A DNA stretch of 64,000 nucleotides from Liolophura sinensis (lineage: Eukaryota; Mollusca; Polyplacophora; Chitonida; Chitonidae): positions 377,001 to 441,000 of the forward strand of contig NC_088305.1 in the NCBI RefSeq assembly GCF_032854445.1. The letters run 5' to 3'. The notes beneath the pieces are model-generated. The model was not told where the DNA came from. It did no database searches and saw nothing but the letters and a program-made list of their open reading frames with translations. The position numbers and the translations under genes were made by a program. Shown here in pieces: positions 1 to 64,000 of the stretch. How positions within the stretch are numbered: the first letter of the stretch is position 1; the number at the start of each line of letters is the position of its first letter.

Positions 1-60
1 TTAGTGGTCGAGTGGTTAAAACACTGTCCTTCTAAGCGTGAGAACAAGATTCAGTCTTCT
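1..60 (+). repeat. possible tRNA-like SINE head, cut by the window edge
   Basis: The first bases read like the A-box end of a class II tRNA ('ggtcgagtggttaa'), as in the head of many tRNA-derived SINEs. No B box in the right place and no acceptor-stem pairing could be found, so it is not a tRNA gene. The left end is outside the window. Confidence 0.3.
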
Positions 61-1776
61 GTCTGGTCAAGCATGTGCATGCTGCGCTGACAAGACGACA
101 AATTGACATCCTTTGCTCATCCTCTTCTGGCGCTCCACAGGACGGGTTAACTCCTCTGCCCGGTGTCTCTATACTGTGAATGGTGTTTCATGCAGAGCTT
201 GCCAGTGATGCAGCACTGTAAATGTGACGACATTGGGACTTGCTGTCTACAATAAAACACTGTTGAAAGTCACTGTATACCCTAATCAAGCAAATATGAA
301 TAATCCTAATGGTATTGTTTCATTTATTAATCACTTAAGTGATACAGTTTTGTTAGTATTACCTCCAGAGGTTTAGCGAGTAGGTGTCGCGTTCATTAGC
401 GATCACTTCATCATTAATACCTTGATTAATGTATGTTATAAGCTATTATGTCACTTGTTTTTTTAGCTGAACACCCTCCAAAAATCTGCCTGGGCTCAAT
501 GTCAAAAGACGTGGAGATATGTGTGGACTTCTTCAATATGGCTTTCACTGTTAATATGCACGAGGAACACAAAACACAGTTGAGTGGCTGTCTTGACTTT
601 TGCTTCAATATCTACAACAGAACAATCAGTACTTTTCCACTGGGCTGTTTCCAGATCCCCAGTGATTCACACAAGGAAGACCATCCACAGATACCGTTAC
701 TAGGCAACTGGGTTCCTTGAGTGGCCGTTTGTGTGACTAGGAATGAGTTTACAAAGTTGCCCAGCTAACAGTATCCAGCTTTGAACAGGGAATAAGTTGG
801 AGAGTTTTGAACCAGATCCATTGCTGGGCAACTGCATGTGAATGTGCATTTTCCTTGGCACTGCCTATTCCACATTGTGTCACATGAAGACCCCCCAAAC
901 ATGTAATTATTGTAAAACAATGGGGTTGCCTGAGTTTGTGTTTTGTACCATCCATCATCACCAAACAAACAGAGGTTAAGACGCTACTCATGACGCCAGT
1001 TCTGCAATGAACAGCCAAATCCTGTTCCTAGGCAGTGGCTTACTGTCAAACACTTTCAGTTTCCCTTATTTTTAGCTGCATCCACATGTAGTTCACAGGG
1101 ACAAGAGGTTTCCTTACTTTTGAGGAATTCCTCCTTTTATGGCTATCTTTGTTACATGTTGATAAAAGTTGTAGAGTTATGATGTATCTTCAACCTTTTC
1201 AATCACTGCAACACTTGTTTAACTGGAATTTATGTGTACAATTATTGTGAAAATGACACTGAAAATGATTTCTTTGTGTCATTAAGGATGCAAATTTCAT
1301 AAAACTGTGCAAATTATTTCTCCACACCCTATGGTTCGCTCAGAATGTTTCAGATACAGTGGTGGTTGAAAAGGTGGAAGAATGAGGGTAACTTAATAGA
1401 GGTGAAAAATTATAAGATGTGTCAGACGTGTCCTCTTTTCGTTTTTTCCACTGTCTGTCTCATCACCTAATCTCCATGTCCTCCTGTTTGACCATTCAGT
1501 TTAACATCAAATTTTATATACATTGTACAATGTACATATAGTTGCTAGGCAACAAGTGTTTAATGTGTATATAAACCAGAATCATTCTCAATGCCAGTAT
1601 ACAGTGGATTGCAACAGTATGATGTAGTTTCCACCCAAACATTTTTTTATGGAATGATCTTTGTGATCGTTCAGTACGACGTTGATGCATCTACATGTAC
1701 TGGATTTTACACCTGCTGTGAGAAGTACACAGTGTATAGCCGTTGTGTGTGACATAAGTTCATCCAAAACTGTATG
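61..1776. other. intergenic, no gene seen
   Basis: Only short open frames without family resemblance, compositional bias or splice-flanked structure occur here. AT-rich unique-looking DNA. Confidence 0.5.
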
Positions 1777-1936
1777 TGTACAATTGTTTGTGTACAGCTG
1801 TTTGTGTACAAGTGTGTTTGTACAACCGTGTGTGTACAACTGTTTGTGTACAATTGTTTGTGTACAGCTGTTTGTGTACAGCTGTGTGTGTACAACTGTG
1901 TTTGTACAACTGTTTGTGTACAACTGTTTGTATACA
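1777..1936. repeat. 14-bp minisatellite
   Basis: About eleven tandem copies of a 14-bp unit of the form 'gtacaactgtttgt', with variants at the CTG/TTG and TTT/GTG positions. Overlapping open frames on both strands come from the repeat and are not genes. Confidence 0.9.
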
Positions 1937-2994
1937 GTTAAACAGACGTCATTTTTATGCAAAGCCGCAGTCTGGATTTCCCGTTTATTGTTTCTTCCAT
2001 GAATCATGACTGATTTGGGATCTTTTTGCCGTTTGTTCGTACTAAGATTGGAAATATGTTTTCATTATCTGGAGGCTTGCCTGGAGACTTAGAACAATGC
2101 ACACAGTCAAGGTATAATAGTAGGCCAGTAATCTTTACATACACCGGATTTTGTCAGATTAAGGGAAATAGAGGTGGACGATAAGTACATCACTGGTTAA
2201 AATTCTGCTCTCCTTTGTGGGGGCAAAAGTGGGTATGATAGTTTTAATCGTCCTAAGTAAGTGGACATGAACGGGAGCTCTGAATGGACGAAAAGCTGTA
2301 CAGGGATTTTGTTCTTGGACATGAAATTGCGTTGAGCATTTACTCTTGTGATAAACCCAAAGCTCAATCCTCAGAATGTTTGACCAGTAATGTACAGCTT
2401 TGGATACATTTTGAAAATGTAATTCATATGATTCCGAAGGCTAAAATGAGTTGATTACGAAGGCTCACGTATAAACGTACTTCACATAAATTGTGAGTTT
2501 GTCCAGATCTGATCAAATTTCGCTAACATGCCAAAGCATGCACTATGTTTGTGATGGACAGTTTACTGAGGATCAGTGGTGTTCAACCTTTGTTGTAGAG
2601 TATGTTAAAATAGTATGCTTTCCACGTAAGACACAAGTAGTGCATCTCTGAAAAAGGAATGCCTGATTTTTGATTCAGGGTTTGGGCGTTTTTATTTTGT
2701 CATCATGACTTCTGATAAATCAACGAAATATCATTAGTCCTGACAAAATAAACTTAAGAAATATTGAAAACTTTCGTTTTTCCGGAGTTCCATGACGTGC
2801 ATTTGGTAAAATTTATTAGTGGATCAACTAGATAATTTTCATAGCTGACTGTGATGAAGAACATGACCAGTGTTCAAAATAATAAGTATTTTCCACCATA
2901 GTTCAACGATGTACAGTACTGTAACAGTCTTGACAAAACCTAAAATTTCTTATGTTTCCTGGTAGTTGCTCAATGTTCCATGATCCCTTGTAAG
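1937..2994. other. intergenic, nothing recognised
   Basis: No conserved coding pattern, repeat or RNA gene was recognised in this stretch. Confidence 0.45.
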
Positions 2995-3064
2995 GCTGTG
3001 CAGGGATTAATGCTGTGCAGGGATTAAGGCTGTGCAGGATTAAGGCTGTGTAAGGATTAAAGCT
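2995..3064. repeat. short tandem repeat, about 18 bp x 4
   Basis: Four imperfect copies of 'ggctgtgcagggattaa' follow one another, the last with 'tgtaa' in place of 'tgcag'. Confidence 0.8.
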
Positions 3065-3739
3065 GGGTCTTTTTTTGTAGGAAATCAAAATATGATACAA
3101 AAAGGAATTAAAGGTCAGTCAAAGTCAATCAGTATTATATGCATATGTATACATTGTGCTAATTTATAAGACAAAAGTCCTGCAGGTTGTGTGGGAGATT
3201 TGCTGCAGTTGTTTGTGTGATAAATAATGTACAGAAATATTGTGGCAGAAAGCTTGATCATGTAAATTTCGTTGGGCATACCACACTTGGTAGACTGTTC
3301 TAAACTGTCTACTCTGTGTGACGCGTAAGAAAGGTTGTCACTAACTTGCCAAAAGTTCATTTAGGTCTCTCCGCGGGCACTCCGGTTTCCACCATGACAT
3401 TTCAACAAATTGACATTTAGTGTAAGGAAAGAGAAAACTTAGTTGTCGTTTCCGCGTATTTATATATACATATGTATTGCATGTACACTTGGGTTTTACG
3501 TTTACATGCATCGACACACATTGGCTGACAGTGAAGACAAAATTTCCTGGGTTAAATCCTGCAGTCTGGGCTCCTCTTGAATATGTGGCATTTCTAAATT
3601 CAGCACGGCGTAATCTGGATTTTATCATCTCGAAAATTCAAATCAGTAACAATTCGTTTATATCGTTTTTGAAAGGTGATATCGGTAGCATCATGCTCCT
3701 TACGGCGCATGCGCGGCTCTCAGCGTTCCTGTTATCGTC

Positions 3740-3802
3740 TTCATATGACATATGAATTGTGAAGTACGATGTAAAACTCAAATTATACATACATATATAC
3801 AT
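3740..3802 (+). mobile_element. SINE-B 3' tail fragment
   Basis: The stretch 'gaattgtgaagtacgatg' followed by 'taaaactcaaattatacat' and a TATA-rich run matches the 3' tail of the fuller SINE at 49883-50240 ('attgtaaagtacgacataaa' and following). Only the tail is present, as expected for a 5'-truncated copy. Confidence 0.55.
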
Positions 3803-5376
3803 TGGCTTGACATCACTGTCACCAACAGCAAATTTTACACGAAAATTTTAAACCACGCCAAGGTAACTGAGGCAGAAAGCGAGAACTCTGAACAAGAACT
3901 CCGTCGAAACCTTTGTTTTTAATAATACTTTGTATACATGCAGTGTGTACAACATGATTTTAACCAGTTTTATTTGTGAGTTGATGAAAGTGCCGTGGAT
4001 GGAAACCAGTGATGAAGCTATGTCTGAACAAGCCTACGCGATTCGCTCAGGCTCCAAAGATCAAGCATGTCTGATAGTGGCAGGGATGTAAGGCGATATG
4101 AGGAGTACGGGGTGGCCTGTGGGCCAATAAAGGGAGAGGGATTGGTGAGCCATTAAAGTGTCACATACACTTATGAACCAAACATCCAGCAAATGTCACT
4201 TCACAAGAACATGTAACTTCATCTACCTACAGATATAGATCAATCATGTAAACCATACGCGTATCTTGTCACCTTTGACGTCTCATTATATACCCATTTA
4301 TGTCATTGGTAGCTTGATTAGCCGTCGACCATTGAAGTTGCATGGCCGAATCCATCTCTCGCTAGTTCTATAGTAGAGTACCTGAACCCTTTATAACTCC
4401 CCTTTTGTAAGAGATTTTCCATGTACATGTATACCAGGCGAAGGGACAGTTGTTTTCGCCGGGCTCTTGTTGGTTTTGTTTTCATTTCGTACTGGTAAAC
4501 CTGCATGGTTATAACAGAAATATTTCAGAGTAAGACGTGAAACTCCAATCAAACAAGTAAATAAATACACATGTATAACGTATCTGATACACGTATTAAT
4601 TACACACGTGGCTATATACGTTGTATTATATAACACTGCATTAGTTAACTATAATTTATGCGATGTGCATGACACAGTTATGGGGTATAGCCTACATACA
4701 AATTTATGTACACGTATTCTTGTGTAGGGAAAATGTAAACGATTATATATTTTATTACTTTGATGATGTGTTTGTGTAAAAAGTGTGCAAGTTATTTATC
4801 CGAAAGGAATACGTTATTGTGTCACAATGAAGTTTTGAGGATCTCGACACGATCTGCCACATGCCTTATTGCAAATCATTGAAATTACTGATGAAACAAC
4901 TTTTCAATTCTCCCAGGTTGGCATTTGTACACTTCTACCACGGCAGTGAGTGTTTTTTAGAGAAATGTTTAATACCTCATTTTAAGATTGTAGCGGATGA
5001 AGATCTCCATCCATGGTCTTCCCTTATATATCTGCATTTACTGAGATTTCTTCGATGAAGGGCACGTTCCTGACAACCTTGACGTATATGCAGAAACAAT
5101 GATAACATAATGCATATACATGTAGTATCAGTGACTTTGTGTGAAACTGTCCCCAGAAGAAAAAGGCTTTGTTTGTTGGAGTTTAGATGCTGACATGTAG
5201 GTCTTCCAAGCACTGTAGAGACATGTCAAGGTAACGTACAGGATATTTGACGAAATGAAACTCCTAATATAGAAATAATGTTAGTAATGCTTCCATATTT
5301 TGGCGTGTAGCCTTTAATGACGTGTAATGACGTATATGCAGTTGTCCGGTTATATAGAAACGATTGTAAATAATAA
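3803..5376. other. intergenic, nothing recognised
   Basis: AT-rich DNA with many 'acatgta' words. Open frames are short and show no family features. Confidence 0.45.
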
Positions 5377-5416
5377 ACTACACCACTCCAATCAAATGAT
5401 ACAAATTAAATGTTAC

Positions 5417-5486
<70 letters not shown>

Positions 5487-5534
5487 TGATGTAATCTACA
5501 CCACTCCATTCAAATGATACAAATTAAATGTTTC

Positions 5535-5591
<57 letters not shown>

Positions 5592-5642
5592 GATGTAATC
5601 TACACCACTCCAATCAAATGATACAAATTAAATGTTTCCCTT
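5377..5642. repeat. triplicated 54-bp block separated by (AT)n tracts
   Basis: A block beginning 'ctacaccactccaatcaaat' and ending 'atgttacccttat' or 'atgtttcccttat' occurs three times (near 5377, 5485 and 5588). The first two copies each lead into a pure (AT)n run (about 5419-5484 and 5539-5587). Block plus microsatellite behaves as one composite unit. Confidence 0.9.
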
Positions 5643-6069
5643 ATCAATTAAAGGACTGAAAGTTATAGTTAAGGTATATAGGTTTCTCAGCATCTCAGAT
5701 CCGTGCCGGCTCATTCGCTTGAGGTTTTATTCACACGGGTTCCCGTTAAATCGCTTTTGTATAAAATCGCAATCCACAGTGAACCCTGATTAATAAATAA
5801 ATGCTTCAAATTGACAATAAATATTACCACTCATACTCTGCTGATGTGGTAGTAGAATTTCGGCCAAGTTTGAGCATTAAACTTCAACTATTTCATTTTG
5901 TGAGGAAGATTAAAAGTTTTGCAGTTGACCCCAAAACGGGTTTGTGAAACGGGCCCGTGTCGTCGATAAGCACCTGATACATTAGGTCACAGGCTCGAAT
6001 CCAGATCTCATCGTTTCAGCTTTGTCTGTAAGGTTGGAGGTTTGCCAGGTCTAGGTGCATGTTGGTGTA

Positions 6070-6165
6070 TTTTTCCATCCGAGCATATAAACCTGACCGC
6101 CGCCATATATAAACGAATTCTTGGATACGCTGGTAAACTCTTGTCAGATAAAGAAATAAATGTTC
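6070..6165. repeat. dispersed repeat fragment
   Basis: The words 'taaacctgaccgccgccat' and 'gataaagaaataaatg' resemble 21295-21365 ('taaacctgactgccattat' and 'gataaagagcttctttgata') and a shorter stretch at 8127-8152. Probably pieces of one dispersed family. Confidence 0.35.
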
Positions 6166-6274
6166 AAGAGTTTTAGGACCTTTTTTTCTAAAGCGTTTTC
6201 AAGTTCCTTTACAGTTCAAGGCTTGCGCATTACAAGTCCATATGCATGAAGAGTTAAATAGTTAGGAATATTTT

Positions 6275-6475
6275 GATTAGTTCGAATCAAGCTATTGCTG
6301 GCTTTCTCTCCGGCCGTATGTGAGAATGCTGCAGCAACCTGCGGATGGTCGTGGGTCACCTCCACCACAACCACCACGGGCGCTGCTCGGTGTGCTCCCA
6401 CAATAATACTGGCCGCCATCGTATAAGTGAAATATTCTGGAGTGCTGCTTAAAACGCTAGTGAAACAAATAAATA
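6275..6475 (+). mobile_element. SINE-A copy, 5'-truncated
   Basis: It carries the SINE-A body in sense orientation: 'ggctttctctccggccgtat', 'cagcaacctgcggatggtcg', a 'ccgccatcgtataagtgaaa' core and a tail of 'aaacaaataaata'. The tRNA-like head is missing and there is a small insertion around 6365-6395. Confidence 0.75.
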
Positions 6476-6479
6476 CATT

Positions 6480-7104
6480 GATGAGTTGACAATGTATATG
6501 ATTTTAAGTGTTGTCAGAGATTCATAATCGTATAGGAGTTGCAGTTTCTTTCCGGTAGATTTTTTTTTACTGGCAGGCTTAATTTGTACCTATGTAATTT
6601 GTACAACTACACATGTAGCCTATACTTTGAATCCAACCCCGTTATTGACTTGTACATCTGATAGCGCTTTGTATATTCTACTGAGTTGAGGTAAAATAAA
6701 AAAATCCATTTATTTTGTTTTTTACAAAAGTGCATAGTTTCTTATTTGTTCCCTTATGTTCGTGTCCGAAAGATCTGGAGTTCAAAACGTGATCAGGGAT
6801 TTTGATTCTCAAGAGAGGTTCCTTGGTTGCCTTTGGTATCTAAAGCATATAACATCTAACGCTCCTGGAAAGTTATTTTGAAGTAAATTCCCTGTCCTCT
6901 GGAGTACGTACCGTTTAACCAAGCAAAAAGACACAGACGATAACAGCGTCCATGGAAGAGTTCTACAAACCTTTTACCAATGAAGTGGACAGATCTGGTC
7001 AAGCTATTGTTGAGCTCTTGGTTTGCCTTTACATGAAAGCTTTTTAAAAGGACATGCTGCCAACGTCGAAAAAATTGTGTTGTTGGTTTAGACATCATCT
7101 ACAT
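6480..7104. other. intergenic, nothing recognised
   Basis: No coding or repeat signature was recognised in this stretch. Confidence 0.4.
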
Positions 7105-7590
7105 GAAGCGGAGACCTCAAGATGTCTACTGCCACGTATCTCACTTTGAGTGAACAATCGCATGTTGAGTTTTACCCGGGTTTTCCCTCGACAATTAACA
7201 ATCAAGTCGCTGTATTTAGAAAGCCTGTTTTTGTTGTTTTTTTTTTTTGTTTTTTTTTTTTTGAGGGGAGGAGGGGGTCGGTTACTTCTCCTTGTCGTCT
7301 TATCGACGGGAGATGTTCAGCGAACTTCTCGGTCGATTCCTGAGCGAACGTTGCATTGTGGGAATCTGCACGCTGTCTCATTTGCATGTTATCTCGTTAT
7401 GCGGACAGTTAAGACCAGTGACGGATTCGCCCCCTGTAATTATTTTAATTGACACTTTTCGGAAAATATAGGACCAGGAGGTTTAGTTATGACTCAAATG
7501 CAACGCATTTTTTTGTATTTATCAGTTTTACCAAGTCAAACATTCTGAATTTCTTTCGGTGATATGTCCCTTCAAGTCATCCTAGTGACA
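7105..7590 (+). repeat. dispersed repeat, copy 1 (about 480 bp)
   Basis: It shares an ordered series of words with 56735-57260: 'agtgaacaatcgcatgttga' against 'agtgaacagtccaattttca', 'aacgttgcattgtgggaatc' against 'aacgttgcattgtgggcatt', and 'cacatgttatctcattggg' against 'tgcatgttatctcgttatg'. Copy 1 contains a T-rich run at about 7232-7262. No open frame spans either copy. Confidence 0.65.
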
Positions 7591-8229
7591 AGGCGATGTG
7601 TTATTCCTTATTCCTGAACAAGTTGCTGGAGTGCGCTTATTTACCATTTTGTTTAGCAAGCAGTCTTATTAAACCGATTTTATTTCAGTATGGTTTATCT
7701 CTAAATCTCACGGAAAAAATGTTGCTTCAATGTTAAAGCATACTTTCCTCAAAGTTAACAACATTTTGTGTTCTGTCATGTGCTTCTATCACTGGAAGGA
7801 ACAACTCTCGGACATAGCTTGGGTTAATTGACAGCGGCAGACGATACTCAGTTAAACACGTGACGCCACGTGCGGTCTGAATGATTCTGATTGGACAAGA
7901 AGCGACACGCTGAAAGACCCGCTGCTTTTACTTACCGCTGACAAAGGCGTTCTGCAGAACACCCAATCATTGGAACAACACAAGCCATCAATAGACTCAT
8001 CATAACGTTTTAAAAAAGCGCATCACCCACCGATTAGCATGTTGTTTTTACAAATGCGCCCAAGCTCTGAACAGTAGCAGTATCTGCTTATCTCAAGAGA
8101 GTTGAATAAACATGTCCCAGACTCGCATATAAACATGACTGCCGTCAGATCGTCAGGTTAAGATCTTTCTCCATACAGCAGTGGTATATACACTTCCCGA
8201 AGACAGATAATACCGAGTCCTAATTGAAA
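7591..8229. other. upstream region of the BTB gene
   Basis: Contains the 5' flank and presumed 5'UTR of the BTB/BACK gene. A 'catataaa' at 8127-8134 is at a plausible distance, but it lies in a word shared with dispersed repeats (about 6080 and 21295), so I do not call it a promoter. Confidence 0.3.
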
Positions 8230-11200
8230 ATGCATTTGACCGAATCTACGACCCAGATTCTGAGCGTTCCACAGTCAACCCCTGTCCGATTCGAGTTCAC
8301 AAATGAAGCAGCAGGTAAGATTGCCTATAATTTATTTTTCACTAATGGCTTGGAATGTCTCACAAAATTTTGCACGAAAGTGAGAAAGAAGAGATAAAAA
8401 TAAACAATGTGCATAGGTGTTAATTATTCATCTAGTTACATTTCAACATTGTTTTGTGCATGTAAAGTAAAACAAAGTTTCGGGTAAATAATGATTTTGT
8501 CACTAATAAATAAAGAAATAAAAAAAACAGGATAGAAAAGAAGTCTTATAGTTAATGTTTTGATGAGCTAATATAAGCTTTGTTCTCTGTTGATTTGCAT
8601 GCCCTTCTTCACTGGTACAAACATAAAGGTCTGCAGGACGTATTTTATTTTATTATGCTTTTGTCACTTGATTAGTAACCTGTAACGTATGATTGGAGGA
8701 CGTATGTTTGAATTATAGTATTGCTCATAATTACAAGATCTTAACGTTAATGCACCTGCGATCTTACCTGCAATGCACCAGAGATCTTCACTGTAATGCA
8801 TAAAACGCTGTGTTCGTACTCAGGCATAATCATTGTATATGTATGCCGAGAACACTGTGTGACGTCACTCATCTAGCCATCCCAACAGAAACTTGATCTG
8901 CATTGATAAGGTTATATGTCGTCGCTATTGACCATAAACAATGGTGAAACATTTCTAGTTACTTTTCAGAGTGTGAGTCAAGTGATTACAGTTCGACCAT
9001 TATCGAGACGTGCGAAGCACCTCCACGTCAACCCAAACGGTCCCGCCATTTTCACAAGAAAGACCAGGGTCAGTCTTCCGGCGCCGTTATGACCTTCAAG
9101 AACACCAATGCGCTGTGCGGTGACCTTGAGAAGTTACTCAGTCTGCCGGAAATGTGTGACATCAAATTCCTTGTGGGAAAAACAAAAACTGCGGTGTATG
9201 GCGTGAAGGCGATATTGGCCACGAGAAACAGGTATGTGAAGACTTTTTTTACAAGATTTCCTAATTCGTTTCTTGGATTTGTGTTCTACCCATATACCTG
9301 GATAACTGAAATGAAATTAATCAATAATAATTAAATGAATTGGAATAAGACTTGTGGAAGACATGTATACTTTGAAAATCGTGCATTCAGAGAAAACTCA
9401 TACATTCCATACATTAACAGCCCAGGTTTGAAATTACTAAACAGACTTTTTCTCTTTTGTAAAGTGAATGAAAGTTTTAATTTAACGTATATCGCAAATC
9501 ATGGAAAGCGTTTAAACGCCATTTTCACAGTTCTTGGTTTATGATGAACCATTTACTGCTATAGGTTTACGTCTTTAATCGTTTTAAAGTTTAAATATTA
9601 TAATCGCATTCACCCTACAAAAAGTACAATCATGACTTTATAGTTTTATAAGTAATGAAAATCATTTATATTCAAACAAGCAGTTAATCTTGTTGTTATT
9701 CTATTTTAATTTCACAGATCATTTTTTAGCATGATTTTGTCTGAGCAGAAATGCACTGTACATCCTAACAACAATAACAGCACCCCAGCTGCCGCGTCTA
9801 AGAAGACCAGTTTTCTCTCCATGATCCGAGACCGCCTAGCAAGAAGAGCGCAAGCCCATCACCTAGTCCTGAAAGTCCCCGAATTCGACCCAATCAGCTT
9901 CCGGAAAGTCATCACATACTTACAAACAGGCGACATTAAAGTTGATATCGCTGACGTTATTGGTGAGTCCCATAGGTTGATTCATATCTGAAGAAAGACT
10001 TATTTCTTTATTTATTTGATTGGTGTATTACACAGTACTCAAGAATGTTTGACTTATACAACCGCAGCCAGCATTATGGTGGAAAACACATGACCCGGAA
10101 ATAAGAAGAGAGAATATGTTGTTTTCCTCCTTGTTTGCACCCAATGCAAACAAATCACAGCACAGTTTATTTATGTATTGGATAGGTGTTTTACGCCGTA
10201 CTTGAGAATATTTCACTGATACGACGGCGGCCAGCATTATGGTGAAAGGAAACCGGTCAGAGCCCGGGGGAAACCTACGACCATCCGCAAGTTGCTGCAA
10301 CACCCATAAAAAATCAGTCTTCAAACAAAGCCTTATTGACCATGGCCCTTGTCTGAATGAAATTTGCAAAAGTTACATGATTCGACTCTAAACTGATTAT
10401 TATTACGCAGGATATATAGATATATAAGATAATCTTGTCATTTTAAAATTTGAATATTCTATAGAGTTAGTCATTATTCTTTTTATGTATATTTCTATTG
10501 CTGTTACCCGGCGTGCTTAACCTTGGTTTCCTTCAAGTATTGTCTGGTTTCCTACATTGATGAAACAGCCCTCCGGTGTAAAGCTAAAATACTCCAAACA
10601 GGAATACATTGATTACACGGTAACCGGTAACTGAGCTATTTTAACAGAATTGTCAGACATGTAATCTGATTTTACTTTGTAAAATACGCCTAAATTACTG
10701 AATGAATGAACGCCTGTATTTTCTCCTCAGGTGTGATGAACGCCGCGGACACATATGGACTAGAAGATCTCCGCGAAGCCTGCTTCCGATTTGCTCGGAA
10801 ATCGCTCTCAGTGAAAACAGTACTTAAGCTTGTGAAATCTGCCGAGGCGTACTGGACGTTTAAGTGGACAAAGTTGTTGATGAGCCAGGTAAGTGTACTT
10901 AGTTTCTGTTACAATTAATCTACATGTATCCGGCGAGAATAAACCTTTTGAACGAAACCAGTGAAATATTTGGATATATATATGCTGCATATGCAGAGCG
11001 CTGTAAATATGGTGTGGTACATGATAAACTGTGTATTGTTTGTGATACCGAGAACTTTGTAATACGGACAAATCCGTTTTCTTGGAATTAATTGCACGAG
11101 AGGAGCTAAACGTTGATATAACTTATACCAGAAGTCCATTACCTAGAAGTATGCAACTTCCCTATAGCAATTCTCCACGGCAAAGTATATATGTGACGTC

Positions 11201-12338
11201 ATCTGTAGAAGCGCGCGCCACCTGGTGGAGAAATGTGCCAACCTCTTGGGTCAAAATTGTGAACTGAATCATGGGAAATCTAATTGTAAACGGCTGCTAC
11301 TAGAACTGGTCACACCTTGAAAATGAAACACCGTATATAAAAACTACGATTTCTCTGATCATCTGCCAAGCAACTATAAAATAATTACTATCAAAGGCAT
11401 TGTTGTCTTTTGGCCAAACCTTGTCGTAATTTTTAGTCTATTTCAAAACAAACGCGTTTGGAACCCATCATGTATCAGCCGTTTCTCAAACGTTTGCTGC
11501 GCAACAGAGAAGAAAAATACATGGTTCTGCAGATACGTAACATAATGTTTCAGAGATCAAAGAAAAGTGTAAAGTGCCGTGGAGACAAGCTATAGCAAAG
11601 TTACATACTGCATGGTAATGCACTTCTGCTTATGCCTAAAAGATGTTTGTCAGAGGCGATGAATGGCAATACTAACGTACAGTACACGGACAATAGCATT
11701 TTGGTTTGCTAATACGGACATGACTTGCCCACGTGACGCATTAGTTGTACGGAGCGACAGCACATACATGTAGCATCACGCAACTTTTTTTCTCGTCATT
11801 ATTTCAGATCCTTAAATTCGTCTCCCGAAGAGCCAACACAATTCTAGAGAGCAAAGAATTTTTGACTTTGTCCCAGGAGTCGGCCGCTTTGATTTTGACT
11901 TCTCCGGAACTTTTGGCTGCCGATGAGAAGAAATGGGACACCGCACTCCGATGGGCTAAACGACATTGTAATCATACGGACAAGAAACTGATGAAGTTTA
12001 TGCTACGGCAGCTTACCAGTTCGATAAATTTTTGTAATATATCACAGAAAAAACTACTCAGTGAGGTAAAACCTCTTTCAGTTATTCCTGATGCCGCGGT
12101 GAACGTGGCCATTGATCACGCATCCAGCTCTCTGGTGGTGAATGGTCAGAACAGGTCTAAACCAGCCGGTGGCGGCGCACAAGTGTCTAGTAGGCCCTAT
12201 CAAACTGGACACATTAACCACGTGTTCACGTGTTGTAGTTCCGAATCCTTGACAACGCCACGTGAGCAACAGTCACCAAGGTCACCGTATTCTGAAAATG
12301 GATTTGTTCTGACTTCAGAGTCTTCATTGCTGATATGA
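8230..12338 (+). CDS. BTB/POZ and BACK domain protein (serine-enriched protein-like)
   Basis: Five exons join in phase into 426 aa: 8230-8314, 8970-9231, 9718-9962, 10731-10888 and 11808-12338 (TGA). All introns are GT-AG (GTAAGA, GTATGT, GTGAGT, GTAAGT donors). Residues 1-68 are Ser/Thr-rich with a basic patch (RQPKRSRHFHKK). The BTB fold runs from about 85 (LPEMCDIKFLVG, then YGVKAILATRNR, and later LVLKVPEFDPISFRKVITYL) to 215. It carries a low-complexity, basic insertion at about 128-160 (NNNNSTPAAASKK). A BACK-like region follows (about 220-330, FVSRRANTILESKEFLTLSQ), then a low-complexity tail. BTB proteins dimerise and often serve as Cullin-3 adaptors or transcriptional cofactors. Domain order and the insertion recall Drosophila gprs, but that orthology is from memory. 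The first exon rests only on its ATG, donor and phase, so M69 in exon 2 is an alternative start. Confidence 0.85.
10018..10102 (-). mobile_element. SINE-A 3' end fragment, inverted
   Basis: The reverse complement of the SINE-A tail and core ('gattggtgtattacacagta', 'cgcagccagcattatggtgg') lies in intron 3 of the BTB gene. Confidence 0.7.
10165..10320 (-). mobile_element. SINE-A copy, inverted and 5'-truncated
   Basis: Inverted tail 'ggtgttttacgccgtacttg', core 'gacggcggccagcattatgg' and body 'acctacgaccatccgcaag' are present. The tRNA-like head is absent. It lies in intron 3 of the BTB gene, just after another inverted SINE fragment. Confidence 0.8.
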
Positions 12339-12539
12339 TGTTACGGAATGGAAGGAGAGAGAAATTCTGGAATTGAAACAGTTGTCTCAGTGAATCACGC
12401 GATTAATATATTTAAATACAGATAGAATGTGTATTTATTGGGTTAATTCTTTTCCCTTGAAATCTATTTCATCTTTTTAAAATTTGTACAAAGACACGCT
12501 GATTTTTCGATATATTTTGCTTTGTATATATGGAAATTA

Positions 12540-12545
12540 AATAAA
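12540..12545 (+). terminator. poly(A) signal AATAAA of the BTB gene
   Basis: A canonical AATAAA lies about 200 bp after the stop codon, with a T/G-containing stretch downstream ('ctagtttgttatac'). Confidence 0.6.
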
Positions 12546-12559
12546 GTAACTCTTGCTGC

Positions 12560-13682
12560 TATATGTAATCTTGCGGGCTAGTTTGTTATACATTTATTTA
12601 CTTACTTTTCTATTCTTGGTGAACGCCATACTCAAAAATTACGCGAACCCAGTTTCACAGGAGGAAACCATAGTGCTTGGCGCCTTTTATTGTTTGAACA
12701 TGTCTCGCCTTATAGCATTTCTTAGATCCTGCTTGCTTTGTGACGATTTTAATCAACTTCACAGTTGATTATTTTGCTATTATTGCAAAAACTCGTGTGT
12801 CAAGGTTATTCCACTTTTACTGTTTTACGTTTTACATTGAGTGTACTTCTCATGTAAGTAAATGTGAACATAGCGTCCAGAATCTCTGGCACTCTGCTTC
12901 ATGATTGTGTATGATTCAAGGGACTTTTGGGACCAGATATTCATCGTGTTGAATTTGTTTGCCACATCTGATATGTGACTAGTTGCAATCAAAGTGCAAC
13001 TTAGATATATTAGCATGGTACACAGTTTGAATACTGGTTTCACTTATTGGCCCAGAACATACCCTGCGTCCTTCCAACACCACTGATGTCTGTTTCCCTC
13101 TGCATGTTTCCGTCCAATTTTGGCACTTTCTTAGTTCTGTGGTAGTTTGTGCTAAACCTCGTTTTAGAAATTGGTTTTGGAGTTACTGACCTGGAACGTC
13201 TACCTTGGTTGACCGCTGGTATACGAATGTCGGTTTAGACGCATATATTTATATATAGCAGAGTGAGTTAAGAAAGTCACTGTAGAGAGCTGCAGGGGCG
13301 CATTCAGCAAAACTGTCGCAACGCTGCCCCAAGCGCAGTTATCATGTTGGCGTATCATTTCACTGTGCGTTGTCATGGAAACTGCGACAGGCGCAATTTG
13401 CGACCGCTTCGTAGAACTGGCCCCAGGTAGCAACTCTCGAATGAGTTCAACTCTTGGCTGTTCTTTGTGTTTTCACTAGAAACATACTTTGTGTGTGGTT
13501 AAAGATATTAGTGAACTTGTATTAAATAAGTGTTACCTCGAATTAAAATCGATATTATAAAGGTAATAATTCCTAATACGGAACGTGAATCCTACCTGAA
13601 TCCTGTGAACTATCGTCTCTCATTCTCATGCTACATGTATTTGTAATGTGTATGGAAACTGTAAGACTGAAATTTCTTATCC
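12560..13682. other. intergenic, nothing recognised
   Basis: No coding, RNA or repeat signature was recognised between the BTB gene and the next SINE fragment. Confidence 0.4.
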
Positions 13683-13735
13683 ATTTATTTGACTAGTGTT
13701 TAACAGCGTGCTCAAGGGTTTAGTGGTACAGTTGT
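13683..13735 (-). mobile_element. SINE-A tail fragment, inverted
   Basis: 'tttgactagtgtttaacagc' and 'gtgctcaagggtttagtgg' are a diverged reverse complement of the SINE-A tail. Confidence 0.5.
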
Positions 13736-13789
13736 TTTCCTTACTGTACAGTATTAAATACAGAGATATTGAACGTGCTGGCCAAGATA

Positions 13790-13962
13790 TCTGGTGGTTA
13801 ACGTTGCCAAAGATTCTCTCACCAATGCGGTCGTTGTGAGTTCAAGTCCGTCTCTTGCGGGCTTCCTCTCCAGTCGTAGGTGGGAAGGCCTGCCAGTCCG
13901 CCGTCGTATAAGTGTAATATTCCTGAATACTGCGTAATCAAACAGATAAATAAATACACTAC
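13790..13962 (+). mobile_element. SINE-A copy with internal deletion
   Basis: Sense-orientation pieces 'caccaatgcggtcgttgtga', 'gttcaagtccgtctcttgc' and 'ccgtcgtataagtgtaatat' end in 'gataaataaata'. The middle (the 'ggtttcccccgggctc' part) is deleted. Confidence 0.75.
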
Positions 13963-14084
13963 ACAAAAGCTTACAGTTTTAATTAATTGCTGATCGCTGT
14001 CAAATCAATACTTCAATTTGATATACTGTAAAAATGAGTGGATATGTCTATAGTGAGTAGTTGTTGCGCTGTAGGCTGTGCCTG

Positions 14085-14157
14085 GTTTCCTTCCACCGTA
14101 TAAGTGAAATAATTTTGAGAACGGCGTAAAACAGGAAGCAAATAAAGAAATAAATAT
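14085..14157 (+). mobile_element. SINE-A 3' end fragment
   Basis: 'ctggtttccttccaccgtat' is followed by 'aagtgaaataattttgagaa' and a 'gcaaataaagaaataaata' tail. Confidence 0.7.
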
Positions 14158-14400
14158 GTGGAAATTCATTATTGCAGTTAGAAGATTAAATTAAAGTTTC
14201 CCGATCAAACTTAATTGATGCATTAATCTTCAACTTTTCCCCTGTATTCATTTCGTCAGATGTATAATTTCCCCAGGATGTAAATGTAATTTGCTATGCT
14301 TATTGATAGTTTCTCTGCATCGCAGTTATACCCAAACCAAAAATAAATCCTCGATTCCCTAACTGGAATATTCCATTTCTTTTTAGTTTTCAGGGTTTGG

Positions 14401-14445
14401 CCAATCGTAGTTTCTGTTACAACGGCAATCGATCGGCTGACCAAT
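14401..14445 (+). promoter_or_regulatory. paired CCAAT boxes upstream of alpha-tubulin 1
   Basis: CCAAT occurs at 14401-14405 and 14441-14445, about 150-195 bp before the start codon. No TATA box was seen. CCAAT-driven, TATA-less promoters fit a housekeeping tubulin, but the start site is not fixed by sequence alone. Confidence 0.35.
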
Positions 14446-14596
14446 GGCTTGGCAGTTTAGACGGGTTGGCCTGGATCATTCCAAAGCCACAGGCATCCAC
14501 GGAACTAACCTGATCAATTCGACATCGGGTTTTCTCACGGAAGGCACGTTACTGTCTGTGTGAGCTATTCTTCCAAAGAATTTCACATCTTCCAAG

Positions 14597-19219
<4,623 letters not shown>

Positions 19220-20500
19220 TGATCTACGCTGACCCATCAATACTCATCATCAGCAGTATACGCTGTATCAAGTTGGTCAACTCTTGTAACTTCGCTCTAT
19301 AGTCACGCCACGGCGTTTGTAACAGTATTGCGGCCACTGACCCCTAGGTTGAAAATGTAAATGAAGTTCGTTTCTCAAGCAGACAATGGATATGGAGCTG
19401 TAACATAACATTTCCCTAGACGGAATATTTTAACGATAGGAAAATTATTTTGGCTAGATTTTATCTCGTATATCTTCTTTTATTACATGGTGACTTCTAT
19501 GAAATAAGGCTATTAGAGTTGTATCTCATGACAGGTTAATGTAAAGCAAAGATATCTGTAGTCTATAATATCTAAGTTGTGTGTGTTGTCCTCTCTCCTT
19601 TTGAAGATAAATCTGTTTTAATCATCTACCCTAAAAACCATTGTTCCCAGCACCTGAAATTTGGTTTCGGACTCGTCTATGTGATCTCTAAAAAGTTGAA
19701 TTTTAAAAGAAGTTTGATTGAAACTATATATAACAGCCCACTGACATACCAAGAGACTTGTTTTACGAAGCAGTCGTAGGGTGGCGCCTGGCGTTGTGTC
19801 CATGACAACATATAATGGACACGTACAACACCGAGCAGGATAAATGCAACGATGTAACGGCTCTGGAAAAACAAACTTCAACCCTTCTTATACGTAAAGA
19901 TAATCTTAATGTACGGATATGTGGAGATTTGTAGAGTTACTTATAGGTGTGCAGTTGCGTCGGAAGCTGTTCGACAGGTACAGGCAAAAAAAAAAAAACA
20001 AAAAAAAAAATCAAAAGTAAAGTAAAGTCGAACCAGTTCAATTGCGACCAACAAAAAGGTCCACGCACACACATCTGCACAGTGGACTGTTAAACATATA
20101 AAACTACAATGAATCTATGTGTTTTATCCCTGTAAAACGATTACGGGACATCTCCAGCCGTCTAGTGTCACAAAGCTCCTGGGGGGCTAGGCGTTCCCTG
20201 GGCCCTCGCCTTCTGTGCTGAGAAAGTGGGCCGATGGCCGTACCACTTTCAAATTGCTTCCGACGCGCCTGTTGTGCGAATGTATTTTTCAGTGATTATG
20301 TCTTGTGTGAACCCTGGAGAATGTGTACTCTCACTTCAAATGGACGGATACCAGTCTGGCTTAAAGACGGTCGTTCACGAATGTTTTTGTTGTTGATGGA
20401 AAGTGATAACACCTTTTAACAGATTGATAATAAAAGTGTAAATCAAAATATTTTGCTTGTCAACTAATCGAGAAGAAGTCGCTATTATCCCTCCGGTACA
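19220..20500 (+). other. presumed 3'UTR and flank of alpha-tubulin 1
   Basis: No gene was seen. The first canonical AATAAA after the stop is at 20429-20434, implying a long 3'UTR of about 1.2 kb. Weaker variants occur earlier (AAATAAG near 19501, GATAAA near 19605), so the real end is uncertain. An A-rich run sits at about 19987-20011. Confidence 0.35.
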
Positions 20501-22520
20501 CTCAAAGAAATAATCTGTGTTAATGTTAAGAACAAATCTATTGGCTAAAAGATGCTAGAATGTATTCTGGTATTGTAACACAATATTGTGTCATATTCAA
20601 CATAATATCCTGTTAGTTTAATAGAATCGTTACGTTGATTTGATAGAATACGCGCGCTATATTTAACAAATAACCTGCTACAATAATAGAATACATTCTA
20701 GCGTCACTCAGACTTTCTGTTAAATTTAACACTATTTAAAAATTTCCCTGACTAGTATTATTTTATAAATCACAGCCAGTAAAATGTAAAAGTATTATTG
20801 TTAATAATTCATTTTCATCTATGCATAACGAAACCCACACAAAACAGGGGCGTCTGGTATTCCCGTGCTAAGCGTTGTAATACATAACAATATGTAATAA
20901 CTATAAGGAAGATCCACTGTACACATCAAACGGCCAGCATAGAGGCTGATATCAGTATACAAACACTTGTGGTTTTTGTGACGTCAAGATGATGTTCTCT
21001 ATCATGTGTGCTGGAATAAAAACTTGAACTAATATAGGTGTCTTTTTCTTAGTTGTGGCTATCAAATGGCTACTTGTGCAATACTTTTGCCTGTTTTATA
21101 CAGGGCATAATTGACTCTGGTCCAGTGAATGAATGAGTGGGGTTTAACGCCGCGATGGCAACATTTTAGACATATCGTGGAAATAAGTGTCCATAGAGGC
21201 CAGGCGTGTTCGAATCCAACTCTTGCTGCTTCGGCTATGGCTTTAATTCAGGAGACTTGACAGGTATATGGCGGTGGTTACTAGGATTTGCTCAACCTAA
21301 ACCTGACTGCCATTATAGAAAGGGAAAATTGTTTATCTATTTCGGTCACTGTTAGATAAAGAGCTTCTTTGATATTGTCACCATTTGAGACGCTAGTAAA
21401 CGTGCATTAACCCTTAATGCCTGGGTGAGCGCTTGATAAAACCATGTATGTTGCACTAGTCTATCAAGATGGACTGATCGAAGTGTGCCACATTAAAATT
21501 TTAACATTCACCGTAACACTGAATTCATTCTCACCTCTCAAAATAAACATGGCGCGCATTTCAAACTCTGATCTCCTTACCACACTTGGTAATCGCACTC
21601 ACCATCTCTGATCATTTTACCTGTGGATGATCGTAAGTTTCCTGTGCACGGTTTCCTCCGCCATGATGCTGGCCGACGTCGAATAAGTCGAATATTCTTG
21701 ATTGCGGCGTAAAACACCAATCAAATGAACACATGAATAAATAGCACACTGAGCTCATGTGTATGGACTAACATTAAACGTTTAGTACATTAAACTTGTG
21801 AATTACATTAACTGGAGCAGTGAATATAAGTGTCATGTCCGACATTCGTATACCATTCATAGTCAGTAAAAGGCGTTCCAAGTCGATAATCGCAAGATCC
21901 ATTTCCAAAACAACGTTTAACACTAGCTCCCAAAGACAAAGGTATGTAAGAAATTATACAAATAGGAAAAAAAGCCGGTAAAACACAAGAGAGAAGCGCT
22001 CATCAGTTTTATGATGCCGGGCAGACAATGGATATTTGTCTAACACAATTAAATATTGCTATCTCACAATCGAGCACAACTCTTCGCTCTGAACTCTCTC
22101 GATCGCCAAATTAAATGTGATAGCACAGACAAGATAAATTGTCAGGTGCCCAATAATGTCATTACGAATATAGTTTGACAGATGTTCCACCTAGGTCCGT
22201 CTGTACATGTATATATCATGTCAGGAAATTTAGGGGGACATTATGACGAGATTTGGATGAAATATGTGAACAGGTTTTGGTTAAAAGCATGAAGTTTCAA
22301 GAATAAACCGGAAGGTACCTGCGGAAGGTACGTGACATTCCTCCTGATTTAGCTTACTCTTAAATCCCTTGTACCATTTTATAAGAGAAATGGATCCGGA
22401 GTGACCTCTGGAGGACAGATTGCAAAACTTTACAAGCCAACATCACAGCTCGTTAAAATCATGTGGGTCAAGTTTAGACATTTATTTTCTTATCTGATTA
22501 GGGTTGTACACTGTACTCTG
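20501..22520. other. intergenic between the convergent alpha-tubulins
   Basis: Contains a dispersed repeat word at 21295-21365 (shared with about 6080) and a SINE-A end at 21645-21745. Otherwise nothing was recognised. Confidence 0.4.
21645..21745 (+). mobile_element. SINE-A 3' end fragment
   Basis: 'cacggtttcctccgccatga', 'tgctggccgacgtcgaataa' and 'cggcgtaaaacaccaatcaa' lead into a TAAA-type tail. The head is missing. Confidence 0.75.
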
Positions 22521-23142
22521 TATATATCGGGTGGGCATAAAAAATGGGCCGTACTTTGATGCTGCATTGCTCCATTATCCTTTGGTCAAACCCTTTCAAT
22601 CTTTAGACATTCAAATGGCATGATTTGTTAATATACTGACAAATTATCAAGGTCATAGCTTGAATAGTCTGTACACAGTGTTAAAATAAAAACATAGCCT
22701 CAACAACGCACGTTCCGGTGACCCGAATTGTATCACCTGTCAGGTGTCATGAGTATAGCGCGCGCTGCACCTGTGTGACACGCGTCAATCAAGTGTCGTT
22801 TTGAAAAATTATCTGGCTGTAGTGTCAGAGGAACCCTTCTGCCAGATAAGCACAAGTTTTGCTGAATCAAGATGGTTTTCTCTGCGGCGGACATGGAATT
22901 GACCACCTTTTCAAGTAAAATAAGGTAAAACATCATTTTGAAATGTCCAGAACATGCGTTTTTGACTCTATTTTGATTTTGGTCCCATGAACAGAAATCT
23001 TAAAGATGAAATTGAAATTTCGTCTGGATACTAAGGACGTAATGGCTTTTGAGTGTGTAAATTTTTAGAAGCTGACGTAAGAGGGTTTCGGAGATATTGA
23101 GTGTCAAAGTAGGGCCCATTTTTTATGTCCACCCGATATATC
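22521..23142. mobile_element. short DNA transposon with about 39-bp terminal inverted repeats
   Basis: The left end ('atatatcgggtgggcataaa', then 'aaatgggccgtactttga') is the near-perfect reverse complement of the right end ('tcaaagtagggcccattttt', then 'tatgtccacccgatatat'), with one or two mismatches. TA sits at both junctions, consistent with a TA target-site duplication of Tc1/mariner type, though the AT-rich ends make the exact edge uncertain. No full transposase is encoded. The longest open frame (minus strand, about 67 codons) is not recognisable, so it is probably a non-autonomous element. A 5'-truncated relative lies at 55060-55526. Confidence 0.8.
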
Positions 23143-23305
23143 TTATGATTGGAGGAAATCAAAGAGAGTCAAAAATATATAAACCCCACGGTTATGAGAG
23201 GGGAAACTGGATTTAATGAAAGGTTGAATCAAAATTATAGGGGATTATACTGGGAACAAAACAAACAGAAATGTTCTTTCAAACGCTACAGATACAGAAA
23301 CAAAA

Positions 23306-23422
23306 CGGGGGCCTCCGTGGCTCAGTTGGTTAGCGCTCTAGCGCAGCGTAATGACCCAGAAGCCTCTCATCAATGAGTTTAAACACAGCAAAACACCAAT
23401 CAAATAAAGAAATAAGAAACAA
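23306..23422 (+). mobile_element. SINE-A with intact tRNA-like head and large internal deletion
   Basis: The head 'gcctccgtggctcagttggt' (A-box-like) and 'tagcgctctagcgcagcgta' are well preserved. They then jump to 'acaccaatcaaataaagaaa'. About two thirds of the body is deleted. It sits just past the 3' end of alpha-tubulin 2. Confidence 0.8.
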
Positions 23423-23448
23423 AGCGAAGGGTATCCAGTTATCAACTT

Positions 23449-23454
23449 TTTATT
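23449..23454 (-). terminator. poly(A) signal AATAAA of alpha-tubulin 2
   Basis: Reading the minus strand, AATAAA lies about 80 nt after the stop codon. This is a short 3'UTR typical of tubulin genes. Confidence 0.75.
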
Positions 23455-23534
23455 CATGAATACTACAAGTTGTGTAAAATGGGTAATACTGTTACAATGA
23501 ATGATGTGAACACCCCATAAGAACTAAGACGGAT

Positions 23535-28138
<4,604 letters not shown>

Positions 28139-28305
28139 TTTTGTAGAGTTAACTTGAGATGGGTTCAAGGCAAAAAAGTGTTCAGGGTGAAGTTTTGCCC
28201 TCTCACTCGGACAGTAAAGCGTCGGTTGTGAGAGCGTTTGATCCTCTGTGACACGCTAGTAACAGCAGCTAGGCAGAATCTGAGGAAAGTTGCTCCCTGC
28301 TCTCT

Positions 28306-28313
28306 CTTTTATA
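28306..28313 (-). promoter_or_regulatory. TATA box of alpha-tubulin 2
   Basis: On the minus strand TATAAAAG stands about 170 nt before the start codon. A candidate initiator ('cctcagattc' on the minus strand) lies about 30 nt downstream, near 28282. Spacing and the close match to consensus support the call. Confidence 0.65.
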
Positions 28314-28319
28314 ATGTAG

Positions 28320-30480
28320 GCTGCCTCCCCAGATGGCTGTCTCTTAGCACGGGGTAGGGGAAAAGTTAGGGGATGGGGATAACTCCATCAGAGGGTAACA
28401 AGAGGGGGTGGCTTCCACATGTCTGAGAACTTGGCATGAAAATGAAATAAATATGGGTTGTTTTCAACAGACCCATTCATGTAAATAATTCAATATACAC
28501 AATAAATGCTGTAAAATGAATGAAATTAACGATAGTAACTTTACACAGTGTTGCCATATCATATAGTGACACAACAGCAATGACAAGAAAGTGTTTCCAG
28601 TGTCCACAGTATGTCTATATTTTGATTACTTTTATGCATGAAAACTTTTAACTTGCCACTGCCGATGGGAAATTTTAAATGCTTTCATAGGTAATTTTAT
28701 ATTTTACTAGCGTTCAATGTGGTATGAACTCTACGCATGTCCCCTAAAGCGATTAACAGGACTTGCCTTTAATCTACTTGTAAAATCGTGATAATCTGAG
28801 AGATGGATCAAGATGAAATTAGTTATGGCCATAAGTTTTTCTCTGGCGACTCCTCATCTTAGTCTCTCCAGGACGCAAAACTAACGCTGGTTTTACCAAC
28901 ACTCCAGGTACCATGATAACCCATATTGTTTATGATCGCAACATTAATTGTAATGTTGTACAGAAAGAGCTTATCGTACCGTCTTTCTTAAGATAAGTTG
29001 TTTTTGCAATTTTCCCTCTAAACGACTACAGACGTGAACATCCTGAAGTAAACTGATAAAAGTCCAGGACTATATGACTAGACATTGCAAAATACGAATG
29101 CTTAATGGTCTGAAGTGGAGAAGGTTCCTTCAGTTTACAATAACAGGAGTCAGCCCCCTCTTGACCCTCGGATGTTTCTTATTTAAATGAATGATATAAC
29201 TGGCTGTTGGAATCCTGTTATTAAGACGAAGCGTGTGGTGAGTCACGGCAACCAGCTGTTCCAGACAGAGACTGCATGATCCTCGGACTCGCGGTCTCGC
29301 GGTCTCGCGCACCAGTCATGAGGCTGCCCTGCCATAACAGATGAATCCAATTTTCTCTCCAACTACACACGTCGTTGAGATGTAATTGATGAACAGCTGT
29401 TGAGATAAGACAAACGCTTTCACAGATGATGTCGTGTGGTCTGACACTTTATCGAATGTCAAACCACGCTTTATTCTGCCTAATCCTCATTGGTCACTCG
29501 CGGCAGAGATGTACGTCTCTATTTGTGTATAGAATCTCGGAAGTGCCGAATGTGCAGCTGCCAAATTTATCTCCTGGCGAAAGAAAAACAACCCCCGTGT
29601 TGTTGTGTACACTGGGTTCAAAGTGGACGTCAAGTTGGTGACCATGTGCAGATAGAAGAGATTATCGGTCTTACGATCGAAATCCAAGCTGAACTGCCTC
29701 ACCAGTAGGACGGGGCGGGGATTTTCTGGTGATGAAGTAACTTGACGTTCGTTACATCAACCGGATGCTTTAACTCAACAACAGTTGCCACCAAAGTGCG
29801 ACTCACAGGAAATTATCAAAGGACTACGACTTTGAATCTGAATTGGTTGTCTTGCTTAGAACAGCGACTGCTATCCACGAATCATTGAAAACTATAAGCG
29901 ATTCTTCCCTCTTACATGTTACCTTTTTTATTTATTTTTTGCAAGGCTTAAAAACCATTCTCACAGCTTTAAAAGTCGTTTACAGCATAATTAAAGACAC
30001 ACAGCATAGAGAATGGAACCAGAGCTGCGACGACACAGTGTGATAATTGTCAAATGGTCGCATGTAACGAGTGAAATACTGGCTCGTGTCAGTTTACCTA
30101 ATTCAGTGTTTTATTCTGTTTGTGTAAATGCTTAAATAGCAGCAAATTACACGACCCCCGAACACCATGGCGTGACAAGAATTTGGTACAAAATGCAGGC
30201 TGGCCCGGCTGTAGCTGTACATCAGGAAGTCTGTCACATGTGTGACAAAGAGCGACTGTTTCTACAGAACCGGCTCTTTTACCGATTCCTTCACTCTGAG
30301 CCCTGACCGCTTTAAGCAAATGGGAATCAAATTAGGGCAAATGTGCGAGGAGCAAACGCGTCGAGCAAGTCTTCCTTATGCATAAACGTAGGCCTATAGG
30401 CCTATACCGGTGGCACGCAATCTATGTAGTATGCGACAAGATATATACTCGTGATTCCTATGTATACGTTTATCTAATTT
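28320..30480. other. intergenic upstream of alpha-tubulin 2
   Basis: Open frames near 29130-29710 were read on both strands and show no family features. Only a small 'cggtctcg' repeat (about 29290) was noted. Confidence 0.4.
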
Positions 30481-30481
30481 A

Positions 30482-30712
30482 GTTATTTGATTGGTGTTTA
30501 CGTCGCACTGAAGGGTATTTCTCTTATACGACGGCGGCCAGCATTATGGTGGGCGCAAAGCAGGCAAAGCCCAGAGGAAACCCATTCCAACCCGCAGATC
30601 GAAGCCAGACCTGAACTCGCAGCGACCACATCGGTGAGAAGCTCCTACGTCATTGCTCCGCGCAGGCGTGCTAACTATCTCGGCCACGGAGCCCCTCCCC
30701 ACCCCACCCCCG
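30482..30712 (-). mobile_element. SINE-A, nearly full length, inverted
   Basis: Inverted tail 'tgattggtgtttacgtcgca', core 'gacggcggccagcattatgg', body 'gaactcgcagcgaccacatc' and inverted tRNA-like head 'gctaactatctcggccacgg' are all present in order. Confidence 0.85.
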
Positions 30713-30734
30713 GCCACATTAATCTAATTAATAT

Positions 30735-30812
30735 AAGGTGACCTGACCGCCGTCGTTTAAGTGAAATACTCTTGAGTATTGCGTAAAACACCAGTTAAAT
30801 AAATAAATAAGT
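30735..30812 (+). mobile_element. SINE-A 3' tail, opposite orientation to its neighbour
   Basis: 'ctgaccgccgtcgtttaagt' and 'gtaaaacaccagttaaataa' form a sense-orientation SINE tail directly beside the inverted copy, giving a potential hairpin. Confidence 0.75.
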
Positions 30813-30819
30813 AGGTGAC

Positions 30820-32360
30820 CTGAGAACAAACCTGATTGCACTTAATACGTTACAAGGCCCAGTCGGGAAAATATTCATCTGTTCAAATAAAAAAGAAGTA
30901 ACTTCACGATCATATACATCATTGACTTTCCAAGATATGGTTGCAATATAGGCCTATACCGTTCAGGTGGGGTTAAGCCATTCACATTCGATCACATTCC
31001 ACCGGTCCGAAAACAAAATTCTTGAGTTCAAAATTGGCTTTTTTTCTACAATCATTAAAAAATCAAGCAATCAGTGTATGGGCAGACACACACTTGTACG
31101 CTTGGATTAAGCCACTTTGCATGTTTGTAAGTTTGATCTTGTCGCACTCCGTCAGCCTCTCACTTCTGCCATGGCAGCTACTTGTATAGGTTCGATTCCA
31201 GCTCTCCCTGCATGGTTCAGTTGCTATTTTATTCCGGTTTGTCGAGTATTTGGGGGAAGTGCCGATGTGATGCGTTTAACACAAAAGCTACCCGACATCA
31301 ACGTGTACGTGTACCAAAAAAAAAAAAAATAGACATGGAACAATAAGTGAAAATTATTCTCAGTAGAAATATTTCAAATTATTAAAATTAAATTATTCCA
31401 TGCCTTAGCTCTTTTATATTGCCCTCTACTGGTACTAACCCACATGTCGTATATATAGGAAATAATAACAATGTGCAGACTATTCAACGATATCTTGAGT
31501 ATGTTTGTTGCACGTGTGCACAGTTTCAGAGCAATAACATGTATTCGTAAATACTTTGACATATGACAGCATATCACACAGATGACAGCGTCAACGGAAA
31601 AACATTGACAGCCATATTTCCTGCTGAGTTTATGTTTATGTGTCATATTTTTGATTTTTAAAATTTTGCTGTATACATTCATAATGGTCTATACATCATA
31701 GGTATTTTTTTGTTCCAATGGAAAAATAGTATATTTTTAACAACAGTAATAATGCATTAACAAATGGTGTATATTTCTGTTTACAAATCCCTATAACTTC
31801 ATGAATTCTCTTCCAAATACCTGCTCGCCACGATATGGCTGAAATATTGCCGATGTGGCGTAAAGCCATAATCATTCATTCATTCCAAATACCTGCCATT
31901 GTTATTCAGATGAAATCAGAAGCCTACTTAGCACATGCACACTACTAAACTTCAAAATTTTAATAGCATAAAATTGGTATCTTTTTTAAAAACTATTATG
32001 TGTTATATGTGTTTAATATCATTAAAATATTAATGCCTTTTCTTTCAAATTAAGCCATGCACTGGATTTTAGAATTTTTAGCCCGGAGCCAAACCAGCCA
32101 TCTGTGGATATACCAATAATTCCTGAAGTCCTGAGTACCTGTCATTTTTTTGGGAACAAGACAGCTTGGCTTCGGCAACGATTAAAGATAACCCCCAAGA
32201 TTCAGAAGCAAACTGTGTATGATACCATTGGTCAAAGGGAAAATTAACTATGGTGCATAGCACGTAAAATGAGATTTACCGTGTCAAATTTTGGTTCTCT
32301 TCTTCGAGCAGTAACGTTAAATAGGTAAGATCCTACTCTCCCATTCAAGTCGTTCTTGTT
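30820..32360. other. intergenic, one small repeat fragment
   Basis: At 31830-31885 'gatatggctgaaatattgcc' and 'ggcgtaaagccataatcatt' with an (ATTC)n tail mark a fragment of another short repeat family. No gene was recognised. Confidence 0.4.
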
Positions 32361-32361
32361 G

Positions 32362-32458
32362 CTATGCCCGGTTTCCTCCCACCGTAATGCTGGCTGCCGT
32401 CGTATAAGTGAAATATTCTTGAGTACGGCGTAAAACACTAATCAAATAAATAAATAAA
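32362..32458 (+). mobile_element. SINE-A 3' half
   Basis: 'tgcccggtttcctcccaccg' through 'cggcgtaaaacactaatcaa' and (ATAA)n is a good match to the family 3' half. Confidence 0.85.
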
Positions 32459-32703
32459 TTTTACGCCATACTCAAAAATATTTCACTTATATGACTGCGG
32501 TCAGCATTTTGGTGTGGGGAAACCCAGACAGAGCCTGGAGAAAACCCACGACCATCCGCTGGTTGATGGCAGACCTTCCCAGGTACGGCCGGTGAGGAAG
32601 CCAGCATGAGCTGGGCTAGAACTCACAGCGACCGCATTGGTGAGAGGTTTCTGGGGCATTATGCTGCGCTAGCGCTCTAACCAACTGAGCCATGTAGGCC
32701 CCT
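32459..32703 (-). mobile_element. SINE-A, essentially full length, inverted
   Basis: It runs from the inverted tail ('tttacgccatactcaaaaat') through the body ('cacgaccatccgctggttga') to the inverted head ('taaccaactgagccatgtag'). It abuts the sense-oriented SINE at 32362-32458 tail to tail, forming a large inverted repeat. Confidence 0.88.
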
Positions 32704-32951
32704 GAGAAATCATTCATAAAAGTCTTTTATTGTACCATCAATTAAAAGGATAGTCCTTGCTTTTATGAAGAACAGTTCAAATTAAATGTCATTTTCTGCT
32801 GATTTTTAATATATTTTTGTTTATTTTGTATCGTATTTCGGAAATGAGAAAAATGCAAACAAAGATTGGTAAGTGGTAAGTGTGGACCATATTGATTATG
32901 CCTAGGCACGATGACTTGACTCTAATTTTAGAGTCAACGTCAAAGCCCTGG

Positions 32952-34038
32952 TCATGAAATCACTAAATTTTTTATTTTAATGTTTTTGTGCTGTGCTGCC
33001 TTCTTAGTAAAGTGGGTTTTATTACTTGAAAAGGCAGGAATTTTTAAACTGACCCCCTGTGGTAATACATCAAACAATGGAAATCCCTTATCAGCTAAAA
33101 TTAGATCACCGGGCTTGAACTGATCAAGAAGTTTTGAATGTTCTACTATTGCCATATCACTAGTAGATCCTGGATATAAATCTGAGGCATAAACAATGGC
33201 TGCATTTGTCGCAACACTAGTAACAGATTTTACAGTATATCTGCTTTTGTAATTACTATAACAAACATTTTTCCATGTAATGGTGTGGGTATGTCCTAAG
33301 TAATTTCAGTAGCATCCATGGCAACGCGTGTAGGGGGAAAACATTCAGAACTCTTTGGCATTGACCCTTTACACTTTAATTGAGAGGGCATGCCCTGTGA
33401 AATAATGCCTTCATATAAACATTCATGTAAAGGCTGAAGTATAATATTAGATATGGTAGCATAACTTGTATTAAATAGTGTACAGAGATGAACATCCGTA
33501 AAATTATGCCGAAGTTTCATTAAAGAAATGATGAGCTGATCTCCTGTTGAAATGCATTTCACTGTCCTTCCTGCATAATAATTTAAGGGGCCCAAGTAAT
33601 TTAAAAGGGAGACCAATATCTCATATACATCCGGTTGAAGACTTGTGCAATGAAGAACCTGAAAGGATAACAAAATTTGACACCCTTGAAGTTATTATGT
33701 TTTAGAACACAATCATTATGGTACAACTTTTCAATTTCACACTTTGTTTTGTTGTATAACTGAAATATCACAGTCCTGAATTACCAGTATAATATTTCTG
33801 TGACAAAACTTTCTATTACTACCCCCCAAAAAATTTGATTTAAGTGGATTATGTGATGGGTTAAATTACGTGTTGTTATTTTCACACTTAACTTTATGTA
33901 TGATTGACCAAATGTAAATATTTAGCATGTTTTCCTCTGTTTTGAGTTGTTCATAGCTTATGGAATGTTTTCTCATTTTTATCTGTTTAAGTTCATCTTC
34001 AAGACAGGAAATCCGTTTCTTTCAATCAGACACCATAC
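32952..34038 (-). pseudogene. decayed DDE transposase (DDE_Tnp_4 type, possibly of a THAP-carrying element)
   Basis: On the minus strand an exon-like block starts at 33658 after a 'tcctttcag' acceptor. It reads GDQLIISLMKLRHNFTD then TSYATISNIILQPLHECLYEG, which is the helical region before the catalytic core, then VAMDATEI holding the first catalytic Asp. The frame then breaks (a stop follows ATEIT near 33296) and resumes in another frame with TWKNVCYSNYKS, VYASDLYPGSTSD and ILADKGF holding the second Asp. The C-terminal part with the Glu is cut after about 32952. An upstream block (about 34038-33860, LEDELKQIKMRKHSISYEQL) looks like the preceding coiled coil and also carries an in-frame stop. 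Such elements move by cut and paste. This copy cannot be active. Confidence 0.8.
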
Positions 34039-35067
34039 CTAAAAATGATTTCATAAATATAATGAATACATTGTTTTCAACATAAAAGTTAATCATTGTT
34101 TTATGTTATTCATCACTTGAGGTAATTTCTGAGTACTAAAAGATTGCTATATTGAATCAATATTATGTGTTTTTCGATTTTACATTATTGTAAATCTTTA
34201 AACGTCAGAACTTCTTTGTTGTACTGTTATATGTATAAAGCTAAGCATGGCCTTCTTTGGAAAGAAAGAGTTCGTGTTGTTCAAACTTTACTTTGAATGA
34301 ACACAGACTGACATGTATATTGTGCCTGGAGTCACAAAAACATGCCCCAATGCATCAGACAACTTAAATTCTCTTGCATCTAAACCACTTATAAATTACA
34401 ACATTTTAAATTTGAAATAGGACTTCAAAAAAAAAATCAAGTGAAGTCTCATGAAAGTAGCTTTCTATCCAAATGATGGAATTTAGCAGCGCAGCTGTCC
34501 TTACGGCATGGGTGACAGTAACTGCCATGGTCATGCGAAACCTGTAGATCATTGACCTCCATGTTTACCTCCTCATCTACCAGTAATTGTGATATCACAG
34601 GTGCCATCTTTCTTGGTTTACTAGCTCTGGAACATATTTAATACGCTTTGAACATATTAAGTTGAATAAAATCAAATTCAACGATAAGCTGTATGATTAG
34701 ATACACTATCTTTAAAATATAATCTTAAAAATCATGTGGCCACAGGAGGCTGAGATTCTAATCAAGCCTAGGTGAAGGGATTTGTAAGAAATGACTGCTC
34801 TCATTGTCAACAAGGACTAGGTGGTAAGCGATTGATGGTGCTTGTCGGTCTGTGTGAGCAGGCTTGCTTTTACTCCCTGGAAATATGTGCCATCGTATGT
34901 GCGAAAGGTCAGATAACTATGGGTACTCCACTTTCCTCCATCCACGGAAACCTGGCGGGCCGCCATGTAACATATTTTGTACAGCCATGAACAATCAATG
35001 TATAGGCGCCTATATGCAAATGAACATTTACCCGTATAAACACTGTCTGGGATAAGCCATAACTCAC

Positions 35068-35194
35068 TTTTTCTTTGGATTTAGAAAGGTCATTCCATGG
35101 AAATATTGTCGGCCCGTTTTCCTTGTCCCTCGCTCTCCCCTTGAGGAGGCAACTGCATATTCTATCACTGAATGTGGCCTTCCCATCAGCTGCC
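35068..35194 (-). pseudogene. possible THAP-like zinc finger exon remnant
   Basis: Bounded on the minus strand by a 'ttattttag' acceptor and a GTGAGT donor, it reads SDRICSCLLKGRARDKENG then PTIFPWN. This resembles the second half of a THAP domain (C-x2-H then a proline-containing end), but the His position appears to be Leu. It could be the N-terminal exon of the neighbouring dead transposase. A small open block at about 34606-34450 (VSHDHGSYCHPCRKDSC) may be a further exon, though phases do not join cleanly. Confidence 0.35.
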
Positions 35195-36190
35195 CTAAAA
35201 TAACATAAATACAAGCTCTGCATGAATCTGTTGTAAGTTTCTTTTGCTTCTGTTTGTTTTTCTGGGTTTTAACTGTAGAAAAAAGTGGTCTGTAGGCCTT
35301 TAATATATTGGCCCGGGTAAAAGATATCTCAGTATAACTGACAAGAACATATTTGTTCACTGCGATATTTAATAAACTTATTATTAAACTGATTTTAGTT
35401 GATATGATATCAATTGTAACGCCACGTGCCATGACGAGCTTATGCCTTTACTCTTTCTTCACTGAGTATCGTGTCCAAGCTAGACATCCAGCCGCATGGT
35501 TAATCTTGTTGTTGTTGTTTCGAACGTAGAGTAACACTTCCGATAAAATCTACACGCAAATACCCTATTTTCAACAACATAATGGAGAAATTTATTACAT
35601 ACATCATCAACAGCTAATGGCAAAACTTTTCAGTAATAACGATAACACAGTTAAGATAATATAGTATGGATACAACAAGATAGAGATTTTATATCTCCCG
35701 CGGATGACCCCGTAGTTCCGGAAGTACGACCTAGGTCAAAGGTCAAACGAGACTTCAGGGCTCTATAGGCTAGCTATGTGACGTCACGGGACATGTTAGT
35801 ACTTGTCCAGCTGGCTTATAATACACGACCTCGCTGTGTAGGAACATGTAGGCCTAAAGGCCTGTACATATAGACGTACACTTAACAAGCCGACTTTATT
35901 CATATGGCCCAGACCTATACATGTAAATATAACTACAATAACAAACTTTTAGAAAGATCCTCGCTAGGCCCATTGCAGCTGCGATCTTGTACCTACATTT
36001 TTATTTAAACAACCACGTCATTTCTTCCCTTCCGTTGTGTAAAAACCTTGTGTAAAAACTAGAAATAATGCAGGGTGTACCCCTAGTTCTGTTGTAAGGA
36101 GTGAAGCCTGGGCATATACAGGCCTACTTTCCTGGGTTAACTGGTGTGTTTTGTGAGCGTTCCCCAGCCAGACTCGGGGAGACAGACGTC
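35195..36190. other. upstream region of the PBZ-PARP-BRCT gene
   Basis: No gene was recognised. A short uORF (ATG at 36068) precedes the main start at 36191. No TATA box at a convincing distance. Confidence 0.35.
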
Positions 36191-39100
36191 ATGGCGAGCA
36201 CGTCCAAAAAAGCTAAGATTTCGCCTGTGGACGGGCACCTAGACACCAGCGACAGTGACAGCGACAGTGATCTACCGGAGTGTCCCTACGGCGAGAGATG
36301 CTACAGGAAAAATCCACAGCATTTCAAAGAATTCTCACACCCAGCCAAACACGCCAAAGACGGGACTACAACAACGACGGGGGCAGCGGTGCTGCCGTCG
36401 AAAATCAACAGTACTGCCGACAATCTTCCACCATGTAAATATGGCGCTAACTGTTATCGGAAAAACTTAATACATTTCGCCGAGTATTCCCATCCTACAA
36501 ATACAGACAAGGCGACCACAGACAGTGGAAATGACACGGATGTGTATGACTCGGACGATGGCGATGAGGTAGGCCTAATGTGATATGTTTTTCGTGGGCG
36601 AGGGTTCAAATCTTGGCGTGGGAAATGGCGAGCTATTTTTTTTTTTCTTCTTTTTTTGTGGGTTTTTAGTATTCATTGATATAACAAGCATAGTATTATG
36701 TAACTGGACAGGACTTCTATCAGAACTAAAAATAATAAGACGACCACACAGTGTCCATGCCAAACAACTACTGATTAAACAGGGTTTCTTTATATACCCT
36801 GATGAGGGCATATCCGTTCCCAGGGGTGACCACACACAAAGGGTCTGTACTAAAATCCAAACACTTGTGAATTTACAGATAGCACAAAAATGACATCAAA
36901 GTGACCATTCCTTGACCAAACCATATCGGAGCTGGGTTGAGCCCAGGCTGCACCCAGTTATTTTGGCAAGAGTCACTACCACAGCTCACAAGCTTATCAG
37001 TGAAAAGAATAAGCAATAGTAAGTTAACACTGTAAACATTGTAACTTCGCAATCATCAGTACATCAGCCATAATCTTAATTATTACGCAAGGTATAATCA
37101 TTATTAGGAAAGGTGTAGTCAATGTCAGGTAGGGCATCGTCAGTGTCATGTTAAGGCGTAATGAATGTCAGGTAAGGCCTAATCATTGTCATGCAAGACG
37201 TAATCATTGTCACTTAAGGCGTAATCAATGTCTCGCAAAGCGTAATCGTCACATAGGTGTAATCATTGTAACGTAAAACATAATCATTAATCATTGTAAC
37301 GCAAGACATAATCGTTAATCATTTCAACGTAAGTTGTAGTCATTGTCATGAAAGGCGTAATCATTGTCATGAAAGGCGTAATCATTGTCACGAAAGGCGT
37401 AATCATTATCATGTTAGGTATAATCATTGTCACATAAGGTGAAATCATTATTATGTAGTGTGTAATCATTGATTGTCATCATAGAGTTGCATGAAAACAA
37501 AGCGTATATATGGCAGTCATCTAATTAAAAGTTGTGTGGAAATATAATAACAATGACAGACCAAGGTACAACAATTTTTTGCTTTAACCACTGTAATCTT
37601 ACAGTAGGACATTTAGCATTCTGATTGACCTGTCTTCGAATATACTTGCCAGTTCTGGGTATACATGCATTTGCCGTGTAACCACTAGTTTGCCATGTAA
37701 CCCACTTGTTTTGCTGTGTAACCCACTTGTTTGCTGTGTAACCCACTACCTCTGAGCCTTGTTTTGTACCTCATGAAATTTGATTCGGTACCGAAACAAG
37801 GTTATGTTCCAGCATTCTCGATACAGACAATAAACACCGACAAAACTCTGATGCAAGTGCATTTTACCTGGCTGCCCCATGCACATATGAATTATTACAA
37901 ACCTTGCTATTATCTTTGTTGTCTTTATCAGGGAATGAACGGGAAGGGTGTGTTAATAAAAGGGGATTCACAGCTTCTGGTGAAGAGTTATTCCAAAATG
38001 ACAGAAGATGAGCGAAAGGAACTGATCAAAAAAGCATTTGAGGCCAAAAAACAACTTCAGGAAGAACTGAGACAAACCAAGGAACAAATGGCAGAAAAGG
38101 AAAAGGAGCTGAAAAAATTACAGGATCAGGTAAGATTTTCCCAAAAGAAAGAGGAGAAAAAGAAAAGAGCTTTGCTCCACACTTTTCAACACTTTTCAAA
38201 CTCTGGTACATTATTTGGATGGTGTTTGTAAGGTTGTTCTAAAGGCATTACTTATACGTAATCCCTATATTGTGGTTTTCTGGTTTATGGATGGACCAAA
38301 TGCAGTGCAGGTTAGGCTATGTGTGCATTACAAAACATGTGATACAAAAAACATGTATTGGCTTACATGTAATAATAATTCATACAAAAGTGTAAATTAC
38401 CTAAAATCTAACCCATGATTAAGTTGTCCATTTCTCCTGATGCTGAGAATCCCATTGGTCTTTGTTATGTAAGTTACATGTAAGGTGATATACTAGCTAC
38501 TGGAAAAATGGAAGTTTACAAGAACAAAATATTTATGACATTTGCATGAATTTATGAACATTATTTCTTGGTTGAAATTTTGGGTCATTTGCAACAAATT
38601 GGTGAGTTGGTTTCTAAACACTGTACGATCTTGTAACAGTGGTTTTGATCAGCGTAGTTGTTGTAACAGTGGTTTTGATTCCTGCAGTAAATTTGATTGG
38701 TGAAGTTGTTATGACAGTGGTTTTGATTGGCTTAGGTGACAACAGGGCTCCTATTGGTGGATGGGGAGAAGGAAGCCCTAGAGGGTACGGTCACCAAGTA
38801 CTTTGTGCTCCACGCCGAGCGGGCATATAAAGAGGGGTCTGCGGATCAAATCCACTTTCGATTGGCAGAATCACAGTTCTACAGACTCCTCTCGGGACAG
38901 TATTGCCAACAGTGAGTTGTGGTTTTCTCTTGTCGTTTATTATTTTGTTAATAAATTCATTCCTGGACGGCTAAAACCCAGAGACAGACATAAATTAACC
39001 GGTTATTCAGTCTGTTAATTGATCTGAATTGTGTCTCTCTGGCTGTTCACTAATTATTTTAATAAATTAGTATTTGATTTTTGGGGGATTTAACAGTCTG

Positions 39101-42100
39101 GGGAAACACATAAGTTAGTTATCCAACAAGTTAATGAATCAGTTAACTATTGAAATTAATTAACCAGTCATTTAATTGATGCGTTTCTCTGAGGTTAGCA
39201 GGCCGCTATACTGATAGCTACAGAGGCTGATTTCACTGCTCCATTCAGTGGTCCATTCCCCCATTTATTTAGCTATAGTGTGGTTTTTGAAAAAGTGCTG
39301 TAATATTTGGTTTGCACTCCTTCCACTTGTTCTAAAAATATCTAAGTTACACCCCAGACCATCCTTAACGAGTGATATATAGTGTGTAACCGTACCCTGT
39401 CAGGAAAAAGAGGGCTGTTTTCTGGCTAATGAAAATGACAGGAATTTTACAGAAACTACCCTAAATGATCACAAATTTTGTCCATGACTAACTTGCCCAT
39501 TTTTCTTCCTGATACTGACAGTTTTATTGATTTTAGGTTTGCTTGGAACATAGGGTGATATTCTAGTGGAAAATTGTAACTTTATTTATTTATTTATTTA
39601 TTTGATTGGTGTTTTACGCCATACTCAAGAATCTTTCACTTATGCGACGGCAGCCAGCATTATGGTGGGAGGAAACTGGGCACTGCCCGGGGGAATCCCA
39701 AGACCATCAGCAGGTTGCGGACAGACCTTCCCAAGTACGGCCGAAGAGGAAGCCAGTATGAGCTGGACTTGAATAAAATTGTAACTTTCAGCATCAAAAA
39801 TAATATTTTGCGACATTTATTTGCCCTCTAAAAATGCACTTTCGTGGGCGAAATTTGAGGTCATTTTGGGTAGCAGTGGTATTAGGAGACAAATAAACAA
39901 AATTCTGTCAAAACCCACGAAACCTTTTGTGTAGGATCATTCTTAGAAGGTCGGTCTGGCTACACCAAATGATAGGACCCTTCTTAGAAGGTCGGTCTGG
40001 CTATGCCAAATGATAAGGCCCTTCTTAGAAGGTCGGTCTGGCTACGCCAAATGATAGGACCCTTCTTAGAAGGTCGATCTGGCTACGCCAAATGATAGGA
40101 CCCTCCTTGGAAGGTCGGTCTGGCTACGCCAAATGATAGGACCCTTCTTACAAGGTCGATCTGGCTACGCCAAATGATTAGCTGACAATGGAGATAAGGT
40201 TTCCTGGGTTAAACTCTGCAGCCTTGGTCACGAATAAACCTGCCAAACCTAAAATTCAGCTTAGGCTAGACATAGCCTAGACATGCCTATCTCTCACACC
40301 AGCCAATCAGAATTGATTCTTTATCCCTTTAAGAACGAGAAACCAAGAGAAAGAGGTCCCATTCAAGGGGAGATAATACCTGTAATTGCTCATAACTCCT
40401 GACCTGTACAACATTAGGGATATTGATTATAACTTTAGGGATTAACAAGAATGGCCCGAGATGTCAAAAAAGTTCGCTAAGCTTTAATTTGGCTATACTA
40501 TAAGTATTTTTGTTTTTCAAAATTTTCTCGATATCTTCCTGTATATACTTACATGTATATAGTTTTATGGTCGTTTATAGAAAGAATATTACAGTGAGAA
40601 ATGCAAAGGTAACATTTCATTATAAATTATGCCTGTGGTACTTTGTAGGTATCAGAGTCACAAAGTCGAATATGTGGTCAATCCAACATTGTTAAGAATT
40701 TTAGGTGAGTTTATTTTCTCCTGAGTTTATACCTTAAGTAGTTTGTAGTTTTCTTCAGTTTACCCCCTATTGGGTTTTATGTGGTACAACTCACGGCCTG
40801 CTCACTTTTGCATTGTTTCAATGTGATTGTATGCTAAATGTGACGACAGCACAGCATTTTCAGTAATTCTAGACCACTGATGTCTAATATATTGCAATTA
40901 ACATGACTAGAATGTTTTTTTTGCATAATTCTGCTTAAGCCATGGTGCTGGGGGCCCTGTAAATTTCTACTATTTATGTATTTACATGAACAGTTAGAAT
41001 AATACCCTGACCCTGACAAGAGACCACATTTCATGGGTTACGTGTGATCACTTTGCTAGCTACCCCACTTACATTGCTGCTGTGATTTTACACTCTATGC
41101 TGTACTCTTTAATTATATGTACTCATTTATTTTTAAACATAAATCATGTTTGGAATTTTATGCTGTTGTTTGAGCAGAAGGCTGTATAAAGTGGCTGTGT
41201 AGAATACAATTTTATGAAAAACTTGCGTTCCACTGATTTAGGCAAGTCAAAGTTCAATAGGCGAGACCGTGGGAAAATAACCTTAAAATAGCCTTACTAA
41301 GGCCGCTGTAAGCAATTCTTTTAAAGGAGACCCTCAACACCTTTATTTTCAGATTAAATGTTCCTTATTATACAATATTATGCTGTTTGCCTCTGAACTG
41401 CCTTTAAAAATCGTTTTAAAAATGCTAACCTATTCCATTAAAATCCCATTAAAAGTTGTCATTAAAAATACTAACCCATTCCATTTAAAATCCCCATTGT
41501 CTGTCTATCTACTTGGCTGCAGACCCATGGCCACGTGATGTCATGGATGAAGAGCTGCTGAAATAATGTATTAAAAATCCCTGCAAGACATTGGCAAATA
41601 GACTTTCCACTGTGTACTTTCATGGCGACTGAAAATAAATGGTTTTTTTTAAATGCTGAAATGCCCTGTGATGAATTGATCCTGTATTGTTTTTTGCCTG
41701 TGCTAAAAAGCCTAGTTACTCATGAAGAATTAATCTGTTTAAAACGTTCCGTGAAAAACGATCCTATTTTGTAAAGAACCATCTAGATCCATGCATGTTG
41801 CGTGATTTTAAGGATATCCAGTACGCAATATTCGCCTTATTTTTGGAAAAGGTCAGGAAAACGATAATTGTTTTATGAAGATGTAAGTTTTATTGCAAAA
41901 ATAGATGTAAAACAGAATATTTCAGGTTCAATCAGTCAACAAGCAATTAATGCTTCCCTCAATTGATTTCAGCGAAGCTAGAGAAGATTTGAAGAGGGAA
42001 AGAGGAGAGAAGCTGTCCTATCCCGTCTTGGCTTTCCATGGAACTAGTCAACAGGTCATCCCAAAGATCTGTGAAGGGGTTTCCTTGTACCAGGTACAAC

Positions 42101-45100
42101 CTCCGTGTCCAAGTGGTTAGTGGACTGGCAGATCTACACAATAACTTATGAGCCTCTCACCAGTGCGCATGCTGGGAGTTCAAATCCTGATCATGCTGGC
42201 TTGATTTCCAGTCATCTGTGAGCATATTTTCCAGCAGCCTGCAGATGGTTGTGGGTTTCCCCTGGGCTCTGTTTGGTTTCCTCCCACCATGCTGCTGGAT
42301 CTCCGTCCAGTGAAATAAGTGAAACATGCGTGGATATGTTGTTAAAACGGCCGTCAAATAAACAAAATATGTACCAGATATATGAGGTTACCTGGTTTTC
42401 AGATATATGAGGTTACCTGGTTATCAGATATATGAGGTTACCTGGTTTTCAGATATATGAGGTTACCTGGTTTTCAGATATATGAGGTTACCTGGTTTTC
42501 AGATATATGAGGTTACCTGGTTTTCAGATATATGAGGTTACCTGGTTTTCAGATATATGAGGTTTCCTGGTTTTTCAGATATATGAGGTACCTGGTTTTC
42601 AGATATATGAGGTTACCTGTTTTCAGATATATGAGGTTACCTGGTTTTCAGATATATGAGGTTACCTGGTCTTCAGATATATGAGGTTACCTGTCTTCAG
42701 ATATATGAGGTTACCTGGTTTTCAGATATATGAGGTTACCTGGTTTCAGATATATGAGGTTACCTGGTTTTCAGATATATGAGGTTTCCTGGTTTTCAGA
42801 TATATGAGGTTACCTGGTTTTCAGATATATGAGGTTACCTGGTTTTCAGATATGAGGTTTCTGGTTTTCAGATATATGAGGTTACCTGGTTTTCAGATAT
42901 ATGAGGTTACCTGGGTTTTCAGATATATGAGGTTACCTGGTTTTCAGATATATGAGGTTTCCTGGTTTTCAGATATATGAGGTTACCTGGTTTTCAGATA
43001 TATGAGGTTACCTGGTTTTCAGATATATGAGGTTACCTGGTTTTCAGATATATGAGGTTACCTGGTTTTCAGATATATGAGGTTTCCTGGTTTTCAGATA
43101 TATGAGGTTACCTGGTTTTCCAGATATATGAGGTTACCTGGTTTTCAGATATATGAGGTTACCTGGTTTTCAGATATATGAGGTTACCTGGTTTTCAGAT
43201 ATATGAGGTTACCTGGTTTTCAGATATATGAGGTTACCTGGTTTTCAGATATATGAGGTTACCTGGTTTTCAGATATATGAGGTTTCCTGGTTTTCAGAT
43301 ATATGAGGTTACCTGGTTTTCAGATATATGAGGTTACCTGGTTTTCAGATATATGAGGTTACCTGGTTTTCAGATATATGAGGTTTCCTGGTTTTCAGAT
43401 ATCCAAAATGCATGGATTGGTGAACAGGAATTTGTTTACTATATCATTATAAGTTTCTAATCTAACATGTTTACTATATCATTATAAGTTTCTAATCTGA
43501 CATGTTTACTATATCATTATAAGTTTCTAATCTAACATGTTTACTGTATCATTATAAGTTTCTAATCTAACATGTTTACTATATCATTATAAGTTTCTAA
43601 TCTAACATGTTTACTATATCATTATAAGTTTCTAATCTAACATGTTTACTATGTCATTATAAAGTTTCTAATCTAACATGTTTACTATGTCATTATAAGT
43701 TTCTAATCTAACATGTTTACTGTATCATTATAAGTTTCTAATCTAACATGTTTACTGTATCATTATAAGTTTCTAATCTAACATGTTTACTGTATCATTA
43801 TAAGTTTCTAATCTAACATGTTTACTATATCATTATAAGTTTCTAATCTAACATGTTTACTATATCATTATAAGTTTCTAATCTAACATGTTTACTGTAT
43901 CATTATAAGTTTTAATCTAACATGTTTACTGTATCATTATAAGTTTCTAATCTAACATGTTTACTATATCATTATAAGTTTCTAATCTAACAAGTTTACT
44001 ATATCATTATAAGTTTCTAATCTAACATGTTTACTATGTCATTATAAGTTTCTAATCTAACATGTTTACTATGTCATTATAAGTTTCTAATCTAACATGT
44101 TTACTTGTATCATTATAAGTTTCTAATCTAACATGTTTACTGTATCATTATAAGTTTCTAATCTAACATGTATGAATACAGATGGACATTCAGTCTTCAT
44201 CTTAGGAAGTAAAATTGGCTTTAAATAAAATGCTATCAGTAGTTTAATGATGAACTTGGCCAGTCCGCACAGGTTGTGAACTTTAAACATAACTGCCCTG
44301 ACTCCGATGATTCAAGTTGCATACCATGACTGGTTAATAAGGGCTGCTAAACTTGACTGCTTTAGCTGTGACTTTATTTATTTATTTGATTGGTGTTTAA
44401 TGCCATTCTCAAGAATATTTCACTAATATGACTTCAGCCAGTATTCAGAAAAGACCACCATAGAATAAAAATATTCAAATGCATTTTAACTAGGTTAAAC
44501 AAAAATTGTAAACAAATAAATCCAAATTTCGGTGGACAGTTTTTTAATGGTCTGTCATCTAATACATACTTCTTCTTAGAGTGGCCTTTGCCTTTAAGTG
44601 ATCTCTGAATGATTGTCAAGGTACACCAATCAGGTACCTGGTAAGGGGGCAGTGGTTTCCTTCGCTCTTTAATCCTGACAGTCACTGTTTACATGTAAGT
44701 AAACAACTTTTGAGAATGGCATTAACTGGTCAGGTCATCAACGATGACATTAAACACCAATCAAGTAATCAAGGATGACATTAAAACAGCAATCAAGTAA
44801 TCAACAATGACGTTTACACATAATCAATAATTAATTTCTGTTTCTGGTTTCAATTGACATTTGATTTATTCAAATACACGTTGTTTGTGTGTGCATGTTG
44901 TTTGACAGGTGAAAAGGGATTCAAACATAAGACTGACACAGGATGGTACGGCAAGGGTGTGTACTTCAGTGAATATCCGGGATACTCCATGGGCTATATC
45001 CAAGGTGCGACGAGTCTTTTGTTATGTCAGGTGCTTCCTGGAAAGGTAATTGTCCACATTTGTCCAAAACAAATATGCACATATAGCTGGAATGTTAACA

Positions 45101-48100
45101 TGTGGACTGAGGACAAAAACAGTTAACTCAAAAATGTAAAGGCCTCTTTCCCTAATTCACCCAGCTTAACACTCATTTTGCTATATATTGATAAGTTTGT
45201 GGACAGATGGATGGTCAGAGAGAAACACAAAGAGACGGACATTCTGACAGACAGACATTTATTCAGATGGACAATGGTCAATCAGAGGTACATTCATACA
45301 GATAGACACTCAAACAGATGGACAGTCAGACAGCTCAGTCCAAGACTCCCACACTCACTCACTCAGTAACGTGTGCATCTGTTGTCAGGTATATCAGTGC
45401 ACTCAGCTCATCCATGGGGCTTCTCTGACGGCAGGTTACGATTCCCACATCTCTCCCTGTAAAAAAGAGCTGGTTGTCTTCAACTCTCACCACATCCTGC
45501 CCTCGTATATCGTTCACTACGCCTCCGTCAAGACGGAATTTAAGTATTCCAAGGTATGAGTTTCAGGTTACTTCAAGTTTTTCATGGAAAAGAATTTGAT
45601 TCGTTTTGTCAAAGTGAATATATTTTCAAGAATTTATTTATGTTGATAATACGGCAATGATACAGATACATGTTTATGCATAAGAGGAAGAAGCATGGGA
45701 GGAAGGAATCGGTGGTCAGATACATGCATGTGGGAGGAAGAAATTCGTGATCAGATACATGCATGTGGGAGGAAGAAATCGGTGGTCAGATACATGCATG
45801 TGGGAGGAAGAAATCCGTGGTCAGATACATGCATGTGGGAGGAAGAAATCCGTGATCAGATACATGCATGTGGGAGGAAGGAATCGGTGGTCAGATACAT
45901 GCATGTGGGAGGAAGAAATTCGTGATCAGATACATGCATGTGGGAGGAAGAAATCGGTGGTCAGATACATGCATGTGGGAGGAAGAAATCCGTGGTCAGA
46001 TACATGCATATGGGAGGAAGAAATCCGTGGTCAGATACATGGATGTGGGAGGAAGAAATCCGTGGTCAGATACATGCATGTGGGAGGAAGAAATTCGTGG
46101 TCGGATACATGCATGTGGGAGGAAGAAATCCGTGGTCAGATACATGCATGTGGGAGGAAGAAATTCGTGGTCAGATACATGCATGCGGGAGGAAGAAATT
46201 TGTGGTCAGATACATGCATGTGGGAGGAAGAAATTCGTGATCAGATGCATGCATGTGGGAGGAAGAAATTCGTGATCAGATGCATGCATGTGGGAGGAAG
46301 AAATCCGTGGTCAGATACATGCATGTGGGAGGAAGAAATCCGTGGTCAGATACATGCATGTGGGAGGAAGAAATCCGTGGTCAGATTCATGCATGTGGGA
46401 GGAAGAAATCTGTGGTCAGAGCCCAGGAAAAACCCACGACCATCCGCAGGCTGTAGGCCCACCTTCCCACGTACAGCTGGAGAGGAAGCCAGCACGAGCT
46501 TAACTTGAACTCACAGCGACCGCATTGGTGGGAGGCTCCTGGGTCATTACACTGCACTAGCGCACTAACCAACTGAGCCACAGAGGCCCCCATGTATGTG
46601 AGAAGAAGAAATCCGTGGTCCTCTTTGACCATACATGGGAAAGTCTGAAAGCAGCCGGTGGATGGATGTGAGTTGCCCCTGGGCTCCACTCTGTTTTCTC
46701 CCACATTAAGGCTGGCTACTATATGTAAGGTATTCTTGAGTATTGCATAAAACCCCATGGGCAAAATGGGCAAAAAATTATTCATTACAAAATGTGTATA
46801 ACAGAAAATTCTCCAGAGAGTTAAATTCTGTATTTGCCAGGAAAAATGCATTTTAGTGCCAAATAAAGAACAGGAAATATTACATTTGACTACAAATTTC
46901 TATTTTTCCATTAAGATCAGTATACCTTTCAAACAAACTTCAAAACACCTGTATTAAGCAGGCAAAATGAGAATTGTTCTCATGGACAAAGTTTTACGTC
47001 AAATACTAGGCGGTATTGGTAATGAATAAAATGTGGGACCTCCATGGCTGAGGGGGTTAGCACGACCTTTCCAAGTCCAGTTTTCTCCCACCATAATGCT
47101 GACCTCCATGGCTGAGGGGGTTAGCACGACCTTTCCACTCCCAGTTTCCTCCCACCATAATGCTGACCTCCATAGTTAAATATTCTAGAGTACGGAGTAT
47201 GGTAAAACACCAATCAAATAAATATTGGTAAATAAGTAAATAAATAAAGTGTATGGGCAGCTTTTTACAGCTTCCTGTTAGATGTTTTTGAAAAACTTGC
47301 TTTTGTGAATGTATTTTTTTATATGTACTTTGACTTTTTGCAATTATGCGTAATTGTACATATGCAAATTGATTGGCTGCAAATGTTGAATTTAATTTAA
47401 AGGTCGTGATATTTGTGTGTTTGCATTCAATACTCTTTTCAGACTGTAACAGGTAAATTGATGATATCTGATGAAGAATTAAAGAAGAAATATGTAAAAG
47501 CTTGTAAAGCAGCAGTGAAAAAAGGAGCTGGGTAAGTTCGTCCTGTAAAATGCGGTTGCTTTGTGCATTTGCTACACTTGTTTGCATGGCCTGTGACTTG
47601 ACAGGTATCTTACCTATGATTCTGCGCCCCGTCCATCCACTTCAGCAGTATAAATCCCTTGTCCATCCACCTCAGCAATATAAATCCCTTGCCCATCCAC
47701 TTCAGCAATATAAATCCCTTGTCCATCCACCTCAGCAATATAAATCCCTTGTCCATCCACCTCAGCAATAAAAGTCCCTTGTCCATCCACCTCAGCAATA
47801 TAAATCCCTTGTCCATCCACCTCAGCAATATAAATCCCTTGTCCATCCACCAGATCAATATAAATCCCTTGTCCATCCACCTCAGCAATATAAATCCCTT
47901 GTCCATCCACCTCAGCAATGTAAATCCCTTGTCCATCCACCTCAGCAATATAAATCCCTTGTCAATCCACCTCAGCAATGTAAATCCCTTGTTCATCCAC
48001 CTCAGCAATAAAAATCCCTTGTCCATCCACCTCAGCAATATAAATCCCTTGTCCATCCACCTCAGCAATATAAATCCCTTGTTCATCCACCTCAGCAATA

Positions 48101-51100
48101 AAAATCCCTTGTCCATCCACCTCAGCAATATAAATCCCTTGTCCATCCACCTCAGCAATAAAAATCCCTTGTCCATCCACCTCAGCAATATAAATCCCTT
48201 GTCCATCCACCTCAGCAATATAAATCCCTTGTCCATCCACCAGATCAATAAAAATCCCTTGTCCATCCACCTCAGCAATATAAATCCCTTGTCCATCCAC
48301 CTCAGCAATATAAATCCCTTGTCCATCCACCTCAGCAATATAAATCCCTTGTCCATCCACCTCAGCAATATAAATCCCTTGTTCATCCACCTCAGCAATA
48401 TAAATCCCTTGTCCATCCACCTCAGCAATATAAATCCCTTGTCCATCCACCTCAGCAATAAAAATCCCTTGTCCATCCACCTCAGCAATATAAATCCCTT
48501 GTCCATCCACCTCAGCAATATACATCCCGTGTCCATCCACCTCAGCAATATAAATCCCTTGTCCATCCACCTCAGCAATAAAAATCTCTTGTCCATCCAC
48601 CTCAGCAATATAAATCCCTTGTCCATCCACCTCAGCAATATAAATCCCTTGTCCATCCACCTCAGCAATATAAATCCCTTGTCCATCCACCTCAGCAATA
48701 AAAATCCCTTGTCTATCCACCTCAGCAATATAAATCCCTTGTCCATCCACCTCAGCAATATAAATCCCTTGTCCATCCACCTCAGCAATAAAAATCCCTT
48801 GTCCATCCACCTCAGCAATATAAATCCCTTGTCCATCCACCTCAGCAATATAAATCCCTTGTCCATCCACCTCAGCAATAAAAGTCCCTTGTCCATCCAC
48901 CAGATCAATATAAATCCTTTGTCCGATGCATTAAAAAAAGACATGCTCCTTTTGCTCTGCATTAAAGTATTCAGTAAGGGATCTTGTGGTCTTCATGTCA
49001 CCTTTAATACAGAGTATTTATAATTTTGGACTTTTGAATCCAAAAGTGTGATCTGGCAAAACCTGCATTTGAACTCATGACATTCTGATTAATTGTCTAC
49101 ATGTTATTGTCTCTTAGCACAGCTTTAAAGGCAGAAAAATGACAAAAATTTCCATTTCCATGTACACGTCACCAACTATTGCCTGTGGGATATCATCCAA
49201 ATAGACTGCAAATACACAGTGTGAACTTTGCAGCGTATAGACAACTATGATCATTATAATTGGTTTATTACAGATCTTCTTGTTATAACTCTTACATCCA
49301 TGCCTATTATTGGTTTATTACAGCTCTTCTTGTTATAACTCTTACATCCATGCCTATTATTGGTTTATTACAGCTCTTCTTGTTATAACTCTTACATCCA
49401 TGCCTATTATTGGTTTATTACAGCTCTTCTTGTTATAACTCTTACATCCATGCCTATTATTGGTTTATTGCAGCTCTTCTTGTTATAACTCTTACATCCA
49501 TGCCTATTCCTAAAGCACATTATTTTTTTGTCTTTAGTTTATTCAGCAACACCGAGTTTCAATTTTCTGGTCAGCTGATAGCCAGTCATAAAGAGCTTGG
49601 GGACTTAATTGTAAAACATGGAGGAAAAATAGGTCAGTTTATGAACTGTTGTCTGTTATTAGTCACCATTGTTCCTTTTCTTTCTGTAAGTTTATTACGT
49701 TTGTGTATTTATTTATTTATTTATCTAATTAACATTTAGATGATTGTTGTCCAGTGCCAAAAACTAAAAAGATTGTTGTCACTTATATGGTGGTGATCAG
49801 TTCTATGGGTGAAGGAAACCTGAATGCCTAGGATCAAATTACCACCTTACAACCTTTGGCATTTAAGTTACTGATGATGTAGACCACCTTGGTGGCCTAA
49901 TGGTTAGAGCGTCCCGCATGAAGTCAGGAGACCCGGGATCAAATCCAGACCGGGTTATAACAAGGGTTAAAAGTGGTAGTTCTTGGTAGTTTGTGCCTTG
50001 CTTGGCACCCAACATTGGGAGGTTAGAGGAAGGAAACAGGACTGCTTGGCCTGGTGTCAGTATAACATGACTGTGTGGGGTGTCATGTCTGGTGTCTTCA
50101 GTGGTGGTAGCACTTTGGCGGCATGAGCTCGCCCTGCCACAAGAGCACACAGCATATGAACACTCGCCTGATGACTCCTTGTGATCGTATGAATATAAAT
50201 TGTAAAGTACGACATAAAACTCCAAGTATACATGTACATATATACTGACAAACTGGACCACATATCCCGCGCTGGTTTTAGGCGGTTTCTAATGGCAGAA
50301 CTCATGATTTATTTCAACCATTTGTTGTCTAATCATAAATAATCATGTAATGTTTGTTGGCTCAGCTGAGCTACTGCGTGGATTTCGTTGTCAATAGGCC
50401 AAGATCCAGGAGCTCGGAAAGAGGAGTTTTTTGCAACCGGTGAAAAAGCACACTTCTCTCATTGTTGGCATTTCTTTATTTTTGTTTCTCTGTTCATCCA
50501 ATTCAAGAAAGGGTGTCGGTTAAGCATTTTGATTATTGAACTCTTCCTGAATATTTTCACTGATGACATTTTTGTGTACTGTCTTTAAATATGTATGTAA
50601 TCATTAGTTCACGCAGTTCAGCCTTCACCTTTCTTCTCTTTTTTGGGGCGCAAAACAAGAAATAGGGCATTGCATTGCTGAAAAACCAAAGAAATGATTT
50701 TTTTGTGAATTGTTACCTTTTTTATTTGTTTTGCAGGCTCTTCTAAAATGTTTGACAGGTTAATCAGCACCCCAGAGGAGGTTGAAAAAGGAACTGCAAA
50801 AGTCAAGAAGGCTCAATCCCTGGGGGTAAGTCCAATACAGCAGGGTTGTAAAAAGTAAAGCTGTTGTGTAGGAACAAAGGCGGTTTACCCTAATTCTTCA
50901 ACCTTTCTAACCCCCTCTGCAACCAATATTTTGAAACATTCTGAGATAACTAATGTGCATAGGTTTATGAAGCTTGCATCTTTAATGACAAAAAAAAATT
51001 TCCATCATTTTTATAACAATTTCTTGCATAAATTCTTGTGGGAAACAAAGTGCTTTAAAAGCTAAAAAGGTTGAAGATTTACAGTATGTTAGCAATAGCG

Positions 51101-52509
51101 AGCGCTAATATTAAGATGTGGTATTATAGAGAACCTTAAAACAGTAAAGAGGAGGTGTTTGGAAGGTGCATCTCACAGAATAAGTCTGGGCTAAGTGCAT
51201 TGTCTCTGAGTTCAAGTCCAGCTAATGCTGGCAACCTTCTAAGGTCGTACATGTAACAAGGTCTGCCAGCAACGTACGTATGGTCTGGTTTTCCCCTGGC
51301 TTAGCCCAGTTCCTCCAACTGTAATGCTGGCCGCAGTTGTACGAAGTGAAATATTATTGAATAGCCTGTAAAACACCTGAGTCTTATGAATAAAACCCCA
51401 TGCTCTCATGGAAAGCTAATTAATGTAAATAACTTGGAAAACAGTCACTCAGTGGCCCAAAACGTGAGCCTTTCAAAACTGCGTCAGTGTGTCTCTCCAG
51501 TGCATTGCCTAGCTGGTGAGGCTGACACAGGTATGAAGGCAGTGTCTACTGTCACTGATCCACTACTGGTGATGCCCTACTCCCCAGAGAGTTTACAAAT
51601 AATGACAACATCCTTCACAAGGCATACATGTAGTCACCCAAGAAAGTAGGCCTATAGAGAAGGTACATTACATGTAAGCAAAAAGGATATTTGTGAATAC
51701 ACAGTGTGAATACACGGTGTGAATATACAGTGCACAAACAAAAGTTCCAGAGATTTATTGTCCTGTTTTTAAGAAGAAATCTTGACAGATTTTGGTATAG
51801 GGAATAGATTTATGTTGAGCTTAAAATGATCTGAACTGGAAATTCCTTTAGTGCGTTTAAAGTGGCCCAGTGATTAGAGTGATAGTGCAGCACATTGACT
51901 CTGAATCCTATCATCATTACGGTCACCAATGTGGTCGCTGTGATTTCAAGTCCAGCTCATGCTACCTTCCTCTCCGGTCGTACGTGGGAAGGTCTTTCAG
52001 CAACCTGCAGTTGGTCATGGGTTTCCCCCGGGCTCTGCCCGGTTTCCACCCACCATAATGCTGGCTGCCGTTGTATAAGTGAAATATTCTTGAGTACGGC
52101 GTAAAACACCAACCAAATATAGAAATAAAATAAATAAATATCAATACGGTCATGGTGAGTTCAAGTCCGGCTCATGCTGGTTTCTTTCCCGCTTGTATGT
52201 GGCAAGATCAGTGGTTTCCTTCCACCGTACTAATGCTGGGCATTGTATAAATGAAATATTCTAGAGTACACTGTAAAACACAATTCAAATAAATAAATAA
52301 ATAAATAAATAAATAAAGTGTAATGGTTTTTGAGTATCACTGGTTATTTCCCATTGTGAGAAATATTGCCAGGACTAGATTAATCAGATGTTTCACAATT
52401 TGTTTCCTTTCTGCTTCAGCCGGATACAATTCTCTCGCAGGCTTACATCTTTGACATGATCCTGACGAAAGGAAAAGCCATCAAGGACATTGAATCCTAC
52501 CATTTGTGA
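36191..52509 (+). CDS. ADP-ribosyltransferase with PBZ fingers, PARP catalytic domain and C-terminal BRCT
   Basis: Eleven exons give 521 aa: 36191-36568, 37932-38129, 38736-38911, 40649-40704, 41978-42070, 44909-45045, 45389-45553, 47443-47531, 49538-49632, 50737-50825, 52420-52509. Start chosen at the ATG in good context (gtcATGG). Two PBZ fingers (C-x5-C-x6-H-x5-H) span residues 31-50 (CPYGERCYRKNPQHFKEFSH) and 82-101. They sit among acidic Asp/Ser runs and bind poly(ADP-ribose). A charged coiled coil covers about 150-192. The PARP domain (about 235-400) has H290 (AFHGT), Y319 (GKGVYFSEY) and E373 (KELVVF), the H-Y-E triad of polymerising PARPs. A BRCT domain follows (about 437-510: FSGQLIASHKELGDLIVKHG, then LISTPEEVEKG). 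Probably nuclear, in DNA repair. Exons 1-3 and 6-11 are solid. The exon 4/5 and 5/6 joints are less certain: acceptor 41977 and donor 42071 are the pair that keeps phase. Confidence 0.85.
37080..37470 (+). repeat. about 21-bp degenerate minisatellite in PARP-gene intron 1
   Basis: Roughly 18 loosely conserved copies of 'gtaatcattgtcatgaaagg' with many indels, the most regular copies lying between 37320 and 37420. Confidence 0.8.
37650..37745 (+). repeat. about 21-bp tandem repeat x 4
   Basis: Repeats of 'gtgtaacccacttgtttgct' in intron 1, ending about 190 bp before exon 2. Confidence 0.8.
38620..38740 (+). repeat. about 30-bp tandem repeat x 4, running into exon 3
   Basis: Copies of 'aacagtggttttgattggyg' with 'tagttgtt' spacers. 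The last copy supplies the pyrimidine and AG context of the exon 3 acceptor at 38735. Confidence 0.7.
39582..39772 (-). mobile_element. SINE-A, inverted, head missing
   Basis: (TTTA)n, 'tgattggtgttttacgccat', 'cgacggcagccagcattatg' and 'gaccttcccaagtacggccg' are present. It ends at 'gagctggacttgaa', without the tRNA-like head. In intron 3 of the PARP gene. Confidence 0.85.
39938..40180 (+). repeat. 41-bp minisatellite, about 6 copies
   Basis: Unit contains 'ggacccttcttagaaggtcg' and 'gtctggctacgccaaatgat', with few substitutions between copies. In intron 3. Confidence 0.92.
42096..42369 (+). mobile_element. SINE-A, full length, with target-site duplication
   Basis: Head 'acctccgtgtccaagtggtt', body 'gtgcgcatgctgggagttca', core with 'tgaaataagtgaaacatgcg' and tail 'caaataaacaaaat' are present. 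It is flanked by 'tgtaccag' at 42086-42093 and 42370-42377. It is inserted immediately 3' of exon 5 and immediately 5' of a 25-bp array. Confidence 0.85.
42378..43402 (+). repeat. 25-bp minisatellite, about 41 copies
   Basis: Unit 'agatatatgaggttacctgg' plus 'ttttc'. Most variants are 1-bp gains or losses in the T run and GTTTCC for GTTACC. In intron 5 of the PARP gene. Confidence 0.97.
43430..44172 (+). repeat. 35-bp minisatellite, about 21 copies
   Basis: Unit contains 'gtttctaatctaacatgttt' and 'actatatcattataa', variants mainly ATA/GTA/ATG before TCATT. It starts only about 30 bp after the previous array ends. Confidence 0.97.
44375..44452 (-). mobile_element. SINE-A tail fragment, inverted
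   Basis: (TTTA)n followed by 'gattggtgtttaatgccatt' and 'ctcaagaatatttcactaat'. Confidence 0.75.
44736..44828 (+). repeat. short tandem repeat, about 38 bp x 2.5
   Basis: 'caatcaagtaatcaaggatg' and 'acattaaa' words recur just before exon 6 of the PARP gene. Confidence 0.6.
45690..46418 (+). repeat. 35-bp minisatellite, about 21 copies, fused to a SINE
   Basis: Unit contains 'tgggaggaagaaatccgtgg' and 'tcagatacatgcatg'. The last unit continues without a break into the inverted SINE-A body at 46418. Because 35 is not a multiple of three, the long open frames here cycle through three readings and are artefacts. In intron 7. Confidence 0.95.
46418..46592 (-). mobile_element. SINE-A 5' two thirds, inverted
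   Basis: 'aacccacgaccatccgcagg', 'gaactcacagcgaccgcatt' and inverted head 'taaccaactgagccacagag' are present. Its 3' part is replaced by the 35-bp array. Confidence 0.88.
46640..46762 (+). mobile_element. SINE-A 3' half fragment
   Basis: 'gcagccggtggatggatgtg', 'tgggctccactctgttttct' and 'gtattcttgagtattgcata' match the family body and tail. Confidence 0.65.
47036..47232 (+). mobile_element. rearranged SINE-A with internal 62-bp duplication
   Basis: The block 'gacctccatggctgaggggg' to 'cccaccataatgct' occurs twice in tandem (from about 47038 and 47101). It is followed by the tail 'ggtaaaacaccaatcaaata'. Confidence 0.75.
47630..48925 (+). repeat. 30-bp minisatellite, about 43 copies
   Basis: Unit contains 'ctcagcaatataaatccctt' and 'gtccatccac'. 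Variants include AAAA for TATA, AGATCA for TCAGCA and TTC for TCC. The unit length is a multiple of three and lacks stops in several frames on both strands, producing overlapping 450-codon open frames that are not genes. In intron 8 of the PARP gene, starting about 100 bp after exon 8. Confidence 0.97.
49255..49508 (+). repeat. 50-bp tandem repeat x 5, each unit with a splice-acceptor-like end
   Basis: Unit contains 'ctcttcttgttataactctt' and 'attggtttattacag'. The last copy ends about 30 bp before exon 9 of the PARP gene. Each unit holds a 'ttattacag' that looks like a 3' splice site. Confidence 0.92.
49883..50240 (+). mobile_element. SINE-B, full length
   Basis: The tRNA-like head 'ggtggcctaatggttagagc' continues with 'gtcccgcatgaagtcaggag' and 'acccgggatcaaatcc' (B-box-like). 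A body of about 260 bp follows, then the tail 'gtaaagtacgacataaaact'. It is a different family from SINE-A. It is embedded in intron 9 and does not fold as a functional tRNA because the head runs straight into the body. Confidence 0.75.
51190..51378 (+). mobile_element. SINE-A copy, head missing
   Basis: 'gagttcaagtccagctaatg', 'ctccaactgtaatgctggcc' and 'gtacgaagtgaaatattatt' match the family. In intron 10. Confidence 0.75.
51862..52138 (+). mobile_element. SINE-A, full length
   Basis: Diverged head 'gtggcccagtgattagagtg' is followed by a well-preserved body ('ctccggtcgtacgtgggaag', 'gggctctgcccggtttccac') and the tail 'cggcgtaaaacaccaaccaa'. In intron 10. Confidence 0.88.
52143..52318 (+). 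mobile_element. SINE-A copy, 5'-truncated, adjacent to another
   Basis: 'acggtcatggtgagttcaag' to a long (AATA)n tail, directly following the previous SINE in the same orientation. Confidence 0.8.
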
Positions 52510-54345
52510 CACATCCCCCACACACCACAGCCCTACAATTTGTGACACATCCCACACACACCACAGCCCTACCATTTGTGACACGTCCCACACACACCAC
52601 AGCCCTACCATTTGTGACACGTCCTACACACCCCACAGTTCTACCATTTGTGACACATCCCACACACACCACAGCTCTACCATTTGTGACACATCCTGCA
52701 CACCCCACAGCCCTACCATTTGTGACACATCCTACACACCCCACAGTTCTACCATTTGTGACACATCCCACACACACCACAGCCCTACCATTTGTGACAC
52801 ATCCTACACACCCCACAGTTCTACCATTTGTGACACATCCCACACACACCACAGCCCTACCATTTGTGACACATCCTACACACCCCACAGTTCTACCACT
52901 TGTGACACATCCCACACACACCACAGTTCTACCATTTGTGACACATCCCACACACACCACAGTTCTACCGCTTGTGACACATCCTACACACACCACAGCC
53001 CTACCATTTGTGACACATCCCCCACACACCACAGTTCTACCATTTGTGACACATCCCACACACACCACAGCCCTACCATTTGTGACACATCCCACACACA
53101 CCACAGCCCTACCATTTGTGACACATCCTACACACCCCACAGTTCTACCACTTGTGACACATCCCACACACACCACAGTTCTACCATTTGTGACACATCC
53201 CACACACACCACAGTTCTACCGCTTGTGACACATCCCACACACACCACAGCCCTACCATTTGTGACACATCCCACACACACCACAGTTCTACCATTTGTG
53301 ACACATCCCACACACACCACAGCCCTACCATTTGTGACACATCCCCCACACACCACAGTTCTACCATTTGTGACACATCCCACACACACCACAGCCCTAC
53401 CATTTGTGACACATCCTACACACCCCACAGTTCTACCACTTGTGACACATCCCCCACACACCACAGTTCTACCATTTGTGACACTTCCTACACACACCAC
53501 AATTCTACCATTTGTGACACATCCTACACACACCACAATTCTACCATTTGTGACACATCCCACACACACCACAGCCCTACCATTTGTGACACATCCTACA
53601 CACCCCACAGTTCTACCATTTGTGACACATCCTACACACACCACAGTTCTACCATTTGTGACACATCCCCCACACACCACAGTTCTACCATTTGTGACAC
53701 ATCCTACACACCCCACAATTCTACCATTTGTGACACATCCCACACACACCACAATTCTACCATTTGTGACACATCCCCCACACACCACAGTTCTACCATT
53801 TGTGACACATCCCACACACACCACAGTTCTACCATTTGTGACACATCCTACACACTTCACAATTCTACCATTTGTGACACATCCTACACACACCACAGCC
53901 CTACCATTTGTGACACATCCCACACACATCACCGTTCTACCATTTGTGACACATCCTACACACCCCACAGTTCTACCACTTGTGACACATCCCACACACA
54001 CCACAGTTCTACCACTTGTGACACATCCCCCACACTTCACAGTTCTACCACTTGTGACACATCCCACACACACCACAGTTCTACCATTTGTGACACATCC
54101 CACACACACCACAGTTCTACCATTTGTGACACATCCCACACACACCACAGTTCTACCACTTGTGACACATCCCACACACACCACAGTTCTACCATTTGTG
54201 ACACATCCCACACACACCACAGTTCTACCATTTGTGACACATCCTACACACTTCACAATTCTACCATTTGTGACACTTCCTACACACACTACAGCCCTAC
54301 CACATGTGACACATCCCACACACACCACAGCCCTACCAGAACCTG
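52497..54345 (+). repeat. 36-bp minisatellite, about 51 copies, starting in the last codons of the PARP gene
   Basis: Unit contains 'ctaccatttgtgacacatcc' and 'cacacacaccacag' plus CC or TT. The first unit begins in the final codons (Tyr-His-Leu-stop) of the PARP gene, so every unit repeats the same TGA in the gene's frame. Variants at the Y positions (CACAC/TACAC, ATT/ACT) are shared by groups of units, a sign of higher-order duplication. Open frames above 600 codons on both strands come from the repeat. Confidence 0.97.
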
Positions 54346-55059
54346 TTGTTCTGTTGTTGGTAACACATCCTACAAAACCCATCATTATATTATTTGTAAC
54401 CCATTTTGTAACACTTAATTCATGAAGCAAATTTTACTTACATGTGCTTGTAGTAAGTTGGTAAATATTTCTACACTAGGTATAACATAAGAACATGTAA
54501 AAAGTTTGCATTTATTTCTTCAAAGAGTGTTTTTATATACATCCTAGGCCAAGATCAGAATACAAGGTGTGTGTTTTTTTTTTAAAGATTATTTTCATTG
54601 AAGTTTTAAGCCCATACAGGTGTGTTAAACCTTTAATTTTACTGTTGCCTGTGATATAGACAGAAGATATGCTTGATTAGGTTTCAGGCTTAATTTTGTT
54701 TGCAATTTCAGGAAAATTTAGACTTGATTTGATGTGTGATGGTGCACATATGCAGTTGATATTTGTTCTTCAAATTTAATTTAATGTTAAATATTTAATG
54801 TGTACATTTTTAAAATAATTTTAACTGTCTGTCGCATTGAGGCATATTATGTATTTTTATGATAGTAGCGACTTCCTAAAACATCTTGTTCAAAATTTAT
54901 AAAATACAGTGCCATGTCCATTTTAATTTTATAATTGGTTGAAACTGTTGTCTACTAAAAATGGAATGTAAAAAATATCATTTGTGATTTGCTTGTGAAG
55001 TCATTCTTTTTTGTTCATGCTTCACAAGAAATATATGACCTAGAACTGACACAGGTTCA
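54346..55059. other. 3' flank of the PARP gene
   Basis: AT-rich, no canonical AATAAA was found here. If the transcript ends in this stretch the array is part of the 3'UTR. Otherwise cleavage may use a variant signal. Confidence 0.35.
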
Positions 55060-55526
55060 CAGGGTTAAAATCAAACCATAGCCCCAAAAACGCACATTCC
55101 GGTGACCCACGTTGCATCACCTGTCGGGTGTCATGAGTAGAGCGCGCGCTGCACCTGTGTGACAAGCGTAAATCAAGTGTCATCTTGAAAAATTGTCTGG
55201 CTCTAGTGTCAAAGAAACCCTTCTGCCAGATAGGCACAAGTTTTGCTGAATCAAGATGGTTTTCTCTGTGGCGGACATGGAATTGATCACCTTTTCAAGT
55301 AAAACAAGGTAGAACATCATTTCGAAATGTCCAGAACATGCATTTTTGACTCTATTTTGATTTTGGTCCCATGAACACAAATCTTAAAGAATGAAATTTA
55401 AATTTAGTCTGTATACTTAGGACATAATTGCTTTTGAGCGTGTAAATTTTTAGGAGCTGATGTAAGAGGGTTTCAGAGAGATTGAGTGTCAAAGTACGGC
55501 CCATTTTTTTATGCCCACCCAATATA
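55060..55526. mobile_element. DNA transposon copy 2, left end missing
   Basis: Closely matches 22685-23142 (for example 'gttttgctgaatcaagatgg', 'gaacatgcatttttgactct') and keeps the right terminal repeat 'gtacggcccatttttttatg', 'cccacccaatatat'. The left terminal repeat and about 160 bp are absent. Confidence 0.8.
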
Positions 55527-55885
55527 TACATGTACTCTGTTCAAGATGAGTATTTCAGGTTGCATATCTCACCTGTATGCTTATCTATGTATTAGTTACA
55601 TAGTACAGGTGTTCATTTTTGTTTAGTGGGTAGTGGGACAGTAGTGGGAAAATCTCACATTCCCTGTCAGATGTAGTCAGGTGTTGTAGTTACTAAGTTA
55701 AGCGTGTTCCTGGTTAGTGCTATTTTCGTCAGATATCTTTACCAGACTACAGTTGTACTACTGTTACTGTACTTGGCTATACATTATACATTAAACCTGT
55801 GCTTGATGAACTGTGTTTCATTGGTCTTGCCACTCACTTTATCCCCCCGATTGGGTTGTTTAGCATCAGTATATACAACTATGTG

Positions 55886-56224
55886 GGATGTACGTCTTTG
55901 TCTGGTGCTAGTTTGCCGTGATGGGGTGGGACATCATGTCTGGTGCCAGTTTGTGGTGACCGAGTGGGATGTCCTGTCTGGTGCCAGTTTGTGGTGACCG
56001 AGTGGGATGTCCTGCCTGGTGCCAGTTTGCTGTGACGGGGTGGGATGTTATGTCTGGTGCCAGTTTGCTGTGACAGGGTGGGATGTCATGTCTGGTGCCA
56101 GTATACTGTGACTGGGTGGGATGTTATATCATGTGCCAGTATGCTGTGACGGGGTGGGATGTCATGACTGGTGCCAGTTTGCTGTGACTGAGTGGAACAT
56201 CATGTCTGGTGCCAGCTGGTGGGG
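55886..56224 (+). repeat. 38-bp minisatellite, about 9 copies
   Basis: Unit contains 'tgtctggtgccagtttgctg' and 'tgacggggtgggatgtca', with about 10 percent divergence between copies. Confidence 0.92.
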
Positions 56225-56364
56225 ACTGATACAGCAACGACCAGCATTAACACTTACTTATGATTGCTTTTCTATATATGTTTTTGGATGCCAATGCCAT
56301 CATTTGGTTTATAACTTTGACCAGGCAACCAGATTGAACTCATTTGCTTTTTCTTATTTATTAG

Positions 56365-56605
56365 GTGTTTTATGCAGTACTCCAGAATATTTCACTTATA
56401 CAATGGTGGCCAGGATTATGGTGGGTGGAAACCCGGCAGACCCAAGGGGAAACCCATGACTATCCGTAGGTTGATGACAGACCTTCCCAAGTATGATCTG
56501 ACAAAGCCAGTGTGAGATCAACTTGAACTCACAGCAACCGCTCCTCAGTCATTGCCCCATAGTGGCGTGCTAACCCCCCTCAGTCGTGGTGGCCCTATTT
56601 ACTTG
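56365..56605 (-). mobile_element. SINE-A, full length, inverted and diverged
   Basis: 'ggtgttttatgcagtactcc', 'caatggtggccaggattatg' and 'gaactcacagcaaccgctcc' are present in order, ending near 'ggtggccct' (inverted head). Confidence 0.8.
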
Positions 56606-56699
56606 TATTTTGCACTTTTATAATGGTGGTCGTGTTCACAGGTTGAAGGAACCATGCAAGGCAAGCACAGCACCTCACTAGGTATATTACAATCTTATT

Positions 56700-57260
56700 T
56701 CTTCCAAGCTAGTTCCAAAACAGCGAGAAATGGACGAAATCTCATTTACCGACAAATATCTGACCTCGAGTGAACAGTCCAATTTTCAGTTTTATCAGGG
56801 GCTTTCCCTGCAACTGTCGCTGATTTAACTGCCTTTGTTGCGCCAACTGTTTTGTAAACGACGCAAAGCATTCAGTGAACTTTAAATGTCACACACAGCG
56901 TTCTGTTCTGAACTTCACTTCTGCCCTACAGATAGCTCGGAATTTATGAATATTTTATAAATATGGTCAACAGACGGGTAGATCATATTTCAATGCGTCA
57001 TACTGTTTCGAAAAGATCGGTGCTATCTACAAGCTAACGTTGCATTGTGGGCATTTCTGTGCTGCCTCATTCACATGTTATCTCATTGGGTGGGCAGCTT
57101 GGACCAGTAATTAAAATTCTCTTGCCAATTTTCTGAAAATGTTACGCCCAGCAGGTTTCCATGTAGTAAGGAGTTAAATGCAACTAATTTTTGTATTCAG
57201 CTGAACCAATTAAAAAAAATGGAGATTATTTATGGCGGTATGTCCTTTTAAAGTACACCA
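56700..57260 (+). repeat. dispersed repeat, copy 2
   Basis: Relative of 7105-7590, about 100 bp longer because of a segment near 56890-57020 that copy 1 lacks. No coding capacity seen. Confidence 0.6.
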
Positions 57261-58879
57261 GTACCCAAGTCAGAAGAGCAAGACGTCAATGAACGGAGTA
57301 TTTATTTACACGCAGAAACAAAACAGTGATGTCATGAAACAGAACCAAAACTTGCCTTATTGACACTATATACCACACATCAAACGTAAGCACACATGTA
57401 GAAGGTGGGAACAGCAAGCTGTAATAATATCATCCCAAAATAATGTAGCAGAGTGAAATTGTATGATTAATTAGCACTCCACATGAAGCCTGCAAAACCA
57501 AACGAGACTAGAGTGGACAAACTGACTTTCTGAACTACTCTGCACCCCATTTAGCTGTATTTCTCCCCACAGATCAAAATTCCCCTAGAAAAATGACTAA
57601 ATGATGGCTTGACGTCGTTTCTGCGATACTACAGCAATATTGAGAGAGTGATTGAGTGGGGTTTGCAGCAAAATCGTAATGAGAGCATGTTTTTCAAGGA
57701 CGACCTATCCTGTGTGTTTTCCAGCACTATCAAAAATCATTCAGCGCAAGAACAAACTTTTACAAAGAGATTAAGGAACACTATTTTGGAGTATGAACAT
57801 GTAACCCATTCGTCAGACCATTTAAGACATATTAGCACACTATCATACATGTATTAACTCGTTTTCAAGGCCATGAAAACCCATCAATAAAATGAAAGGA
57901 CTTCCAAGGATTTGAAGAGCCTGTGGGAAAAACGCACTTGAAATCAGCTGCATGACTGACTGAGAACACGAGCACGGACAATTAGAATTATTAAGTTACT
58001 TAACAGATCAGAATGGAGTTGGCAAATCGCTGACCTTGATTGATACCTTTCCTGTAATTCCTCAACCTTTTCACATGTTTTCGAAGTGTTTATTCAGGCA
58101 TATTCAGAAGGCATTATTCTGTGCTGACTGAGAAAACTGTACTTTTTGTGCAGCCATGAAATTGGTCAATCCAGTCAATGTAGTCTTGTCCCCAAAATCA
58201 AATTAAAAATGTGCAGAAACTGCACTGAAAGTTGCTCTTTCATATGCAAACAGGTTGAGGAATAAGGGTGTGTGTGTATATATATATATATAAACAGGAA
58301 GTTTGCTCACCTAACCATGCTAATTAAACGTCAAATCCTTCATTTTGATTTGAGATCACAGAGTGTGGTCGCACTACCCTCTTCAAAGGGAAACAATCCT
58401 ATAACCAATGGAAAGATCCATTTCCAACAGGAAACAACGAGCTGAATGAGGGTTTTAGGAGTCTCCAGAGATCACGCAGATTTGAAGAGTGGGGTCTCTC
58501 GCACACTAACATGGCTAAAAGACAAGATTTCACTGTATTTGCAGGACTGCATATACATCTTGCATTGTCAGGTCTGTTGGCTCAACTCCACTTTTAGCAG
58601 CTAACCTAAAATCATGTCTTTTAGCCGCATTAGTTTGTGAGAACACCCACCTTTTTCAACAAATCTGGAAATTCCTGAAATGCTGATTCAGCTTATACTC
58701 AGTTATCACCCATCACCAAGACAGGCTGCGCCACCTGGGTGTTGTCTTAGGGAGGGTAGGTAATTCAGTGGTATAATTAATTGGACTCTATCACTGAGTT
58801 ATCTTCCCTTAGACACCTACCTTGGTGATGGGCCATAACTGAGTCTTGTAACCTACTGAACACCAGAACTGATAATGAT
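57261..58879. other. intergenic, nothing recognised
   Basis: Short open frames (for example 57609-57857) show no family resemblance. A (TA)n run lies at about 58277-58292. The words 'cacatgtttt' and 'aggcatattc' give no clear repeat. Confidence 0.4.
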
Positions 58880-59005
58880 CTATTTGATTGGTGTTTTACA
58901 TCGTATTTAAGAATATTTCACTTCTACAATGGCAGCCAGTATTATGGTGTGAGGCAACCGAGCAGAGCCCCGGGGATACCGACGACTGTCCGCAAGTTGA
59001 GTTGA
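58880..59005 (-). mobile_element. SINE-A 3' half, inverted
   Basis: 'tgattggtgttttacatcgt', 'caatggcagccagtattatg' and 'cgacgactgtccgcaagttg' match the inverted tail, core and body. Confidence 0.8.
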
Positions 59006-60170
59006 GAATGAATCAGCACCTCCAGTGCTGTGTTGCTCCAATAAGAAAGACCAGGCGTTCCAGGCTACACTTCACAGATCAACGATTTCCAGTATACAAC
59101 TGTCTTGCATAGTTTCAGGCACTGTCACACTAAGTTCCACTCAATATCTCAATGTCACCACCTGACACAACCAGTTCTTTTTGAGGCTGTTTCTCCAAAT
59201 CCAGAAAAATTTGTCTTAGGTCAGATCAGGTGCCAGGTGTTTCTGAAGCCTATGGGGAAAAAAAAAAGAAACAGAAGTAAAATCATTACCTTACTGCGTG
59301 TTTGAACACCTTTCTCAGTAATTTATACATCAGCAGTTCAGTCTATGGGTGGAGGACTGCAGAGAGGCTGCTTTTAGCTATGCTCATGATGTCGGAGGCC
59401 TATCTTATCATTCTTTACTTGATTAGTCTCTGATTCTCCGTTATGTGCGAATCATTAAAAGTGGCATCAACCAATGAAACACGCCTAAATATCGACAGTT
59501 GTATGAAGGATATTTATCCCGACAATTGGCAGTTGGAAACCTACTGGCAGTAAGTTTATACGCTTACTGATTAGTACGAATGCTGTAACATATAGCAGCT
59601 TTTAGCATTAACGACGAACTGGTTTGATAATCAGCTGTTGTTGTTGTCTTATGAGTCTGTTAACAACGCAAAAGCACTTTTCCTAATTTTCCTAAAAGCT
59701 TTTCTCAAATCTGCTGTATTTGTCTGACCAACTTTTAGAACAGCTTAGTTTCAGATCACTACGTAACTGTTAAAATGTCTTTTTTAAATCTCCCTCTCAG
59801 TTCTCATGTCTGGCTCTTTTTTGGAGTCTGTCATGTCGTTAGAGCTCTTAACTGGATCACATGATGTAAACTGTCCAATAATATTTTGTACATCAATTTT
59901 CGGTATCTCCCAGGCATTTCGGCCATTTGAATGGCTCTGACAACTGAGTCAAAAAGCTGTTTGAGCCGAGGACGAAGCTATGTTTATCAGTGCAGTGAGT
60001 GACAATTACGCTGCAAATATTGTGAGATTCTTTACAGTTTAGAGTCTTTGCTCCTGCCACAAGCAAGTATTTCTGTAAATCTGTAATTTGACCTGAACTG
60101 TTGATCAATTGATTGATGTCTAAGACAATGTTTAGAAGATTTTTCACTCATACAGCAGCCAGTCAGGATT
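59006..60170. other. intergenic or 3' flank of gamma-tubulin, nothing recognised
   Basis: No coding pattern. It lies downstream of the gamma-tubulin stop on the minus strand, but no clear minus-strand AATAAA close to the stop was identified. Confidence 0.35.
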
Positions 60171-60171
60171 C

Positions 60172-60262
60172 ATTTATTTATTTCATGGATGTTTTATGTC
60201 ACGCTCAAGGGTATTTGACTTTGTGACACCAGCCAGTGTTTCACGGTGGGAGGAAACTGGGT
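60172..60262 (-). mobile_element. SINE-A tail fragment, inverted and diverged
   Basis: 'atggatgttttatgtcacgc' and 'caccagccagtgtttcacgg' followed by 'tgggaggaaactgggt'. Confidence 0.6.
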
Positions 60263-60411
60263 ATCAAAATTGTTTTTTTGAGTTTTTTCTGACAAACACA
60301 ATTCAATACGGTACCTTAAAAGTATGGTCACAGTCGGTATTTGATGTGGGAGAAAACCTGTCAGGTTTTGGGAGGCATTAACTGATCTGAAACTCAACGA
60401 ACTTAAAATGG

Positions 60412-60615
60412 CTATTTACGTACTCGATTCAGACCCCATGACAAGTAATCTGGCCTGGTCGCAGCCTGGTATTCATCCACCAGCTGTTGCAGAACCTCCC
60501 GGGAATCATCAAACTCGTCCAAATTCTCCTTAAAAATGTCCTCTTTCTTGAACTGGTCAAGGAAGGCCTGCCTGTTGATCAATTTGTCAAACTGACGTAA
60601 GGTCCGCTCAAACAG
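60412..60615 (-). CDS. TUBG1: gamma-tubulin, last coding exon (partial gene)
   Basis: On the minus strand an exon opens at 60615 after a 'ctctttcccag' acceptor, in phase 0, and ends at TAG 60414-60412: 67 residues. It reads [20 protein letters not shown], then [20 protein letters not shown], then [20 protein letters not shown]. This is the H11-H12 C-terminal region of gamma-tubulin, the microtubule-nucleating tubulin of the gamma-tubulin ring complex at centrosomes. The ATRPDY-SWG ending is diagnostic and excludes alpha, beta, delta and epsilon. The final residues here are GLNRVRK, a basic end unlike the short GTQEQ-like acidic end I recall in vertebrates. No other gamma-tubulin exon was recognised between here and the right edge, so the preceding intron is at least about 3.4 kb or that exon was missed. 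Confidence 0.93.
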
Positions 60616-62140
60616 CTGGGAAAGAGAAGAAACAACTCAACTTGAGAACAAATTATCAAGGGGATTCTATTATACCTCAAAACAAATTTTGGTCCAGTCA
60701 AACATGCATGTCATTGGCTTATATCCTGAACAAACTTCGCAACAGCCATAGTTCATGTTTTGGCGCAAGGCAGGATATTCCTATCACACCAAAATACCGA
60801 TGACGGTCGCACCATAGAGACTAAAATGTAGGAATAGGTACATCACAAGATTTCACTGACAACAGATATCAGCTTCGTCAGGTGTAGTCCTCGTGCAGAG
60901 GCATGTAGCCTGCCATCTACGACTTTCTTGGAAGAGCTCAACAATCTCTAATGGATGACTAATGAAGATAATTCAGACAGACCAAAGGAAACCACTGTAA
61001 CATTGAATGTTAGCATTGTAACTGTCCTATCATGTTGGTTTTGTAAAGTTGCTGCCAGTGAATGGATGAAGGAAGCCGAAAGGAGAATACAGGCAAAGCT
61101 TTACCAAAGTTGTTAATGTAGATGGTGTTTTAAGCGTGTAAACTATTTATGGCCCATTTGTGGCTGATTGGTGATGCTAGCTATTGCCAAAGTCATTCTT
61201 ATTTCATTGAAAATGGAAGACTGGGTACGGTGGTCAACAACACGCCTCTTTTAAGTTGTGTGAACGTTAATGAAAGCACACTTCAACCAATGAAATTTGT
61301 ACTTTATGATAGAACAAAGCACCACGCCAATGTTTTAACCTTGTAGGTTGATCTGATACATGTATATATATGGTGTATTATTATCTTTGAATCTTCAGAA
61401 GACTTACATCATTACTGGTTACTGATGACATGAACAATTTTGGTAAGAAATGGGAAGATGTTGGAGGGTCAGCGATCCTTGCACAGGCCCAATTAGTGAA
61501 ATATAAACCCTCCGTAGACCAAAGCTTTCAGCTACTGAAGTCAGCTGTAGCTGATTGAGCTGACATTTGTAATAGATTTGCTACATTGTTGCGACATTTG
61601 ACAGTAGCATGCCACAATAAAATCTTTACTTCAGTTCCAAAACTCCAGTGTAGATGTGATCAAATTCACCAGCAAACTGTTCAACATCGTCCTGATGTCC
61701 GCTGCTTCCTGTGTTTCATCAATCGCTCCTTAATAGCTAACAACATTTTTACAAAAATGTCTTCATGCACCCCTTTTCTTAGCTCCATGTTCATTTCATT
61801 GTAATCTACTCATTAGTTTTGGATATGTTTCAGCCATTGCACAGGTGCCTGCCCTCAATACATCCTAGCACTAATATATACGTCGTTGCTGTTAAAAAAC
61901 AAGGCAAGTAACAAAGACCTCGGCAACGGAGCAATCAACAGATTCCACCTACTACACAGCCAAATCATCTCAAATTTTTGTCCACTGTTGTTTCAAACTG
62001 TGCCGAACATGAAATAAATTTGATTTCATAACTTTTTGATATTTTATGGACGAAAACATCACCTACTTTCTGATAATGGTACACAGTCTAACAGTCTCGC
62101 ATTTTCGGTGACGTGGCCTGCTTTGGCATGAGAACGCCTT
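60616..62140. other. probable gamma-tubulin intron, no gene seen
   Basis: Unique-looking AT-rich DNA without recognisable coding or repeat content. Confidence 0.4.
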
Positions 62141-62144
62141 TCAG

Positions 62145-62787
62145 CTATTAATCTCATTTCATCATCTCCACGCGCACCTCATTTCATCATCTCCACACGC
62201 ACCTCATTTCATCTCCACACGCGCCTCATTTCATCTCAATAAGCGCCTCATTTCATCTCCATATGCGCATCATTTCATCATCTCCACACGTGCCTCATTT
62301 AATCTCCACACGCGCCTCATTACATCTCCACACGCGCCTCATTACATCTCCACACATGCCTCATTTCATCTCCACACATGCCTCATTTCATCTCAATAAA
62401 CACGTCATTACATCTCCATATGCGCCTCGTTTCATCATCTTCACACGCACCTCATTTCATCCTCTCCACAAACGCCTGATTTTATCCTCTCCACACGCGC
62501 CTCATTTCATCTCCACACGCGCCTCACTTCATCTCCACACGTGCCTCATTTCATCATCTCCACACGTGCCTCATTTCATCTCAACACGTGCCTCATTTCA
62601 TCTCCACACGCGCCTCATTTCATCTCCACACACGTGCCTTATTTCATCTCCACACGCGCCTCACTTCATCTTAATAAGCGCCTCATTTCATCTCCATATG
62701 CGCCTCGTTTCATCATCTCCACACGTGCCTCATTTCACCATCTCCACATGCACCTCATTTCATCTCCACACATGCCTCATTTAATGT
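62145..62787 (+). repeat. 22/25-bp minisatellite, about 28 copies
   Basis: Unit 'catttcatctccacacgcgc' plus 'ct', in some copies with an extra 'atc' ('catttcatcatctccacacg'). The 173-codon open frame (62263-62784) is repeat-derived. Confidence 0.95.
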
Positions 62788-62789
62788 AA

Positions 62790-63660
62790 CTGCGCAAAGA
62801 CTGATGACACTGTATGTAAAAAGTTCACACTGTCAATCTTTCTTCTCGTTCATTACACTTCTTTGTATCATACACATCAGTGTAAAATTAGTAAATTTTA
62901 AATACATAATTTATTTTTCTGCGACATTTTATTTACATCTGTCCTATGTTAATATGTGTGTTCATATTTATTATTTTGTTTTCACCCAACCTTCATGAGA
63001 ATTTGAAGATTAACTATTGGTGGTACAGACTCGTTCAGCACCTAAATACGCTACTGTACTGCTACAAGAAGAAAGACGTCACATGACAAGGGCAGGTGCC
63101 TGTGGCCATTGCATTGCTGTACAGAGATGGCATTTCTGAAAATTTGTTAGAACTCACTCACTGGTCCACAGGAGAGACACAGCCAATGGGATAGCGTGTA
63201 TCATAGCGACATTCACTAGAAACCAGCATGTGTTATCTACTTTTCTTTCACTTTTACAGGCATACCAAAGACTGATCAAACCAAAGATGAAATAACTCCC
63301 ACTTTGTTTACCCACCACGCCCTAATACATCAGAGTTGTGGATACATTTAAAGCCCTTATTTCCCCTCCCTGCCAGACTTTCTTATCCCAACTCTCACCA
63401 GCACGCCAAGATTTTACTATCTGTGGCATCCACTTAAAACAACATGTCAAAAAAGTCGAACAAAACATGCATTATGGCAATGTTTAATGTCGTACATCCA
63501 CTTATTGAGAGGAGGCATAATTACGAAATGGGAATTTGAGAACACTTGGTCATTTTGAAAATTATTTCTGTGACTTTCGTACGTGAATTTACTAGGATTA
63601 CAGAATTGGTTTTGGTTTATGAAAGTCAAGGCGAGAGTCGGATTCCCAGCGAAAGTAAAG
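62790..63660. other. non-repetitive stretch, nothing recognised
   Basis: No gamma-tubulin exon, RNA gene or repeat family was identified on either strand. Confidence 0.4.
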
Positions 63661-63664
63661 TCCT

Positions 63665-64000
63665 GCTGATGTGGTCGGCCACGATTTAGTGAGGATACTT
63701 ACTGAGGATATACTGGTGTGGTTGGCCAACACTTACTGAGGATAAAGTGGTGTGGCCAACACTTAGTGAGGATACTTACTGAGGATATACTGGTGTGGTT
63801 GGCCAACACTTACTGAGGATAAAGTGGTGTGGCCAACACTTACTGAGGATACTTACTGATATAGTGGTGTGGTTGGCCAACACTTATTGAGGATAAAGTG
63901 ATGTGGCCAACACTTAGTGAGGATACTTACTGAGGATATACTGGTGTGGTTGGCCAACACTTACTGAGGATAAAGTGGTGTGGCCAACACTTAGTGAGGA
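63665..64000 (+). repeat. about 77-bp tandem repeat, more than 4 copies, running off the window
   Basis: Unit built from 'ggtgtggttggccaacactt', 'actgaggataaagtggtgtg' and 'gccaacacttagtgaggata', itself made of related half units. The right end is not reached. Confidence 0.93.

What the first reader, a model, noticed from the sequence alone, without database searches (positions are those of the whole stretch)
36191..52509. PBZ-PBZ-coiled coil-PARP-BRCT: an unusual ADP-ribosylation protein
Seen: two C-x5-C-x6-H-x5-H fingers, a PARP fold with H290, Y319 and E373, and a BRCT-like end in one spliced frame. Known: PBZ fingers bind poly(ADP-ribose) (APLF, CHFR), the H-Y-E triad marks polymerising PARPs, and in PARP1 the BRCT precedes the catalytic domain. 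Inference: a self-contained reader-writer for DNA damage with the BRCT placed last. I know no vertebrate PARP with this order, but cannot search invertebrate sets.
Basis: partly seen in the sequence, partly recalled or inferred. Interest (0 to 1): 0.8.

Follow-up and report, generated by a model that had tools for sequence, protein, structure and literature searches.

The report
Animal PARP fused to PAR-binding fingers
An invertebrate-type gene appears to join two zinc fingers that recognise poly(ADP-ribose) to an enzyme domain that adds ADP-ribose, with a PARP1-like BRCT domain at the end; finger-plus-enzyme fusions were already reported in other organisms, so this is an unusual arrangement of known parts rather than a new kind of system.

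Summary
The observation largely holds. Eleven in-frame GT-AG exons on the + strand (36191-52509) give 540 aa: two canonical PBZ fingers (Pfam E 4e-28; APLF tandem PBZ, PDB E 3e-16), a charged helix, a PARP core with H304-Y338-E392 (Pfam 1.9e-7), and a C-terminal BRCT. The BRCT is weak by Pfam (0.0055 in the whole protein), but looks PARP1-type: a PARP1-BRCT profile ranks exons 10 and 9 first and second of 1,222 window ORFs, and 0 of 20,000 shuffles reach its score. Two corrections. H-Y-E does not mark a polymerase: PARP3 and PARP4 carry it and are mono-transferases, and this core lies closest to PARP13/12 among solved structures. WGR, PARP1-type zinc fingers and the regulatory domain were not found. 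PBZ+PARP is not new: Perina et al. 2014 report it in Entamoeba, Capsaspora and lancelet. I saw no description of the BRCT-last order, but no animal genome collection could be searched. Best reading: a recruited "second-wave" ADP-ribosyltransferase that docks on existing PAR. Weakest links: the exon 7-8 join to the BRCT (no transcripts) and the exon 5-6 junction.

The parts
36191..36568 (+). Exon 1: start codon and two PBZ (zf-CCHH) fingers at about 36275-36349 and 36428-36499; Asp/Ser-rich flanks
37932..38129 (+). Exon 2: about 45-residue Lys/Glu/Gln-rich helix, possible coiled coil
   Evidence: 64 of 2,000 shuffles reach its heptad score
38736..38911 (+). Exon 3: region just before the PARP core, probably the start of the ART fold (my reading); contains no Met
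40649..40704 (+). Exon 4: short exon, VEYVVNPTLL segment upstream of the catalytic His; contains no Met
41936..42093 (+). Exon 5: PARP core with catalytic His304 (codon 42037-42039); the 3' end of this exon is uncertain
44917..45045 (+). Exon 6: PARP core GWYGKGVYF with Tyr338 (codon 44962-44964); the 5' end is uncertain (weak acceptor; another AG 8 nt upstream is out of phase)
45389..45553 (+). Exon 7: end of PARP core with Glu392 (codon 45467-45469)
47443..47531 (+). Exon 8: lysine-rich linker between PARP and BRCT
49538..49632 (+). Exon 9: BRCT first part (KHGGKI)
50737..50825 (+). Exon 10: BRCT second part (ISTPEEVEK; PARP1 chains have ISTKKEVEK)
52420..52509 (+). Exon 11: BRCT end and stop codon; the last three residues and the stop lie in the first unit of a 36-bp tandem array

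Best explanation
A single gene for a recruited ADP-ribosyltransferase. Two tandem APLF-type PBZ fingers dock the protein on poly(ADP-ribose) already laid down by the genome's own PARP1/2-like enzymes at damaged chromatin; a charged helix may dimerise it; the PARP core (H-Y-E, closest to PARP13/12) then transfers ADP-ribose (mono or short chains) to nearby proteins; the C-terminal PARP1-type BRCT supplies a further contact with intact DNA, PAR or a partner protein. Shown by sequence: the domains, their order on one strand, the conserved PAR-binding and catalytic residues. Inferred: one transcript, nuclear DNA-damage role, dimerisation, product and targets.
For: PBZ exon matches the APLF tandem PBZ at 3e-16 and keeps the Y, Y and R that contact ADP-ribose in APLF (CPY/CYR and CKY/CYR; residues named in PMC6264785 passages). 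PARP core and triad. PARP1-type BRCT; the PARP1 BRCT has been implicated in protein, intact-DNA or PAR contacts (PMC10450202 passages). No PARP_reg, WGR or PARP zinc finger among the 13 Pfam families listed at E <= 1 for the 540 aa (HMMER's filters drop most matches above about 0.1). In the same genome PBZ exons lie upstream of HPF1 exons and around a BRCT exon upstream of a DNA-ligase exon, same strand in each case (splicing not shown), and PARP1-, PARP2- and PARP3-like loci are present (names from my reading of motifs), so a PAR signal to read probably exists. Ten joins keep phase; exons 3 and 4 lack Met, so the full PARP region needs an upstream coding exon.
Against: No transcript, no orthologue and no structure model. 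The BRCT is below Pfam's cut-off in the whole protein, and its best PDB match by E-value is a designed protein (0.0014), ahead of three PARP1 entries (0.031-0.1). Exon 7 read through adds one Val and then stops, just past the PARP core, so a form without BRCT is easy to imagine. The first AATAAA/ATTAAA motif after the stop codon is at 55790, 3.3 kb on. The PARP core resembles PARP12/13, members of a clade described mainly in RNA and antiviral contexts. In the PARP12 alignment and the alignment, gaps fall beside Glu392, so its placement at the catalytic position rests on the PARP13 alignment and the following LVVF. Exon 5-6 junction unsettled.
Confidence: 0.5

Rival explanations
1. Gene-model fusion: exons 1-7 (or even exon 1 alone) form one gene ending just after the exon donor, and exons 8-11 (BRCT) belong to another transcript.
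For: Reading through the exon 7 donor gives Val-stop right after the PARP core; reading through the exon 1 donor gives Val-Gly-Leu-Met-stop. About 1.9 kb with a 35-bp minisatellite separates exons 7 and 8, with AATAAA/ATTAAA motifs at 46862, 47025, 47217 and 47239.
Against: By a crude score the exon 7 donor is in the top 3.8% of window GTs and the exon 8 acceptor in the top 6.1% of AGs; the join is phase 0 to 0; exons 8-11 alone would be a bare 120-aa BRCT piece. The BRCT is of the type found in a PARP.
Confidence: 0.22
2. Feed-forward polymerase: the enzyme makes poly(ADP-ribose) itself and its own PBZ fingers bind the product, spreading the signal. (Overlaps with the best explanation except for the product.)
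For: H-Y-E triad present; PBZ binds PAR (PMC5087659 passages).
Against: H-Y-E also occurs in the mono-transferases PARP3 and PARP4; nearest solved cores are PARP13/12, and no PARP1, PARP2 or tankyrase chain is among the 12 PDB sequences at E <= 1.
Confidence: 0.25
3. A cytoplasmic stress or antiviral PARP of clade-3 type that uses PBZ to find PAR away from DNA.
For: Core closest to PARP13/PARP12, which act on RNA and in stress granules (PMC4245714).
Against: PBZ proteins and BRCT domains are tied mainly to the DNA-damage response.
Confidence: 0.15
4. A decaying gene: introns full of minisatellites and a SINE-like element next to exon 5 have broken splicing.
For: Weak exon 5 donor (16%) and exon 6 acceptor (87%) beside a SINE-like insert (SINE by my reading); large tandem arrays in and at the end of the gene.
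Against: No stop or frameshift inside any of the 11 exons as modelled; both PBZ, the H-Y-E triad and the BRCT GG and ISTxxEVEK are intact.
Confidence: 0.08

Closest known systems
PBZ-PARP proteins of Entamoeba histolytica, Capsaspora owczarzaki and lancelet (Perina et al. 2014, PMC4245714)
   Same: PBZ and a PARP catalytic domain in one protein
   Different: The text I read gives no domain order and mentions no BRCT in those proteins; figures and supplements were not available to me, so they could be orthologues with the same order
APLF (tandem PBZ, PDB 2kqb/2kuo)
   Same: Two PBZ fingers in tandem, same zinc and ADP-ribose contact residues
   Different: From general knowledge APLF is not an enzyme and has an FHA domain, with PBZ towards the C-terminus; here PBZ is N-terminal and fused to PARP
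PARP1 (clade 1)
   Same: H-Y-E catalytic triad and a PARP1-type BRCT
   Different: No PARP zinc fingers, WGR or regulatory domain found; BRCT lies after, not before, the catalytic domain
PARP12/PARP13 (clade 3)
   Same: Closest catalytic cores by sequence among solved structures (E 1.2e-7 to 2.2e-5)
   Different: They have Ile or Val in place of the catalytic Glu and CCCH fingers/WWE instead of PBZ; no BRCT
PARP4 (clade 5)
   Same: PARP domain not at the C-terminus; has a BRCT; H-Y-E with mono activity
   Different: BRCT is N-terminal to the PARP domain, VIT/vWA follow; WGR and HD are present

Membership tests
PBZ (zf-CCHH) proteins | C-x(5)-C-x(6)-H-x(5)-H finger over Pfam PF10283 cut-off | tested here: met
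   Two stretches, 97.5 bits against a cut-off of 22.7; each over cut-off in the genome scan
PBZ (zf-CCHH) proteins | ADP-ribose contact residues Y, Y, R as in APLF | tested here: met
   CPY...CYR and CKY...CYR, compared with residues named in PMC6264785
PARP/ARTD catalytic family | PF00644 over cut-off | tested here: met
   31.2 bits against 26.7 in the whole protein; 36.6, 38.5 and 46 bits for fragments with three alternative exon 5-6 joins
PARP/ARTD catalytic family | H-Y-E triad at aligned positions | tested here: met
   H304, Y338; E392 aligned with the Val of PARP13 (Val at that site: PMC2964712 passage). Gaps beside E392 in the PARP12 alignment and leave some doubt
Clade 1 DNA-repair PARPs | WGR and PARP regulatory (HD) domains | tested here: not met
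   Neither is among the 13 Pfam families listed at E <= 1 for the 540 aa
BRCT domain | PF00533 over cut-off | tested here: inconclusive
   17.4 bits whole protein; 21.3 for exons 8-11, equal to the cut-off; 20.2 for exons 9-11; reversed-sequence control gave an unrelated 18.9-bit hit
PARP1-type BRCT | Better match to a PARP1-BRCT profile than shuffles or other ORFs | tested here: met
   20.3 bits; 0 of 20,000 shuffles as high (best 19.6), reversed -0.6; exons 10 and 9 rank 1 and 2 of 1,222 ORFs, exon 9 narrowly. Profile made from three sequences only
Poly-ADP-ribosylating PARPs | Chain elongation activity | not testable with these tools
   Needs an enzyme assay; H-Y-E alone does not decide
Same-architecture orthologues in animals | PBZ-PBZ-PARP-BRCT order in other species | not testable with these tools
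   No animal genome collection; viral, phage and prokaryote collections gave no relatives

The most novel reading that the evidence does not exclude
An unrecognised animal PARP lineage that kept the catalytic Glu, carries tandem PBZ in front and a PARP1-type BRCT behind, and works as a 'read poly, write more ADP-ribose' amplifier downstream of PARP1; it was lost or never present in vertebrates.
Probability: 0.3. Interest if true: 0.6.

Novelty: new variant of a known kind. Interest (0 to 1): 0.42.

Why it matters
Vertebrates keep PBZ readers of poly(ADP-ribose) (APLF, CHFR, SNM1A) in proteins separate from PARPs. A natural PBZ-PARP fusion in an animal would let one test directly whether tethering a writer to the PAR signal changes the spread of ADP-ribosylation at breaks. 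In the same genome PBZ exons also sit beside HPF1 and DNA-ligase exons, which fits the idea that this lineage uses PBZ as an address tag for several repair enzymes.

Tried and rejected
Relatives outside the genome: PARP region in viral contigs (10 pattern stretches, 0 relatives; 0), PBZ exon in viral contigs (0), phage records by tblastn (no match), prokaryote genomes (88 stretches, 0 relatives), a GWYGxGxYFxE codon pattern in prokaryote and viral contigs (0 and 0). A viral or bacterial origin therefore has no support, within the reach of short-pattern searches.

Copies of the whole protein in the own genome: the search was sent 15 times and never answered. Whether paralogues exist is open.

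Tests of selection were not possible without a relative. A tree of PARP catalytic domains was not built; the clade statement rests on PDB sequence ranking and on a profile built only from PARP12/13-like cores, with no competing profile of other clades.

Score favours the shorter join, the CAG-gt donor favours mine, spacing favours neither. Left open. A further small exon in the 2.8-kb intron is not excluded.

Exon 2 also gave sub-cut-off Pfam hits (RRF 7.3e-4, DUF4600 1.5e-3), typical of charged helices; I gave them no weight. An ORF at 60415-60636 (-) that I took for a gamma-tubulin end by recall had no Pfam match, nor had one putative HPF1 exon (L028:3036-3335).

Papers: 10 searches answered; one search was rejected for a character and not sent again, so no search joined PBZ and Entamoeba. 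In some searches only 15 of 24 and 15 of 1,202 papers were listed. Seen: PMC4245714 outline, passages and all three parts of section 3.1; PMC2964712, PMC8529158, PMC8634249, PMC6264785, PMC5087659, PMC9149570, PMC10450202: passages only. The statement that I saw no description of the BRCT-last order rests on these alone.

Full report
What is there. The window lies at 377001-441000 of a 32.8-Mb contig of an unnamed 609-Mb genome in 632 contigs. On the + strand, 11 exons bounded by GT-AG splice sites run from an ATG at 36191 to a TGA at 52507-52509 and keep the reading frame across all ten joins, giving 540 residues. By a crude consensus score, 8 of 10 donors fall in the top 3.8% of all GTs of the window, the other two (exons 1 and 5) at 16%; of 10 acceptors, those of exons 9, 10 and 11 are in the top 0.4% of AGs, exons 2 and 8 in the top 2.7% and 6.1%, exons 3, 4, 5 and 7 at 12-20%, and exon 6 at 87%. 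The exon 5-6 join is therefore not settled; a SINE-like element follows exon 5 directly (my reading).

PBZ fingers. Exon 1 holds two fingers of the exact form C-x5-C-x6-H-x5-H. In a six-frame search of the genome they are the two best of 7 matches. The exon matches the tandem PBZ of APLF at E 3e-16, and both fingers keep the two Tyr and the Arg that contact ADP-ribose in APLF, as named in PMC6264785. This part is beyond reasonable doubt.

PARP core. The spliced protein passes Pfam's PARP cut-off (31.2 against 26.7 bits). Of 12 PDB sequences at E <= 1 the nearest are PARP13 (1.2e-7) and PARP12 (2e-5), then PARP4, PARP10 and PARP3; PARP1, PARP2 and tankyrases are not among them. A profile of three own-genome PARP12-like cores plus PARP12 and PARP13 ranks exons 6, 5 and 7 as the best three of 1,222 window ORFs of 30 or more residues (E 0.00096, 0.0013, 0.32; the next is 1.8). 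The triad is H304-Y338-E392; the Glu lines up with the Val of PARP13, while gaps fall beside it in the PARP12 alignment and. Unlike PARP12 and PARP13, the Glu is kept. H-Y-E does not by itself mean polymerase: PMC9149570 lists PARP3 and PARP4 as H-Y-E mono-transferases. No WGR, regulatory domain or PARP-type zinc finger is among the 13 Pfam families listed at E <= 1.

BRCT. Pfam alone is marginal, and a reversed copy gave an unrelated hit of nearly the same score, so I tested it another way. Of 8 PDB sequences matched by exons 8-11, three are PARP1 BRCT entries (E 0.031-0.1); the other five, among them the best by E-value (0.0014), are designed proteins by their names. A profile of two PARP1 BRCT chains from the PDB and the own genome's PARP1-like BRCT gives 20.3 bits; 0 of 20,000 shuffles reach it, though one comes to 19.6, and the reversed copy scores -0.6. 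In the window, exon 10 ranks first (E 0.022) and exon 9 second (E 1.4, just above an unrelated ORF at 1.6) of 1,222. I take the BRCT as real and of PARP1 type.

One gene or several. In favour of one gene: order, strand, phase, and the absence of Met in exons 3 and 4, which ties the PARP region to an upstream coding exon. Against: the exon 7 frame would stop after one further residue past the donor, and the exon 1 frame after four, so shorter proteins are possible; AATAAA/ATTAAA motifs lie between exons 7 and 8, while after the stop codon the first is 3.3 kb away; no transcripts were available. The BRCT link is the claim most in need of a test.

Surroundings in the genome. Five further PBZ matches lie elsewhere. 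One lies upstream of HPF1 exons on the same strand (HPF1 E 4.2e-19 and 7.4e-31; splicing not shown); PBZ on HPF1 is known from insects and molluscs (PMC8634249, passage). Two flank a BRCT exon (E 3.9e-7) upstream of a DNA-ligase exon (25.4 bits, just under the cut-off of 26.2), an arrangement resembling ligase K with PBZ (PMC6264785). The PARP scan gave 22 matches at E <= 0.01, among which I recognise PARP1-, PARP2- and PARP3-like loci by motif (my reading).

What is known. Perina et al. 2014 state that PBZ with a PARP catalytic domain was found in Entamoeba, Capsaspora and lancelet. Citarelli et al. 2010 describe BRCT domains N-terminal to the PARP domain in subclade 1E and in clade 5. None of the passages I saw mentions a BRCT after the PARP domain; but figures, supplements and animal sequence databases were out of reach. 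I therefore rate it a new variant of a known kind.

How it may work. Most likely the fingers bring the enzyme to PAR made by other PARPs, and the core adds ADP-ribose to neighbours, a second wave of writing. Dimerisation by exon 2 is weakly supported (64 of 2,000 shuffles reach its heptad score). The BRCT may hold intact DNA, PAR or a partner, as implicated for PARP1. Substrates, chain length and cell compartment are unknown.

Noticed in passing
39932-40178, 42375-43402, 43433-44171, 45696-46420, 47631-48924, 49255-49508, 52497-54338: Seven tandem arrays scoring over 400 in Tandem Repeats Finder (41, 25, 35, 35, 30, 50 and 36 bp units) lie in the gene's introns or at its 3' end; the 36-bp array starts 10 bases before the stop codon, so the last three residues and the stop come from its first unit.
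   Followed up: partly
49255-49508: The 50-bp unit carries an acceptor-like tttattacag (tttattgcag in the last copy), repeated about five times just upstream of the exon 9 acceptor.
   Followed up: no
L028-L029 (own genome C8, minus strand): A PBZ exon upstream of HPF1 exons on the same strand.
   Followed up: partly
L030-L031 (own genome C9:20.118-20.137 Mb): PBZ, BRCT and PBZ exons upstream of an ATP-dependent DNA ligase exon, resembling ligase K.
   Followed up: partly
18053-19216 (+) and 23538-24746 (-): Two tubulin genes, alpha-type by my reading, in opposite orientation (Pfam run on the first only).
   Followed up: no
32955-33691 (-): Fragments of a DDE_Tnp_4 (harbinger-like by recall) transposase upstream of the gene (Pfam run on 32955-33305 only).
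   Followed up: no
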